From positions 4,278,001-4,342,000 of the forward strand of contig NZ_CP077062.1 in assembly GCF_019039255.1 (NCBI RefSeq): a stretch of 64,000 nucleotides of DNA, given 5' to 3'. The stretch comes from Nocardioides panacis (GTDB taxonomy: Bacteria; Actinomycetota; Actinomycetes; Propionibacteriales; Nocardioidaceae). Positions 1 to 64,000 of this stretch are shown here, piece by piece (positions within the stretch are counted from its first letter, which is position 1; every line of letters starts with the position of its first letter). The translations under genes and the position numbers were made by a program. The notes under the pieces are model-generated. The model saw nothing but the letters and a program-made list of their open reading frames with translations. It did no database searches and was not told the origin of the DNA.

Positions 1-2
1 GG

Positions 3-575
3 GTCAAGGTGCCGTTCAACAACTCCTACGCCCCGGGCGCGAAGTCGTTCGACTTCGACATCAACCAGATCTCGATCACCCCCAAGCGCGCCGAGGTGGT
101 GTCGTTCTCCGACGGCTACTACTCCGCGGCCCAGGGCGTCATCGCGCTGAAGAAGTCCCGGGCCGCCGGCGTCACCTCGCTAGCCGACCTGCAGGGCCTC
201 AAGCTCGGCGCGCAGACCGGCACCACCTCGCTGACCGCGATCACCGACGTGATCAAGCCGGCGACCCAGCCGCTGGTCTTCGACGACACCAACCAGGCCA
301 AGCAGGCGCTGCTCAACGGCCAGGTCGACGCGATCCTCTCCGACCTGCCCACGGCGTTCTACATCACCGCCGCGGAGATCCCGAAGAGCACGATCGTCGG
401 CCAGTTCCAGCCGGAGACCGGTCAGCAGGAGGAGTTCGGGATGCTCTTCGAGAAGGGCAGCACGCTGGTGCCCTGCGTCGACCAGGCGCTGAGCGCGCTG
501 CGCGACGACGGCACGCTGGCCGGCCTCGAGAAGCAGTGGCTGTCCGACGTGGTCGACGTACCCGTCCTGCAGTGA
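3..575 (+). CDS. Amino-acid ABC transporter substrate-binding protein (C-terminal part)
   Basis: The reading frame enters from the left edge, so the signal peptide and N-terminal lobe are missing. The visible part (about 190 residues) resembles the second half of a family 3 periplasmic binding protein: a SITPKRAEVVSFSDGYY hinge-like segment, then LKLGAQTGTTS and a C-terminal DGTLAGLEKQWL helix. The protein would capture a polar amino acid outside the membrane and pass it to the permease encoded next. Its TGA stop lies inside the GTG start of the permease (GTGA overlap), so the three genes form one operon. The exact substrate cannot be read from the sequence. Confidence 0.88.
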   Translation, partial: VKVPFNNSYAPGAKSFDFDINQISITPKRAEVVSFSDGYYSAAQGVIALKKSRAAGVTSLADLQGLKLGAQTGTTSLTAITDVIKPATQPLVFDDTNQAKQALLNGQVDAILSDLPTAFYITAAEIPKSTIVGQFQPETGQQEEFGMLFEKGSTLVPCVDQALSALRDDGTLAGLEKQWLSDVVDVPVLQ

Positions 576-1420
576 GCGACTGGTCCCCCAGCCCGCGGCA
601 GGTCGAGCGGCTGCGCGTCCGCCGTCGGCTCGACAACCGGGCCCGGCTGGTCGCCGGCGGTACGACGGTCGCGGTGCTGGTGCTGCTGCTCGTCGGCCTG
701 ACCGGGTCGCCGGGCTGGCCGCGGGTCAAGGAGACGTTCCTGTCCTGGCCGGACGCGAAGGCGGCGTTCCCGGCGATCGCGTCGGCGTTCTGGGTGAACG
801 TGCGGATGTTCCTGGTCGCCGAGCCGCTGATCCTGGTGGTCGGGGTGCTGGTCGCGGTCGCCCGCGGCACCGTCGCGCCGGTGCTGTTCCCGGTCCGCGC
901 GCTGGCGGTGCTCTACACCGACCTGTTCCGCGGCGTGCCGACCCTGCTGGTGGTCTTCCTGGTCGCGTTCGGGCTGCCCGCGCTGCGGCTGCAGGGCGTC
1001 ACCACCAGCCTGTTCTGGCTGGGCGTGCTGGCGCTGGTGCTGTCCTACGGCGCCTACGTCGCGGAGGTGTTCCGCTCCGGCATCGAGGGCGTGCACCCCT
1101 CGCAGGTCGCCAGTGCGCAGGCGCTCGGCCTCTCGCACGCCCAGTCGCTGCGGTTCGTGGTGGTTCCGCAGGCGGTCCGCCGCGTCGTACCCCCGCTGCT
1201 CAACGACTTCGTCTCGCTGCAGAAGGACACCGCCCTGGTGGCCTCCGTCGGGCTGGTCGAGGCGCTGCGCCAGGCGCAGGTGTACTCGAGCTTCAACTTC
1301 AACTTCTCCTCCTACCTGGTCGCGGCCGCGTTCTTCGTGGCGCTGACCATCCCGCTGGCCCGGCTCACCGACTGGCTCGGCCGCCGCTACGCGCGCCGCG
1401 AGCGGGCGGGGGCCCGATGA
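572..1420 (+). CDS. Polar amino-acid ABC transporter permease
   Basis: A 282-residue membrane protein of the HisM/GlnP permease family. I take the GTG at 572 as start because it overlaps the previous stop by four bases and removes an unlikely N-terminal extension from 536. A first membrane segment lies near residues 25-45, and several more follow. The family signature is visible around residues 185-215, where VFRSGIEGVHPSQVASAQALGLS precedes a PQAVRR segment; this is the EAA-type loop that docks the ATPase. It works with the binding protein before it and the ATPase after it, whose ATG overlaps this stop (ATGA). Confidence 0.93.
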   Translation: MSDWSPSPRQVERLRVRRRLDNRARLVAGGTTVAVLVLLLVGLTGSPGWPRVKETFLSWPDAKAAFPAIASAFWVNVRMFLVAEPLILVVGVLVAVARGTVAPVLFPVRALAVLYTDLFRGVPTLLVVFLVAFGLPALRLQGVTTSLFWLGVLALVLSYGAYVAEVFRSGIEGVHPSQVASAQALGLSHAQSLRFVVVPQAVRRVVPPLLNDFVSLQKDTALVASVGLVEALRQAQVYSSFNFNFSSYLVAAAFFVALTIPLARLTDWLGRRYARRERAGAR

Positions 1421-2154
1421 GCCCGCTGCTGCGGGTCGAGAACCTCCGCAAGGCGTACGGCGACAAGGTGGTGCTGCGCGACGTCAGCCTGGACGTCGAG
1501 CCGCACGACGTGGTCTGCCTGATCGGGGCCTCGGGGAGCGGCAAGTCCACGCTGCTGCGCTGCCTGAACCTGCTCGAGACCGTCGACGACGGCGGCATCT
1601 GGTTCGAGGACGAGGAGATCACCGACCCGCGCGTGGACGCGCGACAGGTCAGGGCCCGGATGGGGATGGTGTTCCAGGCCTACAACCTGTTCCCGCACAT
1701 GACCGTGCTCGACAACCTCACCCTCGCGCCGCGCCGGGTGCACGGCACGCCCCGGGCGGAGGCCGAGGCCCGGGCGCGCGAGCTGCTCGGCCGGTTCGGC
1801 CTGGCCGACAAGGCCGACGAGCACCCCGACCGGCTCTCCGGCGGCCAGCAGCAGCGGGCCGCGCTGGCCCGGGCGCTGGCCACCGACCCGTCCCTGGTGC
1901 TGCTCGACGAGGTCACCTCCGCGCTCGACCCGGAGCTGGTCGGCGAGGTGCTCGACATCCTGCGCGACCTGGCCACCGGCGGCACCACGATGGTGCTGGC
2001 CACCCACGAGATGGCCTTCGCCCGGGAGGTCGCCTCCCAGGTGTGCTTCCTGCACGACGGCGCGATCCTGGAGCGGGGCACCCCCACCGACGTGCTCGGC
2101 GCGCCGACGAACGACCGCACCCGGCAGTTCCTGCGCCGCGTGCTGCCCTCTTGA
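1417..2154 (+). CDS. Polar amino-acid ABC transporter ATP-binding protein
   Basis: A 245-residue ATPase of the GlnQ/HisP type. Walker A (GASGSGKST) is at residues 37-45, the Q-loop in MVFQAYNLFPHMTV near 84-97, the ABC signature LSGGQQQR at 140-147, Walker B (LVLLDEV) near 160-166 and the switch histidine in LATHEM near 190. It powers the importer formed with the two preceding genes and is the last gene of that operon. The stop codon TGA is part of the TTGACC -35 box of the next gene. Confidence 0.95.
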   Translation: MSPLLRVENLRKAYGDKVVLRDVSLDVEPHDVVCLIGASGSGKSTLLRCLNLLETVDDGGIWFEDEEITDPRVDARQVRARMGMVFQAYNLFPHMTVLDNLTLAPRRVHGTPRAEAEARARELLGRFGLADKADEHPDRLSGGQQQRAALARALATDPSLVLLDEVTSALDPELVGEVLDILRDLATGGTTMVLATHEMAFAREVASQVCFLHDGAILERGTPTDVLGAPTNDRTRQFLRRVLPS

Positions 2155-2179
2155 CCGGCATACCCCCTAGGGGTATAAC
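2151..2179 (+). promoter_or_regulatory. Promoter with CsoR-like palindrome in its spacer
   Basis: TTGACC (2151-2156), a 17-base spacer, and TATAAC (2174-2179), with the ATG of the DUF4396 gene only 6 bases further on, so the transcript is probably leaderless. A perfect inverted repeat ATACCCC-CTA-GGGGTAT (2160-2176) fills the spacer. A/T-flanked runs of C and G of this form are typical operators of CsoR/RcnR-family metal-sensing repressors in actinobacteria. No csoR gene is in the window, so the regulator is inferred. Confidence 0.75.
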
Positions 2180-2185
2180 GAAGGG

Positions 2186-2626
2186 ATGGACCACACCTGG
2201 CGCACCGCGATCTCCGCGACCCTGCACTGCCTGACCGGCTGTGCGATCGGCGAGGTCCTCGGCATGGTGCTGGCCACCTGGTGGGGCTGGGCCAACGGGC
2301 CGAGCATCGCCCTCTCGGTGCTGCTGGCGTTCTTCTTCGGCTACCTGCTGACCAGCACCTCGGTGCTCCGCGCCGGGATGGGCCTGCGGACGGCGGTCCG
2401 GGTCGCCCTGGCCGCCGACACCGTCTCGATCCTGGTGATGGAGGTCGTCGACAACCTGGTGATCCTGCTCGTCCCGGGCGCCCTGCACGCCGGGCTGGGC
2501 GACGCGCTGTTCTGGGGCTCGCTGGTGTTCTCGCTGGTCGTCGCGTTCGTGGTCACCGTGCCGGTGAACCGGGCGATGATCTCCCGCGGGCGGGGGCACG
2601 CCGCCGCGCATGCCTACCACCACTGA
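2186..2626 (+). CDS. DUF4396 domain membrane protein
   Basis: A 146-residue protein with about four membrane segments separated by short loops. It begins MDHTWRTAISATLHCLTGC, contains GWANGPSIALSVLLAFFFGY and ends in the His-rich tail HAAAHAYHH. The pattern matches DUF4396 proteins, small inner-membrane proteins of unknown biochemical role. His and Cys residues near the ends, together with the CsoR-like operator placed in the promoter, suggest a link to copper or a related metal, which is inference. It appears to be transcribed alone. The following 176 bases before the next gene hold no other gene that I can see. Confidence 0.8.
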   Translation: MDHTWRTAISATLHCLTGCAIGEVLGMVLATWWGWANGPSIALSVLLAFFFGYLLTSTSVLRAGMGLRTAVRVALAADTVSILVMEVVDNLVILLVPGALHAGLGDALFWGSLVFSLVVAFVVTVPVNRAMISRGRGHAAAHAYHH

Positions 2627-2802
2627 TGCCCCTCTGGCTTCGGTCGCCGGGCCGGTGGACTTGAGGGGTGATTAGACCGATTTGCGAGAATTTCCGAGTC
2701 ACTGCGGATCGGAAAGAACCGCGGCTACCGTCGAGGCACCCCCGGACACGACCAGTCCCCCCCGCCAGCGTGTCCGCCCTCCTCTCGAACCCCGGTGCAC
2801 CC

Positions 2803-4014
2803 ATGCGTCCTGCCCTGCCCGTCGTCCCTGCCTCCCGCCTCCGCCCCCGCGGCACCCGCGCGCCGGCGGTGCTGCTGTCCGGCGGCGTCGCCCTGGTGGC
2901 GGCCCTCGCGGCGGTCGGCCCGGCCTCCGCGGCCCAGGTCCCGGTCGACCTCGGCACGGCCACGTCGTACGCCGTGCTCGCCGGCAGCACGGTGACCAAC
3001 ACCGGGGTCAGCAACATCTCCGGTGACCTCGGCGTGAGCCCCGGCACCGCCGTGGTCGGCTTCCCGCCCGGTCTCGTGACCGGCGGCGTCATCCACGCCG
3101 GCGACGCCAACGCCGCGCAGGCCGAGCAGGACCTGGTCACCGCCTACGACACGGCCGCCGGCGAGACCCCGCAGACACCGGTCGGCCCGGACCTGGCGGG
3201 CCAGACCCTGGTCGCCGGCATCTACGGCAACAGCAACGCCGCCGGGACGCTCGGCCTGACCGGCACCCTCACCCTGGACGGCAAGAACGACCCGAACGGG
3301 CTGTTCGTGTTCCAGGCGGACTCCACGCTGATCACCGCCTCGGGGGCGAGCGTCCGGCTGATCAACGGCGCGAACCCGTGCAACGTGTACTGGAAGGTGG
3401 GCAGCTCGGCCACCCTCGGCACCAGCACCGAGTTCGTCGGCAACATCCTCGCGCTCACCTCGATCTCGCTGGACACCGACGCGAACGTCCAGGGCCGGGT
3501 GCTGGCGCGCAACGGCGCGGTGACCCTGGACTCCAACGACGTCAGCCGGCCCAGCTGCGCGGCCACCCCGACCGGGGGCGGCGGTGGCGCGACCCCGACG
3601 GCGGCAGCGACTCCGACCGCCGGCACCACCGGCACCCCGACGGGCGGGACGACCCCGACGACCCCGACGACCCCGGCGGCGAGCCCCTCCGGCAGCACGG
3701 GCGGCACCACCACCCAGCAGGGCGCCAGCGTGTCCGGCAGCAAGGGTCCGGGCAGCCACGGCCCGGGTTCCGGCACCGGCCGGCACGGCTCCGGCTCCGG
3801 CTCCGGCCTGACCTCGACGCCCACCGGGGCGCGGCTCACGACGGTGTCGGTCATCCCGCCCGGGCACCCCGAGACCGGTCTGGGCGGCGCCGCGGCAGGT
3901 GGCCCGGACAGCCGGCTCCTGGCGCTCGGCGGGACGGCCCTGGCCGGGGCCGCGGTCGCAGCCTCCCTGGCCGCGCGCCGGCGTCGCGTCGAAGGTCGTG
4001 ACACCCGGTCGTGA
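2803..4014 (+). CDS. Ice-binding-fold (DUF3494) surface protein with sortase signal
   Basis: I start at the ATG at 2803, which gives a 403-residue protein with a clear signal peptide (Arg-rich n-region, VLLSGGVALVAALAAVG core, cleavage near ASAA). Residues about 45-255 form a DUF3494 domain (LGTATSYAVLAGSTVTNTG ... ISGDLGVSPG ... DGLFVFQ-type motif as NGLFVFQADSTL), the beta-solenoid fold of bacterial ice-binding proteins that also occurs in adhesins. A Gly/Thr/Pro/Ser linker follows, then HPETG, a hydrophobic segment and an RRRR tail: a sortase sorting signal with HPETG in place of LPXTG. The next gene is a class F sortase overlapping by GTGA, so the two are probably enzyme and substrate. 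Whether it binds ice cannot be decided. Confidence 0.85.
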   Translation: MRPALPVVPASRLRPRGTRAPAVLLSGGVALVAALAAVGPASAAQVPVDLGTATSYAVLAGSTVTNTGVSNISGDLGVSPGTAVVGFPPGLVTGGVIHAGDANAAQAEQDLVTAYDTAAGETPQTPVGPDLAGQTLVAGIYGNSNAAGTLGLTGTLTLDGKNDPNGLFVFQADSTLITASGASVRLINGANPCNVYWKVGSSATLGTSTEFVGNILALTSISLDTDANVQGRVLARNGAVTLDSNDVSRPSCAATPTGGGGGATPTAAATPTAGTTGTPTGGTTPTTPTTPAASPSGSTGGTTTQQGASVSGSKGPGSHGPGSGTGRHGSGSGSGLTSTPTGARLTTVSVIPPGHPETGLGGAAAGGPDSRLLALGGTALAGAAVAASLAARRRRVEGRDTRS

Positions 4015-4688
4015 CCGGCCGTCACGCCCCGGGCGGACGGCGCACGCCGTGGGTCCTGCTGGCCGTGGTGCTGGCCCTGGTCGGCGCGGCCAGCCTCGTG
4101 CTGGCGCTGCAGGGCCGGCGGGACCAGCAGGCACCGCCGGTCGCCGCACCCGCGGCGGGGCGGTCCCCGGCGCAGGCAACCCCCGCGGACCCGGTCACGC
4201 CGGCTCCCGCCACCACGCAGCCGCCCGCCCCGCCGGTCCGGCTGCTCGTGCCCACGCTGCACGTGTCCACCCGGCTGCTGCGGCTCGGCGTGCACCGGGA
4301 CGGGACCGTCGAGGTCCCGGCCCCCGAGGACGCCGACCGGGCCGGCTGGTTCCGGCTGGGGCCACCCCCGGGCCAGGTCGGCTCGGCGGTGATCCTCGGC
4401 CACGTCGACTCGCTGTCCGGCCCGGCGGTGTTCTACGAGCTGCGCCTCCTGGTGCCCGGTGACCGGGTCGACGTACGCCTGGCGGACAGGGCGGTCGCCC
4501 GGTTCCGGGTGGACCGGGTGCGGACCTACCCGAACGCCGACTTCCCGGCGCGCCGGGTGTACGGCTCGCACGGCTACGCCGGGCTCAACCTGGTGACCTG
4601 CGGCGGCGCGTACGACCGGGAGACCGGCTACCAGGCCAACGTCGTGGTCTACACCCGCCTCGTGCACACCACGCCCGCCCCCGCCTGA
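4011..4688 (+). CDS. Class F sortase
   Basis: A 225-residue transpeptidase. It has an N-terminal membrane anchor (residues 14-33), a Pro/Ala-rich linker to about residue 75 and a sortase domain. The catalytic set is visible: His131 in ILGHVDS, Cys197 in LVTCGG and Arg216 in VVYTRL. Class F enzymes are typical of actinobacteria and attach or process proteins with LPXTG-like signals. The GTG start overlaps the stop of the ice-binding-fold gene, whose HPETG tail is the likely substrate. The final residues HTTPAPA look disordered. Confidence 0.9.
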   Translation: MTGRHAPGGRRTPWVLLAVVLALVGAASLVLALQGRRDQQAPPVAAPAAGRSPAQATPADPVTPAPATTQPPAPPVRLLVPTLHVSTRLLRLGVHRDGTVEVPAPEDADRAGWFRLGPPPGQVGSAVILGHVDSLSGPAVFYELRLLVPGDRVDVRLADRAVARFRVDRVRTYPNADFPARRVYGSHGYAGLNLVTCGGAYDRETGYQANVVVYTRLVHTTPAPA

Positions 4689-4732
4689 CCGCAGCCCGGA
4701 CGCAGCGCACCGGGGCTGGTTGGATGGCGGGC

Positions 4733-5906
4733 ATGAGCTACGCACTGGGGCAGGGGACCGGACCGCTGCGGGGCGTCCGGGTCGTGGAGATCGCCGGCAT
4801 CGGGCCGGGGCCGCACGCCGCGACGCTGCTCGCCGACCTGGGCGCGGACGTGATCCGGGTCGAGCGCCCCGGCGGCGCGACCAGTCCCGGCACCCGGGAG
4901 ACCGACCTGCTCACCCGCGGCCGGCCCAGCGTGGCGCTGGACCTGAAGCGTCCCGAGGCCGTGGCGGCGGTGCTCACGCTCGTCGAGGGCGCCGACGTGC
5001 TGCTCGAGGGCATGCGCCCGGGCGCCACCGAGCGGCTCGGCCTCGGCCCCGAGGACTGCCTGGCCCGCAACCCGCGCCTGGTCTACGGGCGGATGACCGG
5101 CTGGGGGCAGACCGGTCCGCTGGCGCCGACCGCGGGGCACGACCTGAACTACATCGCGGTCGCCGGCGCCCTGCACGGCCTCGGGCAGGACGCCGACCGT
5201 CCGCAGTTCCCGACCAACCTGCTGGGCGACTTCGGTGGCGGGTCGACGTACCTCGTGATCGGGGTGCTCGCCGCGCTCCTCGAGTCCAGGGGCAGCGGCC
5301 GCGGGCAGGTCGTGGACGCCGCCATCGTGGACGGGACCGCGCACCTGTCGGCGATGTTCGCCGGCATGCTGGCCAGCGGGTTCGCCCGCGAGCGGCGCGG
5401 CGCCAACCTGCTCGACGGCGGCGCACCGTTCTACGACGTCTACGAGACCGCCGACGGCAAGCACATGTCGGTCGGCCCGCTCGAGCCGCAGTTCTACGCC
5501 GTCCTGGTCGACCTGCTCGACGTCCCGGACGCGCCGGCCCGCGACGACCTCGCCCGGTGGCCGGCGCTGCGGGCCACGTTCACGGCGAGGTTCAAGGAGC
5601 GCACCCAGGCCGAGTGGACCGCGCTCTTCGACGGCACCGACGCCTGCGTCGCCCCGGTGCTGCCGCTGACCGAGGCGGCCGCGCACCCGCACCTCGCGGC
5701 CCGCGGCACCTACGTCGAGCGCGACGGCGTGCTGCAGCCCGCGCCGGCGCCGCGGTTCTCCCGCACCGGGGCGACCCTGACGACCGGCCCGAGCGTGCCC
5801 GGCGGCCAGACCCGCGAGGCGCTCGCCGCCTGGGGGGTCGCCGACGTGGACGCCCTGATCGAGTCGGGTGCCGCGGTCCAGCAGGCTCAGGGGGGCGTCG
5901 GAGTAG
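4733..5906 (+). CDS. CaiB/BaiF CoA transferase (alpha-methylacyl-CoA racemase-like), +1 frameshift near the end
   Basis: A CoA-transferase family III protein of about 390 residues. The family motif LADLGADVIRVERP is at residues 33-46, followed by LLTRGRPSVALDLK, YGRMTGWGQTGPL and DLNYIAVAGAL. Members move CoA between acids or epimerise 2-methylacyl-CoAs. As given, the frame has no stop and runs on into antisense of the next gene. Removing one G from the G6 run at 5890-5895 gives a normal end (QQAQGASE, stop TAG at 5904-5906) and also gives the convergent CbrC-like gene its stop. ATG 4724 is an alternative start. Substrate unknown; the neighbouring thiolase pair suggests branched or beta-oxidised acyl-CoA. 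Confidence 0.85.
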
Positions 5907-6340
5907 GACAGCTCCGCGCGGCAGTGCAGGCAGCGGAACAGGTACGTCGACCCGACGACCGCCGTGGCCATCAGCCCGGAGGGCGCGTCGACGGCCAGGC
6001 CGAGGTAGGCCGCGGCGTCGTCGCAGCAGTACATCCAGTGCTCGTGCTGCCAGCCCGCGAACCCCACGGTCCGGGTGGCCAGCTCGTCGAGCACCTCGGC
6101 GGGCACGCCCGGCGGGACGCCGACGCCCACGTCGGTGAACTCCGCGCCGAACCGGCGGGCCGCCGAGCCGTCCGCGATGCACCAGGGGCAGAGCCGCTCG
6201 TCGAGGTCCTCCGCGGCGTGCACCGCACCGGCGTACACCACGCCGCGGGCCTGCCCGCAGCACACGCACGCCCGCGCGGTCTCGGTCACCATCTCGGTGG
6301 TGACCGGGTCCGGGTGGTAGCGGAACACGGGCAGCGGCAT
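5887..6340 (-). CDS. CbrC family (UPF0167) protein, +1 frameshift at its 3' end
   Basis: It starts at the ATG at 6340 (MPLPVFRYHPDPV). Paired cysteines suggest metal binding: CVCCGQ, CPWC, CC and CLHC. The motif order and the start PVFRYHPDP match CbrC/UPF0167 proteins, associated in E. coli with colicin tolerance but without a known activity. In the given sequence the frame runs far past its normal end into antisense of the CoA transferase gene. With one C fewer in the C6 run (plus strand G6 5890-5895) it stops after LSYSDAP, giving 150 residues. The two convergent genes then overlap by about 20 bases. Confidence 0.78.
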
Positions 6341-6377
6341 CACCCGTCGAGTCTGCCGAACCGGACCGCGCCGTGTG

Positions 6378-7104
6378 TCAGCGGGTGCGGCGGTGGACGG
6401 TCTCCCGCTTGGTCTCGTTGACCGCCGACTCGTAGGCCGTCACCAGCGCCGCGATCGTCACCGGCTTGAACCGCTCGACGACCTCGCGCAGCTGCTCGGG
6501 CGTGGAGTCGCCGTCCTTGTAGGCCGGCCAGACCTTGGTGCGGAACAGGTCGGTCAGTTCCGCGGCGACCTGGCGGCCGTGCTCGGTGAAGATGTCCTGG
6601 GCCGCCAGCGCCGCGTCCAGCGGCATGCCCAGGTCGAGCAGCGCGACGCCGACCGAGAGGTGCGCGATCGCGACCTGGTACTTCCCCTGCTTGGTCGGGA
6701 ACACGATGCCCAGCGCGTTCAGGGTGTCCAGGTCGTCGTCGGACAGCGGCCGTCCGGCGCGCTTGCCGAGCTCCCGCCGCGAGATCGTCTCGGGCAGCTC
6801 GGCCATCCACGGCGCGAGCAGCGTCCGGTGCAGCGCGATGGTCTCCGGGGACGCGTCGGCCGGGATGCGGGCGACGTACTTCTCGATCGCGGACAGCGTG
6901 GAAGCCGTGCGCCTGCAGCTCGCTGACCAGCTCCAGCCGGGCGACGTGGTCCGGGGAGTAGTAGCCCGACCGGCCGCGCCGGATCGGCGGGGGCACCAGG
7001 CCCTTGGTCGTGTAGAACCGGATGTTGCGCACCGACATCCCGACCCGGCGGGTCAGGCTGTCCAGGGTGATCAGCTCAGCGGTCTCGTCGGACTGCTCGG
7101 GCAT
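6378..7104 (-). CDS. MerR-family transcriptional regulator, +1 frameshift
   Basis: The N-terminal half (from ATG 7104) carries a MerR winged-helix motif: [23 protein letters not shown], then [22 protein letters not shown]. After HGF the frame breaks. In the second frame the protein continues [13 protein letters not shown] ... [18 protein letters not shown] to a normal stop at 6378. Removing one G at 6900/6901 (plus-strand CGTGGAAGC to CGTGAAGC) restores one 241-residue protein. It is divergent from the thiolase/multifunctional enzyme pair and probably controls it. The effector is unknown; a fatty-acid or acyl-CoA signal is inferred from context. Confidence 0.85.
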
Positions 7105-7159
7105 CGGGTCCTCGGGCTCGGTCGGGCGGGCGTGGGTGACGGATCACAGGGGCTGCTGG

Positions 7160-7190
7160 TTGACGACCTTAACAGTAGGAGTGTCACAAT
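7160..7190 (+). promoter_or_regulatory. Possible MerR-controlled promoter of the thiolase operon
   Basis: TTGACG (7160-7165) and CACAAT (7185-7190) are separated by 19 bases, the long spacer typical of MerR-activated promoters. An imperfect dyad (GAC...CTTA / TAGG...GTC) lies in the spacer. The site is between the divergent MerR and thiolase genes. The -10 box is weak, so this is a suggestion only. Confidence 0.35.
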
Positions 7191-7231
7191 CGAGGCGCAG
7201 CCCCGTCACCGACCAGTTGGGACAACCGAGC

Positions 7232-8452
7232 ATGGCTGAGCAGCCGCAGGCCTTCGTGTACGACGCGATCCGCACCCCCCGGGGCAAGGGCAAGAAGAAC
7301 GGCTCCTTGCACGAGGTGAAGCCCGTCGACCTGGTCGTCGGGCTGCTCGACGAGGTCAAGGCCCGCAACCCCGGGCTCGACCCGGCGCGCGTCGACGACG
7401 TGGTCCTCGGCGTGGTCACCCCGATCGGCGACCAGGGGGCCGACATCGCCAAGACCGCGGCGCTGGCCGCGGGCTACCCCGAGACCGTCGCGGGCGTGCA
7501 GCTCAACCGGTTCTGCGCCTCGGGGCTGGAGGCCGTCAACCAGGCCGCGATGCGGGTCCGCTCCGGCTTCGAGGACCTGATCCTCGCCGGTGGCGTGGAG
7601 TCGATGTCCCGGGTGCCGATGGGCTCCGACGGCGGCGCCTGGGCGATGGACCCCCGCACCGCGCTGGACACCTCGTTCGTGCCCCAGGGGATCGGCGCCG
7701 ACCTGATCGCCACGCTCGGCGGCTGGACCCGGGAGGACGTGGACGGGTTCGCGGCCGAGTCGCAGGCCCGGGCCGCCAAGGCCCAGGCCAACGGCTTCTT
7801 CGACCGCTCGGTGGTGCCCGTCAAGGACTTCAACGGGCTGACCGTGCTGGAGCGCGACGAGTTCATCCGCCCCGGTACGACGGTCGAGAGCCTGGCCGGA
7901 CTCAAGCCGTCGTTCGCGCAGATCGGCGACCAGGGCGGCTTCGACTCGGTGGCGCTGGAGAAGTACCACTGGGTCGAGGAGATCGACCACGTGCACCACG
8001 CCGGCAACTCCTCCGGGATCGTCGACGGCGCCGCGCTCGTGGCGATCGGCACCGAGCAGGTCGGCATCGACCTCGGCCTCACCCCGCGCGCCCGGATCCT
8101 GGCCGCCGCGGTCTCCGGCGCGGACCCGACGATCATGCTGACCGGCCCGGCGCCGGCGTCCCGCAAGGCGCTCGCCAAGGCCGGGCTGACGCCTGCGGAC
8201 ATCGACCTCTACGAGATCAACGAGGCGTTCGCGGCGGTGGCGATGCGGTTCATGCGCGACCTCGACCTGCCCCACGAGAAGGTGAACGTCAACGGCGGCG
8301 CCATCGCGATGGGCCACCCGCTCGGCGCGACCGGCGCGATGATCCTCGGCACGCTGATCGACGAGCTCGAGCGCCGCGACCTGCGCTACGGCCTGGCCAC
8401 GCTCTGCGTCGGCGGCGGCATGGGCATCGCCACCGTCGTCGAGCGCATCTGA
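7232..8452 (+). CDS. fadA: Acetyl-CoA C-acyltransferase (thiolase)
   Basis: A 406-residue degradative thiolase that cleaves 3-ketoacyl-CoA with CoA in the last step of beta-oxidation. The acyl-accepting Cys95 sits in [11 protein letters not shown], the active-site His362 in [15 protein letters not shown] and the second Cys (about 392) in CVGGGMG. The GLEAVN and YEINEAFA motifs are also present. The ATG at 7232 is preferred over an upstream extension that lacks homology to the family. It is followed after 53 bases by the multifunctional enoyl-CoA hydratase/dehydrogenase, the usual fadA-fadB order, and divergently by the MerR gene. Confidence 0.95.
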
Positions 8453-8505
8453 CCTCCCGTCCCGTCTTCCGCCCGTCTTCAGCAGACTCTTCAGCAGAGG
8501 AACCC

Positions 8506-10707
8506 ATGACCGACACGAGCACGCAGACCGCCGTCCGCTACGAGCAGGACGCCGACGGCATCGTCACGCTGACCCTGGACGACCCGACGGCCGGCGCGAA
8601 CACGATGAACGAGCTCTACCGCGACTCGATGAGGGCCGCGGTGGACCGGCTGGTGGCCGAGAAGGAGTCGGTCACCGGCGTCGTGGTGACCAGCGGCAAG
8701 AAGACGTTCTTCGCCGGCGGCAACCTCAAGAAGATGATCGAGGCGACCCCGGACGACGCCCCCGCGCTGTTCGCCGAGATCGAGGGCATGAAGGCCGACC
8801 TGCGCCGCCTGGAGACCCTGGGCCGTCCGGTCGTGGCCGCGGTCAACGGTGCCGCGCTCGGCGGCGGCCTGGAGATCGCGCTCGCCTGCCACCACCGGAT
8901 CGCCTACGACGACCCGCGCACCGAGCTGGGCCTGCCCGAGGTCACCCTCGGCCTGCTGCCCGGCGGTGGCGGCGTCACCCGGGTCGTGCGGATGCTCGGC
9001 CTCACCGACGGCCTGATGGGCGTGCTGCTCACCGGCACCCGGTTCAAGCCGGCGCAGGCCCTCGAGAAGGGACTCGTGGACGAGCTCGTCACCGACCGCG
9101 ACGCGCTCGTCCCGGCCGCGAAGGCCTGGGTGCTGGCGCACCGCGACGACGACGAGGCTGCCGTACAGGTGTGGGACCGGGCGGGCTACCGGATGCCCGG
9201 CGGCACGCCGTCGACCCCCAAGCTGGCGGCCTTCCTGCCGGCGTTCCCGGCCAACCTGCGCAAGCAGACCAAGGGCGCGAACTACCCGGCCCCGCGGGCG
9301 ATCCTGTCCGCCGCGGTCGAGGGCGCGCAGGTCGACTTCGAGACCGCGAGCCGGATCGAGTCGCGCTACCTCACCCGGCTGCTGGTCGGGCAGAACGCCA
9401 AGAACATGATCCAGGCGTTCTTCTTCGACCTGCAGGCGATCAGCTCCGGGTCGCTGCGCCCCGAGGGCGTCGAGAAGTTCACCGCGACCCGGCTCGGCGT
9501 GCTCGGCGCCGGGATGATGGGCGCCGGCATCGCCTACTCCGCGGCCCGCTCCGGCATCGAGGTGGTGCTCAAGGACGTCAGCCTCGAGGCCGCCGAGAAG
9601 GGCAAGGCCTACTCCGCGACGATCCTGGACAAGGCGATCGGCCGCGGGCGGATGACGCCGGAGAAGAAGGCCGAGATCCTCGACCGGATCACCCCGACCG
9701 CCGACCCGGCCGACCTGGCCGGCTGCGACTGCGTGATCGAGGCGGTCTTCGAGGACCCGGCCCTGAAGGCCCGCGTGTACGGCGAGGTGCAGCACGTCGT
9801 GAACCCCGACGCGCTGCTCGCCTCGAACACCTCGACGCTGCCGATCACCGAGCTCTCCGCGGCCGTCGACCGGCCCGAGGACTTCGTCGGCATGCACTTC
9901 TTCTCGCCGGTCGACAAGATGCCGCTGGTGGAGATCATCCGCGGCGCGAAGACCTCGGACGCGACCATCGCCCGCGCCATCGACGTCGTGCAGCAGATCA
10001 AGAAGACCCCGATCGTGGTCAACGACAGCCGCGGGTTCTACACCTCGCGGGTCTACGGCACGTTGCTCACCGAGGCCGCGGCGCTGCTCGACGAGGGCGT
10101 CGACCCGCAGACCATCGAGCGGGCCGCGACGATGGCCGGCTTCCCGGCGCCGCCGCTGGCGATGCTCGACGAGGTGTCCCTGACGCTGACCCGGAGCATC
10201 CGCAAGGCCACCCTCGAGGCCGCCGCCCGGGACGGCGTCGCGCTGCCCGAGCAGCCCGGCACCGCGACGATCGACCGGATGGTCGACGAGTTCGGGCGCC
10301 GCGGCAAGGCCGCCGGGGCCGGGTTCTACGACTACCCCGAGGGTGCGAAGAAGAAGCTCTGGCCCGGGCTGCGCGAGCACTTCACCCGCGGGGACGTCCA
10401 GGTCCCGCTGGTCGACCTGCAGGAGCGGTACCTGTTCCGGATGGCGCTGGAGACCGTCTCCTGCTTCGCCGAGGGCGTCATCGACTCGGCCGCCGCGGCG
10501 AACATCGGGTCGATCATGGGCATCGGCTTCCCGCCGCTGTACGGCGGCGCCGTGCAGTACATGCAGGGCTACGAGGGCCCCGCCGGCACCGGGCTGACCG
10601 GGTTCGTGGCCCGGGCCCGTGAGCTCGCGGCCACCTACGGCGAGCGGTTCGCCCCTCCGTCGTACGTCGTGGACCTGGCGGAGCGGGGCGGCTCCTTCCC
10701 CGCCTGA
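8506..10707 (+). CDS. fadB: 3-hydroxyacyl-CoA dehydrogenase / enoyl-CoA hydratase, multifunctional
   Basis: A 733-residue beta-oxidation enzyme. Residues about 10-200 form an enoyl-CoA hydratase/isomerase domain with the oxyanion-hole segment FFAGGNLK and NGAALGGGLEIAL and the catalytic-glutamate region LGLPEVTLGLLPGGGG. The NAD-binding domain starts near residue 325 with LGVLGAGMMGAGIA, followed by NTSTLPIT and GMHFFSPVDKMPLVEI, where the catalytic His lies. The C-terminal helical domain ends near AERGGSFPA. Together with the thiolase it converts enoyl-CoA to acetyl-CoA plus a shortened acyl-CoA in the cytoplasm. Confidence 0.95.
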   Translation: MTDTSTQTAVRYEQDADGIVTLTLDDPTAGANTMNELYRDSMRAAVDRLVAEKESVTGVVVTSGKKTFFAGGNLKKMIEATPDDAPALFAEIEGMKADLRRLETLGRPVVAAVNGAALGGGLEIALACHHRIAYDDPRTELGLPEVTLGLLPGGGGVTRVVRMLGLTDGLMGVLLTGTRFKPAQALEKGLVDELVTDRDALVPAAKAWVLAHRDDDEAAVQVWDRAGYRMPGGTPSTPKLAAFLPAFPANLRKQTKGANYPAPRAILSAAVEGAQVDFETASRIESRYLTRLLVGQNAKNMIQAFFFDLQAISSGSLRPEGVEKFTATRLGVLGAGMMGAGIAYSAARSGIEVVLKDVSLEAAEKGKAYSATILDKAIGRGRMTPEKKAEILDRITPTADPADLAGCDCVIEAVFEDPALKARVYGEVQHVVNPDALLASNTSTLPITELSAAVDRPEDFVGMHFFSPVDKMPLVEIIRGAKTSDATIARAIDVVQQIKKTPIVVNDSRGFYTSRVYGTLLTEAAALLDEGVDPQTIERAATMAGFPAPPLAMLDEVSLTLTRSIRKATLEAAARDGVALPEQPGTATIDRMVDEFGRRGKAAGAGFYDYPEGAKKKLWPGLREHFTRGDVQVPLVDLQERYLFRMALETVSCFAEGVIDSAAAANIGSIMGIGFPPLYGGAVQYMQGYEGPAGTGLTGFVARARELAATYGERFAPPSYVVDLAERGGSFPA

Positions 10708-10776
10708 TCGGCGAGACGGGGGAGCAGTTTGCGCACATCGCACGCACGACCGGCCGATGCGGGGAACAATGGGCCG

Positions 10777-11523
10777 GTGACTGCCGCACCAGCCGACGAC
10801 GTGGTCGTCCCCGCCGCGGGACCCGTCGTCGACATCGAGTCGCTGTGGGTCCGGTTCGGATCGGTGGACGCGGTGCGGGGCATCGACCTGCAGGTCCCGG
10901 CGGGCACCGCCACCGCGCTGCTCGGCCGCAACGGCGCCGGCAAGTCCACCACCATGCGGGTGCTGGCCGGCGTGATCCCGCCGACCGAGGGCCGGGTGCA
11001 CGTCGCGGGCCTGGACATCCGCACCGACTCGCTGGCGGTCAAGCGGATCACCGGCTACTGCCCCGACGTCGGCGGGCTGGTGCCGCGCGCGACCCCGTGG
11101 GAGCACCTGCAGCTCGCCGCCCGGCTCCGCCGGATGCCGGACGGCTGGGAGGACCGGGCCCGCGACCTGCTCGAGCGGTTCGACCTCGGCGGCGTGGCGC
11201 ACCGGGTCACCGGCGGCTTCAGCCACGGCATGGGCCGGCGGATGTCGGTCATCCTCGCCGCGTTCCACCAGCCCCGCGTCGTGCTCCTCGACGAGCCGTT
11301 CGACGGTGTCGACCCGCTCGGGGTCGAGGCGACCATGGAGGTCATCGCGGACGCCCGCGCCCACGGCAGCGCCGTGCTGGTCTCCACCCACCTGCGCGAG
11401 CTCGCCGTCGAGGCCTGCCAGCACACGATCGTCCTGCGCGGCGGCGCGGCCGTGGCGGAGATGAGCGCCGCGGAGATCGGCGGGGAGGACGGTGCGGGTG
11501 TCTACCGCGCGCTCCTCGACTAG
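10777..11523 (+). CDS. ABC transporter ATP-binding protein (ABC-2 exporter type)
   Basis: A 248-residue ATPase with Walker A GRNGAGKST, Walker B VVLLDEPFDGVDP and STHLRE as the switch region. The signature loop is unusual (GGFSHGMGRR instead of LSGGQ). I place the start at GTG 10777. An AACAAT box at 10765-10770 lies 6 bases upstream, a leaderless arrangement; a TTG start at 10729 is the alternative. It overlaps by 32 bases the membrane protein that follows, so the two form an exporter whose cargo is unknown. Confidence 0.88.
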   Translation: MTAAPADDVVVPAAGPVVDIESLWVRFGSVDAVRGIDLQVPAGTATALLGRNGAGKSTTMRVLAGVIPPTEGRVHVAGLDIRTDSLAVKRITGYCPDVGGLVPRATPWEHLQLAARLRRMPDGWEDRARDLLERFDLGGVAHRVTGGFSHGMGRRMSVILAAFHQPRVVLLDEPFDGVDPLGVEATMEVIADARAHGSAVLVSTHLRELAVEACQHTIVLRGGAAVAEMSAAEIGGEDGAGVYRALLD

Positions 11524-13102
11524 GCCGCGCGACTCCCGCAGCCCGCGCCGGCTGGACTGGAAGCCCCGCAGCATCCGGCTCGGCTCGGCGACCCAGGAGG
11601 CCGTCCGGGCCACCCGCGACGTCCGGCACCTGCTGAGGTTCCGGCTCGCCGGGCTGCGCGGCCGCTCGCGCCGCGCGGTGCCGGTCACCCTCGCCGTGCT
11701 GGTCCTCCTCACCGTGCTCGCCGCGACGCTGCCGGCGTTCCTGCCGGAGCTGACCGTCAGCCGCCAGGACATGCTGCTCCTGCTGCCCACCTCCTACGTC
11801 AGCGTGCTGGTGATCTCCCTGGTCTCGGCGGCGTCCACCGGCGGCGGCCGCGAGCTGCTGCCGCGCCACCAGGCCGTCGCGTTCCCGGTCAGCCCGACCA
11901 CCGACCACCTCGGCGCGCTGCTGATGGCGCCGCTGAACATCGCCTGGCTGCTGCAGTGCTGGACGCTGCTCGCCGCGACGTCGTACGCCGTGGGCGCCCG
12001 CCCGCTGCTGCCGGTCGCGATGGCGCCGGTGTTCCTCTGGCTGGTCACCGGCACCGTGATGGCGCAGTGCCTGGCCTGGGTCGTGGAGTGGCTGCGCCGC
12101 GGGCCGAGCGGCTCCTACGTCGTCCGGGGCACGGCGGTCGCGATCGGCGGCCTGGTCGCGCTCCTCGTGGTCACCGGCCGGCTCACGCCCATGCTGGACA
12201 ACAGCCCGACGCTGCGGGTGGTGCTCGCGGTCCTCGCCGGCGCCCAGGGCGACTGGCTGCCCTGGCTGGCGATGATGAACTGGCTGCTGGGCATCGCGAT
12301 CGTCTCGGTGGTGGTCGGCGCCTGGATGGCCGACCGGGTGTCCCGCCGCTCCGCGAACGACGAGCTGCGCGTCGAGTCCTCCCGGCACAAGGCCCGCCCG
12401 AACCCGGGCTCCGACTTCGTCGCGCTGCTGCGCACCGACCGGGCGGGCATCTGGCGCTCGCTGCCGATGCGCCGCGGCATGGTCGTGCTCGCGCTGTTCC
12501 CGGGCCTGATCGCGCTCGGCGGTGACTTCGACTGGGCCAAGGTGGCGATCTTCCCCGGCCTGGTCGCCTCCGGCGGCGTGCTGCTGTTCGGCGTCAACTC
12601 CTGGTGCCTGGACGGGCACGGCGCGCTGTGGCGCGACAGCCTGCCGGTCTCCCCGCGGCTGGCGTTCGCCTCCCGGGTCGCCGTGCTCATGGAGATCCTG
12701 CTGGTCGCCACGCTCGCCACCCTGCTGCTGGCCTCGCTGCGGGCCGGCCTCCCGGACGTCTCCGAGCTGGTCGCGATCGTCTGCGGCACCGTCGTGGTCA
12801 CCCTGCAGGTGGTCGCGACCGCGCTGCGCTGGTCGGTGCGCAGCCCCTACGCCGTGGACCTGCGCAGCTCGCGCGCGACCCCGGCGCCGCCGCTGGTGAT
12901 GGTCGGCTACTCCTCGCGGCTCGCGCTGAGCACCACGCTCACCGGCCTGCTGTTCAGCGTCACCACCCGGGCGCCCTGGACCTGGTCGGTGCTGCTCGCG
13001 CTGCCGTTCCTGCTCTGGTCCGCGGTCAAGCTCCACCGCACCTCCCACCGGTGGGCCGACCCGGAGGTCCGGTCCCGGGTGATCGCCACCGTCGCCAGCT
13101 AG
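11492..13102 (+). CDS. ABC transporter membrane protein (exporter permease)
   Basis: A 536-residue protein starting at GTG 11492 inside the 3' end of the ATPase gene. The first 55 residues are basic and cytoplasmic. About ten hydrophobic segments follow in two halves (residues 65-330 and 350-530) separated by a charged loop (RRSANDELRVESSRHKARP). This resembles large single-chain permeases paired with ABC-2 ATPases. No substrate can be assigned. After the stop there are 79 bases without a gene before the convergent lipoprotein gene. Confidence 0.8.
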   Translation: MRVSTARSSTRPRDSRSPRRLDWKPRSIRLGSATQEAVRATRDVRHLLRFRLAGLRGRSRRAVPVTLAVLVLLTVLAATLPAFLPELTVSRQDMLLLLPTSYVSVLVISLVSAASTGGGRELLPRHQAVAFPVSPTTDHLGALLMAPLNIAWLLQCWTLLAATSYAVGARPLLPVAMAPVFLWLVTGTVMAQCLAWVVEWLRRGPSGSYVVRGTAVAIGGLVALLVVTGRLTPMLDNSPTLRVVLAVLAGAQGDWLPWLAMMNWLLGIAIVSVVVGAWMADRVSRRSANDELRVESSRHKARPNPGSDFVALLRTDRAGIWRSLPMRRGMVVLALFPGLIALGGDFDWAKVAIFPGLVASGGVLLFGVNSWCLDGHGALWRDSLPVSPRLAFASRVAVLMEILLVATLATLLLASLRAGLPDVSELVAIVCGTVVVTLQVVATALRWSVRSPYAVDLRSSRATPAPPLVMVGYSSRLALSTTLTGLLFSVTTRAPWTWSVLLALPFLLWSAVKLHRTSHRWADPEVRSRVIATVAS

Positions 13103-13181
13103 CCCCGCCCGCGCAGCGGCGTCCGCACGAGCACGTCTCGGCCGGCGTCGGCCAGCAGGTTGGCGGCAACCCGGAGGCCGG

Positions 13182-13712
13182 TCAGCCGGCGTTCGGCTGC
13201 GCGCACTTCATCATCGGCTCGACGAGGTCCTTGCGGGCGGCGGCCTCGTCGCCGGTGAACACGTGCGTGAACATGGCGCGCAGCGAGGTCTCGTTGAGGG
13301 TCTTCTTGACGCAGTCCTGCATCGCGGCCGGGACCTGGCCGCTGCTGGTCATCGCCTTGTTCATCATGCCGGGGACGTCGGTGCAGCCGAAGAGCACGTC
13401 GGTGGCCTTCTTGGCGTCGCCGGCGGACATCTTCACCGAGGTGACGTCCTTGCTCGCCTTGTTGTCGGAGGTGAGCATCTTGTACTTCTTCAGCTGGTCG
13501 GTGCCGATCTTGTCGACGAGGCCGTTGCCGATGCAGTCGGCCTCCTTCTGCTTGAGGGACAGCAGCGAGGAGGCGTTGTCGCTCGAGGACTTCTGCGACT
13601 TCATGATCGAGGCGGACAGCGCCTTGGAGGCGTCGGCGTCGTCGTTGCTCCCGCAGGAGGAGAGCGTGAGGGTCAGGGCGGCGGCCGCGACGGCCGCCAG
13701 GGTCTTCTTCAT
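13182..13712 (-). CDS. Putative lipoprotein of unknown function
   Basis: A 176-residue secreted protein. The N-terminus MKKTLAAVAAAALTLTLSSC ends in a lipobox (LSSC, lipidated Cys20), followed by the acidic flexible stretch SNDDADASK. The mature part is helical and polar with four further cysteines (in ADCIGNGL, LFGCTDVP, MQDCVKK and MMKCAQP), which could form two disulfides. I recognise no family. It is flanked by the ABC exporter (convergent) and a TetR gene (same strand, 56 bases upstream of its start). Confidence 0.82.
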   Translation of the reverse strand: MKKTLAAVAAAALTLTLSSCGSNDDADASKALSASIMKSQKSSSDNASSLLSLKQKEADCIGNGLVDKIGTDQLKKYKMLTSDNKASKDVTSVKMSAGDAKKATDVLFGCTDVPGMMNKAMTSSGQVPAAMQDCVKKTLNETSLRAMFTHVFTGDEAAARKDLVEPMMKCAQPNAG

Positions 13713-13768
13713 GGTTCCCCGGTTTCTTCATGTGGAGGACAGGGGCTTCTGCCGAGCATAACGACGGG

Positions 13769-14365
13769 CTAGCGGAGCGCCACCAGCGCGTGCAGCGCCG
13801 CCACCCCGTGGTCGACGAGCTCCTCGGCGGTCCGGGTCCGCCGGTCCGCCGGCCGCCCCGACCAGGACAGCGCGCGGTCCTCGACGTACATCCACCAGGC
13901 GTGCACCACGTCGGCGTGCTCGGGCCCGAGGTCCAGGCAGGTCAGCACCCGGCGGGTGGCCCGGTCCCAGATGTCGTCGTACACCTCGACCACCGCCACG
14001 TCGCCGGCCCCGGTGCCGTGCAGCAGGGAGAGGTAGAACGCGCGCCGCCGGTCGATCTGCTCGGCGAAGAGCCGCACCATCGAGCGCACCTGCTCCGCCG
14101 GCGGCAGGTCCGGGTCCGGGGCGGTGTTGCGCAGGATCCGCCGGCCGGCCGCGGCGATGCACTCGCGGTAGAAGTCGGCCTTGGTGGGGAAGTAGTGGAA
14201 CAGCAGGCTCCGGGAGATGCCCGCCTCGGCGGCGACCTCGTCGACCGAGAGCTCGTGGATCGGCCGGTCGACGAGCTTGGCCAGCCCGATGCCGACGAGC
14301 TGGCGGCGCCGGTCGTCGCGGGTCAGCCGGGTCCTGCGGGGCGTGACCGTCACGCTATTGAGCAT
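13769..14365 (-). CDS. TetR-family transcriptional regulator
   Basis: A 198-residue repressor. The N-terminal helix-turn-helix reads VDEVAAEAGISRSLLFHYFPTKADFY (residues about 42-67), and the C-terminal ligand domain is helical. It is divergent from the five-gene acyl-CoA dehydrogenase operon. Its ATG lies inside a perfect 15-base palindrome (14358-14372) that also overlaps the -35 box of the operon promoter, so it probably represses itself and the operon until an acyl-CoA or similar ligand binds. Confidence 0.9.
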   Translation of the reverse strand: MLNSVTVTPRRTRLTRDDRRRQLVGIGLAKLVDRPIHELSVDEVAAEAGISRSLLFHYFPTKADFYRECIAAAGRRILRNTAPDPDLPPAEQVRSMVRLFAEQIDRRRAFYLSLLHGTGAGDVAVVEVYDDIWDRATRRVLTCLDLGPEHADVVHAWWMYVEDRALSWSGRPADRRTRTAEELVDHGVAALHALVALR

Positions 14366-14386
14366 TGCTCAACAAGGATCTAGGGT
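14358..14386 (+). promoter_or_regulatory. Operon promoter overlapped by TetR operator
   Basis: TTGAGC (14358-14363), 17 bases, TAGGGT (14381-14386), then 7 bases to the ATG at 14394, consistent with a leaderless transcript. The palindrome TTGAGC-ATT-GCTCAA (14358-14372) covers the -35 box and the start codon of the divergent TetR gene, an arrangement expected for joint repression of both directions. Confidence 0.7.
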
Positions 14387-14393
14387 CAAGGAC

Positions 14394-15647
14394 ATGGACT
14401 TCTCACCGTCACCGCGGGCCGCCGACCTCACCGAGCGGGTGCGGACCTTCCTGCAGACCGAGATCGAACCCGTCGAGGCGGACTACCACCGCGAGCTCGC
14501 CGCACTGCGCGCGCAGGGCGGCGACGCGGTCTGGCAGCCGCTGCCGCTGATCGCCGAGCTGCAGGGCAAGGCCCGCGCGCAGGGGCTGTGGAACCTGTTC
14601 CTGCCCCGCGAGCACGCCGGCGAGTACGCCGCGCGCTACGGCACCGACGGCGGCGAGGGCCTCACCAACACCGACTACGCCCCGATCGCCGAGCTCACCG
14701 GCCGCTCGGCGCTGGCGCCGCACGTGTTCAACTGCAACGCGCCGGACACCGGCAACATGGAGGTGCTGCTGAAGTACGGCACCGACGAGCAGCGTGCGCA
14801 GTGGCTCGAGCCGCTGCTGCAGGCCGAGATCCGCAGCGCGTTCACGATGACCGAGCCCGACGTGGCCTCCTCCGACGCCACCAACATGGCCGCCACCGCG
14901 GTCGTCGAGGGCGACGAGGTGGTGATCAACGGCCGCAAGTGGTGGTCGACCGGCGTGGGCCACCCAGACTGCAAGATCTTCGTGTTCATGGGGCTCACAG
15001 ACCCCGACGCCGACCGGCACTCCCGGCACACCATGGTGCTGGTGCCCCGCGACACCCTCGGCGTGAAGGTCGAGCGGATGCTGTCGGTGATGGGCATGCA
15101 CGACGAGCCGCACGGCCACGGGATCGTCTCCTTCAGCGACGTACGCGTCCCGCTCGCCAACGTGCTGCTCGGCCCCGGCCGGGCCTTCGAGATCGCCCAG
15201 GGCCGGCTCGGTCCTGGTCGCGTGCACCACTGCATGCGGCTGGTCGGCCTCGCCGAGATGGCCCTCGAGCTCGCCGTACGACGGGCCACCACCCGGACCG
15301 CGTTCGGCCGGCCGCTGGTCAAGCTGGGCGGCAACGCCGAGCGGATCGCGGACGCCCGGATCGCGATCGACCAGGCCCGGCTGCTGGTGCTGCACGCCGC
15401 CTGGAAGCTCGACACCGAGGGCTCCCGCGGGGCGCTCTCGGCGGTCAGCCAGATCAAGGTCGCGGTGCCGAACATGGCCCAGCAGGTCGTCGACATGGCG
15501 ATGCAGATGCACGGCGGCGCGGGCTTCGACGAGGAGCTCCCGCTCGCCGCGGCCTGGGTCAGCGCCAGGTCGCTGCGGATGGCCGACGGCCCCGACGAGG
15601 TGCACCGCGGCGTGATCGCCAAGCTCGAGACGAAGAAGTACGCATGA
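14394..15647 (+). CDS. Acyl-CoA dehydrogenase, ACAD10/11-like
   Basis: A 417-residue flavoprotein. Family motifs include FTMTEPDVASSDATN (FAD/substrate loop), GRKWWSTGVGHPDCKI, the distinctive FEIAQGRLGPGRVHHCMRLVGLAE and MHGGAGFDEELPLA near the C-terminus. The KWWSTG and QGRLGPGR-HHCMR segments are closest, from memory, to the dehydrogenase half of human ACAD11. Start ATG 14394 is set by the leaderless promoter; upstream in-frame residues lack homology. First gene of an operon with an SDR, an APH-type kinase, a histidine phosphatase and a second SDR. ACAD10/11 enzymes act with a kinase on 4-hydroxyacyl-CoAs, which gives a testable role here. Confidence 0.9.
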   Translation: MDFSPSPRAADLTERVRTFLQTEIEPVEADYHRELAALRAQGGDAVWQPLPLIAELQGKARAQGLWNLFLPREHAGEYAARYGTDGGEGLTNTDYAPIAELTGRSALAPHVFNCNAPDTGNMEVLLKYGTDEQRAQWLEPLLQAEIRSAFTMTEPDVASSDATNMAATAVVEGDEVVINGRKWWSTGVGHPDCKIFVFMGLTDPDADRHSRHTMVLVPRDTLGVKVERMLSVMGMHDEPHGHGIVSFSDVRVPLANVLLGPGRAFEIAQGRLGPGRVHHCMRLVGLAEMALELAVRRATTRTAFGRPLVKLGGNAERIADARIAIDQARLLVLHAAWKLDTEGSRGALSAVSQIKVAVPNMAQQVVDMAMQMHGGAGFDEELPLAAAWVSARSLRMADGPDEVHRGVIAKLETKKYA

Positions 15648-16450
15648 GGGTCCTGGTCACCGGCGGAGCCAGCGGCCTCGGGGAAGCCCTGGTGAACCGC
15701 TTCGCCGAGAGAGGCGACCAGGTGATCTCGGCGGACCTCGCCCACCCCGACTTGTCAGGCGCTGAGTCGGCTGGGACCGGTTCACCGCCTGACAAGTCGG
15801 TGGTGCGGCGGGTCCTCGACGTCACCTCCGACGCGGACTGGGCGTCCGCGGTCGACTTCGTCTCTTCCTCGTGGGGTGGGCTGGACCTGCTCGTGAACAA
15901 CGCGGGCGTCGCGGGGGGCGGCCGGATCGAGCGGTGCTCGCTCGAGGACTGGCAGTGGATCTTCGACGTCAACCTGTTCGGCGTGGTCCGCGGCACCCGC
16001 GCGTTCGTGCCGATGCTCAAGGCCCAGGGCTCCGGCCGGATCGTGAACACCGCCTCGCTCGCCGGCCTGGTGCACCCGCCCGGCATGGGCTCCTACAACG
16101 CGGTCAAGGCCGCCGTCGTGGCGTTCAGCGAGACCGCCGCGCACGAGCTCGCGCCGTACGGCGTCGGGGTCACGGCCGTCTGCCCGTCGTACTTCAGGAC
16201 GAACCTGATGTCCTCGATGCGCGGCGGCGACGCCGACCTCGCGGCGCAGATCACCCGCATGGTCGAGCGGTCCCCGATCACCGCCGACGACATCGCCGCG
16301 GCGGTGCTCGAGGGCATCGAGCGCGGCGACGAGCTGATCCTCCCCGACGAGCCGGCCCGGGCGGCGTACGCGCTGAAGCTGTCCGACCGCACGGCGTACG
16401 ACGAGCAGATGCGCGCCACCGCGGCGCGGGCGAAGGAGCGTGACGCATGA
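15644..16450 (+). CDS. Short-chain dehydrogenase/reductase with an internal hairpin insertion
   Basis: A 268-residue NAD(P)-dependent oxidoreductase: cofactor loop TGGASGLGEAL (residues 6-16), NNAGVAGGG, catalytic Ser in NTASLAG and the YNAVK active-site motif. ATG 15644 overlaps the preceding stop (ATGA) and the gene ends in the same way on the kinase gene. Residues about 35-52 (DLSGAESAGTGSPPDKS region) are encoded by a 54-base inverted repeat and look like an extra loop compared with usual SDRs between beta-strand 2 and the DVTS segment. Substrate unknown; probably a hydroxyacyl intermediate of the operon pathway. Confidence 0.9.
   Translation: MRVLVTGGASGLGEALVNRFAERGDQVISADLAHPDLSGAESAGTGSPPDKSVVRRVLDVTSDADWASAVDFVSSSWGGLDLLVNNAGVAGGGRIERCSLEDWQWIFDVNLFGVVRGTRAFVPMLKAQGSGRIVNTASLAGLVHPPGMGSYNAVKAAVVAFSETAAHELAPYGVGVTAVCPSYFRTNLMSSMRGGDADLAAQITRMVERSPITADDIAAAVLEGIERGDELILPDEPARAAYALKLSDRTAYDEQMRATAARAKERDA
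15747..15800. repeat. 54-base inverted repeat embedded in the SDR coding sequence
   Basis: Perfect 15-base arms CCGACTTGTCAGGCG (15747-15761) and CGCCTGACAAGTCGG (15786-15800) flank a 24-base loop. The length is a multiple of three and the reading frame stays open, encoding an extra loop. It looks like a small palindromic element inserted in-frame. I found no second copy in the window. Confidence 0.7.
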
Positions 16451-17514
16451 CCGACCCCTCAGTGGACGTCCGCGAGGAGGACGCGTTCGACGTCGCCGCG
16501 ATGACGGCCTGGCTCGCCGAGCACGGGCGCGACGTGCCCGCGGGGACGCCGGAGGTCCGGCAGTTCCCGGGCGGCGCCTCGAACCTCACCTACCTGCTGT
16601 CCTACGACGAGCGCGACCTGATCCTGCGCCGGCCGCCGTCGGGCGTGAAGGCCAAGAGCGCGCACGACATGTCCCGCGAGTTCACCATCCAGTCCAAGCT
16701 GGCGCCGGTGTTCGGGCTGGTGCCCGGGATGGTGGCGTTCTGCGACGACCCGGACGTGATCGGCTCGGACTTCTACGTCATGGAGCGGCTCGCCGGCACG
16801 ATCCTGCGCCGCGACCTGCCCGACGGGCTGGCGCTGTCGGAGGACCAGGCCCGCACGCTCTGCACGAACTTCCTCGACGTGCTCGTCGACCTGCACCAGG
16901 TCGACCCGTCGCAGGCCGGGCTCGACGACCTCGGCCGGGGCGCCGGGTACGTCGCGCGGCAGGTCGGCGGCTGGTCGGACCGCTTCCGCAAGTCCCGCAC
17001 CGACAACGTCGGCGACTACGAGCGGGTGATGGGCTGGCTCGACGAGCAGCAGCCCGACGACGTGGCGACGACCGTGATCCACAACGACTTCCGGCTCGAC
17101 AACGTGGTGCTCGACGCGGACGACCCGCTCCGGGTGATCGGCGTCCTGGACTGGGAGATGGCCACCCTCGGCGACCCGCTGATGGACCTCTCCGGCGCGC
17201 TGGCCTACTGGATCCAGGCCGACGACGACGAGGACTTCCGCGCGGCCCGCCGGCAGCCCTCGGACCTGCCGGGGATGCTGACCCGCGCCGAGATGGTGGA
17301 CTACTACACCTCCCGGATGGGCCTCTCGGTGACGCCCGAGCAGTGGCGGTTCTACGAGGTCTTCGGGCTGTTCCGGCTCGGCGTGATCGCCCAGCAGATC
17401 TACTACCGCTACCACCACGGGCAGACCACCAACGAGGCCTACGCCCGGTTCCTGCCGATGACGCAGTACCTCGAGCAGCGCTGCAACCGGCTGATCGACG
17501 AGGCCACCGGATGA
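16447..17514 (+). CDS. APH-type phosphotransferase (ACAD10/11 kinase-like)
   Basis: A 355-residue aminoglycoside-phosphotransferase-fold protein. The nucleotide-binding N-lobe contains QFPGGASNLTYLL and LRRPPSG. The Brenner motif HNDFRLDN (about residues 213-220) holds the catalytic Asp, and DWEMATLGDPLMDL is the metal-binding segment. These motifs match the kinase domain of ACAD10/11 and similar bacterial kinases rather than antibiotic kinases. It overlaps the SDR before and the phosphatase after (ATGA both). Together with the ACAD it could phosphorylate and then eliminate a 4-hydroxyl group from acyl-CoA; this is inference. Confidence 0.88.
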   Translation: MTDPSVDVREEDAFDVAAMTAWLAEHGRDVPAGTPEVRQFPGGASNLTYLLSYDERDLILRRPPSGVKAKSAHDMSREFTIQSKLAPVFGLVPGMVAFCDDPDVIGSDFYVMERLAGTILRRDLPDGLALSEDQARTLCTNFLDVLVDLHQVDPSQAGLDDLGRGAGYVARQVGGWSDRFRKSRTDNVGDYERVMGWLDEQQPDDVATTVIHNDFRLDNVVLDADDPLRVIGVLDWEMATLGDPLMDLSGALAYWIQADDDEDFRAARRQPSDLPGMLTRAEMVDYYTSRMGLSVTPEQWRFYEVFGLFRLGVIAQQIYYRYHHGQTTNEAYARFLPMTQYLEQRCNRLIDEATG

Positions 17515-18173
17515 GTGTGCTGCTGCTGGTCCGGCACGGCCAGGCCTCCTGGGGCGAGGCCGACTACGACCGGCTCTCCGCGGTCGGCGAGGAGCAGGCC
17601 CGGGTGCTCGGGGCGGCGCTGGCCGCCCGTGGCGTGCGGCCGGACCTCGTCGTCCGCGGCTCGATGCTGCGGCACCGGCAGACCGCCGACGGCGCGGTGT
17701 CCGCGGCCGGCTGGGACGCGACCGTCGGCGAGGACGCCGACTGGGACGAGTTCGACCACATGAGCACGCTGACCGGCTCGGTCGCGTGGTCCGAGGTCGA
17801 GGGCGAGACGTACGACGAGCGGGTGCTCCGGTTCGAGGCGACCATCGACCGCTGGGCCTCGGGGGAGCACGACGACGAGTACCGCGAGAGCTTCCCGGCG
17901 TTCCAGCAGCGGGTCCACGGCGCCTTCGAGCGGACCGTGGAACGGCTCGAGCCGAAGCAGACCGCGGTGGTCTTCACCTCCGGCGGCCCGGTGTCCTGGG
18001 TGGCCGCGACGCTCGCCGAGGGCGGGCTGCCGGCCTGGTCGCGGTTGTCGAAGGTGGTGGTGAACTCGTCGGTGACCAAGGTGCTCAGCGGTCGCCGCGG
18101 CACCAACCTGCTGACGTTCAACGACCACAGCCACCTCGAGGGCGGGGCTCCCGGCCTGCTCACCTATCGCTAG
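17511..18173 (+). CDS. Histidine phosphatase (phosphoglycerate-mutase-like)
   Basis: A 220-residue member of the histidine phosphatase superfamily. The phospho-accepting His is in LLVRHGQASWG (residues 5-15), the second Arg in RGSMLRHRQTA, and the second His region in VFTSGGPVSW, where the usual SHGG reads TSGGP, so the distal catalytic His is replaced. Activity may therefore be altered. ATG 17511 overlaps the kinase stop. In this operon it may hydrolyse a phosphorylated intermediate or regulate flux; function uncertain. Confidence 0.82.
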   Translation: MSVLLLVRHGQASWGEADYDRLSAVGEEQARVLGAALAARGVRPDLVVRGSMLRHRQTADGAVSAAGWDATVGEDADWDEFDHMSTLTGSVAWSEVEGETYDERVLRFEATIDRWASGEHDDEYRESFPAFQQRVHGAFERTVERLEPKQTAVVFTSGGPVSWVAATLAEGGLPAWSRLSKVVVNSSVTKVLSGRRGTNLLTFNDHSHLEGGAPGLLTYR

Positions 18174-18180
18174 GAGCTCC

Positions 18181-18927
18181 ATGACCACCGTCCTGATCAC
18201 CGGCGCCAGCTCCGGCCTCGGCGAGGAGATGGCCCGCCAGCTCGCCGCCCGCGGCCACGACCTCGCCCTGGCCGCCCGCCGCACCGACCGGCTGGAGCGG
18301 CTCCGCGCCGAGCTGGCCGAGCGGCACCCCGGCGTCCGGGTGGAGGTCCGGGCCCTCGACGTGAACGACCACGACCGGGTCTTCGAGGTGTTCCGCGCCT
18401 TCCGGGCCGACTTCGGGTCGATCGACCGGGTCGTGGTCAACGCCGGCCTCGGCAAGGGCGCGCCGCTCGGCACCGGGCGGTTCGAGGCCAACAGGGAGAC
18501 CGCGCTGACGAACTTCGTCGGCGCGCTCGCGCAGACCGAGGCCGCCCTGGAGATCTTCCGCGACCAGCAGGCCGGTCACCTGGTGATGATCTCCTCGATG
18601 TCCGCGATGCGGGGGATGCCGAAGGCCGGCACCACCTACGCCGCCACCAAGGCCGGGGTCGCGCACCTCGCCGAGGGCGTGCGCGTCGACGTGCTGGGCA
18701 CGCCGATCAAGGTGTCGGTGGTCTACCCCGGCTACATCCGCTCGGAGATGAACGAGAGGGTGCGCAACGCCCCGTTCATCGTCTCCACCGAGGTCGGGGT
18801 GCGGGCGATGGTCGAGGCGATCGAGAAGCAGAAGCCCTCCGCGCGCGTCCCCGCCTGGCCCTGGGTCCCCCTCGGCTTCGCCCTCAAGCACCTCCCCCTG
18901 CCCCTCGCCCGCCGCCTGATGGCCTGA
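18181..18927 (+). CDS. Short-chain dehydrogenase/reductase
   Basis: A 248-residue SDR with cofactor loop TGASSGLGEEM (residues 7-17), NAGLGKG, catalytic Ser region MISSMSA and YAATKAG. It is 7 bases after the phosphatase gene and closes the five-gene operon. The sequence is typical of SDRs acting on acyl or steroid-like hydroxyl groups, and the C-terminus is rich in Pro/Leu (KHLPLPLARRLMA), possibly membrane-associated. Substrate not assigned. Confidence 0.9.
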   Translation: MTTVLITGASSGLGEEMARQLAARGHDLALAARRTDRLERLRAELAERHPGVRVEVRALDVNDHDRVFEVFRAFRADFGSIDRVVVNAGLGKGAPLGTGRFEANRETALTNFVGALAQTEAALEIFRDQQAGHLVMISSMSAMRGMPKAGTTYAATKAGVAHLAEGVRVDVLGTPIKVSVVYPGYIRSEMNERVRNAPFIVSTEVGVRAMVEAIEKQKPSARVPAWPWVPLGFALKHLPLPLARRLMA

Positions 18928-18938
18928 GGAGCTCACCC

Positions 18939-19038
18939 CGACCCGGGCCTGGGGTCAGGTCGACCCGGGCCTGGGGTCAGGTCGACCCGGGCCTGGGGTC
19001 AGGTCGACCCGGGACTGGGGTCAGGTCGACCAGGGACT
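18939..19038. repeat. Tandem 22-bp repeat, about 4.5 copies
   Basis: Units begin at 18939, 18961, 18983 and 19005 with a degenerate partial fifth unit. The unit starts CGACCCGGGCCTGGGG and ends TCAGGT; the fourth has GGGACTGG in place of GGGCCTGG. There are no spacers, so it is not CRISPR. A copy in the opposite orientation, 20 of 22 bases identical, is at 58492-58513. It sits between the SDR stop and the ABC-F promoter. Confidence 0.9.
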
Positions 19039-19050
19039 CGCGCGAGCACC

Positions 19051-19062
19051 TACGATGACGCC
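19051..19062 (+). promoter_or_regulatory. Leaderless promoter of the ABC-F gene
   Basis: TACGAT (19051-19056) followed by 6 bases and the GTG start at 19063, placing the predicted transcription start on or next to the start codon. No convincing -35 box; the 22-bp repeats lie directly upstream. Confidence 0.5.
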
Positions 19063-20700
<1,638 letters not shown>

Positions 20701-20756
20701 CCTTGGCCCGGGTGCAGGCCGACCCGGGTCCGGGTCCGGGCCGAGCCGGGCCAAGG
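20701..20756 (+). terminator. Hairpin terminator after the ABC-F gene
   Basis: Arms CCTTGGCCCGG (20701-20711) and CCGGGCCAAGG (20746-20756) begin immediately after the stop codon. The loop is GC-rich and repeats GGTGCAGGCC and CCGGGTCC motifs. No U-tract follows, as is common for actinobacterial terminators. Confidence 0.6.
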
Positions 20757-20903
20757 TGCAGGCCGAGCCGGGCCCGGGTCGAGCGCGCCGGTCGCGACCT
20801 CGACCGTGCTGCCCGTCCCTTGACCCGTGCGCGGCGCGGGCGTAAGCCTGTGCACCCGGACCGCGCTGCGGCGGCCGGACGGCGGACTGGTCGGGAGGAC
20901 CTG

Positions 20904-21278
20904 ATGAGCGGACGCGTGGTGCACTTCGAGATCCCCTTCGAGGACCAGGAGCGGGCGGCGGCGTTCTACGCGGGCACGTTCGGCTGGGACCTGAACCCGT
21001 TGCCGGAGATGCGCTACGTGCTGGCGACCACCGGTCCGAGCGACCAGGGTCCGCCGAGCGAGCCGGGCTTCATCAACGGCGGCCTGCTCGAGCGCGGGAC
21101 GCCGGTCAGCGGCCCGGTGCTGGTCGTCGACGTCGAGGACATCGACGCGACGCTGGCCACGATCGAGCAGTCCGGGGGTACGACGGTCACGGCGAAGCAA
21201 CCTGTCGGGGAGATGGGCTTCTCGGCCTACTTCACCGACCCCGAGGGCAACCTGATGGGCCTCTGGCAGAACGCCTGA
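20904..21278 (+). CDS. VOC family (glyoxalase/bleomycin-resistance fold) protein
   Basis: A 124-residue single-domain protein beginning MSGRVVHFEIPFEDQERAAAFY, a typical first VOC beta-alpha-beta unit, and ending FTDPEGNLMGLWQ, the second unit. A good ribosome site (GGGAGGA) lies upstream of ATG 20904. The first metal ligand (His7) and the Glu of the PEGN motif are present. Related proteins are often annotated as glyoxalase-like without a known substrate. Confidence 0.88.
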   Translation: MSGRVVHFEIPFEDQERAAAFYAGTFGWDLNPLPEMRYVLATTGPSDQGPPSEPGFINGGLLERGTPVSGPVLVVDVEDIDATLATIEQSGGTTVTAKQPVGEMGFSAYFTDPEGNLMGLWQNA

Positions 21279-21312
21279 GCGCGGGCGACTCCGCCCAGCT
21301 CCGCACGCGCTG

Positions 21313-21352
21313 TGGACGCTCTGCCGGCGGTGTGCCGTGGGTGGAGCGTCCA
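21313..21352. terminator. Hairpin between convergent VOC and decarboxylase-like genes
   Basis: Arms TGGACGCTC (21313-21321) and GAGCGTCCA (21344-21352) with a 22-base loop, placed between two convergent genes. It could end transcription from both sides. Confidence 0.45.
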
Positions 21353-21376
21353 TAACCCCGCGTTACAAGGAGTGCG

Positions 21377-21970
21377 TCAGCCGAACCTCAGGCGGACGTC
21401 CCTCACGCGCAGGGACAGCGCCGGGTGCCGGCCGTGCAGGAACGCCAGCGGGCCGTGCGCGTCGAACTTCCAGGCGCCGCGGCACGGCAGCCCCCGGCCG
21501 CTGCCGCGGAACGGCGTGACCACCGGACCGACCGACGACTCCTGCACGGTGCTCATCGCGAACGGGGTGCGCAGCAGGGCCGCACCGGGCACCGACGTGA
21601 ACGCCGCGGACGCGATCTGCTGCCCCTCGGCCACCGCGCTGAACGTGGTCCGCGAGGTCGGCCCGAGCCGGCCGTCGCGCAGCGGGAGGTGCGCGAGCTG
21701 CTTGGGGAGCGCCCACAGCGCCCGGCCGGCGTCGCGGGAGGTGGGCGAGTCCACCCAGATGTCGGTGACGCTCACCCGGCGGGAGCGGACGCCGTCGACG
21801 AGCCGGGCCACCAGCAGCTCGTGGTAGGCCAGCACGCCGCCCTCGCGGTAGTCGACGAACGCGGCGCCGTACACGCCGGGCGGCCGGTCGGGCCGGTCGC
21901 TCTCCCGCACGACGAACACCGACAGCCACAGCTCCGCGCGCAGCTGCCATGGCGGGGAAGGGAACGGCAT
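21377..21970 (-). CDS. Acetoacetate decarboxylase-like protein
   Basis: A 197-residue protein starting MPFPSPPWQLRAELWLSVF. YREGGVLAYHELLVARLV, DIWVDSPTSRDAGRALWALPKQLAHL and the C-terminal AWKFDAHGPLAFLHG segment match the acetoacetate decarboxylase-like beta-barrel. The segment around LPKQL contains a Lys where true decarboxylases have their Schiff-base region, but whether it is catalytic cannot be told. It is divergent from the flavin monooxygenase gene; the 132-base gap holds a GCGTTAACGC palindrome (22053-22062). Confidence 0.75.
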   Translation of the reverse strand: MPFPSPPWQLRAELWLSVFVVRESDRPDRPPGVYGAAFVDYREGGVLAYHELLVARLVDGVRSRRVSVTDIWVDSPTSRDAGRALWALPKQLAHLPLRDGRLGPTSRTTFSAVAEGQQIASAAFTSVPGAALLRTPFAMSTVQESSVGPVVTPFRGSGRGLPCRGAWKFDAHGPLAFLHGRHPALSLRVRDVRLRFG

Positions 21971-22102
21971 GCCCGCAGCCTAGGCGGCGCGGCCACGGGA
22001 GAATTCACGGCGTCGAGAGGTCCCACAGGGCAAGCGGTTCTGGCAGGGTGGGGCGTTAACGCTTCGCCGGGGACGCGGCGGGACGCGGCGGAGGGGAACC
22101 CG

Positions 22103-23488
22103 ATGGACAAGCGCGTGTGCGTGATCGGAGCAGGCTCGTCCGGGATCGCAGCGGCGCAGGTGCTGGACGCCCGCGGGATCCCGTTCGACTGCTTCGAGAC
22201 CGGCAGCGAGGTCGGCGGCAACTGGCGCTACGGCAACGACAACGGGATGTCCTCGGCCTACCGCTCGCTGCACATCAACACCTCGCGGGACCTGATGGAG
22301 TACCGCACGTTCCCGATGCCCGAGGACCTGCCGGACTACCCCTCGCACTGGCAGATCGCGGCGTACTTCGACGCGTACGTCGACCACTTCGGCCTCCGCG
22401 AGGCGATCTCGTTCCGCACCGAGGTCGTCAAGGTCGAGCCGCGGCCGGCGGGTGGCTTCGACGTGACCCTGCGGGTGCGCGACGTGCACGGTGACGTCAG
22501 CGAGCCGGAGGTCCGGCGCTACTCCGACGTCGTGGTCGCCAACGGCCACCACTGGGACCCGCGCTGGCCGGAGCCGTCGTACCCGGGCGCCGAGACGTTC
22601 CCGGGTGAGCAGCTGCACGCGCACTACTACCGCACCCCGGACGTCCTCGAGGGCAAGCGGGTGCTGGTGCTCGGCATCGGCAACTCGGCCAGCGACATCG
22701 CCGTGGAGTCCTCCCGGGTGGCCGCCGAGACCTACCTCGCGATGCGCCGCGGCGCGCACGTCATCCCGAAGTTCCTGTTCGGGGTGCCCACCGACCACCT
22801 CACCAGCTCACCGCTGGCGCGCGGGCCGCTCCCGCTCCAGCAGCTCGGGATGGCGGCGATGCTGCGGCTCGCGCAGGGCCGGGTCACCGACTACGGCCTG
22901 CCCCGGCCCGACCACGCGGTGCTGCACGCGCACCCGACGGTCAGCGACGACCTGCTCACCCGGCTCGGGCACGGCGACATCACGGTGCGCCCGAACATCG
23001 ACCGCTTCGAGGGCAGCAAGGTGTTCTTCGTCGACGGCACCGCCGCCGAGATCGACACGGTGGTCTACTGCACCGGCTACAAGGTGACCTTCCCGTTCCT
23101 CGACGAGCGCTTCGTGACCGCTCGCGACAACCACGTCGACCTCTACCGCCGGGTCGTCGACCCCGAGCACCCCGGCCTGTACTTCGTCGGCCTGATCCAG
23201 CCGCTCGGCGCGATCATGCCGCTGGCCGAGGCGCAGTCCGAGTGGGTCGCCGACCTCGTGTCCGGCGAGGGCACGCTGCCGTCGTACGACGAGATGCGCC
23301 GGCAGATCCGGGTCTACGACGAGCGGCTCGCCAAGCGGTACGTCGCCTCGAAACGGCACACCATCCAGGTCGACTTCCACGCCTACCTCGCCGAGGTCGT
23401 GCGCGAGCGGCGTGCGTCGCGGGAGCGGGCCGGCCACGTCGCGCCGAGCCTGCGGTCCCGGGTCGGTCGGCGCCTGCGCCGGTCGTGA
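22103..23488 (+). CDS. Flavin-containing monooxygenase
   Basis: A 461-residue NADPH- and FAD-dependent monooxygenase. The FAD-binding GAGSSGIAAA is at residues 9-18, the second dinucleotide motif LGIGNSASD near 190, and the FMO-like segment FPGEQLHAHYYR near 170. CTGYKVTFPFL near 325 is the conserved C-terminal FAD-contact motif. Enzymes of this class oxygenate soft nucleophiles or ketones. ATG 22103 has a GGAGGGG ribosome site. Neighbours do not reveal the substrate. Confidence 0.92.
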   Translation: MDKRVCVIGAGSSGIAAAQVLDARGIPFDCFETGSEVGGNWRYGNDNGMSSAYRSLHINTSRDLMEYRTFPMPEDLPDYPSHWQIAAYFDAYVDHFGLREAISFRTEVVKVEPRPAGGFDVTLRVRDVHGDVSEPEVRRYSDVVVANGHHWDPRWPEPSYPGAETFPGEQLHAHYYRTPDVLEGKRVLVLGIGNSASDIAVESSRVAAETYLAMRRGAHVIPKFLFGVPTDHLTSSPLARGPLPLQQLGMAAMLRLAQGRVTDYGLPRPDHAVLHAHPTVSDDLLTRLGHGDITVRPNIDRFEGSKVFFVDGTAAEIDTVVYCTGYKVTFPFLDERFVTARDNHVDLYRRVVDPEHPGLYFVGLIQPLGAIMPLAEAQSEWVADLVSGEGTLPSYDEMRRQIRVYDERLAKRYVASKRHTIQVDFHAYLAEVVRERRASRERAGHVAPSLRSRVGRRLRRS

Positions 23489-23513
23489 CGTCGGCACCGT
23501 CGCACCGGCCGGT

Positions 23514-24578
23514 TCAGCGGCGCGGCTTCGCGGTGCTGCCGCGCACGACCAGCTCGGTGGGCAGCAGGACGTGCCGGGCCCGGGCCTTGGTGCCCGCGCG
23601 CCGGGCGTCCATGACCCGGCGCAGCTCGGTGGCCGCCGTCCGCCCCTTCTCGGCGATGTCCTGGCGGACGGTGGTCAGCTGCGGGCGCAGCCGCCGGGCG
23701 AGCGGGCTGTCGTCGAAGCCGACCAGCGAGAGGTCGCCGGGGATGCTGAGGCCGAGCTCCTCGGCGGCCCGCATCACGCCGCTGGCGATCACGTCGGAGA
23801 AGCACAGCACCGCGGTCGGCCGGTCGGGGCGGCCGAGCAGCTCGAGGGCCGCCGCGTGGGCCTCGGTGTCGTCGCTGTTGAGCTGCCGGTGCACGACGGG
23901 CGTGATGCCGGCGGGGGTGAGCACGTCGAGGTAGCCGAGCAGCCGCTCGCGGGAGACGTACTTCGACCCCGCGGCGTGGGCGACCGGGTCGGCGACGAAG
24001 CCGGGGGCGCCGCCCAGGGCAGCGGTCATCACGCCGACGCGGGTGTGGCCCAGGTCGACGAGGTGCTGCGCGGCCGCCCGGCCGCCGCCGCGGTCGTCGA
24101 CGTTGATCGAGGTGACGCCCTTGGTCGGCTCCTGGTCGACGAAGACCATCGGCAGGTTGCGCCGGGTGAGCCAGTCGGCGGCGGTCATGTCCGGGTCGCA
24201 GGAGTAGACGATCGCGGCGTCCATCGGGACGTCCCGGGCCGGGATCACGTCGTCCACGACCGCCGAGGACAGCAGGGTGATCGCCAGGCCGGTGGGGGCC
24301 AGCTCCCCGGCGATCGTGCCGAGGAAGCCGGTGGCGATGTCGTCGTCGAAGGCGTAGCGCAGCGAGGACGTGAGCACGATGCCGATGGCGTTGGTGGTGC
24401 CGCGGGCCAGGTTGCGTGCGGCGGGGTCGGGGCCGGCGTACCCGAGCTTCTTGGCGGCGTCGAGGATCGTCTGGCGCATCGAGGCGGAGAGCTGGTCCGG
24501 CCGGGAGAAGGCGTTGGACACGGTCATCCGGCTGACGCCGACCTGGTCGGCGATCGTCTGCAAGGTCACTCGAGCCAC
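23514..24578 (-). CDS. LacI-family transcriptional regulator
   Basis: A 354-residue regulator. The helix-turn-helix lies at the very start (VTLQTIADQVGVSRMTVSNAFSRPDQL). The hinge helix reads AARNLARGTTNAIG, and a periplasmic-binding-protein-like effector domain follows to the end (IPGDLSLVGFDDSPLARRLRPQLTTVRQ). I start at GTG 24578, which places the HTH at residues 4-26 as usual; the longer open frame upstream is not homologous. It is on the same strand as, and downstream of, the small ORF and DHA2 pump. The ligand, probably a sugar or nucleoside, is unknown. Confidence 0.9.
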   Translation of the reverse strand: MARVTLQTIADQVGVSRMTVSNAFSRPDQLSASMRQTILDAAKKLGYAGPDPAARNLARGTTNAIGIVLTSSLRYAFDDDIATGFLGTIAGELAPTGLAITLLSSAVVDDVIPARDVPMDAAIVYSCDPDMTAADWLTRRNLPMVFVDQEPTKGVTSINVDDRGGGRAAAQHLVDLGHTRVGVMTAALGGAPGFVADPVAHAAGSKYVSRERLLGYLDVLTPAGITPVVHRQLNSDDTEAHAAALELLGRPDRPTAVLCFSDVIASGVMRAAEELGLSIPGDLSLVGFDDSPLARRLRPQLTTVRQDIAEKGRTAATELRRVMDARRAGTKARARHVLLPTELVVRGSTAKPRR

Positions 24579-24642
24579 GCCGCCAGGGTAACCAGTCCCG
24601 GCAGCGGCGTGCTCACGAGTGAGCCTCACGCCGAGCGAGGGG

Positions 24643-24837
24643 TCAGTGGGCCGGGCTGTAGTCGGCCGGCGCGAGCAGGTCGGCGACGCGGTGCAGGACG
24701 CCGGAGAGCAGCGACCGGGTGCGCGGGGCGCGGGGGGCGTGCTCCTCGGCCCGGACGACGGTGGCCAGCGGCTCGCCGTAGGTGAACTGGTCGGCGACGG
24801 CGTCGCGCGCGACGTCGAGGGTGAGCAGGGCGAACAT
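24643..24837 (-). CDS. Small protein of unknown function (64 residues)
   Basis: A short gene with good translation signals: AGGAG five bases before ATG 24837, and a promoter TTGACC-17-TACTGT further upstream. The protein begins MFALLTLDVARDAVADQF, is mildly hydrophobic at first, then charged (RAEEHAPRAPRTRS), and ends LAPADYSPAH. I do not recognise a family. The strongly palindromic operator in its promoter argues that it is a real, regulated gene. It may be co-transcribed with the LacI gene 64 bases downstream. Confidence 0.6.
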   Translation of the reverse strand: MFALLTLDVARDAVADQFTYGEPLATVVRAEEHAPRAPRTRSLLSGVLHRVADLLAPADYSPAH

Positions 24838-24876
24838 GGGAACTCCTCGGATGAAAACGGGTGAAACACTTTCTAT

Positions 24877-24911
24877 ACCGCTACAGTACGAGGCTGTTCT
24901 GTAGCGGTCAA
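24877..24911 (-). promoter_or_regulatory. Promoter with 10-bp inverted repeats over both boxes
   Basis: On the minus strand: TTGACC (24911-24906), 17 bases, TACTGT (24888-24883). Arms ACCGCTACAG (24877-24886) and CTGTAGCGGT (24899-24908) are perfect inverted repeats whose centres are 22 bp apart, two helical turns, and they cover the -10 and -35 boxes. The repressor is unknown; the LacI gene downstream is one candidate, a TetR-type dimer pair another. Confidence 0.7.
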
Positions 24912-24933
24912 GTGGAGACGCGTGATCCGCGTC

Positions 24934-26331
24934 TCAGGCGCGCACGGGGGCGGCGTCCCGCAGGCCGACGAAGCTGATCGCCGCGCCGGCGAGCAGCAGC
25001 ACCGCGCAGATCAGCTGGGCCTGCTGGTAGCCCGCGGCGAACACCGCCGGGTCGCGGTAGTCGGAGCCGGCGATCCCGACCACGGCCGGCAGCGCGCTCA
25101 CCGCGAGCAGCGAGCCGGTCCGGGCGACCGCGTTGTTGATGCCGCTGGCGATGCCCGCGTAGCGGTCCGGGGCCGCCGCCAGCACGCTGGAGGTCAGCGG
25201 CGCGACCAGCAGCACCAGGCCGGAGGAGAACACCAGCACGCCGGGCAGCACCCCGGTGAAGTAGCCGGTGTCCGCGTCGATGCCCCGCAGCACCAGGGTG
25301 CCCAGGCCGCACAGCGCCGGTCCCACGGTGAGCGGCAGGCGTGGCCCGATCCGGCTGGCCAGCGCGCCGGAGCGCGAGGAGAGCAGCAGCATCACCAGGG
25401 TCAGCGGCACCGTCGCGAGGCCGGCCTTCAGCGGCGACCAGCCGGTGACCACCTGCAGCTGCAGCACCAGGAAGAACAGCATCGAGCCGAGCGCGCCGTA
25501 GACCAGCAGGGTGAGCAGGTTCGCCACCGAGAACGTCCGCGACGCGAACAGGTGGATCGGCACCAGCGCGTCGGGGTGCCGGCGCTCGAACACCACGAAC
25601 AGCACCAGGCAGGCCACGCCGACGACGGCCGCCCCGACGACGTACGCCGTGCGGGCGGAGCCGTGCTCGATCAGCGCGTACGTCGCCCCGCCGAGCCCGA
25701 CCGCGCCGAGGCCGGCCCCGACCACGTCGAAGCCGCGGGCCGCCTCGGGGTCGCGGGACTCCGGGACGTGCCGCGCGGCGACCAGCAGCACCGCGACAGC
25801 AACCGGCACGTTGATCAGGAAGATCCACCGCCAGGAGGCGTTGTCGACGATCCAGCCGCCGAGCAGCGGGCCGATCGCCGCGGCGATGCCGCCGAGCCCG
25901 GCCCACTGGCCGATCACCTTGCCGCGGTCGGCGACCCGGAACGAGCCCTGGATCATCGCCAGGCTGCCCGGGGTGAGCAGCGCCGCGCCGACGCCCTGGA
26001 GCAGGCGGGCGCCGATCAGCTGGCCGGGCGACTGGGCCACGCCGCACAGGGCCGAGGCCAGGGCGAACCAGGTGACGCCGACCAGGAAGACCCGGCGGCG
26101 GCCGAAGTGGTCGCCCAGCGAGCCGCCGACCAGGATCAGCGAGGCGAGCGCGAGCAGGTAGGCGTTGACCACCCACTGCAGCTGGGCGATCGACGCACCG
26201 AGGTCCTCGCCGATGCTGCGCAGCGCGATGTTCACCACCGTGCCGTCGAGCATCGCCATCCCGGAGCCGAGCACGGCCGCGGTCAGCACCCAGCGGCCCT
26301 GCGGCGAGCCGGCGGCGATCTGGGGGGCCAT
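24934..26331 (-). CDS. MFS drug efflux transporter, DHA2 (EmrB/QacA) type
   Basis: A 465-residue membrane protein with about 14 hydrophobic segments. Motif A is GGSLGDHFGRRR (about residues 70-81), motif C lies in LGGIAAAIGPLLGGWI and the N-terminus has VLGSGMAMLDGTVVNIALRSI, the DHA2 motif D1. It would export toxic compounds or metabolites by proton antiport. The ATG at 26331 follows from the family N-terminus; further in-frame codons upstream overlap the GNAT gene. No dedicated regulator sits directly beside it. Confidence 0.93.
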   Translation of the reverse strand: MAPQIAAGSPQGRWVLTAAVLGSGMAMLDGTVVNIALRSIGEDLGASIAQLQWVVNAYLLALASLILVGGSLGDHFGRRRVFLVGVTWFALASALCGVAQSPGQLIGARLLQGVGAALLTPGSLAMIQGSFRVADRGKVIGQWAGLGGIAAAIGPLLGGWIVDNASWRWIFLINVPVAVAVLLVAARHVPESRDPEAARGFDVVGAGLGAVGLGGATYALIEHGSARTAYVVGAAVVGVACLVLFVVFERRHPDALVPIHLFASRTFSVANLLTLLVYGALGSMLFFLVLQLQVVTGWSPLKAGLATVPLTLVMLLLSSRSGALASRIGPRLPLTVGPALCGLGTLVLRGIDADTGYFTGVLPGVLVFSSGLVLLVAPLTSSVLAAAPDRYAGIASGINNAVARTGSLLAVSALPAVVGIAGSDYRDPAVFAAGYQQAQLICAVLLLAGAAISFVGLRDAAPVRA

Positions 26332-26342
26332 CCGGACGTCGA

Positions 26343-26837
26343 CTACCGGTCGGACTGCGGGATCAGCCGCGTGTAGCGCATCTCGGTCGGGTGCGGCGGC
26401 CATGGTGCGGGGCGGCGCTCGCCCTCGACCGGGCGCCAGCCGAGGTACTCGTAGAGCCGGCGGGCCCGGTGGTTCTCCTCCAGGCACCATAGCTCCGCGA
26501 TCGTCGTGCCGCGCACGTCCATCGCGTGCAGCACGGTCTCGATCGCGGTGGTCGCCAGCCCGGTCCCCCACTGGTCGGGGTGCACGGCCAGGTGCCGCAG
26601 CGAGCGGTCGTCGTAGGCCGCGAACAGGTCGAGGCCGCCGTCCCTGCGGTCACCGGCGTCCCGCACGAGCACCTCGACCCCGGGCTCGTCGAGCACCAGC
26701 GCCCAGCGGGCGAGCACGTCGTCCTCGGGGAACGGGAACCGGTCGGGCGGGAACACGTGGCGCAGCCCGACGAGGTTGGCCTCCCGCTCGAGGTCCCGCA
26801 GGGCCGACAGGTCGTCCAGGGTCGCCGCACGGAACAT
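26343..26837 (-). CDS. GNAT-family N-acetyltransferase
   Basis: A 164-residue acetyltransferase starting at ATG 26837 (MFRAATLDDLSALRDLE). The acetyl-CoA-binding segment reads LAVHPDQWGTGLATTAIE (about residues 85-102), a Q/R-x-x-G-x-G/A variant, and ENHRARRLYEYLGWRPV is motif B. The substrate is unknown. It is divergent from the TetR gene that heads the terpene-type operon. Confidence 0.88.
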   Translation of the reverse strand: MFRAATLDDLSALRDLEREANLVGLRHVFPPDRFPFPEDDVLARWALVLDEPGVEVLVRDAGDRRDGGLDLFAAYDDRSLRHLAVHPDQWGTGLATTAIETVLHAMDVRGTTIAELWCLEENHRARRLYEYLGWRPVEGERRPAPWPPHPTEMRYTRLIPQSDR

Positions 26838-26892
26838 GCGCCCATGGTGGCGCACCCGCCTGCCGGCACGCCAGGCGGCGTCCACCAGCAAA

Positions 26893-26930
26893 AGTCAGGC
26901 TTGACTGTTTGTTTGTCCGGACCGCAGGAT
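26893..26930 (+). promoter_or_regulatory. Leaderless promoter with TetR-type dyad
   Basis: TTGACT (26901-26906), 18 bases, CAGGAT (26925-26930), then 6 bases to the GTG at 26937. The dyad AGTCA-GGCT-TGACT (26893-26906), with CAAA/TTTG flanks, overlaps the -35 box and is a plausible autoregulatory operator for the TetR encoded here. Confidence 0.55.
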
Positions 26931-26936
26931 GGCCGG

Positions 26937-27539
26937 GTGCCGACCACCGCCCGCGTGCCGCAGGAGGAGCGCACCCGCGCCATGCGCCAGCGGCTGCTCG
27001 ACGCCACCGTCGAGTGCCTGGTCGAGTCCGGCTGGAGCGGTACGTCGACCACGCTGGTCTCGCAGCGCGCCGGGGTCAGCCGGGGCGCGCAGCTGCACCA
27101 CTTCCCGACCAAGGACGCCCTCGTCCTCGCGGCCGTCGAGCACCTCTCCGCCGCCCGCCGCCAGGAGCTGCAGGCCGCCGCGGCCGGGCTGCCCACCGGC
27201 CCGCGCCGCACCCGCGCCGTCCTGGAGATGCTCGCGGTGCACTTCACCGGACCGGTGTTCTCCGCCGCGCTCGAGCTGTGGGTCGCGGCCCGCACCGACG
27301 CCGCGCTCCGGCTCGCCGTCGGCCCGCTCGAGCAGCGGATCGGCCGGGAGACGCACCGCTCGACCGTCGAGCTGCTCGGCTTCGACCAGTCCGAGCCGGG
27401 GGTCCGCGAGCTGGTGCAGGCCACCCTCGACCTGGTCCGCGGCCTCGGCCTGGCCAACACGATCACCGACGACACCGCCCGCCGGGGCCGGATCCTGGAC
27501 GCCTGGGCCGAGGTCCTGGACCAGAAGGTCCGCGGATGA
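26937..27539 (+). CDS. TetR-family transcriptional regulator of the AtuA operon
   Basis: A 200-residue repressor with HTH TSTTLVSQRAGVSRGAQLHHFPTKDALV (about residues 38-65). It is the first gene of an eight-gene run ending at 36806, so the regulator is co-transcribed with its likely targets; its stop overlaps the next start (ATGA). GTG 26937 is supported by the leaderless promoter. The ligand is probably a CoA thioester of the pathway. Confidence 0.88.
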   Translation: MPTTARVPQEERTRAMRQRLLDATVECLVESGWSGTSTTLVSQRAGVSRGAQLHHFPTKDALVLAAVEHLSAARRQELQAAAAGLPTGPRRTRAVLEMLAVHFTGPVFSAALELWVAARTDAALRLAVGPLEQRIGRETHRSTVELLGFDQSEPGVRELVQATLDLVRGLGLANTITDDTARRGRILDAWAEVLDQKVRG

Positions 27540-28327
27540 ACGACCGGCTCGCGGCGGTGCTCGCCGACCTCCGCGCCGAGGGCGACCAGCTCGAGGACCT
27601 CGTGGTGCCGCTCGACGAGCCGGGCTGGCGGACCCCGACGCCGGCCGCGGGCTGGGACGTCGCGCACCAGGTGGCGCACCTGGCCTGGACTGACGAGGCC
27701 GCGCTGGCCGCCGCCACCGACCGGGCCGCCTGGGACGCGGGCGTGCGGGCGGCGGCGCAGGACCCGGACGGCTTCGTCGACGCCGAGGCCGCGCGCGGGG
27801 CCGCCGTACCCCCGGGCGAGCTGCTGGACCGCTGGCGCCGGGCGCGGGCCGCGCTGGCCGAGGCGCTGGCTGCGGTGCCGGAGGGCACCCGGCTGCCGTG
27901 GTACGGCCCGCCGATGAGCGCCACGTCGATGGCCACCGCCCGGTTCATGGAGACCTGGGCGCACGCCCGCGACGTGGCCGCCGCGCTCGGCGTGGAGCTG
28001 CCCGCCGACGACCGGGTCCGGCACGTGGTGCACCTCGGGGTGCGCACCCGCGGCTTCGCCTACGCCAACCGCGGGCTGCCGGCGCCGACCGCCGAGGTGC
28101 GGGTGGTGCTCACCCTGCCGAGCGGGGCGGTCGTCGAGCACGGCCCGGCCGACGCGCCCGCCCGGATCACCGGCTCGGCCCACGACTTCGCGCTGGTCGT
28201 GACCCAGCGGCTGCACCCCGAGGACGCCGACCTGGTCGCCGTCGGCGAGGCCGCCTTCGAGTGGCTCGACCTCGCGCAGGCCTTCGCCGGCCCGTCGGGA
28301 CCGGGACGCGAGCCGCGCCGTGGCTGA
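27536..28327 (+). CDS. TIGR03084-type metal-binding (DinB/MDMPI-fold) protein
   Basis: A 263-residue protein. The N-terminal helical bundle has GWDVAHQVAHLAWTDE (about residues 39-54) and METWAHARDVAAALG (about 138-152), which carry the His residues used by DinB/mycothiol-dependent isomerase folds to bind a metal. The pattern matches the actinobacterial TIGR03084 family found beside AtuA and acyl-CoA dehydrogenases. It may use mycothiol or a metal in the same pathway; activity is not established. It overlaps AtuA by 8 bases. Confidence 0.78.
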   Translation: MNDRLAAVLADLRAEGDQLEDLVVPLDEPGWRTPTPAAGWDVAHQVAHLAWTDEAALAAATDRAAWDAGVRAAAQDPDGFVDAEAARGAAVPPGELLDRWRRARAALAEALAAVPEGTRLPWYGPPMSATSMATARFMETWAHARDVAAALGVELPADDRVRHVVHLGVRTRGFAYANRGLPAPTAEVRVVLTLPSGAVVEHGPADAPARITGSAHDFALVVTQRLHPEDADLVAVGEAAFEWLDLAQAFAGPSGPGREPRRG

Positions 28328-30035
28328 GGTGCTCCGGGTCGGCAACTGCAGCGGGTTCTACGGCGACCGGCTCTCCGCGATGCGCGAGATGCTGCTCGGC
28401 GGCGAGCTGGACGTGCTCACCGGTGACTACCTCGCCGAGCTGACGATGCTGATCCTGGGCCGCGACCGGCTCAAGGACCCGACGCTCGGCTACGCCCGTA
28501 CGTTCCTGCGGCAGGCCGAGGACTGTCTCGGGCTCGCGGTCGAGCGGGGCGTGAAGATCGTCGCGAACGCCGGGGGCCTCAACCCGGCCGGGCTCGCCGA
28601 GCGGCTCCGCGAGGTGGCCGCCGGGCTCGGGCTCGACGTGCGGGTGGCGCACGTGCAGGGCGACGACCTCCTCGACCGCGCCGGTGCGCTCGGCCTCGGC
28701 GGTGCACCCCTGACCGCGAACGCCTACCTCGGCGCCTTCGGCATCGCCGCCGCGCTCACCCACGGCGCCGACGTCGTGGTCACCGGCCGGGTCACCGACG
28801 CCTCGGTGGTGGTCGGCCCGGCGATCGCGCGGTTCGGCTGGACCCCCACGTCGTACGACGAGCTCGCCGGCGCGGTGGTCGCGGGCCACGTCGTGGAGTG
28901 CGGGGCGCAGGCCACCGGGGGCAACTTCTCCGGCTTCACCGCCGCGGACCGCCCGCTCGGGTTCCCGCTGGTGGAGATCGCCGCCGACGGGTCCTGCGTG
29001 GTCACCAAGCACGACGGCACCGGCGGCCAGGTCACCCTCGACACGGTGACCGCCCAGCTGGTCTACGAGATCCAGTCCGCGACGTACCTCGGACCGGACG
29101 TGTCGACCCACCTGGACTCGCTCGTCCTGACCCCCGCCGGCCCGGACCGGGTGCGGATCTCCGGCGCGACCGGCTCGCCGCCCCCGGAGACGCTGAAGGT
29201 CTGCGTCAACGAGCTCGGCGGCTTCCGCAACCAGGCCGAGCTGGTGCTGGTCGGCCTCGACGTCGAGGAGAAGGCCGCCTGGGTCCGGTCGCAGCTCACC
29301 GCCGCGCTCGACGCGGCGCCCGGCGGGCCGCCCGCGGTCGTCGAGTGGTCGCTGGCCCGCACCGACCACGAGGACGCCGACACCGAGGAGGCCGCGTCCT
29401 GCCGGCTGCGGGTCTCGGTGCGCGACGCCGACGCGGCCCGGGTCGGCACGGTGTTCACCGCGCCGCTGGTCGAGCTCGCGCTGGCGTCGTACCCCGGCTT
29501 CACGCTGACCGCCGCGCCGTCGCCGGCGACGCCCTACGGCATCTACCGCGCCGCCCACGTCCCCCGCTCCGAGGTGAAGGAGCAGGTCGTGATGGCAGAC
29601 GGCACCACCCTGGAGATCGCCGACCCGTCACCCGTGCAGCAGCATCCCCGGCGTGTCGTCGCACCAGTGACGGCTCGGCCCCCCGGTGGCCCGCTGTGCC
29701 GGCTGCCCCTCGGCCGCGTGGTGCACGCCCGCTCCGGGGACAAGGGCGGCGACGCCAACATCGGGGTCTGGGCCAGGGACGCCGCGGCACGCCCGGACCG
29801 GGTCGCCTGGCTGCTGGACTTCCTCACCCCCGACCGGGTCCGCACGCTGCTGCCCGAGACCGCCGACCTCGACGTCGAGGTGTTCGCGCTGCCGAACCTC
29901 GGCGCGGTCAACGTGCTGGTGCACGGCCTGCTCGGCGAGGGCGTGGCCGCGTCGTCCCGCTTCGACCCGCAGGCCAAGGCGCTGGGCGAGTGGCTGCGCT
30001 CGAGGTACGTCGACGTGCCGGAGGCCCTGGTGTGA
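28320..30035 (+). CDS. atuA: Acyclic terpene utilisation AtuA-family protein
   Basis: A 571-residue protein beginning LRVGNCSGFYGDRLSAMREML. The N-terminal domain contains IVANAGGLNPAGLAE, VTGRVTDASVVVGPAI and HVVECGAQATGGNFSGF, all hallmarks of AtuA. A C-terminal domain starts near residue 460 (PLGRVVHARSGDKGGDANIGVWAR). The linker between them (about residues 434-453) is encoded by a 59-bp inverted-repeat element that recurs, inverted, at the start of the carboxylase gene. AtuA is required for growth on citronellol or geraniol in Pseudomonas but its reaction is unknown. GTG 28320 overlaps the previous gene. Confidence 0.88.
   Translation: MAEVLRVGNCSGFYGDRLSAMREMLLGGELDVLTGDYLAELTMLILGRDRLKDPTLGYARTFLRQAEDCLGLAVERGVKIVANAGGLNPAGLAERLREVAAGLGLDVRVAHVQGDDLLDRAGALGLGGAPLTANAYLGAFGIAAALTHGADVVVTGRVTDASVVVGPAIARFGWTPTSYDELAGAVVAGHVVECGAQATGGNFSGFTAADRPLGFPLVEIAADGSCVVTKHDGTGGQVTLDTVTAQLVYEIQSATYLGPDVSTHLDSLVLTPAGPDRVRISGATGSPPPETLKVCVNELGGFRNQAELVLVGLDVEEKAAWVRSQLTAALDAAPGGPPAVVEWSLARTDHEDADTEEAASCRLRVSVRDADAARVGTVFTAPLVELALASYPGFTLTAAPSPATPYGIYRAAHVPRSEVKEQVVMADGTTLEIADPSPVQQHPRRVVAPVTARPPGGPLCRLPLGRVVHARSGDKGGDANIGVWARDAAARPDRVAWLLDFLTPDRVRTLLPETADLDVEVFALPNLGAVNVLVHGLLGEGVAASSRFDPQAKALGEWLRSRYVDVPEALV
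29620..29678 (+). repeat. 59-bp inverted-repeat-terminated element, copy 1 (inside atuA)
   Basis: Ends CCGACCCGTCA and TGACGGCTCGG (10 of 11 bp inverted match). By hand alignment it is 50 of 59 bases identical to the reverse complement of 31178-31236; the first 23 bases match exactly. It encodes the interdomain linker of AtuA, suggesting an in-frame insertion of a small non-autonomous element. Confidence 0.8.
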
Positions 30036-31177
30036 ACGGGTTCTGGACCACCGAGCAGGCCGCGTTGAGGGACTCCGCGCGGGCGTTCGTGCGCGCCGAG
30101 GTGGTGCCGCACCTGCAGGAGTGGGAGGACGCCGGGTCGGTGCCGCGGGACCTGCACCGCTCGGCCGCCCGACTCGGGTTCCTCGGCCTCGGCGTCCCGG
30201 AGGAGATCGGTGGCGCGGGCGGGACGTTCCTCGACGCGCTGGCCGTGACGGAGGCGTTCACCGAGGCGGGCGCGTCGTCGGGGCTGCTGGCCGCGCTCTT
30301 CACCAGCGGCATCGCGCTGCCGCACCTGGTCGCCTCGGGGGACGCCGGCCTCGTCGACCGGTTCGTGCGGCCGACCCTGGCCGGCGAGACGATCGGGTCG
30401 CTGGCGATCACCGAGCCCGGCGGCGGGTCCGACGTGGCCCGGCTGCGGACGACGGCCCGGCGGGACGGGGACGCGTACGTCGTCGACGGGTCCAAGACGT
30501 TCATCACCTCCGGGGTCCGTGCGGACTTCGTGACGACCGCCGTACGGACGGGCGGGGCGGGGCACGGCGGGATCAGCCTGCTGGTGGTGGAGCGCGGCAC
30601 GCCGGGGTTCACCGTCGACCGGTCGCTGGCGAAGATGGGCTGGCACTGCTCGGACACCGCCGAGCTCGGGTTCGCCGGGGTCCGGGTGCCGGTCGCGAAC
30701 CTGGTCGGCGAGGAGGGCACCGGCTTCGCGCAGATCGCCCGGGCGTTCGTGACCGAGCGGCTGGCGCTGGCCGCGCACGGCTACGGCATCGCGGCCCGGG
30801 CGCTCGCGCTGACCGCTGACCACTGCCGGATCCGCGAGACCTTCGGGCGGCCGTTGATCGCCAACCAGGTCGTGCAGCATCGGCTCGTGGAGATGCACCG
30901 CCGGGTCGACGTGGCCCGGACCTACACCCGCGCCGTCGCCGCCCGGTACGTCGCCGGCGAGGACCCGCTCGTCGAGGCGCTGCACGCCAAGGCGTTGGCG
31001 GTGCAGGCCGCGTCGTACGTCTGCGACCAGGCCGTGCAGCTGCACGGCGGCACGGGATACCTGCACGGGACCGAGGTGGAGCGGCACTACCGCGACGCCC
31101 GGATCCTGGGCATCGGAGGAGGAGCGACCGAGGTGCTCGACGACCTGAACGCCAAGCTGCTGGGGTACGCACCATGA
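30032..31177 (+). CDS. Acyl-CoA dehydrogenase
   Basis: A 381-residue flavoenzyme oxidising an acyl-CoA to the 2-enoyl-CoA. Signatures: SLAITEPGGGSDVARLRT (FAD loop), GSKTFITSGVRADFV, GWHCSDTAELGFAGVRVP, and HGGTGYLHGTEVERHYRDARI near the C-terminus. The catalytic base region is near the last motif. The GTG start overlaps the AtuA stop and the ATG of the carboxylase overlaps its own stop. In the Atu pathway this position fits the citronellyl-CoA dehydrogenase (AtuD); for leucine catabolism it would be isovaleryl-CoA dehydrogenase. Confidence 0.92.
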   Translation: MNGFWTTEQAALRDSARAFVRAEVVPHLQEWEDAGSVPRDLHRSAARLGFLGLGVPEEIGGAGGTFLDALAVTEAFTEAGASSGLLAALFTSGIALPHLVASGDAGLVDRFVRPTLAGETIGSLAITEPGGGSDVARLRTTARRDGDAYVVDGSKTFITSGVRADFVTTAVRTGGAGHGGISLLVVERGTPGFTVDRSLAKMGWHCSDTAELGFAGVRVPVANLVGEEGTGFAQIARAFVTERLALAAHGYGIAARALALTADHCRIRETFGRPLIANQVVQHRLVEMHRRVDVARTYTRAVAARYVAGEDPLVEALHAKALAVQAASYVCDQAVQLHGGTGYLHGTEVERHYRDARILGIGGGATEVLDDLNAKLLGYAP

Positions 31178-32797
31178 CCGACCCGTCAGTACTGCCAGGA
31201 CACGCCGAGGAAACTGCTGCACGGGTGACGGGTCGGCGGGAGGCGATGCTGGAGAAGATCGCGGCGCTGGACGCGGAGCACGCCAAGGCGGTCGCCGGCG
31301 GCGGCCCCAAGTACGTCGACCGGCACCACGCCCGCGGCAAGCTGCTGGCCCGCGAGCGGATCGAGCTGCTCCTCGACGAGGGCTCGGCGTTCCTGGAGCT
31401 GTCCCCGCTCGCCGGGTGGGGCTCGGACTTCGCGGTCGGCGCCAGCGTGGTCACCGGGATCGGGGTGGTCGAGGGCGTCGAGTGCCTGGTGATCGCCAAC
31501 GACCCCACCGTGCGCGGCGGCGCGAGCAACCCGTGGACGGTGAAGAAGCTGTTCCGGGCCGCCCAGATCGCCAAGGAGAACCGGCTGCCGACCGTCAACC
31601 TGGTCGAGTCCGGCGGCGCCGACCTGCCCACCCAGAAGGAGATCTTCATCCCCGGGGGGCGCGCTGTTCCGCGGGCTCACCGAGGCCAGCGCCGACCGCC
31701 GCCCGACGATCGCGCTGGTGTTCGGCAACAGCACCGCCGGCGGTGCGTACGTGCCGGGCATGAGCGACTACGTGGTGATGGTCAAGGAGCAGGCCAAGGT
31801 GTTCCTCGGCGGCCCGCCGCTGGTCAAGATGGCGACCGGCGAGGAGTCCGACGACGAGTCGCTCGGCGGCGCGGAGATGCACGCGCGGACCTCCGGGCTG
31901 GCCGACTACCTCGCCGTCGACGAGCGGGACGCGATCCGGATCGGGCGGCGGATCGTGGCGCGGCTCAACCACCGGAAGGTGGTCTCGACAAGCTCGACGT
32001 ACGCCGACCCGGACGAGGACGTCGAGGGGTTGCTCGACCTGATCCCGACCGACCTCAAGGAGCCGTTCGACCCGCGCGAGGTGATCGCCCGGGTGTGCGA
32101 CGGGAGCGGCCCCGGCAACGAGGTGGCGTTCGACGAGTTCAAGCCGCTCTACGGGCCGTCTCTGGTCACCGGCTGGGCGCGGCTGCACGGCCGCCAGATC
32201 GGCATCCTCGCCAACGCGCAGGGCGTGCTGTTCTCCGAGGAGGCCCAGAAGGCCGCGCAGTTCATCCAGCTCGCCAACCAGGTCGACGTACCGCTGCTGT
32301 TCCTGCACAACACCACCGGCTACATGGTCGGCGCGGAGTACGAGCAGGGCGGCATCATCAAGCACGGCGCGATGATGATCAACGCGGTGAGCAACTCCAC
32401 CGTGCCGCACCTGTCGATCATGATGGGCGCGTCCTACGGCGCCGGGAACTACGGCATGTGCGGGCGCGCCTACGACCCGCGCTTCCTGTTCACCTGGCCG
32501 TCCGCGAAGTCCGCGGTGATGGGCCCGGCGCAGCTCGCCGGGGTGCTCTCGATCGTCGCGCGGGCAGCGTCCGAGGCGAGCGGGAAGCCGTACGACGAGG
32601 AGGCCGACGCCGGCATGCGGGCCTACGTCGAGCAGTCCGTGGAGGAGCAGAGCCTGCCGTTCTTCCTGTCCGGCATGGTGTACGACGACGGGGTGATCGA
32701 CCCGCGCGACACGAGGACCGTCCTGGGCATCTGCCTGTCCGTCATCGAGAACGCCCCGATCCGGGGCACCGACCGCTTCGGGGTGTTCCGCCTGTGA
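31174..32797 (+). CDS. Acyl-CoA carboxylase beta (carboxyltransferase) subunit, +1 frameshift
   Basis: A biotin-dependent carboxyltransferase of 540 residues once the frame is repaired. The first part ends VNLVESGGADLPTQKEIFIPGG; the frame then breaks at the G6 run 31654-31659. Removing one G continues ALFRGLTEASADRRPTIALV into the second frame (FGNSTAGGAYVPGMSDYVVM ... HNTTGYMVGAEYEQGG ... MMGASYGAGNYGMCGRAYDP ... GVFRL). The N-terminal 20 residues are encoded by a 59-bp repeat and a VVSTSST loop by a palindrome (31978-32000). It resembles methylcrotonyl- or geranyl-CoA carboxylase and pairs with the biotin subunit after it. Confidence 0.88.
31178..31236 (-). repeat. 59-bp inverted-repeat-terminated element, copy 2 (5' end of carboxylase gene)
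   Basis: Perfect 11-bp terminal inverted repeats CCGACCCGTCA (31178-31188) and TGACGGGTCGG (31226-31236). It is in the opposite orientation to copy 1 and begins directly after the ATG, so it supplies residues 2-21 of the carboxylase subunit. The better preserved ends suggest this copy is younger. Confidence 0.85.
31978..32000. repeat. Palindromic repeat encoding VVSTSST (copy 1)
   Basis: GGTGGTCTCGACAAGCTCGA followed by CGT, with the dyad TCGA-CAAGC-TCGA at its core. A close relative (34746-34770) encodes the same peptide in the biotin carboxylase gene of the same operon. It falls in a variable loop of the carboxyltransferase. Confidence 0.5.
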
Positions 32798-34824
32798 TCA
32801 CGCGAGTCGCCGTCGCCAACCGGGGCGAGATCGCCAGCCGGGTCTTCGCGACCTGTCGCCGTCTCGGCATCGAGACCCAGGCGCTGTTCTCCGACCCCGA
32901 CGCGGACCTGCCGTACGTCGCGGAAGCGGATCTCGCCTCCCGGCTCCCGGGCGCGACACCGGCCGAGACCTACCTCCAGGGCGAGCGGATCGTGCAGCTG
33001 GTCCGGGCCACCGGCGGTCAGGCCGTGCACCCCGGTTACGGGTTCCTGTCGGAGAACGCCGACTTCGCGCGGACGGTCATCGCCGGACAGCTGGTGTGGA
33101 TCGGGCCCCCGCCCGAGGCGATCGAGGCCATGGGCTCCAAGGTCCGTGCCAAGGAGCTGATGCGCCGGGCCGGCGTACCGGTGCTCGAGGACCTGACGCC
33201 CGGGTCCGCGACCGAGGCGGACCTGCCGCTGCTGGTCAAGGCGTCGGCCGGGGGCGGCGGTCGCGGGATGCGGGTCGTGCGACGGCTGTCCGACCTGGCC
33301 GCGGAGGTGGCACGCGCGTCGGCCGAGGCGCAGTCGGCCTTCGGCGACGGCACCGTCTACGTCGAGCCCTACGTCGAGCAGAGCCGGCACGTCGAGGTGC
33401 AGGTGCTGTGCGACCAGCACGGGGCCGGGGTCGCGCTCGGCGACCGCGACTGCTCGCTGCAGCGCCGGCACCAGAAGGTCCTGGAGGAGGCACCCGCCCC
33501 CGGCCTCGCCGACGAGACCAGGACGGCGATGCACGAGGCGGCGGTGGCCGCGGCGCGGGCGGTCGGCTACACCAACGCCGGCACCGTCGAGTTCCTCGTC
33601 GACGCGGCGAGCGGCCGGTTCTTCTTCCTGGAGATGAACACCCGGCTGCAGGTCGAGCACCCCGTCACCGAGTGCGTGACGGGCGTCGACCTGGTCGCGG
33701 CCCAGATCGCCGTCGCGGAGGGGCGCACCCTCGACGAGATCCTGCCGGGCGGCGTCCCCACGCCCAGGGGCCACGCGGTGGAGGTCCGGCTCTACGCCGA
33801 GGACCCGGCCGCGGGCTGGCAGCCGACCGCCGGTCGGCTGGTGACCTTCGACGTCCCGCACGAGACCGCGTTCGAGGTGCCGGCCGGACACGGCGTGCGG
33901 CTGGACGCGGGCTTCGCGTCGGGCAGCGAGGTCGCCATCCACTACGACGCGATGCTGGCCAAGGTGATCGCCTGGGCTCCGGACCGCCCGTCGGCGCTGC
34001 GCATGCTGGCGGGGGCCCTCCGGCGGGCCCGCGTGCACGGGCCGCGGACCAACCGCGACCTCCTGGTGGCCGTGCTCGAGGACCGCGACGTCCTCGCGGC
34101 GACCATGACCACCGGCACGCTCGAGCAGCGGCTGGTCAAGGAGTTCTCCGACCTCTCGCCCTCGGGTGATCCCGACCTCGCGCCGTTCGTCGCCGCGGTG
34201 GCGCTGGCGGCGCGGGACGCGGCGCGCCGGACCGTGCAGCGCGGCATCCCGGCCGGCTGGCGCAACGTGGTCTCCCAGCCGCAGCGGACGGCCTTCGAGG
34301 CCGAGGGTCTCGACGAGCCCGTGGTCGCGGAGTGGTCCCCCGACCGGGGCGGCTTCCGTGGCCACGACCACCTGCGGGTCGTCTCGGCGACGCCCACCCG
34401 GGTGGTGGTCGAGGAGTACGGCGTGCACCGTCGCGTGGTGGAGGTGCACGTGGACGACACGACCGGTGAGGTGTTCCTCGACGGCGGCCTCCGCCAGCGG
34501 CTGCGGCGGCTGCCCCGGTTCGTGGACCCGGCCGACCAGGTCGCGAGCGGTTCGCTGCTCGCGCCGATGCCCGGGTCCGTCGTACGCCTGCACGTCGAGG
34601 CCGGCGCCCCGGTCACCGCCGGTGACCCGGTGCTGGTGCTCGAGGCGATGAAGATGCAGCACACGATCACCGCCCCGCACGACGGCACGGTCACCGACCT
34701 GCCGGTCGCGGTGGGGACCCAGGTGGCGGCCGGCGAGGTGCTGGCGGTGGTGTCGACGAGCTCGACCACCGAGAACCGCTCCACCGACGAGGACCGCTCG
34801 ACTAGCGAGGGAGAACCGGCATGA
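32794..34824 (+). CDS. Acyl-CoA carboxylase alpha subunit (biotin carboxylase and biotin carrier)
   Basis: A 676-residue protein starting at GTG 32794 (GTGA overlap). The biotin carboxylase domain has VAVANRGEIASRVFATCR, the ATP-grasp loop KASAGGGGRGMRVV, HVEVQVLCDQHG and EMNTRLQVEHPVTE. A linker domain follows, then the biotinyl domain at the C-terminus with EAMKMQH (biotin on the Lys). Carboxylation of a branched or terpenoid enoyl-CoA is the likely reaction with the beta subunit before it. The tail after the biotinyl domain (VVSTSSTTENRSTDEDRS) is low-complexity and encoded partly by a palindromic repeat. Confidence 0.95.
   Translation: MITRVAVANRGEIASRVFATCRRLGIETQALFSDPDADLPYVAEADLASRLPGATPAETYLQGERIVQLVRATGGQAVHPGYGFLSENADFARTVIAGQLVWIGPPPEAIEAMGSKVRAKELMRRAGVPVLEDLTPGSATEADLPLLVKASAGGGGRGMRVVRRLSDLAAEVARASAEAQSAFGDGTVYVEPYVEQSRHVEVQVLCDQHGAGVALGDRDCSLQRRHQKVLEEAPAPGLADETRTAMHEAAVAAARAVGYTNAGTVEFLVDAASGRFFFLEMNTRLQVEHPVTECVTGVDLVAAQIAVAEGRTLDEILPGGVPTPRGHAVEVRLYAEDPAAGWQPTAGRLVTFDVPHETAFEVPAGHGVRLDAGFASGSEVAIHYDAMLAKVIAWAPDRPSALRMLAGALRRARVHGPRTNRDLLVAVLEDRDVLAATMTTGTLEQRLVKEFSDLSPSGDPDLAPFVAAVALAARDAARRTVQRGIPAGWRNVVSQPQRTAFEAEGLDEPVVAEWSPDRGGFRGHDHLRVVSATPTRVVVEEYGVHRRVVEVHVDDTTGEVFLDGGLRQRLRRLPRFVDPADQVASGSLLAPMPGSVVRLHVEAGAPVTAGDPVLVLEAMKMQHTITAPHDGTVTDLPVAVGTQVAAGEVLAVVSTSSTTENRSTDEDRSTSEGEPA
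34746..34770. repeat. Palindromic repeat encoding VVSTSST (copy 2)
   Basis: A 25-base dyad running from GGTGGTGTCGA through CGAGC to TCGACCACC, in the C-terminal tail of the biotin carboxylase gene. It matches 31978-32000 at 20 of the first 22 positions. Confidence 0.5.
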
Positions 34825-35990
34825 CCGAGCAGATCGCGTTCACCGAGACCGACGAGCGGATCACGCTGCGCCGCCAGGTGGCCAAGCTGGCCGGCGGCTA
34901 CGGCCGCGACTACTTCACCGCGCAGGCGCGCAGCGGCGGGAAGACCACCGAGCTGTGGCGGGAGATCGGCCGCAACGGCTACCTCGGCATCAACATCCCC
35001 GAGGAGTACGGCGGCGGGGGCGGCGGCATCGGCGACGTGGCGGCCGTCTGCGAGGAGCTCGCCGCGCAGGGCTGCCCGCTGCTGATGATGGTGGTCAGCC
35101 CGGCGATCTGCGGCACGGTCATCACGCGCTTCGGCACCGAGGAGCAGAAGCGGAGGTGGCTGCCGGGCATCGCCGACGGCACCGCGACGATGGCGTTCGC
35201 GATCACCGAGCCGGACGCGGGCACGAACTCCCACAACATCACCACCACCGCCCGCCGGGATGCCGGGGGCTGGGTGCTCAAGGGCCGGAAGATCTACATC
35301 TCCGGCGTCGACGAGGCCGAGAACGTGCTCGTCGTGGCGCGCGCCGAGGACTCCCGGACCGGACGGCTGAAGCCCTGCCTGTTCGTGGTGCCCACCGACG
35401 CCGCCGGCTTCGAGTTCACCCCGATCCCGATGGAGATCGTCAGCCCCGAGCAGCAGTTCTCGGTGTTCATCGACGACGTGCGGCTGCCCGCGGACGCGCT
35501 CGTCGGCGACGAGGACGCCGGCCTGGTGCAGCTGTTCGCCGGCCTCAACCCGGAGCGGATCATGGCCGCGTCGTTCTCCACCGGCCTGGCCCGCTTCGCC
35601 CTCGACAAGGCCGTCGCCTACGTCAAGGAGCGCGAGGTGTTCGGGGTGCCGATCGGCAGCCACCAGGGGCTCGCGCACCCGCTGGCGATGTCCAAGATCG
35701 AGATCGAGCTGGCCCGGCTGATGACCCAGAAGGCCGCCGCGCTGTACGACGCCGGTGACGACGCGGCCGCGGGCGAGGCGGCGAACATGGCGAAGTACGC
35801 CGCCGCCGAGGCCGCCTGCGACGCGGCTGACCGGGCCGTCCAGGCGCACGGCGGCAACGGGATCACCCAGGAGTACGGCGTCGCCGGCCTGCTGGTCGCC
35901 GCCCGCGCCGGCCGGATCGCGCCGGTCAGCCGGGAGATGATCCTGAACTACGTCGGGATGCACTCCCTCGGGCTGCCCAAGTCCTACTGA
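34821..35990 (+). CDS. Acyl-CoA dehydrogenase (second of the operon)
   Basis: A 389-residue enzyme whose ATG overlaps the carboxylase stop. Signatures: NIPEEYGGGGGGIGDV, MAFAITEPDAGTNSHNI, GRKIYISGVDEAENVLVVA, the flavin-contact segment EREVFGVPIGSHQGLAHPL, and QAHGGNGITQEYGVAGL near the end. It differs clearly from the first dehydrogenase of the operon, so the two probably act on different chain lengths or branches. Confidence 0.93.
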   Translation: MTEQIAFTETDERITLRRQVAKLAGGYGRDYFTAQARSGGKTTELWREIGRNGYLGINIPEEYGGGGGGIGDVAAVCEELAAQGCPLLMMVVSPAICGTVITRFGTEEQKRRWLPGIADGTATMAFAITEPDAGTNSHNITTTARRDAGGWVLKGRKIYISGVDEAENVLVVARAEDSRTGRLKPCLFVVPTDAAGFEFTPIPMEIVSPEQQFSVFIDDVRLPADALVGDEDAGLVQLFAGLNPERIMAASFSTGLARFALDKAVAYVKEREVFGVPIGSHQGLAHPLAMSKIEIELARLMTQKAAALYDAGDDAAAGEAANMAKYAAAEAACDAADRAVQAHGGNGITQEYGVAGLLVAARAGRIAPVSREMILNYVGMHSLGLPKSY

Positions 35991-36044
35991 CCGGGCCGGC
36001 CGGACTAGCCTGCGGAGGGCGACCTCTACCGAACGGACCTGCCC

Positions 36045-36806
36045 ATGACCGACGTCCCCGCCGAGCTCGTCCACTACCGCGTCGACGACCACGTCGCCTC
36101 GGTGGTGCTCGACTCCCAGCACAACCGCAACGCGCTCTCCCGCCAGCTGGTCCACCAGGTGTACGACGGGCTCGCGCGGGCCGAGGCCGACGATGACGTC
36201 AAGGTCGTGCTGGTCCGCGCCGAGGGCCGGACGTTCTGCTCCGGGGCGGACCTGGCGGAGGCGAGCGCCGACGGCATGGAGCAGACCGCGTCGCAGATGG
36301 TCGAGCTGCAGCGCCGGATCGCCACGCTGCCCAAGCCGGTCGTCGCGCGGGTGCACGGCAACGTCCGGGCCGGCGGCATCGGCATCGTCGCGGCGGCCGA
36401 CATCGCGGTGAGCGCGTTCGACGCGACGTACGCGTTCACCGAGGTCCGGCTCGGGCTCGCCGCGGCCGCGATCTCCCTCTCGGTGCTGCCGCGGATGACC
36501 GACCGGTCGGCGGCGCTGACGTTCCTCACCGGCGAGGTGTTCACCGGCCGGGACGCCGAGCGGATGGGCCTGGTCACCCGGGCCGTCGCGGAGGACGAGC
36601 TGAACCTCGAGGTCGACGAGATCTGCGCGTCGCTGGCCAAGGGCAACCCGCAGGGGCTGCGCGAGACCAAGCTGCTGCTCGGCCGCCCGCTGGTGGAGCG
36701 GATCGACACGCTCGGCCCGGACCTGGCACGGCTGTCGGCGTCCCTGTTCGGCTCCGACGAGGCCAAGGCCGCGATGCAGGCGTTCCTCACCCGGAAGAAG
36801 AAGTAG
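36045..36806 (+). CDS. Enoyl-CoA hydratase (methylglutaconyl/isohexenylglutaconyl type)
   Basis: A 253-residue crotonase-fold protein. FCSGADLAEAS forms the first oxyanion contact and VRAGGIGIVAAADIAVSA the second; the catalytic-Glu region reads FTEVRLGLAAAAISLSVLPR. In biotin-carboxylase operons such hydratases hydrate 3-methylglutaconyl-CoA (leucine) or isohexenylglutaconyl-CoA (terpenes, AtuE). It is 54 bases after the dehydrogenase and ends the operon, with a TAGCCT box in the gap that might give it its own promoter. Confidence 0.9.
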   Translation: MTDVPAELVHYRVDDHVASVVLDSQHNRNALSRQLVHQVYDGLARAEADDDVKVVLVRAEGRTFCSGADLAEASADGMEQTASQMVELQRRIATLPKPVVARVHGNVRAGGIGIVAAADIAVSAFDATYAFTEVRLGLAAAAISLSVLPRMTDRSAALTFLTGEVFTGRDAERMGLVTRAVAEDELNLEVDEICASLAKGNPQGLRETKLLLGRPLVERIDTLGPDLARLSASLFGSDEAKAAMQAFLTRKKK

Positions 36807-36810
36807 CGGC

Positions 36811-39267
36811 TCAGGCGCGCCCGAGCCGCCGCGCGAGGTAGGGCGCGGTGGCGCTGCCCGCGGCCCCGGCCACCTCGGTCGGGGTGCCGGTGGCCACCAC
36901 CCGGCCGCCCGCGTCGCCGCCGCCCGGGCCGAGGTCGATCACCCAGTCGGCGGTGGCGATCGCGTCCAGGTCGTGCTCGACGACCACCACGGTGTTGCCG
37001 GCGTCGACGAGCGTGTGCAGCTGGCGGAGCAGCAGCGCGATGTCCGCCGGGTGCAGCCCCGCGGTCGGCTCGTCGAGCAGGTAGAGCGCGTGCCCGCGCC
37101 GGGCGCGCTGCAGCTCGGTGGCCAGCTTGATGCGCTGGGCCTCGCCGCCGCTGAGTTCGGTGGCGGGCTGCCCCAGCCGGAGGTACCCCAGCCCCACGTC
37201 CCGCAGCGTCTCCAGGCTCCGCGACGCGGCGGGGACGTCGGCCAGGAACTTCGCGGCGTCGTCGACGGTCAGCGCGAGCACCTCCGCGATGTTCTTGCCC
37301 CGGTAGGTCACCTCGAGCGTCTCCTCGTCGTAGCGGGTGCCGTGGCAGGTCGGGCACGGGGAGTAGGTCCCGGGCAGGAACAGCAGCTCCACCGACACGA
37401 AGCCCTCGCCCTGGCAGGTCGCGCAGCGACCCTCCGCGACGTTGAACGAGAACCGCCCGACGCCGTACCCGCGTCGGCGGGCCTCGTCGGTGGCGGCGTA
37501 CAGCTTGCGCACCGCGTCGAACATCCCGGTGTACGTCGCGAGGTTGCTGCGCGGGGTCCGGCCGATCGGCCGCTGGTCGACCCGGACCAGGCGGTCGAAC
37601 GAGTCGAGGCCGGCGGCACCGGCGACGTCGATCTCGAGCTCGGCCTCGTCGGGGTCCTCGGGGGCGACACCGAGGTGCCCGCGGACCAGCTCGGAGAGCA
37701 CCTGCGAGACCAGCGTCGACTTGCCGGAGCCGGACACGCCGGTCACCGCGGTCAGCACGCGCAGCGGCACGTCGACCGAGACGTCGCGCAGGTTGTGCCG
37801 CGAGACGCCGCGCAGGTGCAGCCATCCCTGCGGGTCACGGGGGGTGTGGTCGAGGGACGCCGCGCGGCCGAACAGGTGCGCGCCGGTGACCGACTCCTCG
37901 ACCTGCTCGAGCCCGGCGACCGGGCCGGAGTAGAGCACCCGTCCGCCGCCCTCGCCGGCGCCGGGGCCGATGTCGACCACCCAGTCCGCCCGTCGTACGA
38001 CGTCGAGGTCGTGCTCCACCACGAACAGCGAGTTGCCGGCGGCCTTGAGCCGGTCGAGCACGTCGAGCAGCGGCTCGGCGTCGGCCGGGTGCAGGCCCGC
38101 GGAGGGCTCGTCGAGCACGTAGACGACGCCGAACAGCCCGGACCGGAGCTGGGTGGCGATCCGCAGCCGCTGCGCCTCGCCCGGCGACAGGGTGGTCGAG
38201 CTGCGACCCAGGGAGAGGTACCCCAGCCCGAGGTCGAGCAGCACGTCGAGGCGGGCGACCACGTCGGCGCTGATCCGGACCGCGACCTCGGTCGTCGCGG
38301 CGGAGGTGCCGCTCCCGCCGGCGGAGGTCTCCGCGACGGGCCGCAGCAGCGCGGCGACCTCGCCGAGCGGCAGCGCGTTCACCTCGGCGATGGACCGGCC
38401 CGCGAAGGTCACCGCGAGCGCGTCCGGTCGCAGCCCGCTGCCGTGGCAGGCCGGGCAGGGCGTGCTGCGCACGAAGCGCATCGACCGGTCGCGCATCATC
38501 TGGCTCTTGGAGTCCGCCAGCACGTGCATGACGTGCTTGCGGGCGCTCCAGAACTTGCCGTAGTAGCCGTGGTCGATGCGGTCCCGCTCGGGCTTGATCA
38601 GCACCGAGGGCTGCTCGTCGGTGAACAGCAGCCAGTCCCGCTGCTTCTTCGGCAGCTTGCGCCACGGCCGGTCGACGTCGATGTCCAGGCCGCGGACGAT
38701 GCTGCGCAGGTTCGCGCCCTGCCAGGCGCCCGGCCACGCGGCGATCGCGCCCTCGGCGATGCTCAGCGACGGGTCGGGCACCATCAGGTCCTCGGCGACG
38801 TCGTGCACCACACCCAGCCCGTGGCACTCCGGGCAGGACCCGGCGGCGGTGTTGGCGGAGAACGCCTCGGCCGGCAGCCGGGAGACACCGGCGGGGTAGC
38901 TGCCGGCGCGGGAGTAGAGCATCCGCAGCAGGTTCGACAGCTCGGTGATCGTGCCCACCGACGAGCGCGAGCTCGGCGCCCCGCGGCGCTGCTGCAGGGC
39001 GACGGCCGGCGGCATCCCGGTGATCTGCTCGACGTGCGGAGCCCCGACCTGCTGCAGCAGCCGCCGGGCGTACGGCGCCACCGACTCGAAGTAGCGGCGC
39101 TGCGCCTCGGCGTACAACGTGCCGAACGCCAGCGAGGACTTGCCCGACCCGGAGACGCCGGTGAAGGCGACCAGCGCGTCGCGGGGGATGTCGACGTCGA
39201 CGTCGCGCAGGTTGTGCTCGCCGGCACCTCGGACGTGGACGAAGTGGTCGGGCACGGGGGTGGTCAC
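36811..39267 (-). CDS. UvrA-like excinuclease ABC subunit A paralogue
   Basis: An 818-residue ABC ATPase pair. The first half has Walker [20 protein letters not shown] (about residues 32-50), CPECHGLG and [13 protein letters not shown] zinc motifs, signature [12 protein letters not shown] and [15 protein letters not shown]. The second half has [20 protein letters not shown] and [18 protein letters not shown] and [15 protein letters not shown]. It is about 130 residues shorter than canonical UvrA, like the UvrA2 class linked to damage tolerance and antibiotic self-protection. GTG 39267 is chosen because homology starts there ([18 protein letters not shown]). It stands alone; uvrB/uvrC are not nearby. 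Confidence 0.88.
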
Positions 39268-39409
39268 CGCATACCGGTACCCCGGCCGGCCGCTCGCACG
39301 CGGTGACCCCGGCCACCCGCGCGATCGCGGGTGAACCATCAGCCGGTTCTCAGGCGCGGCTCAGCACCGCGGGCGCACAGTGGGAGCAGGCTCGACAGGC
39401 AGGACCGAG

Positions 39410-40955
39410 ATGAGGCAGGACCCGAGGACCCTCGCTGCGGGTCCGGGCCGCGACGACCCGAGCACGCGGGCGCTGCTGCTGGTCGTGGTGGCGGTCGCGG
39501 TGCTCGCCGCGGGGGTCCGGGCGGTCGTGCTGGTCGACAGCGGCGGGGTGTCCGGGCTGCTGGGCTACGACCAGGGGGGTGTACTTCTCGGCTGCCGAGG
39601 CGCTCGCCTGGGGACGGCTGCCCTACCGGGACTTCCTGTTCCTGCACCCGCCCGGCGTCGTCGTGGCCCTCGCGCCGCTCGGTGCCCTGGCCCGGCTGAC
39701 CCGCGACTCCTGGGGGATCGAGCTGGCCCGGGTGGCCGCGGTCCTGCTCGGCGCGGTCAACGCCGGGCTGGTCGCGCTGGCCGCCCGACGGGCCGGGCTG
39801 GTCGCCGCCGCGACGGCCGGGGCGTTCTACGCGGTCTGGCGACCGGTCGCGGTCACCGAGACCGAGACCCGGCTCGAGCCCTTCGTGTCGCTCGGGCTGC
39901 TCGTCGCGCTGGCCGTGCTCGCGACCGCCCCGGACCGCGTGCGGCGCCGCGCGCTCGTGCTGGCCGGCTGCGGCCTGGGGTTCGCGCTGACCGTCAAGAT
40001 CTGGGCGGTGGTCCCAGTCGTGGTGGTCCTGGTCTGGTGCGTGGCGCGGTTCGGCCGGCGCGCGGCGGCCTGGGTGGCGGTGCCGCTGGTCGCCACCGTG
40101 GTGGTGGTCTGCCTGCCGTTCCTGCTCGCCGCACCGGGCCCGATGTTCCGGATGGTGGTCGTCGACCAGCTCTCGCGCGGACGGATGGCGGCCACCCTGA
40201 CCAAGCGGACGACCGGGATGCTGGGCCTGTCCGAGGTCGTCGGGCACCGTCCGCACCTGGAGGGACCGGTGCTGCTGCTGCTCGTCGCCGGGGCTGCCCT
40301 CCTCGCCCTCGCCTGGGTGAGGGTGCCGTCGGCCCGGGTCGCGGTGGTGCTGCTCCTCGCGCAGGGCGGCGTGGTGCTCGCGAGCCCGTCGTACTTCCGC
40401 TACTACGACGCCTACCCGGCCCCGGCGCTGGCGCTGTGCGTGGGCGCGGTCGCGGCGGCGGTCCTCGGGCTGCTGCCCGCGCGGCCGCGTGCGCCCGTCG
40501 TACGTCGCACCGCGGCCGTCACGCTGGCGCTCGGGCTGGTCCTCGCGCTCGGGGCCGCCGCGGGCAGCGACACGCGCGCCGTCATCGGCCGGGCGTTCCC
40601 GGCCGCCGCGCTGCGCGGGGCGGTGAGCCGGGCCCGCTGCGTGACCGCCGACTCGGCGGGGGCGCTCGTGCAGCTCGACGTCTTCGGGCGGGACCTGCGC
40701 CGCGGCTGCCCCGTCGTGATCGACGTGGGCGGGCTGTCCCACGACCGGGACGCGGCGGCGATCGTCGGCGGGCTGCAGACGTCGAGACGCACCGACCAGC
40801 GCTGGCAGCGCGACGTGCGCGGCTACCTCCGGTCCGGCGGGGCGCAGGTGCTGGTCCGGCGGCACTACGACGGGTTCGACCGGGCCACGATCCACAGCCT
40901 GCACCGCCCCCGGCTGCGGCTCGACGCAGGGGCCTACGCGGTCTACGGCCGCTGA
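39410..40955 (+). CDS. GT-C-type polytopic membrane glycosyltransferase-like protein, +1 frameshift
   Basis: A 514-residue membrane protein after repair. The first frame gives the N-terminus (MRQDPRTLAAGPGRDD ... VVVAVAVLAAGVRAVVLVDSGG) and ends GLLGYDQGG. Removing one G from the G6 run at 39574-39579 continues GYDQGVYFSAAEALAWGRLPYRDFLFLHPPG, a motif typical of GT39/GT-C mannosyltransferase-like proteins, in which an Asp in the first loop is catalytic. About ten membrane segments and a soluble C-terminal domain (from about residue 390) follow. It would transfer sugar from a polyprenyl carrier, acceptor unknown. Confidence 0.75.
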
Positions 40956-41045
40956 GCCGAACGGACCTTCCGCGCCGGGCCACGCTCGTGTAGACAGTGA
41001 GCCGACGGGCGGGGGCGCCACCGGATCGAGGCGGAGGTGTCCAGG

Positions 41046-42803
41046 GTGCAGCGCTACATCGACGAGCTGAGCCTGCTGCACGCGCTGCGGCTCGCGGTCG
41101 TGGCCACCGACACCGCCGGCGTGATCACCTTCGTCAACGAGGCGGCCACCGAGGTGTACGCCTCGGACGCCGAGGGCCTGGTCGGTCTCGAGCTCCGGGA
41201 GCTGCTGCCGGTCGAGCCGGACGAGGCCGCCTCCTTCGACCTGCACGCGGTGCTCGCCGGGGAGACCTGGAGCGGGGACCTGGCCGTACGGCGCCCGGGT
41301 GACGGCACCTTCGTGGCCGCCGTCTCGGCCACCCCGATCCGGAGCGGGGACGGCACCCTGGTCGGGGCCGTCGTCGCGGCCGAGGACATGACCGAGATCC
41401 GCAACGCCGAGGCCGAGGCGGCGGCCAGCGAGCAGCTCCTCCGGCTCGCCCACGAGGCAGCGCAGCTCGGGAGCTGGCACTGGGACATCGCCTCCGGGGT
41501 CACGGTCTGGGACGAGCAGCTCGAGGCCATCTACGGGATGCCGCCCGGCGGCTTCGACGGCACCTTCGCGGCGTGGGCGGAGACCGTGCACCCCGACGAC
41601 CGCGACCAGGTGATGGCCGTCGTCGAGGAGGCGCTGACCACCCGGTCGTCGTACGTCCTGCGCAACCGCACCACCTGGCCGGACGGCACCGTCCGCTGGA
41701 TCGAGGCGCACGGCAAGGTCACCAGCGACGAGCAGGGCAACCCGACCGGCACCATCGGCTGCGTGCGGGACATCACCGACCGGGTGACGGTGCAGCAGCG
41801 CCAGGCGGACGCGGCCGCGCGGTCCCGGCTGCTCCACGAGGTGACCGCCGCGTTCTTCGAGGCCTGGACGCTCGACCAGGTCGAGGCGGTGCTGGCCTCC
41901 AGCATCGAGCGGCTGGGGGAGATCCTCGGCGACAGCGTGCGGCTCCGGGTCCCCGACGACCTCTCGACGGTGACCGGCGGGATCGCGTTCGTGGCGGAGG
42001 TGCGGCGTCCGCTCGCCCACGAGGACAGCCAGCTGCTCGACACGCTGGCCGCGCAGTGCGCCATCGCCGCCCAGCGGGCCGAGCTCCAGGCGCGCACCGC
42101 CGACATCGCCGAGCAGCTGCAGTCCAGCCTGGCCGCGAGCCCGCTGCCCACCCTCGACCGGTTCGACCTGGCCGTGCACTACGCGCCCGGCGGCGACGAG
42201 CTCGAGCACGTCGGCGGTGACTGGTACGACGCGGTGAGCACGCCGGGTGGCTCGCTGGTGCTCGTCGTGGGCGACGTGATGGGCCGCGGCGTCCGCGCGG
42301 CCACCACGATGATCCGGGTCCGCGCGGGGATCCGCGGCCTGCTCACCGTCGACCCGGCCCCGCGGGCGGTCATCACGGCCGCCGACGAGATGATGACCCG
42401 CGACGCGCCGGACCAGTTCGTCACGGCGGTGGCGGCGCTCGTGGACCCGGAGACCGGGAGCCTGACGCTGTGCAACGCCGGCCACGTGCCGGTCGTGGTG
42501 GTGCACCCGGACGGCCGGACCGAGGCGCTCGGCGACGGGTCGGGGGTGCCGCTGGGCGTGCCGGTCGACCTCGAGCGGAGCGTGGCCACCGCACGGCTCG
42601 ACCCCGGGACGCTGCTGGTCCTGGTGACCGACGGGGTCGTCGAGTCCCGGGCGCGGGACCTCGACCAGGGCATCACCGCGCTGCGCGAGCGCGCCGCGAA
42701 GCTGCGGGACCGGCCGCTCGGCGAGCTGGTCGTCGCGCTGGCCGCCCTCGCCGACCAGTCGCTGCGCGACGACGTCACGGTGGTGGCCGCCCGGCTGAGG
42801 TGA
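41046..42803 (+). CDS. PAS-PAS-SpoIIE protein phosphatase (RsbU/RsbP type)
   Basis: About 585 residues. PAS 1 (VATDTAGVITFVNEAATEVY), PAS 2 with PAC (LGSWHWDIASGVTVWDEQLEAIYG ... WIEAHGKV ... GCVRDITDR), a shortened GAF-like segment (about residues 260-360), then a PP2C/SpoIIE domain: GGDWYDAV, VVGDVMGRGVRAATTM, CNAGHVPVV, LVTDGVVE and LRDDVTVV with the metal-binding Asp residues. Such proteins dephosphorylate anti-anti-sigma factors in stress signalling. I prefer GTG 41046, with GGAGG eight bases upstream, over GTG 41037. Confidence 0.88.
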   Translation: MQRYIDELSLLHALRLAVVATDTAGVITFVNEAATEVYASDAEGLVGLELRELLPVEPDEAASFDLHAVLAGETWSGDLAVRRPGDGTFVAAVSATPIRSGDGTLVGAVVAAEDMTEIRNAEAEAAASEQLLRLAHEAAQLGSWHWDIASGVTVWDEQLEAIYGMPPGGFDGTFAAWAETVHPDDRDQVMAVVEEALTTRSSYVLRNRTTWPDGTVRWIEAHGKVTSDEQGNPTGTIGCVRDITDRVTVQQRQADAAARSRLLHEVTAAFFEAWTLDQVEAVLASSIERLGEILGDSVRLRVPDDLSTVTGGIAFVAEVRRPLAHEDSQLLDTLAAQCAIAAQRAELQARTADIAEQLQSSLAASPLPTLDRFDLAVHYAPGGDELEHVGGDWYDAVSTPGGSLVLVVGDVMGRGVRAATTMIRVRAGIRGLLTVDPAPRAVITAADEMMTRDAPDQFVTAVAALVDPETGSLTLCNAGHVPVVVVHPDGRTEALGDGSGVPLGVPVDLERSVATARLDPGTLLVLVTDGVVESRARDLDQGITALRERAAKLRDRPLGELVVALAALADQSLRDDVTVVAARLR

Positions 42804-42863
42804 CAGCCGTCACTGCGGCGGACCGCTGCCGTGCATCACTTCTGGTGCCCGATGACTCGGAGA

Positions 42864-42880
42864 CCGGCCGGGCCGGCCGG
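42864..42880. terminator. GC palindrome between convergent phosphatase and katG genes
   Basis: CCGGCCGGGCCGGCCGG (17 bases, symmetric) in the 107-base gap between the two convergent genes. It can fold into a strong short hairpin on either strand. Confidence 0.4.
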
Positions 42881-42910
42881 GCGGCGCCGGAGCGCCACCC
42901 GGCCAGGGGA

Positions 42911-45156
<2,246 letters not shown>

Positions 45157-45183
45157 GACATTTCCTTCCGGTGCTGGGGTGGG

Positions 45184-45612
45184 TCACGAGCTGGGGGTGG
45201 AGCAGGCGGGGCAGAGACCCCAGTACACGACCTCGGCCTCGTCGATCGTGTAGCCGTGGTCGTCCGACGCGGTCAGGCAGGGCGTCGTCCCCACGGCGCA
45301 GTCGACGTCCACGACGGCGGCGCACGAGCGGCACACCAGGTGGTGGTGGTTGTCCGCGACCCGCGACTCGTAGCGGGCCACCGAGCCGGGCGGCTGGATG
45401 CGGCGCAGCAGGCCGACCTGGGTCAGCACGCGCAGGACGTCGTACACCGTCTGGTGGGACACCTCGCCGAGGTCCGCGCGGACGACGCCGATGGTCGAGT
45501 CCGTGTCGGCGTGCGGATGGTCCCGGACGGCGCCCAGCACCGCCAACCTCGGCCGCGTCACGCGCAGCCGGGCCTCACGCAGCTGGGGCTCGAACTCGGA
45601 AGCCGGGGGCAC
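45184..45612 (-). CDS. furA: Fur-family repressor FurA
   Basis: A 142-residue regulator. The winged helix spans RVTRPRLAVLGAVRDHPHAD ... VSHQTVYDVLRVLTQVGLL, and the metal sites include DNHHHLVCRSCAAVVD and CPAC near the C-terminus. FurA proteins of actinobacteria repress themselves and katG and are released by peroxide. GTG 45612 follows a TTGACC-17-CAGACT promoter by 7 bases, so the mRNA is probably leaderless, as reported for mycobacterial furA. katG follows on the same strand. Confidence 0.93.
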   Translation of the reverse strand: MPPASEFEPQLREARLRVTRPRLAVLGAVRDHPHADTDSTIGVVRADLGEVSHQTVYDVLRVLTQVGLLRRIQPPGSVARYESRVADNHHHLVCRSCAAVVDVDCAVGTTPCLTASDDHGYTIDEAEVVYWGLCPACSTPSS

Positions 45613-45619
45613 GATCCCG

Positions 45620-45648
45620 AGTCTGGTCCTGTCTCTGGAATCGGTCAA
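45620..45648 (-). promoter_or_regulatory. Leaderless furA-katG promoter
   Basis: Minus strand TTGACC (45648-45643), 17-base spacer, CAGACT (45625-45620), then 7 bases to GTG 45612. The region is AT-richer than its surroundings, which suits a FurA operator, but I cannot define the box. Confidence 0.6.
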
Positions 45649-45739
45649 GATTGGGACGGCTGGCGTCCGGACCGCTCCAGCGGGCCACCGGGCCGCCCCG
45701 GGAGCCGACCCGGTGGCGCCCGCACGTGGACGTGGGGGT

Positions 45740-45808
45740 GCTCCCGCCGACGAGGCCTCTCCAGTCGGCGGGAGCGGCACAGCAAGGGTTGCCCGCCGCG
45801 GGCAGCCC
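45740..45808. other. Two stable hairpins in the 252-base furA-MOSC gap
   Basis: Hairpin 1: GCTCCCGCCGAC (45740-45751) with GTCGGCGGGAGC (45764-45775), 12-base loop. Hairpin 2: GGGTTGCCCG (45786-45795) with CGGGCAGCCC (45799-45808), one G-U pair on RNA. They lie upstream of the MOSC gene and could be a 5' leader structure or an insulator between the divergent genes. Confidence 0.4.
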
Positions 45809-45864
45809 ACACACAGGTCTGGACAACCTCCTGGGCACGGGCCCTCCTTGACCGGTCGGGCAGC

Positions 45865-46431
45865 ATGGGCGCCGTGGACCGGCCGGGCAGTCGTACGTCG
45901 GGTGCCGACCGGCGCTCCGCAGGACAGGTGCCCCTCCCGTTTCCGGCACCGGAGCCGCCCGCCGGGGCGGAGCCTCCTGTCCCACCGCCTGCCGTGGTCG
46001 TGGCGCTCCGGGTCGCGCCGGGGCGCCGGCTGCCGATGAAGCCGGTCGACGAGGTGGTCGTGGAGACCGGCCGCGGGATCGTCGGCGACCGCTACCACGG
46101 CACGAGGCACCGGCACGTGACCCTCCAGTCGGCCGAGCGGCTCGCCGAGGCCGCCGCCGAGCTCGGCGTCCCGGTCCTCCCCGAAGGCACCCGCCGCAAC
46201 GTCACGGTGGCGGGCTTCGACGTGCCGACGGCGCCCGGGACCCGGATCCGCGTCGGCGACGTCCTGCTGGAGGTGGTCCGGGTCGCGGCGCCGTGCCGGA
46301 TCCTCGACGACGAGATCGCGCCCGGGGCCGCCGCGGCGCTGCGTCGCCGGGCCGGCTCGGTGTGCCGCGTCCTGGCCGGCGGCGATCTCCGGGTGGGCGA
46401 CCCGGTCGCGGTCGACGTCAGCGACCGGTGA
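45865..46431 (+). CDS. MOSC-domain protein
   Basis: A 188-residue protein with a disordered Pro/Ala-rich N-terminus (to about residue 45) and a MOSC beta-barrel: VVVETGRGIVGDRYHGTRHRHVTLQSAERL, GTRRNVTVAGFD and the Cys-containing VAAPCRILDDE. MOSC domains bind molybdenum cofactor or sulfur carriers; the conserved Cys in APCRILD is where Mo or persulfide binds. It converges on the HelR-like gene and overlaps its repaired 3' end by 14 bases. Confidence 0.85.
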   Translation: MGAVDRPGSRTSGADRRSAGQVPLPFPAPEPPAGAEPPVPPPAVVVALRVAPGRRLPMKPVDEVVVETGRGIVGDRYHGTRHRHVTLQSAERLAEAAAELGVPVLPEGTRRNVTVAGFDVPTAPGTRIRVGDVLLEVVRVAAPCRILDDEIAPGAAAALRRRAGSVCRVLAGGDLRVGDPVAVDVSDR

Positions 46432-48575
46432 GGACGACGAGCTGCTGGGTCGCCCGGGTCATCGCGACGTACCTGTCCACGGCCCCCCTCGATGCCGGTG
46501 CCGAACCGCTCCGGCTCGACGAGGACGACGAGGTCGAACTCCAGCCCCTTCGACAGCTCCGGGGTGAGCGACCGGACGCGCGGGGTGGCCACGAAGGTCG
46601 GGTCCCCGATGACGCAGGCGATGCCGTCGTGGTGCTCGGCGAGCCAGGTGTCGAGCACCGACCCCAGCTCCGAGGCGGACCCGTGCACGACGGGCACGCC
46701 GCTGCTGCGGACGGACGTCGGCACGTTGGCGTCCGGGAGCACGCTGCGGATGACCGGCTCGGCCTCGACCATGACCTCCGTCGGTGTCCGGTAGTTGATG
46801 CTCAGCGAGGCCAGGTCGATCCGGTCGAGCCCGACCCGCTCGAGGCGCGCCGCCCACGTCTCGGTGAACCCGTGCCGCGCCTGCGCGCGGTCCCCCACGA
46901 TCGTGAAGCTCCGGGACGGGCAGCGCAGCAGCAGCATCTGCCACTCCGCGTCGGTGAGCTCCTGGGCCTCGTCGACCACCACGTGCGAGAACGGGCCGGC
47001 GAGCAGGTCCGGGTCCGTGCCGGGTACGGCGTCCTCGTCGACCAGCGCGGCCTGCAGGTCCTCTCCCCGCAGCATGGACATCACCTGCATCTCGGTGTCG
47101 TCCGTGGCGACCAGGTCGTCCACGACCCGGGCCAGGTGCTCGCGGTCGGCCGCCCGGGCCGCGGCCAGCCGGCGCCTGCGCCGCGACGCCTCCGGGTCGC
47201 CGAGCCGCTGCCGGGCCGCGTCCAGCAGCGGCAGGTCGGAGACCGTCCAGGCCTCGGGGTCGCCGCGCCGCAGCCGCCGCACCTCGTCGGCGTCGAGCCA
47301 GGGGGCGCACAGGCGCAGGTAGGCCGGCACCGTCCACAGGTCGCCGACGAGGTCGGTCGCCTCGAGCAGCGGCCAGGCCCGGTCGAAGGCGCCCGCGAGC
47401 TCCCGGTTCCGGGCCAGCGACCGGCGGAGCTGGTCGGGCGGGACGTCCTCGTCGGCCTCGTGCTTGTCGACCAGGATCGTGAGCAGCGCCTCCCACACCT
47501 GGTCGCGGCCCTCGTTGTGCGGCGTACCCGGGTCCGGGGCCTCGAACGCCTCCGCCCAGTCGGTGCTGCTGAGCCAGACGTCCGACCAGTGGGTCTCGAC
47601 GGCCATCCCCTCGGTGGGCGGCTCCTCGTAGAAGCGCACCGCCGGCTCGATGGCCCGCACGAGGTCCGCGGACGCCTTCAGCGCCGCCACGTCCGGGTCG
47701 GTCTCCACCGCGGCGGCCGGCCCCTCCGGGACGAGGTCACGCAGGGTGCAGGTCTGCACGCCCTCCTCGCCGAGGCTGGGCAGGACGTCGGCGACGTAGG
47801 AGAGGTAGGGCTGGTGCGGTCCGACGAACAGCACGCCGCCCCGCCGGTGACCGAGGCGCGGGTCGGAGTACAGCAGGTAGGCGGTGCGGTGCAGCGCGAC
47901 GACGCTCTTGCCGGTGCCCGGGCCGCCGTCGACGACGAGCGCGCCGCGGGACCCCGCCCGGATGATCGCGTCCTGGTCGGCCGCGATGGTGCCCAGCACG
48001 TCCCGCATCCGGGGCGACCGGCTGCTGCCCAGGCTGGCGATGAAGGCGGACTGGTCGTCGAGGGCGGCGGCGTGCCCGTCGAACCCGTCCGCGGTGAACA
48101 CCTCGTCCCAGTAGTCGCTGATCCGGCCGCCGGTCCAGCGGTACCGGCGGCGGCTCGCCAGCCCCATCGGCCGGGCGTGGGTCGCCCCGAAGAACGGCTC
48201 GGCCGCCGGGGAGCGCCAGTCGACCAGCAGCCGACGGCCCGTGCTGTCGGTGAGGCCCAGCCGTCCGACGTACACGGGCTCGGAGCCGTCGGCGCCGACC
48301 ATGTGGCCGAGGCACAGGTCGAGGCCGAACCGACGCAGCGCGCGCAGCCGGGCGGTCAGCCGGTGCACCTCGTTGTCCCGGTCCATCGCCTCCTGCCCGC
48401 CGCCGCCGGGTGCCCTGCGCGCCGCGTCGAGGCGGTCGGTCAGGTCGGCGACCGACCGCTCCAGGCTCTCCGCGACCGCCGCGAAGTGCCGCTCGTCGCC
48501 GGCGACCAGCGCCGGGTCGGCCTTGCGGGCGAGGAGGTCGGGGAGGGCGAAGGCACTCGTCGTCAGCGGGTTCAC
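46418..48575 (-). CDS. helR: HelR/HelD-type RNA polymerase-recycling ATPase, +1 frameshift near C-terminus
   Basis: A UvrD-like ATPase of 718 residues after repair. Walker A DGGPGTGKSVVALHRTAYLLYS, SHVVVDEAQELTDAEWQML (Walker B), GDRAQA, SINYRTPTEVMVEAEP and KGLEFDLVVLVEPERFGTGIEG. The frame breaks at the C6 run 46483-46488; with one base fewer it ends AVDRYVAMTRATQQLVVLTGR, the canonical motif VI. HelR displaces rifamycins from RNA polymerase; a 19-base rifamycin-associated element lies 87 bases upstream of GTG 48575. A second HelD-type gene is at 54199. The upstream open frame to 49094 is not part of it. Confidence 0.88.
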
Positions 48576-48661
48576 GGCATCGGCTCCGATCCAGCACGTC
48601 GGGTCACGTGTCGGCGGCCGTCCGGTCCTGGCCGTCGGCCGGAGATTCTGCGGCACGACCG

Positions 48662-48680
48662 GGGTCTTGCCGCAAGCCCT
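48662..48680 (-). promoter_or_regulatory. Rifamycin-associated element (RAE)-like inverted repeat
   Basis: On the minus strand AGGGCTTGCGGCAAGACCC. It keeps the whole core CTTGCGGCAAG and matches the RAE consensus as I remember it (GGGGCTTGCGGCAAGCCCC) at 17 of 19 positions. RAEs precede rifamycin-inducible genes in actinobacteria and usually overlap the promoter. A weak -10-like CAGAAT (48650-48645) follows. Confidence 0.75.
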
Positions 48681-48741
48681 GGGGTCGGCTATACGTTGGG
48701 AGTGGCGGGGGACGCAGGGTCGTGCACGTCCCGGCCGCGGG

Positions 48742-49371
48742 TCAGTCCGTCGACGAGGCCCGTTCGGCGTCGGCGAGCGTCTGGCCGAGGAGTGCGCGGG
48801 CCGACCAGAGCATCTGCTCGCTGGCCTCCTCGCGGCTGAGCCCGGCGACGTCGGTGAGCCAGACGAGTGCCTCGATGCCCACGGCGCTGCGGACGGACAG
48901 GGCGACCCGGTGGATCTCGGCGTCGCCGAGACGCGGACGCAACGGGGCCAGCGCCTCCTCGAACCAGGCGATGGCCCGGCCCTGACGGAGCGGCAGGGAC
49001 TCGCGCGTGGTGTCCGGGTCGAGCGAGAGCCGCAGCATGGTCCGCTGCTGGTGCTCGGTGTCGACGACGAGCCCGATGAAAGCCTCGACGGCACCCAGGA
49101 GCCGGGCAGCGGGGTCGTCGCCGGCGTCGTCCGGGACCAGGGTGCTCGTGGTGGTCTCGGGGTGCGCGGCGACCAGCAGCGCGGTGCGGGTGGGGAAGTA
49201 GCGGTAGGCCGTGGTGCGCGACACCGCCGCGGCCTCGGCCGCCGCCTCGACCGTCGGCGCCGTCCCGCCGCGCGCCAGCAGCTCGCGCGCGGCGGCCACC
49301 AGGGCGTCGCGGGTCCGCTGCTTCTGCCGGGTCCGACCGGTGCGCTCGTAGGGCGTTGACACGCCCGTCAC
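48742..49371 (-). CDS. TetR-family transcriptional regulator
   Basis: About 206-209 residues. HTH: PTVEAAAEAAAVSRTTAYRYFPTRTALLVAA (about residues 38-69). The C-terminal domain is helical (EQMLWSARALLGQTLAD). Starts at 49371 (GTG) or 49362 (GTG, VSTPYERTGR) are both possible; the second leaves a more typical N-terminus. It is divergent from the cupin gene with an 18-base palindrome between them, so it probably represses the cupin gene and itself. Confidence 0.87.
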   Translation of the reverse strand: MTGVSTPYERTGRTRQKQRTRDALVAAARELLARGGTAPTVEAAAEAAAVSRTTAYRYFPTRTALLVAAHPETTTSTLVPDDAGDDPAARLLGAVEAFIGLVVDTEHQQRTMLRLSLDPDTTRESLPLRQGRAIAWFEEALAPLRPRLGDAEIHRVALSVRSAVGIEALVWLTDVAGLSREEASEQMLWSARALLGQTLADAERASSTD

Positions 49372-49406
49372 GGTACCCTAATCTCGTCATGGGACATGAG
49401 TCCCAT
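49356..49406 (+). promoter_or_regulatory. Consensus promoter and 18-bp operator of the cupin gene
   Basis: TTGACA (49356-49361), 17 bases, TAATCT (49379-49384), close to the sigma-70 consensus. The palindrome ATGGGAC-ATGA-GTCCCAT (49389-49406) sits at the expected transcription start, so bound TetR would block initiation. A GGGAGG ribosome site follows at 49411-49416. Confidence 0.75.
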
Positions 49407-49422
49407 AAATGGGAGGTTGCTC

Positions 49423-49896
49423 ATGGCGACGCTGGGGACGACGGTGCGGGCCCAGGGCACGGGTGAGCGGCGCTGGTTCTGCGGCGGTGGGGTGCACACC
49501 TGGCTCGCCGGCGAGGGCGAGACCGGCGGCGCCTACCTGCTGTTCGAGGACGAGCTGGACGCGGGCAAGGTGACCCCACTGCACCGACATCCCGACGCGG
49601 ACGAGACTTTCTACATGCTCGAGGGGGAGGTCCGGCTGCACGTCGCCGGGGACGAGCAGATCCTCGCGGCGGGCGGGATCGCGATCATCCCGCGCGGCGT
49701 ACCCCATGCGTTCGCGGTGACGACGCCGACGGCCCGGATGCTGTGTCTCCAGACGCCCGGGGGTGGAGAGGCGTTCTACCGGCAGGCGAGCGAGCCGGCG
49801 GGGGCCGGTGAGCCGCCGGTGCCGGACTTCGGGCGGGTCCGGGCGGCAGCCGCCGCGACCGGAGCGATCGAGCTCCTCGGACCTCCGCCGTTCTGA
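49423..49896 (+). CDS. Cupin-domain protein
   Basis: A 157-residue single-cupin protein. Motif 1 is TPLHRHPDADETFYMLEGEV (metal-binding His, His, Glu; about residues 51-70) and motif 2 is PRGVPHAFAVTTPTARML (His). The fold matches quercetin-dioxygenase-like cupins that detoxify or bind small molecules. The strong, operator-controlled promoter and divergent TetR gene suggest induction by the regulator's ligand. The metal and substrate are unknown. Confidence 0.9.
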   Translation: MATLGTTVRAQGTGERRWFCGGGVHTWLAGEGETGGAYLLFEDELDAGKVTPLHRHPDADETFYMLEGEVRLHVAGDEQILAAGGIAIIPRGVPHAFAVTTPTARMLCLQTPGGGEAFYRQASEPAGAGEPPVPDFGRVRAAAAATGAIELLGPPPF

Positions 49897-49909
49897 GCCG
49901 GACTGGTGG

Positions 49910-50188
49910 CTAGACCCCGGAGGCGGTGCGCGCCCGGGCGGTGCGACGGCGCAGCGACCGGCGCTCGTCCTCGCTCAGCCCACCCCAGACGCCGTGGTCC
50001 TGGTTCTCCTGGAGGGCCCACTCGAGGCACTGGGCACGGACCTCGCAGCCGCTGCAGATCTGCTTGGCCTCGTCGACCTGGGTCACCGCCGGTCCGGTGG
50101 TCCCGACGGGGAAGAAGAGCTCCGGGTTCTCGTCGAGGCAGGCGGAGCGGGAGCGCCAGTCGGCGTGGGGGGTGGCGTACGGCAGCAT
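49910..50188 (-). CDS. WhiB-family iron-sulfur regulator
   Basis: A 92-residue WhiB protein (95 if GTG 50197 is used). The four cluster cysteines are in SACLDENPELFFP, QICSGC and RAQCLEWAL, followed by the GVWGG turn and a basic DNA-binding tail (ERRSLRRRTARAR). It binds a [4Fe-4S] cluster and acts with sigma factors in redox and developmental control. WhiB proteins are restricted to actinobacteria and their phages, which fixes the phylum. The subclass is not clear; the compact form resembles WhiB1/WblE. Confidence 0.95.
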   Translation of the reverse strand: MLPYATPHADWRSRSACLDENPELFFPVGTTGPAVTQVDEAKQICSGCEVRAQCLEWALQENQDHGVWGGLSEDERRSLRRRTARARTASGV

Positions 50189-50254
50189 GACGTGCACCGT
50201 TCCCCATGTGGGGCCAGTCGAACCATCCGGGTCCGGCGGTGCTGGACCAGTCGC

Positions 50255-51637
50255 TCAGACCGGGGTGGTGCGTCCGGTCAGCGCCCAGCCGACGGCGGCG
50301 GCCACCGCGCCCCCGCCGAGCAGCACCGCGAACACCGCCGGACCGGGGGACGGCGCCGCGCCGGCGACCAGCGCACCCCCGAATGCCAGCCCGACCGCCA
50401 TCGCGGCGGCCGCCGCGGTCTGCGCGGCGCCGTTGTTGCGGCCCTGCTCGTCGTCGCGGGACAGGTCGAGCACCATCACGGCGAGCGTCGAGGACGAGAC
50501 GCCCATCCCGACCCCGGCGAGCGCCCAGCCGGCCAGGCCCCACCAGGGGGCGAGGGGGGTGACGGCGAGCAGCGTCGCGACCGTGAGCCCGACGGTCATG
50601 CAGGCCAGCCCGCCGCCCAGCATCCGGGAGCGGGTCGGCGCGGTGTAGTGGCCCTGGATCCAGGAGCCCAGCGCCCACGTCACGCCGGTGACGGTGAGGC
50701 TGACGCCCGCGGTGGCCGGGCCGAAGTCGTGCAGCAGGGTGAGCAGCAGGGGGATGAACGCCCCCACCGCCCCGAACGCGGCGCTGACCAGGCCGCGCAC
50801 CGCGACGACGGTCGGCAGCCCCCGGGCGCCGCGCACCGTCCCGGTCGGCAGCAGGCGCACGACGCTGACGAACAGCACGACGGCCGAGATCACGAGCACC
50901 GTCCAGGCCAGGGGCCCGTCGGAGGAGAGGTGCTCCCCGGCGAGGGTGGGCGCCAGGACGCCGGCGCCCGCGAGCAGCGCCCAGCCCACCCCCATCCGGA
51001 CACCGGCCGGGGGTCCGTCGGCGGTGACCCACGGGGCCGGGCCGATCGCCGGGCGCAGCAGCAGCCAGGTGGGTACGACGAGCGCCAGCACGCCGAGGAA
51101 CACCCAGCGCCAGCCGAGCTGCTCGGTGACCACGCCCGTGACGACCGGCCCCAGGACCGAGGGCAGGATCCAGGCGGCCGAGACGAGCGAGAACATCCGC
51201 GGCCGCAGCGAGGGGTGCAGCACGCGGGCGACCAGCACCATCAGGGACACGTCGACGAGCGCCTCGCCGGCACCGCTGACCAGCCGGCCGACCACCACCA
51301 CGGGCATCGCCCAGGCCAGCCCGACCAGCAGCTGGGCGACCGCGAACGCGGCGACACCGGTGCGCAGGACGGGCAGCGGCCCGCGCCGGTCCGCCCAGCC
51401 GCCGGCCACCGCCAGTGCCACCAGGAAGCTCGCGGCCGGGGCGGCGTTGGCCAGCCCGAACGACGCCAGCGCGTCGAAGTCCCGCACGACGGTCGGCAGC
51501 GCCGTCCCCACGGCCCGGTCGGCGAACGCCGCGAGGGTGATCATCGCGACCGTCCCCACGGACAGCGCGAGGTGGTCGCGCAACCGGGGGGCGCGGGTGG
51601 CGGTGGTGGTCGTCATGGCAGCAGCCTGCAACTTCAT
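50255..51637 (-). CDS. MFS transporter
   Basis: A 460-residue, 12-14-segment transporter. GGWADRRGPLPVLR (about residues 78-91) is the loop 2-3 motif A, and WILPSVLGPVVTGVVTEQLGWRWVFL contains the motif C-like antiporter region. It is probably a drug or metabolite exporter. ATG 51637 is given; ATG 51616 (MTTTTATRAPRLRD) is equally likely. It is divergent from the sigma-factor gene with 122 bases between them. Confidence 0.88.
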   Translation of the reverse strand: MKLQAAAMTTTTATRAPRLRDHLALSVGTVAMITLAAFADRAVGTALPTVVRDFDALASFGLANAAPAASFLVALAVAGGWADRRGPLPVLRTGVAAFAVAQLLVGLAWAMPVVVVGRLVSGAGEALVDVSLMVLVARVLHPSLRPRMFSLVSAAWILPSVLGPVVTGVVTEQLGWRWVFLGVLALVVPTWLLLRPAIGPAPWVTADGPPAGVRMGVGWALLAGAGVLAPTLAGEHLSSDGPLAWTVLVISAVVLFVSVVRLLPTGTVRGARGLPTVVAVRGLVSAAFGAVGAFIPLLLTLLHDFGPATAGVSLTVTGVTWALGSWIQGHYTAPTRSRMLGGGLACMTVGLTVATLLAVTPLAPWWGLAGWALAGVGMGVSSSTLAVMVLDLSRDDEQGRNNGAAQTAAAAAMAVGLAFGGALVAGAAPSPGPAVFAVLLGGGAVAAAVGWALTGRTTPV

Positions 51638-51759
51638 GTCGGGGTGAGGTCAACCGGATTGTCCCTGTGCGGCGGGCGCGCGGGGCAGGATGGTGGTAGA
51701 CGGTAGGGCAGGACTGCCGCGCGGACCGCCCGGTCCGTGCCATCGAGCGGAGCACGCCG

Positions 51760-52773
51760 GTGAGAACGCACAGGGACGACCGTCCCGACTTCGAGGACTT
51801 CGTCGCCGTGTGCTCGGGCCGGCTGCTGCGGACCGCCTACCTGCTGACCCGGGACGCCGACCTGGCCGAGCGGCTGCTGGAGCGGGCGCTCGGGCAGGCC
51901 TGGTTCGGCTGGAACCACCTCGACGACCAGCCGGAGCTCGAGGTCCGGGCCACGCTGGTCAACACCTACGACACCTGGTGGCGCCGCCGCTGGGACCGCC
52001 GGCGACCGGCCGCGGGCCGGACCGACTCCTGGGACACGCTGCCCCGGCACCAGCGCGTGGTGCTGGTGCTGCGGTACTTCGACGACCTGTCGGCCGAGGA
52101 CGCCGCGGACCTGCTCGAGGTGCCGGTCGGCACGGTCCGGCACCGGGCCACGGCGGCCCTGCGGCGGCTGGACCTGACCGAGGACCGGCTGCGCGCGGCG
52201 CTGGCCGAGCGGGCCGACGGTGTGGGGGAGGGCATCGGGCCGCGGGCGCGCGCCGACGCCGTGGAGGCGCGGGTGGCCCGCGCGCACCTGCGGCGCAGGA
52301 CCTGGGTGGGTACGGCGGTCGGGCTCGCGTCCGCCGCGGTGGTGGTCGGCGCGGCCGTCGTACCCCCGCTGCTGCCGCAGGCGCCGGCGCCGGGTCCGGG
52401 GCCGCTCGAGCCGATGGTCCAGACGCCGCCCCGGCTGGCCGGCTGGGCGATGCCGGAGAAGGTGCACACCCAGGGCCGGGTCTACCGGTTCGCCCGCGGC
52501 GAGCAGAGCCGGGAGCCGCGCGGCCTGCTCCGGGTCGCGGTGCCGTCGTCGAGGGACCTGAAGGTGATCGCCTGGTCGACGACGCCCGGCACGCCCGGCC
52601 GGGTGGTGGTCAGCGTCGACGGCACCGTGGTCAGCAACAGCGGCGCGGGCGTGTTCGAGTACCCCGTCGTGCTGGCCGCCGGGCGGCCGCACCTCGTCGT
52701 GGTCCGGCCGACCGCGGCCCGCTCGGGGGACCGGATCGGGCTGGCGATCTACGAGCCCGACCGGGGGTTCTGA
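51760..52773 (+). CDS. SigE-family ECF sigma factor fused to a membrane anchor and extracytoplasmic domain
   Basis: A 337-residue protein. Region sigma-2 covers about residues 10-80 (DFVAVCSGRLLRTAYLLTRD ... VNTYDTWWRRRW) and region sigma-4 about 93-137 (LPRHQRVVLVLRYFDDLSAE ... GTVRHRATAALRRL). After a charged linker there is a membrane segment (residues 181-204) and a C-terminal domain of about 130 residues predicted outside the cell (ending AIYEPDRGF). ECF factors are normally soluble and held by a separate anti-sigma factor; here sensor and sigma are one chain. The sigma-2 core is divergent, so promoter recognition may be weak. Confidence 0.82.
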   Translation: MRTHRDDRPDFEDFVAVCSGRLLRTAYLLTRDADLAERLLERALGQAWFGWNHLDDQPELEVRATLVNTYDTWWRRRWDRRRPAAGRTDSWDTLPRHQRVVLVLRYFDDLSAEDAADLLEVPVGTVRHRATAALRRLDLTEDRLRAALAERADGVGEGIGPRARADAVEARVARAHLRRRTWVGTAVGLASAAVVVGAAVVPPLLPQAPAPGPGPLEPMVQTPPRLAGWAMPEKVHTQGRVYRFARGEQSREPRGLLRVAVPSSRDLKVIAWSTTPGTPGRVVVSVDGTVVSNSGAGVFEYPVVLAAGRPHLVVVRPTAARSGDRIGLAIYEPDRGF

Positions 52774-52785
52774 GACCGGCCGGGG

Positions 52786-53769
52786 TCAGTTGCCGCCGTT
52801 GCCGGTGATCAGGCTGCCCGTGGAGGGCTGGTAGGGGTTCAGGCCGTGGTCGAGGGCGTACTGCTTGAGGTAGCCGTCGCGGCCGAGGACCTTGATCCGC
52901 TCGTTGATCTTGGCCGCCTCGGCTTTCTCCACGGCGATCTGCGCGTTCGCGGCGGACTCCCGGGCGGCGGCCTCCGCCTCGGCGGCCTTGGCCTTCGCGA
53001 CCGCCTCCTGCTGCTTGACCAGGGCGTTCTTGATCGCCTGCGGCGGCTCGGGCTTCTGCAGGGTGATCGCGAAGTTCTCGAAGAACTCGGTGTCGCCGTC
53101 GGTCTGCCGGTTCACCAGGTCCGGGAGCTGCTCGAGGACGTCCTTCTCCCACGCGGCCTTCTTGGTCGGGTCGGTGTAGAGCTCGGTGTAGGTGTAGTTC
53201 TGGCCGGCCCGGTCGATCGCGGTGTCCAGCGGCCGCGCGATGTACACGTTGAGCATCTGCCGCCAGCCGTCCGAGCGCTGGCCGTCGTCGGTCATGTACG
53301 CCTGGTACCGGTTGCCGATCAGCTCGTGGAACCGCTGCAGGGCGCCGCCGCGGTACGTCGTGCCACCGATCTGGATCGGCTGGCAGGAGGTGTTCAGCAG
53401 GAAGTTCGTGACCCCCTCGACGGTCATCTCGATGCCGTCCCGCGTGACGAAGGTGATCTGCAGTCCGTCGCCGGTGGTGTCGGCGTCGAACACGAAGTTG
53501 GTCTGCGAGGCGGGGTAGGCGAAGTGCGAGTCGCCGGGGCCGTCGAACACCCGGTTGGACGGCTCGATGCAGTCGGAGAACCGCTTGCTGGAGAACGCGC
53601 CGCCCTTGTAGTGCAGGGAGACCTGGTCCGGCCCGGTCGAGGCCGTCGAGGGCCGCACGAACATCAGCATCGCGATCACCACCAGCACGACCACGACGAG
53701 GACCAGCACGACCCGGCCGCCGCGTCCGGTGCGGACGGCGTCGAGGGCTTCGGTGTTCCTGGGGCTCAC
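52786..53769 (-). CDS. SPFH (band 7/stomatin-like) domain protein
   Basis: A 327-residue membrane-anchored protein: short cytoplasmic N-terminus, membrane segment at about residues 20-38, an SPFH domain (residues about 45-240, QITFVTRDGIEMTVEGVTNFLL) and an Ala/Glu/Lys coiled coil (about 245-300). SPFH proteins form oligomeric scaffolds at membranes. The GTG start overlaps the stop of a small membrane-protein gene (GTGA), so the two are co-translated and probably partners. Confidence 0.85.
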   Translation of the reverse strand: MSPRNTEALDAVRTGRGGRVVLVLVVVVLVVIAMLMFVRPSTASTGPDQVSLHYKGGAFSSKRFSDCIEPSNRVFDGPGDSHFAYPASQTNFVFDADTTGDGLQITFVTRDGIEMTVEGVTNFLLNTSCQPIQIGGTTYRGGALQRFHELIGNRYQAYMTDDGQRSDGWRQMLNVYIARPLDTAIDRAGQNYTYTELYTDPTKKAAWEKDVLEQLPDLVNRQTDGDTEFFENFAITLQKPEPPQAIKNALVKQQEAVAKAKAAEAEAAARESAANAQIAVEKAEAAKINERIKVLGRDGYLKQYALDHGLNPYQPSTGSLITGNGGN

Positions 53770-54029
53770 GGCTCCAGCTCCTTCTTCTCGTGCGCGCGGA
53801 TCTCGTCGATGACGATCGTGGAGAGGTTCGGGTCGAGCTCGCGCTGGTCCCAGGCGATGTCCTTCAGGCGCGCGACGAGGGCGCGCAGGGCGGTGATCTC
53901 GCGACGTACCGCGTCGACGGTGCGGGCGTCGACGGCCTGCTGGGTGGCCGAGCCGCGACCGACGAAGTAGCCGACCGCCCCGGCGAGCAGCACGAGCAGC
54001 AGCACGGCCAACGACGCGTACGCCGGCAT
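53766..54029 (-). CDS. Small membrane protein upstream of SPFH gene
   Basis: An 87-residue protein starting at ATG 54029: MPAYASLAVLLLVLLAGAVGYFVGRG is a single membrane anchor, followed by a coiled-coil-like helix (residues about 33-60) and a charged tail (IDEIRAHEKKELEP). No family recognised. Translational overlap with the SPFH protein suggests they assemble together. The longer open frame to 54227 has no supporting start. Confidence 0.7.
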   Translation of the reverse strand: MPAYASLAVLLLVLLAGAVGYFVGRGSATQQAVDARTVDAVRREITALRALVARLKDIAWDQRELDPNLSTIVIDEIRAHEKKELEP

Positions 54030-54198
54030 CCGGGCCCCCGATCTGAGCGGCCGTCCCGTCGACGACCGTGCACGGAGGCTAGCCGACCCCGGCGGTCCCG
54101 CGGGGCGGCTGACGAGAAACGGGGACGGGGCCTCCGGCGGGCGGGGTAGAGTTGCGGACTTGCCCGAACAGGTTCTGACCGCATCCAGGAGCCGAAGC

Positions 54199-56385
<2,187 letters not shown>

Positions 56386-56390
56386 CCCCG

Positions 56391-56497
56391 ACCCGGCGCG
56401 TCTGGCGGCGAAACGCCCGCCCACCCGGCGCGTCTGGCGACGAGCCGCCGCCAGAGTCGCCGGGTGGGCGGGGGTGAGACCGCCAGAGTCGCCGGGT
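56391..56497. repeat. Direct and inverted 17-bp repeats in the helD-phzE gap
   Basis: ACCCGGCGCGTCTGGCG occurs at 56391-56407 and 56423-56439. The near-complement CGCCAGAGTCGCCGGGT occurs at 56449-56465 and 56481-56497 (15 of 17 bases complementary). The four units can pair into one or two long hairpins, probably ending helD transcription just before the phzE-like promoter. Confidence 0.7.
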
Positions 56498-56507
56498 CGG
56501 CGGTGGG

Positions 56508-56521
56508 TAGAGTCCGGCGCT
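56508..56521 (+). promoter_or_regulatory. Leaderless promoter of the PhzE-like gene
   Basis: TAGAGT (56508-56513) is followed by 8 bases and ATG 56522. The -35 region lies in the repeat cluster and shows no clear box. Confidence 0.45.
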
Positions 56522-58426
56522 ATGGACGCCTCGCCCTTCCCCACCGCAGCGGCCGGACTCGAGGCGATGCTGGGGCACGAGGCCTGGGCGGTGATCCGGC
56601 TGCGCGACTCGGGCACGGTGACCCTCGTCGGCGGCGCCCGCAGCGAGGTGGGGAGCCTGCTCGACGTCCCCCTCGAGGAGGGCGTGCCGGACCCCGCGCG
56701 CCGGTTCGACCGGCTGGTCGCGATCCCGTTCCGGCAGGTCGCCGAGCGCGGCTTCGAGGCCCACGACGACGGCACCCCGCTGACCGTCGTCGACATCGAG
56801 CAGGAGACCGAGGTCCCGCTCGCCGAGCTGCTGGCCGCACTGCCGCGCGAGGAGCTGACCTTCGCCGACCGCGGCGGCTTCGACACCACCGACGAGCAGT
56901 ACGGCGTCGTGGTGGACGCCATCATCCGCGACGAGATCGGCCACGGGGAGGGCGCCAACCTCGTCATCGGCCGGCACTACCGGGCCCAGGTCGAGGACTG
57001 GGACGCGGCCAAGGCGCTGACCGTGCTGGGCCGGCTGCTGGAGCGCGAGCGCGGCGCCTACTGGACCTACTGCTTCTTCACCGGCGACCGGTTCCTGGTC
57101 GGCGCGAGCCCCGAGCGGCACGTGTCGGTGCACGGCGGCGACGTCCGGATGAACCCGATCAGCGGCACGTTCCGGCTCAAGGGGCTGACCGACGAGCGCG
57201 AGCGGAAGGCGCGGCTGCTGGACTTCCTGGCCGACGAGAAGGAGATCTACGAGCTCTTCATGGTCGTCGACGAGGAGCTCAAGATGATGTGCGACATCTG
57301 CCACGAGGGCGGCCAGGTGCTCGGCCCGTTCCTCAAGCCGATGACGCACCTGGTGCACACCGAGTACCTCCTGGCGGGCCGCACGGACCGCGACGTGCGC
57401 GAGGTGCTCCGCGACACGATGTACGCCGCCACCGTCACCGGGTCGCCCGTGGAGAACGCCTGCCGGCTGATCAAGAAGTACGAGCCGGAGGGGCGCGGGT
57501 ACTACGGGGCCGCGCTCGCCCTGCTGGGCCGCGACGCCGCGGGGGAGGCCACCGCCGACTCCCCGATCGTGATCCGCACCGCCGACGTCGGGCTGGACGG
57601 CAGGCTCAAGGTCACCGCCGGCGCGACGCTGGTGCGCGACTCGCAGGCGGCCCACGAGGTCGCGGAGACGCACGCCAAGGCCGGCGGGATCCTGGCCGCG
57701 TTCGGACTGGTCGACCAGGCCACGTCGGCGGCCGAGGGCCTCGACGAGCTGACCCGCGACGAGGACGTCGTGATCGCCCTGGGCAGCCGCAACCAGCGGC
57801 TCAGCCGGTTCTGGCTGACGGACCAGGGCGGCTCGCCTCCCGCGCCCGAGCTCAAGGGCAGGTCCGCGGTGATCCTCGACGGCGAGGACGACTTCGTGAA
57901 CATGCTCCGGCACGTCCTCGCGGTGATGGGCATGACCAGCTCCGTGGTCCGGCACGAGGACTTCACCCCGGAGGCCGTCGACGGCTTCGACCTGGTGATC
58001 GTCGGGCCCGGCCCGGGCGACCCGCGCGACGCCGAGCACCCCAAGATCGCCGCGTTCGGTGCCGCGGTCGACGTGCTCCTGGAGCGCGAGCAGCCGTTCC
58101 TGGCGGTCTGTCTCGGCCACCAGGTGCTCTGCGGGCGGCTGGGCATCGACCTGGCGTTCAAGGACATCGTGTTCCAGGGCACCCAGTCGCGGGTGGACCT
58201 CGGGGAGCGCGAGGAGAACGTCGGCTTCTACAACACGTTCGTCGGCCGGGTCGGCGGCGAGCTGCCGCCGGGCGTCTCGACCCGGGCCGACCCGCTGACC
58301 GGGGACGTGCACCTCGTGGAGGGGCCGCACTTCCGCGGCATCCAGTTCCACGCGGAGTCGATCCTGACCGAGCACGGCTACGAGCTGATCCACGACCTGG
58401 TCCTGGACCTGCTGCACACCCCCTGA
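56522..58426 (+). CDS. phzE: PhzE-like fused TrpE-TrpG (2-amino-2-desoxyisochorismate/anthranilate synthase)
   Basis: A 634-residue fusion. Residues about 1-420 are a chorismate-utilising domain: MNPISGTFR, EIYELFMVVDEELKMM, HTEYLLAGRTDRDV, TVTGSPVENACRLI, YEPEGRGYYG. Residues about 445-634 are a class I glutamine amidotransferase: GPGPGDPRD, nucleophile Cys in LAVCLGHQ, and FHAESILTEHGYEL with the catalytic His/Glu. The order and motifs follow PhzE, which aminates chorismate, rather than separate TrpE. No other phenazine genes are in the window, so it could serve another aminated product or tryptophan supply. Leaderless promoter; strong terminator after the stop. Confidence 0.87.
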   Translation: MDASPFPTAAAGLEAMLGHEAWAVIRLRDSGTVTLVGGARSEVGSLLDVPLEEGVPDPARRFDRLVAIPFRQVAERGFEAHDDGTPLTVVDIEQETEVPLAELLAALPREELTFADRGGFDTTDEQYGVVVDAIIRDEIGHGEGANLVIGRHYRAQVEDWDAAKALTVLGRLLERERGAYWTYCFFTGDRFLVGASPERHVSVHGGDVRMNPISGTFRLKGLTDERERKARLLDFLADEKEIYELFMVVDEELKMMCDICHEGGQVLGPFLKPMTHLVHTEYLLAGRTDRDVREVLRDTMYAATVTGSPVENACRLIKKYEPEGRGYYGAALALLGRDAAGEATADSPIVIRTADVGLDGRLKVTAGATLVRDSQAAHEVAETHAKAGGILAAFGLVDQATSAAEGLDELTRDEDVVIALGSRNQRLSRFWLTDQGGSPPAPELKGRSAVILDGEDDFVNMLRHVLAVMGMTSSVVRHEDFTPEAVDGFDLVIVGPGPGDPRDAEHPKIAAFGAAVDVLLEREQPFLAVCLGHQVLCGRLGIDLAFKDIVFQGTQSRVDLGEREENVGFYNTFVGRVGGELPPGVSTRADPLTGDVHLVEGPHFRGIQFHAESILTEHGYELIHDLVLDLLHTP

Positions 58427-58436
58427 CGCACGAACC

Positions 58437-58471
58437 CCCCTCCCCGTCGACCCTGTTTCGACGAGGAGGGG
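58437..58471 (+). terminator. Stem-loop terminator after the PhzE-like gene
   Basis: CCCCTCCCCGTCGA (58437-58450) pairs with TCGACGAGGAGGGG (58458-58471) with one mismatch; loop CCCTGTT. It begins 10 bases after the stop codon and separates two convergent genes. Confidence 0.75.
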
Positions 58472-58479
58472 TGGTCGTC

Positions 58480-58513
58480 AGGCCCGGGTGGACCTGACCC
58501 GGGGCCCGGGTCG
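58480..58513. repeat. Dispersed copy of the 22-bp repeat
   Basis: ACCTGACCCGGGGCCCGG, extended by GTCG (58492-58513), is the reverse complement of the 22-bp tandem unit at 18939-19038 with 20 of 22 identities; a partial unit precedes it (58480-58491). It lies between the convergent phzE-like and protease genes. Confidence 0.7.
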
Positions 58514-58523
58514 GCGGGGGTGC

Positions 58524-59915
58524 CTAGCTGCTGGCCGAGCCGCCGTCGCTGTCGAGCGTGACCTGGACGGTGCGGGTCTTGTTGCCGCCCGCGACGACGG
58601 TCAGCGTGACCTTGTCGCCGGGACGGTGGCCGCGGATCGTGGCGACCAGCGAGTCGGACCCGGTCACCACCTGGTCGTCGACCTTGGTGACCACGTCGCC
58701 GCGCTTGAGCCCGGCCTTCTGGCCCGCCGAGCCCTGGTTGACCGACTCGATGCCGGCGCCGCTGAGCAGCCCGTTGGTCGAGGCCGCGTCGGACACCGAG
58801 ACGCCGAGCCGGGCGTGCGTGGCCTTCTCGCCGTTGCGGAGCTGCTGCACGACCGGCCAGACCTGCTCGATCGGGATCGCGAACCCGAGGCCGATCGAGC
58901 CGCCGGAGGACGAGTCGGGGCCGCCGCTGGACGCCGTACGGATGGAGGAGTTGATGCCGATCACGTCGCCGCTCAGGTCGACGAGCGGGCCACCGGAGTT
59001 GCCGGGGTTGATCGCCGCGTCGGTCTGGATGGCGGGGTACGTCGTGTCCTGGCCGCTCTGGTCGGACTCGCTGCCTACCGACACCGGACGGTTCAGCGCG
59101 CTCACGATGCCGCTGGTGACCGTGGCCTCGAGCCCGAACGGCGAGCCGATCGCCACCACGTTCTCGCCGACCTCGACCTTGCCGGAGGTGGCGATGGTGG
59201 CCGGCTGGAGACCGGAGACGCCCTCGGCCTTGATCACCGCGAGGTCGGTCAGCGGGTCGGTGCCCACGACCGTGGCCTTCTTGGCGCTGCCGTCGTTGAA
59301 GTTCACCGAGATCTCGCCGCCCTGGCCGGCGACCGCGGCGACGTGGTTGTTGGTGAGGATCTCGCCGTCGGAGCTGATCACGATGCCGGAGCCGGAGCCC
59401 TCGCCCTGCTGGCCCTTGACGTTGATCTTGACCACCGAGGGCAGCACCGCGCGGGCCACGGACTCGACCGAGTCGGCGGCCGGGGCGACGTCCTTGTGGG
59501 CGACCACCGGGGAGCTGGTCGACCCGGCCGAGGACGTCTGCGAACCGGAGCCGCCCCCGACCAGGTCGTCGACCGCGGTGAACCCTGCTCCGCCAGCCAG
59601 GCCGCCGAGTCCACCTACGACGAGGGCCGCCGCCAGGAGCGCGGCGACCACCCCGCCGCTCGGACGGGAGGGCCGCGTGCGAACCGGCCCTGCCTGCTCC
59701 GTGCGGTCGGCGAAGCCGAACCCGAACCGTGCGGTGTCCCCGCTCGCAGGTGCGGGTGCGGGTGACGGCGAGGCGACATGCGGGTCCGGCCGGTCAGGGG
59801 TGCGGCCGGCCTGGGCGCCGTACCGGTGGGAGGTTCCCGCGGTCCGGTCGTCCGTGGACCCGGGGGTCCGCTGCGTCTCGTCGTCGTTGCCGTGGTTCGG
59901 GCTCTGCTCCGTCAT
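58524..59915 (-). CDS. pepD: HtrA/PepD-type trypsin-like serine protease with PDZ domain
   Basis: A 463-residue protease. It has a disordered acidic cytoplasmic tail (1-85), a membrane anchor (88-112), then an extracytoplasmic protease with His192 (LTNNHV), Asp225 (DLAVIK) and Ser308 (NPGNSGGP), and a C-terminal PDZ domain (from about residue 370, LGVSVSD ... GLKRGDVVTKVDDQVV). It degrades or refolds misfolded envelope proteins. It is downstream of the MprA/MprB-like genes in the same order as mycobacterial mprA-mprB-pepD, where it is a regulon member and feeds back on the kinase. GTG 59924 is an alternative start. Confidence 0.92.
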   Translation of the reverse strand: MTEQSPNHGNDDETQRTPGSTDDRTAGTSHRYGAQAGRTPDRPDPHVASPSPAPAPASGDTARFGFGFADRTEQAGPVRTRPSRPSGGVVAALLAAALVVGGLGGLAGGAGFTAVDDLVGGGSGSQTSSAGSTSSPVVAHKDVAPAADSVESVARAVLPSVVKINVKGQQGEGSGSGIVISSDGEILTNNHVAAVAGQGGEISVNFNDGSAKKATVVGTDPLTDLAVIKAEGVSGLQPATIATSGKVEVGENVVAIGSPFGLEATVTSGIVSALNRPVSVGSESDQSGQDTTYPAIQTDAAINPGNSGGPLVDLSGDVIGINSSIRTASSGGPDSSSGGSIGLGFAIPIEQVWPVVQQLRNGEKATHARLGVSVSDAASTNGLLSGAGIESVNQGSAGQKAGLKRGDVVTKVDDQVVTGSDSLVATIRGHRPGDKVTLTVVAGGNKTRTVQVTLDSDGGSASS

Positions 59916-59939
59916 GTCCACCACGATGGCGGTGCAGGC

Positions 59940-61340
59940 TTAAGTGCCGCTGAGAGAGCGCTGGGACGCGGCCGTGACTCTGCCGGGGACCTCGAACCAG
60001 AAGGCGGCCCCACCCTCGGTGGACCGGCCGACCTGCACCTTGCCGCCGTGCCGCTCGGCGACCTGCCGGACGATCGCCAGGCCGAGGCCGGAGCCGGGCA
60101 TCGTGCGGGAAGCGGTGGAGCGGTAGAACCGGTCGAAGACGTGCGGCAGGTCGTCGTCGTCGATGCCGTGCCCCTGGTCGGACACCAGCAGCGTGCCCTC
60201 GGTGAGCCGGACGGTGACCGTGCCGAGCGGCGGGCTCCACTTGGCGGCGTTGTCGAGCAGGTTGGTGACCGCGCGCTCCAGCGAGGCGGAGTCGCCGACG
60301 ACCCACCAGGGGTCGGCGTGCAGGTCGAACTGCAGGCTGCTGGCCCGCCGGCGGACCCGCTGCACGGCCCGCTCGGTGATCTCCGCGAGGTCGACCTCCT
60401 CCAGCGCCCGGGCCGCCGGCTCCTCGCGGGCGAGCTCGGTGAGGTCGCCGATCAGCGTGGTCAGCTCCTCGATCTGGAACCGTACGTCGTCCAGCAGCTC
60501 GATCCGCGCGGACTCCGGGAGCCCGCCCTGCCGGTCGGCCTGGGTGAGCAGGTCCAGGTTGGTGCGCAGCGAGGTCAGCGGGGTCCGCAGCTCGTGCCCG
60601 GCGTCGGCGACGAGCTGGCGCTGCCGGTCGCGCGAGGCCGACAGCGCGGCCAGCATCGCGTTGAACGCGCGGGCCAGCCGGGCGATCTCGTCGTTGCCCT
60701 CCACCTCGATCGGGTCGAGGTTCTCGGTGCGGGCGATGTCCTCGGCGGCCTCGGTCAGCCGGCGCACCGGCCGCAGGCCGTTGCGGGCGACGCCCCAGCC
60801 GGCCAGCGCCGCGGCGATCACGCCGGCGATCCCGAAGATCGCCATCACCGCGCCGAGCCGGTCGAGCGTGGACTCGTTGGCGTCGAGCGACTGGGCCACC
60901 ACCAGCGCGATGCCGTCGGTGTTGGTCGGGATCGTCGCGACCCGGTAGTTCGTGCCCTGGCTGGAGATCGTCCGGCAGGAGTAGTCGCTGGTGCCGCGGG
61001 CCACGGCCAGCTCGGGGGCGCCGAGCTGGATGGTGTCCTGGTTCGGCCCCTTGGTGGTCACGATCCGGCCGTCGGCGGTGACGTAGCCGACCTTGGTGTC
61101 GGTGGCGCCGAGCATGAACGCCGGGATGTCGCGCACCGTGTAGTCGCTGAGGTCGTACTGCGCCGCGACGTACGCCCGGCGGTGCAGCGAGGCGTCCATC
61201 GAGGACTGCAGCTGGTGCCGGACGGTGAGGTACGCCGCCAGCGCGACGATCGCCACGGAGAGGCCGACGGCGAAGGTGGTCAGCAGGATGACCCGGCTGG
61301 CCAGCGACCGCCGGTAGCGGAACCGGGACGGGCCGTTCAT
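59940..61340 (-). CDS. mprB: Sensor histidine kinase, MprB-like
   Basis: A 466-residue kinase: membrane segment 1 (about 15-37), extracytoplasmic sensor of about 125 residues, membrane segment 2 (about 165-187), HAMP, HisKA ([18 protein letters not shown], phospho-His), then HATPase with [18 protein letters not shown] and [21 protein letters not shown] 61340 overlaps the response regulator stop (ATGA). MprB-type kinases sense envelope stress and unfolded extracytoplasmic proteins. It is followed by the PepD-like protease. Confidence 0.92.
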
Positions 61341-62050
61341 GACTCTTTGAGGACGTACCCGACGCCGCGCACCGTGTGGATCAGCCGGGGCTCGCCCTCG
61401 GCCTCGGTCTTGCGGCGCAGGTAGCCGACGTAGACCTCGAGGGAGTTCGCGGTGGTGGGGAAGTCGTAGCCCCAGACGTCCTCGAGGATGAACGAGCGGT
61501 CCAGGACCCGGCGCGGGCGGTGCAGGAACATCTCCAGCAGCGTGAACTCGGTGCGGGTCAGCTCGATCGGGCGGTCGCCGCGACGTACCTCGCGGGTGGC
61601 GAGGTTCAGGGTCAGGTCGGAGAACGACAGCACCTCCTCGTCGAGGCCGTCCGGTCCGGGGGTGTGCACCCGGCGGAGCAGCGCCCGGAGCCGGGCGAGC
61701 AGCTCCTCGAGCGCGAACGGCTTGGTGAGGTAGTCGTCGGCGCCGGCGTCGAGGCCCTCGACCCGGTCACCGACCGAGTCGCGCGCGGTGAGCACCAGGA
61801 TCGGCAGGTCGTTGCCGGCGGTGCGCAGCGCCCGGGTGGTCTCGATGCCGTCGAGCCGCGGCATCATCACGTCGATGACCAGTGCGTCGGGCGGCTGGCC
61901 GGCGATCGTGGCGAGCGCCTCGGCCCCGTCGCTGGCCAGGCTGACGGCGTAGCCGTTGAACTCCAGGGACCGGCGCAGCGACTCGCGCACCGCCCGGTCG
62001 TCGTCGACGACCAGGACGTGGGGGGTCGGTTGCTCGGTGCCTGTGGTCAC
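61337..62050 (-). CDS. mprA: OmpR-family response regulator, MprA-like
   Basis: A 237-residue regulator. The receiver domain has acidic pocket VVDDDRA, phospho-acceptor Asp60 ([13 protein letters not shown]) and [12 protein letters not shown]; the winged-helix domain starts near residue 140 ([14 protein letters not shown] ... [14 protein letters not shown] ... YLRRKTE). GTG 62050 follows a CAGAGT box by 6 bases, implying a leaderless transcript. Two CTCAG direct repeats 11 bp apart lie just upstream and are a likely autoregulatory site. First gene of the regulator-kinase-protease operon. Confidence 0.94.
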
Positions 62051-62056
62051 GTCCCA

Positions 62057-62088
62057 ACTCTGCCACCCGTGCCTGAGTCGCGGCTGAG
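62057..62088 (-). promoter_or_regulatory. mprA promoter with CTCAG direct repeats
   Basis: Minus-strand -10 CAGAGT (62062-62057), then 6 bases to GTG 62050. Upstream, CTCAG occurs at 62088-62084 and 62077-62073, an 11-bp period typical of OmpR-family dimers binding in tandem. This places the activator site near -20 to -35. Confidence 0.5.
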
Positions 62089-62133
62089 AACCGGCCGAGG
62101 GGTGCCGGTGCGGTGCCGGGCGGCGCGTCCGGG

Positions 62134-63363
62134 TCAGCCGCGGGTGTCGGCGAGGTAGGTGACCACGCGCTCGATGGGCACCGCCCCGACCAGCCGGCCG
62201 CCGTCGTCGACGCACAGCAGCGGGTCGAAGCGCTGGGCCGGGATCCGGGCCACCGCGCGGTGCGCGGCGTGCGCCACCGTCGTGTCCTGGTCGATCCAGG
62301 TGCTGGCGTCGGCGAGCTGGACGCCGCGCGCGCCGACGACCGCGACGGGCCGCGACTCGGCGTCGACCAGCACCACCAGCGGCGCGGAGACCACCTCACC
62401 GTCCAGGTCCGCGTCCTCGGCGGCGAACGCCTCGCGCGCGGTGGTCAGGTCGCGGACCACGACCACGTCCTGGGTGAGCAGCCGCAGGCTGTCGCGGGCC
62501 ACCGGGAACCGGCGCAGCTTGAGGTGCGCGGAGGTGTCGGTGTCCAGGTCGGCCCAGGGCAGCGCGGGCCGGGCCAGCAGGTAGCCCTGCGCCATCGTCA
62601 CGCCCAGCGACACCAGGGTGTCGAGCTCCCCGGAGCGCTCGATGCCTTCGGCGAGCACCTCGGCGTGCACCCGGGTGGCGAACGAGCCGATCATCTCGAC
62701 CAGGGCGCGCTTGGTCTCGTCGCAGTCGATGTTCTCGATCAGCCGCCGGTCGAGCTTGATCAGGTGCGGCTTGATCCCGACGATGTGCTGCAGCCCGGCG
62801 TAGCCGGCGCCCGCGTCGTCGAGCGCGATCAGCGCACCCACGCCCCGGAGCCGGTCGAGGATCGGCTGGAGCGCCTCGTAGGAGTCGATGCGGGCGTGCT
62901 CGGTGAGCTCGATGATCACCCCGGACAGCGACGGGTGCTCGCTCCACACCGCCTGGACGACGGGGTCGGCGATCACGTCCGGGCCGATGTTGACCGACAG
63001 GAACGTGTCGGCCGGCAGCTCGTCGCGGGAGTCCAGGGCGCGGCGCAGGGTGAGGCTCTCCAGCTGGGCGCCGCAGCCGTGCCGGTGCGCGGCGGCGAAC
63101 CACTCGAGCGGGTCGGAGACCGAGTAGCCGTCGAACCGGGCCAGCGCCTCGTAGCCCACCACGGTGCCGCGGACCAGGTCCACGATCGGCTGGAAGTGCA
63201 CGCCGACCCCGACTCCGCGCAGCGCGGAGCCGAGCATCGCCGGCCAGTCGACCTGGCTCGGCAGCGCGGCGAGCGCGGGCTGGCCCGGGGGCGTGGGCGG
63301 TCCGGGAGGCGTGGGCGTGCCGGAAGGGCCGGTGGTCGCGCGGACCGGCATGGCGGGCTGCAT
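62134..63363 (-). CDS. EAL-domain (c-di-GMP phosphodiesterase-like) protein with CBS domains
   Basis: A 409-residue cytoplasmic protein. After a Pro-rich start ([13 protein letters not shown]), an EAL domain covers about residues 35-280: [56 protein letters not shown] and AQGYLLARP. The metal- and base-forming residues are all present, so it may be active, although DDAGAG replaces DDFGTG. Residues about 290-409 form a CBS-type pair ([18 protein letters not shown] ... [18 protein letters not shown]), which could sense adenine nucleotides. ATG 63363 has AGGAG upstream. Confidence 0.85.
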
Positions 63364-63507
63364 CAGGGTGGCTCCTGGTCGGGCCGGCAGGGAGCGGGCG
63401 CCGGAGTGGCGCTCGGGGCCCGGACCTCGACGTCCGCATGCTGGCACGCGGAGCCCCATTCCGTCCTGATGTCGCGCGGCGTGGCGTCTTAAGGAGTACG
63501 AACCGGG

Positions 63508-64000
63508 TCAGAGCAGGCTGCGCGCCGCGTCGCCCGCCCGGGCGCCGTACCCGCTGCCGCCGGAGCCGGACCCGAAGTGGCAGGCGTGCACCAGCAGCGG
63601 GAACAGCTGGTGCAGCGCGACCCGGTCCTGCCAGCCGTCGGCGAGCGGGCTCACCTCGGCGTAGGCCTCCAGCACCCGGGGCAGCTGTGGGCAGCCGAAC
63701 AGGCTGAGCATCGCCAGGTCGGTCTCCCGGTGCCCGCCGTGCGCCGCGGGGTCGATCAGCCAGACCCGGGCGCCCAGGCCCCACACGAGGTTGCCGGACC
63801 AGAGGTCGCCGTGCAGCCGGGCCGGCGGCTCGTCGGGGCCGGCGAGGTCGACGATCCGGCGCACCACCCGCTCCACCGCGCCGGCGTCGGCCGCGGAGAT
63901 CCCGCCCCGGTCGCTGGCGAGCTTGAGGTAGGGCAGCACCCGGCGGGTCGCGAAGAACTCCGGCCAGGTGGGGGCGCCGCGGTTGGGCAGCGGCAGCGTG
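63508..64000 (-). CDS. Fructosamine kinase family protein (N-terminus beyond window)
   Basis: The frame stays open to the right edge, so only the C-terminal 164 residues or so are visible. Motifs: WPEFFATRRVLPYLKLA, LHGDLWSGNLVW (catalytic loop) and WLIDPAAHGGHRETDLAML (metal binding). These fit fructosamine-3-kinase-like proteins that phosphorylate ketoamines from protein glycation. The end GSGSGGSGYGARAGDAARSLL is low-complexity. A 144-base gap separates it from the EAL gene. Confidence 0.87.
   Translation of the reverse strand, partial: TLPLPNRGAPTWPEFFATRRVLPYLKLASDRGGISAADAGAVERVVRRIVDLAGPDEPPARLHGDLWSGNLVWGLGARVWLIDPAAHGGHRETDLAMLSLFGCPQLPRVLEAYAEVSPLADGWQDRVALHQLFPLLVHACHFGSGSGGSGYGARAGDAARSLL

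Follow-up and report, generated by a model that had tools for sequence, protein, structure and literature searches.

Bacteria are known to handle 4-hydroxy acids with a split pair of proteins, a kinase and an acyl-CoA dehydrogenase (ACAD), as in LvaA and LvaC (PMC12440821 and PMC11342911, in excerpt), and bacterial orthologues of both proteins substitute for the domains of ACAD10 in vitro (PMC11342911, in excerpt). ACAD10 and ACAD11 were linked to the catabolism of 4-hydroxy fatty acids in two papers, of 2024 and 2025, and the bacterial clusters named in the available text are from Pseudomonas only. In the levulinate cluster of Pseudomonas citronellolis, a gene of the histidine phosphatase family lies near the kinase gene (available text of PMC6692424). 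The residues named for mouse ACAD11 are R626, H634 and R637 of an HCMR motif, and the catalytic D753 (available text of PMC12440821). Here we describe a locus of Nocardioides panacis, within a window of 64,000 nucleotides (the whole stretch of DNA analysed), in which such a pair is part of a conserved five-gene operon that spans several phyla and carries a predicted regulator site.

Gene order and the divergent regulator

In the window, a TetR-family gene lies divergent to five genes in the order ACAD-SDR1-kinase-HP-SDR2, where HP denotes a histidine-phosphatase-fold protein (13769-18927; Table 1). The initial annotation had described the dehydrogenase and the kinase as separate genes accompanied by a histidine phosphatase and two SDRs, and all of these genes, together with the motifs it quoted, lie where it placed them. 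The gene identities and operon structure can be read directly from the sequence, with all main Pfam domains scoring above their cut-offs (adh_short scores of 167.3 and 139.1 bits for the two SDRs). The first four operon genes are coupled by ATGA overlaps at the ACAD/SDR1, SDR1/kinase and kinase/HP junctions, the last of these a shared 4 bases, and SDR2 begins 7 bases after HP. The same order, ACAD-SDR-kinase-HP-SDR, is repeated in relatives and, on annotated replicons, also in Pseudoalteromonas and a Rhodobacteraceae bacterium, so the arrangement is not due to chance.

Table 1. Features of the operon and its divergent regulator, numbered within the window
Feature	Position	Strand	Evidence
TetR-family regulator, divergent	13769..14365	-	PF00440 TetR_N 40.3 bits (cut-off 24)
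Perfect 7+1+7 palindrome TTGAGCA-T-TGCTCAA, probable TetR operator	14358..14372	.	overlaps called TetR start codon
ACAD10/11-LvaC-type acyl-CoA dehydrogenase, predicted 4-phosphoacyl-CoA phosphate-eliminating	14394..15647	+	Acyl-CoA_dh_1 120.5 bits; QGR Arg, HCMR, ADGPDEVH
SDR 1	15644..16450	+	adh_short match; nearest NCBIfam PRK05650, 285.8 bits, just below cut-off 297
APH-type kinase, ACAD11 kinase-like, predicted 4-hydroxyacyl-CoA kinase	16447..17514	+	PF01636 APH 170.6 bits
Histidine-phosphatase-fold protein (HP), Ser157 replacing second catalytic His	17511..18173	+	His_Phos_1 PF00300 74.7 bits (cut-off 21.7)
SDR 2	18181..18927	+	adh_short match; NCBIfam PRK08251 equivalog 398.5 bits (cut-off 253)

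A TetR homologue occupies the same divergent position in 8 of 40 regions from relatives; for the window protein, the TetR C-terminal Pfam model stays below its cut-off. The palindrome TTGAGCATTGCTCAA sits in the gap between TetR and ACAD and is kept only at loci that have a TetR: among 19 regions upstream of ACAD, read by eye, TTGAGCATTGCT occurs in all 9 with TetR and in none of the 10 without. This tracking backs the earlier proposal that the divergent TetR controls the operon. The palindrome is probably an operator, through which TetR would repress the operon.

The ACAD and the kinase

The window ACAD, which carries GRLGPGRVHHCMR, aligns with ACAD11 at 392.6 bits; apart from ACAD11 and 4hr3, PDB entries reach at most 132 bits. 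The residues R626, H634/R637 and D753 of mouse ACAD11 correspond to QGR, HCMR and ADGPDEVH in the window ACAD (alignment counted out; chain numbering is one lower). The HCMR motif and the upstream arginine pair QGRLGPGRVHHCMR with QGRLGPGRIHHCMR of ACAD11, and ADGPDEVH, with the catalytic aspartate that replaces the usual glutamate, pairs with ADGPDEVH of 8v3u. Across the ACADs of relatives with at least 50% identity, the R626-equivalent arginine with GPGR[VI]HH[CA]MR and the aspartate are each conserved in 85/85, including four proteins that read ADGPDAVH or ADGPDIVH.

The APH fold carries an HND motif, which holds the catalytic aspartate, and a DWE motif. Both lie in the window kinase, within HNDFRLDN and DWEMATLGDP, and their residues (H212, N213, D214, D235, W236 and E237) are invariant in 9/9 sequences. 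The kinase aligns significantly with the kinase half of ACAD11, at 160.8 bits. These alignments and the ACAD active-site residues agree with the initial annotation, which had matched the two proteins to the two halves of ACAD10/11.

By analogy with these homologues, the two enzymes probably phosphorylate a 4-hydroxyacyl-CoA and then eliminate the phosphate. The operon would thereby turn 4-hydroxyacyl-CoA into 2-enoyl-CoA for beta-oxidation, performing ACAD11 chemistry on separate proteins. The kinase would add phosphate to the 4-hydroxyl using ATP, and the ACAD would remove it with its aspartate in place of the usual glutamate and an Arg/HCMR phosphate pocket. The SDRs may interconvert 4-oxo and 4-hydroxy (or 3-hydroxy) acyl-CoA. 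A pathway for 4-hydroxy acids had been put forward for this locus before, and the ACAD and kinase sequences support it; the route itself is not new, since LvaA/LvaC pairs and the P. citronellolis histidine phosphatase gene have already been published. A point against the 4-hydroxy acid reading is that the operon, unlike the lva operon, has no CoA ligase. Oleate hydratase, which might supply hydroxy fatty acids, has no match in the N. panacis genome. Among the 98 genomes compared, 28 match at E 0.001 and 12 above the cut-off; only four match over the full length (G077, G082, G086 and G094; E <1e-160), none of them with the kinase, and the others are partial, at 19-25 bits. This candidate was rejected.

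A subfamily with serine in place of the second catalytic histidine

Branch 1 histidine phosphatases use a nucleophilic histidine with an arginine, a second arginine, an acidic proton donor and a second catalytic histidine. The AlphaFold2 model of HP (pLDDT 94.1) has PDB matches that confirm the superfamily fold, including 4ij5 at a Foldseek E of 1.7e-12. The TSGGP noted by the initial annotation at the second catalytic histidine lies within HP, and the oddity is real, a trait of the whole subfamily as far as it is readable. Serine stands at this position in 128/128 distinct readable sequences from five or more phyla, a count that leaves out one fragment unreadable there. In the alignment, R8, H9, R54 and E80 are present in 103/103 and Ser157 in all 102 rows that reach it. 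The closest outgroup keeps the histidine in 5/5 sequences inspected, as do three of the five matches to a phosphatase search of the N. panacis genome itself (L179, L180 and L181); the other two are the window HP and L182, which is not an HP. By sequence, HP belongs to a sharply bounded Ser-for-His subfamily. The open-licence literature searched yielded no description of the serine trait, which seems to be new.

Among the best 80 kinase loci, HP starts directly behind the kinase in 54, always between -4 and +104 bases from its stop (54/54). We conclude that HP is an accessory, dispensable component, because it is absent from the other 26 of the 80 loci and because 16 of the 22 genomes searched, out of 26 with HP-less kinase loci, contain no HP elsewhere at E 1e-6. 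A kinase of the same type occurs somewhere in 53/53 genomes with HP versus 7/45 without (98 genomes, our own and relatives; Fisher p 2e-20, a value that ignores relatedness and genome size). HP is present without a closely related kinase in 14 of the 98, and in 7 of the 11 such genomes fetched its neighbour is SDR2, in the same orientation, an arrangement that a role confined to the kinase does not explain well. At HP loci of another class, it adjoins a kinase or ACAD in 15/19, while at the remaining 4/19 a scan of 3.7 kb showed neither. In all, HP adjoins a kinase or ACAD in five phyla, as judged from record titles, and in varied orders, including HP-ACAD-kinase with distant kinases. A search for HP near distant kinase-ACAD loci gave no match in 20 regions (L159-L178), three of which (L172-L174) are close-kinase loci. 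An apparent kinase-HP fusion in a single frame at L080 was discarded, as what precedes HP there is the kinase gene read in the wrong frame.

We infer that HP would act on the product of the kinase, either as a specialised phosphatase or as a brake that senses phosphate. With its translation coupled to that of the kinase, it would be a specialised and probably slow phosphatase that limits dead-end product. We tentatively propose that the widespread Ser-for-His subfamily serves 4-hydroxyacyl-CoA kinases, as their dedicated phosphatase for proofreading or as their phosphate-sensing brake. Its reaction could, a little more tentatively still, be removal of the 4-phosphate from stalled 4-phosphoacyl-CoA or the free acid.

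Alternative readings and comparison with known systems

The substrate of the kinase and ACAD may instead be neither a plain 4-hydroxy fatty acid nor levulinate but another hydroxyacyl-CoA, for example one with a hydroxylated terpenoid, steroid or polyketide side chain. Relatives also encode a second kinase-ACAD pair, which is more distant (kinase 29-40% and ACAD 47-54% identity), so that each system may have a substrate of its own, and neither the gene list nor the Pfam domains place a CoA ligase, transporter or lactonase among the five operon genes. However, every active-site residue for the 4-phosphate is conserved, and we regard a different substrate as unlikely.

HP, for its part, might be no hydrolase but a regulator or partner that senses phosphate, binding 4-phosphoacyl-CoA or the kinase and either restraining the latter, like the HAD domain of ACAD10, or supporting it, as the small protein LvaB does LvaA. 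Such a role would fit the loss of one catalytic residue in all readable members and the coupling of HP immediately behind the kinase; moreover, the ACAD10 HAD domain, which has only part of its motif, shows negligible activity as a phosphatase and holds the kinase back (PMC11342911, in excerpt), and the P. citronellolis cluster, as far as described in the available text, has no lvaB and carries the histidine phosphatase gene in its place (PMC6692424). Yet a pure scaffold would not need the invariant nucleophilic histidine, both arginines and the glutamate, HP is found where the close kinase is missing, and numerous kinase loci lack it, so that we consider this role rather doubtful. The idea of HP as a universal LvaB substitute is not supported, since the HP-less kinase loci have no consistently placed replacement gene (as called by a crude gene caller that missed the kinase in some). 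Much less probable is that HP and the SDRs share some other metabolite as their target and that HP accompanies the kinase operon through gene order alone. SDR1-HP-SDR2 or HP-SDR2 does stand on one strand with no kinase at 7 of 41 loci, and at 4 further loci HP stands beside nothing but an inverted SDR2 or lacks any recognised partner, but the adjacency to kinase or ACAD across phyla and gene orders, and the presence of some kinase of the same type in all HP-bearing genomes among the 98, argue against it.

Despite its likeness to the Pseudomonas putida lva operon, which comprises LvaA kinase, LvaB, LvaC ACAD, LvaD SDR, LvaE ligase and LvaR and shares separate kinase, ACAD and SDR genes by description (PMC11342911 and PMC6692424, in excerpt), the operon here has a TetR rather than a sigma54 regulator, adds HP, and lacks LvaE and LvaR (its genes being only TetR, ACAD, SDRs, kinase and HP). 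No LvaB-sized gene follows the kinase, and the kinase/HP overlap and the short gap to SDR2 leave no room for one. The levulinate cluster of P. citronellolis LA18T likewise groups a phosphotransferase, a histidine phosphatase family protein, an ACAD and an SDR by description, whereas its gene order and regulator differ (available text of PMC6692424). With branch 1 histidine phosphatases (phosphoserine phosphatase 4ij5, PhoE and CobC), HP shares the fold, RHG, second arginine and glutamate, and differs in the serine of every readable member. If the phosphatase-or-brake proposal is true, this would point to altered chemistry in the superfamily, such as a long-lived phosphohistidine.

Of the mammalian enzymes ACAD10 and ACAD11, the latter shares with the operon the kinase and ACAD halves, the arginine, HCMR and the catalytic aspartate (our comparison with ACAD11; PMC12440821, in excerpt), whereas in the operon the genes are separate, a HAD domain is absent, and HP and a pair of SDRs are present. 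The same proposal raises the question of whether a kinase that makes 4-phosphoacyl-CoA needs a phosphatase or brake. Such a need may have been met twice, by HAD in ACAD10 and by a modified HP in bacteria, which would make HP a convergent counterpart of the kinase-restraining pseudo-phosphatase HAD domain of ACAD10.

Gene content and layout of the operon

The gene set claimed in the initial annotation is borne out: a TetR regulator, an acyl-CoA dehydrogenase of the ACAD10/11-LvaC type (ACAD), two SDRs, an APH-type kinase and a histidine-phosphatase-fold protein (HP) were all found at the locus. The ACAD/SDR1, SDR1/kinase and kinase/HP junctions are each an ATGA overlap and SDR2 starts 7 bases past HP, so ACAD through SDR2 reads as a single transcription unit. 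A few kilobases upstream, at 7022-10707, lie frames that by eye resemble a thiolase and a FadB-like enoyl-CoA hydratase/3-hydroxyacyl-CoA dehydrogenase, fitting a putative beta-oxidation neighbourhood. Immediately 3′ of the operon is a 22-base tandem repeat (18939-19035, 4.4 copies), with similar units in two more short arrays of the genome.

Genes of the locus, in window positions
Gene	Pfam assignment	Position	Strand
TetR	TetR_N	13769-14365	minus
ACAD	Acyl-CoA dehydrogenase domains	14394-15647	
SDR1	adh_short	15644-16450	
Kinase	APH	16447-17514	
HP	His_Phos_1	17511-18173	
SDR2	adh_short	18181-18927	

Between TetR and ACAD, we observed a perfect palindrome, TTGAGCATTGCTCAA, at 14358-14372. Among 19 ACAD upstream regions compared by eye, TTGAGCATTGCT occurs in all nine with a divergent TetR gene and in none of the ten without; the full palindrome is perfect in three of the nine, the others having at least one right-arm change. 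Part of this conservation could reflect coding constraint, since the palindrome shares bases with the start codon called for TetR.

The open SDR1 frame contains a 50-base palindromic element, GACTTGTCAG-N30-CTGACAAGTC (15749-15798), which sits in a length-variable region and is absent from all 20 SDR1 relatives aligned. A search of 30 genomes for its ends returned 26 sites in six of them, 22 exactly 50 bases long, and zero sites for a reversed control pattern. The interiors differ between sites, with CTATAG frequent at the centre, and the element may be a mobile palindrome or a recognition site.

A probable bacterial form of the ACAD10/11 pathway

The nearest solved structure to ACAD is 4hr3 (607.7 bits), followed by three ACAD11 entries (389-393 bits), with all others at 132 bits or less. 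The kinase matches 9o56 at 263.2 bits and, at nearly equal scores, 3dxp (161.1) and the kinase half of ACAD11 (160.8); its HND and DWE motifs do not vary in nine diverse relatives. PMC12440821 picks out R626, an HCMR motif and D753 as key residues of ACAD10/11 and LvaC; with the alignment counted out (ACAD11 structure chains are numbered one below that paper), these positions fall on QGR, HCMR and ADGPDEVH in our ACAD. The R626-equivalent arginine, GPGR[VI]HH[CA]MR and the aspartate are conserved in every one of 85 ACADs from relatives with 50% identity or more, of which two have HHAMR instead of HHCMR and four the aspartate motif variants ADGPDAVH or ADGPDIVH. On these structure matches and conserved residues, the initial comparison of ACAD and kinase with the two halves of ACAD11 was right. 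The split pathway itself is not new, as Pseudomonas putida LvaA and LvaC are described as the split bacterial form in PMC12440821 and PMC11342911, the latter also reporting that bacterial orthologues can be exchanged with ACAD10 domains in vitro.

The order ACAD-SDR1-kinase-HP-SDR2, or a near variant, recurs in relatives. The pathway was correctly recognised and, judged by sequence, the operon is a conserved bacterial form of it, with 4-hydroxyacyl-CoA as predicted substrate. Of 41 loci, the window's own and those of 40 relatives, 30 have a kinase match in the same fetched stretch as HP and 11 have none; at one of the 30 (L037), a stop codon breaks the kinase frame while the HP and SDR2 matches are open. 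ACAD, kinase, HP and at least one SDR occur together on annotated replicons of Ideonella, Streptomyces, Azospirillum, Deinococcus, Pseudoalteromonas and a Rhodobacteraceae bacterium, and homology search found ACAD, kinase, HP and SDR2 on an unannotated Acinetobacter stretch. On the Cupriavidus metallidurans CH34 megaplasmid, the same approach found a serine-type HP alone (6001-6639 of an unannotated stretch); neither a kinase nor an ACAD was recognised less than about 6 kb away. A kinase-alignment scan, with one genome per species, confirmed 587 relatives; HP is present at 54 and absent at 26 of the best 80, some of the negative loci being close to contig ends. Where present among these 80, HP starts from 4 bases before to 104 after the kinase stop, in records that by title include Actinomycetota, Pseudomonadota, Myxococcota and Bacteroidota; the Deinococcus replicon adds Deinococcota.

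A serine-for-histidine phosphatase subfamily

Ordinary histidine phosphatases carry the second catalytic histidine within motifs such as THGG, CHGG and SHGN. The TSGGP oddity noted initially at this place is real: alignment to CobC puts Ser157 (TSGG) there, and the serine is common to the HP subfamily. It is found in 41 of 41 HPs (40 relatives and the window), in eight of eight on plasmid-collection records, and in all 102 rows reaching the site in a 103-row alignment that takes in these HPs and 54 from the kinase-locus scan; in the last row (L124) the domain boundary cuts before the site and the full sequence reads SSAG. The same holds for six of six HPs on contigs other than the kinase locus that led there, two additional Actinomycetota HPs, and 18 of 19 matches in 274 genomes of another class reached via an Idiomarina locus, the nineteenth being a fragment that ends short of the site. 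Pooled without redundancy, serine is present in 128 of 128 readable sequences (26 outside the alignment scored by motif), with one unreadable fragment. Arg8, His9, Arg54 and Glu80 do not vary in any of the 103 rows.

In 198 Actinomycetota genomes, three members have E values of 7.3e-64 or below, after which matches drop to near 1e-12. The five best of these weaker matches all have histidine, and the subfamily is, by these scores, sharply bounded. Matches at E 1e-6 occur in 67 of the 198 genomes, the weaker ones being read for those five only. An AlphaFold2 model of HP was built from 42 sequences (mean pLDDT 94.1); the structures it resembles, phosphoserine phosphatase 4ij5 and PGAM5, share 16-24% identity with it. 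We found no description of the serine-for-histidine trait in the open-licence papers searched.

Linkage and possible role of HP

Among 98 genomes (own included; cut-offs E 1e-10 for HP and 1e-30 for the kinase; raw counts uncorrected for relatedness and genome size), a kinase of this type is present in 53 of 53 HP-bearing genomes and in seven of 45 without HP, 38 having neither. Against a kinase-only role of HP, the close kinase (the operon type) is missing in 14 HP-bearing genomes of the 98, and a search at E 1e-6 of 22 genomes whose kinase locus lacks HP found none in 16. A kinase of this type, though more divergent, is encoded in all 14. A distant kinase (29-40% identity) is also carried by relatives; in several it adjoins an ACAD that is 47-54% identical, and SDR genes and, judged by eye, MaoC-like genes are close by. 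No HP was found in 20 fetched regions, three of them close-kinase loci. In the 274-genome class, a kinase or ACAD lies within the 3.7 kb examined at 15 of 19 HP loci and neither at four; some loci have the order HP-ACAD-kinase or HP-kinase-ACAD, with kinases of just 36-47% identity. HP is thus tied to the pathway rather than to one kinase clade.

Residues of the Arg8, His9, Arg54 and Glu80 type form the phosphohistidine and protonate the leaving group. Because HP keeps these parts, we favour an active but altered phosphatase over a dead scaffold, and its position and coupling to the kinase point to the kinase product as its predicted substrate. A levulinate cluster described in PMC6692424 has an HP gene in place of lvaB, and the function of that gene is raised there as a question. 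ACAD10 offers a close parallel: according to PMC11342911, its degenerate HAD domain holds the kinase back while showing no phosphatase activity of note.
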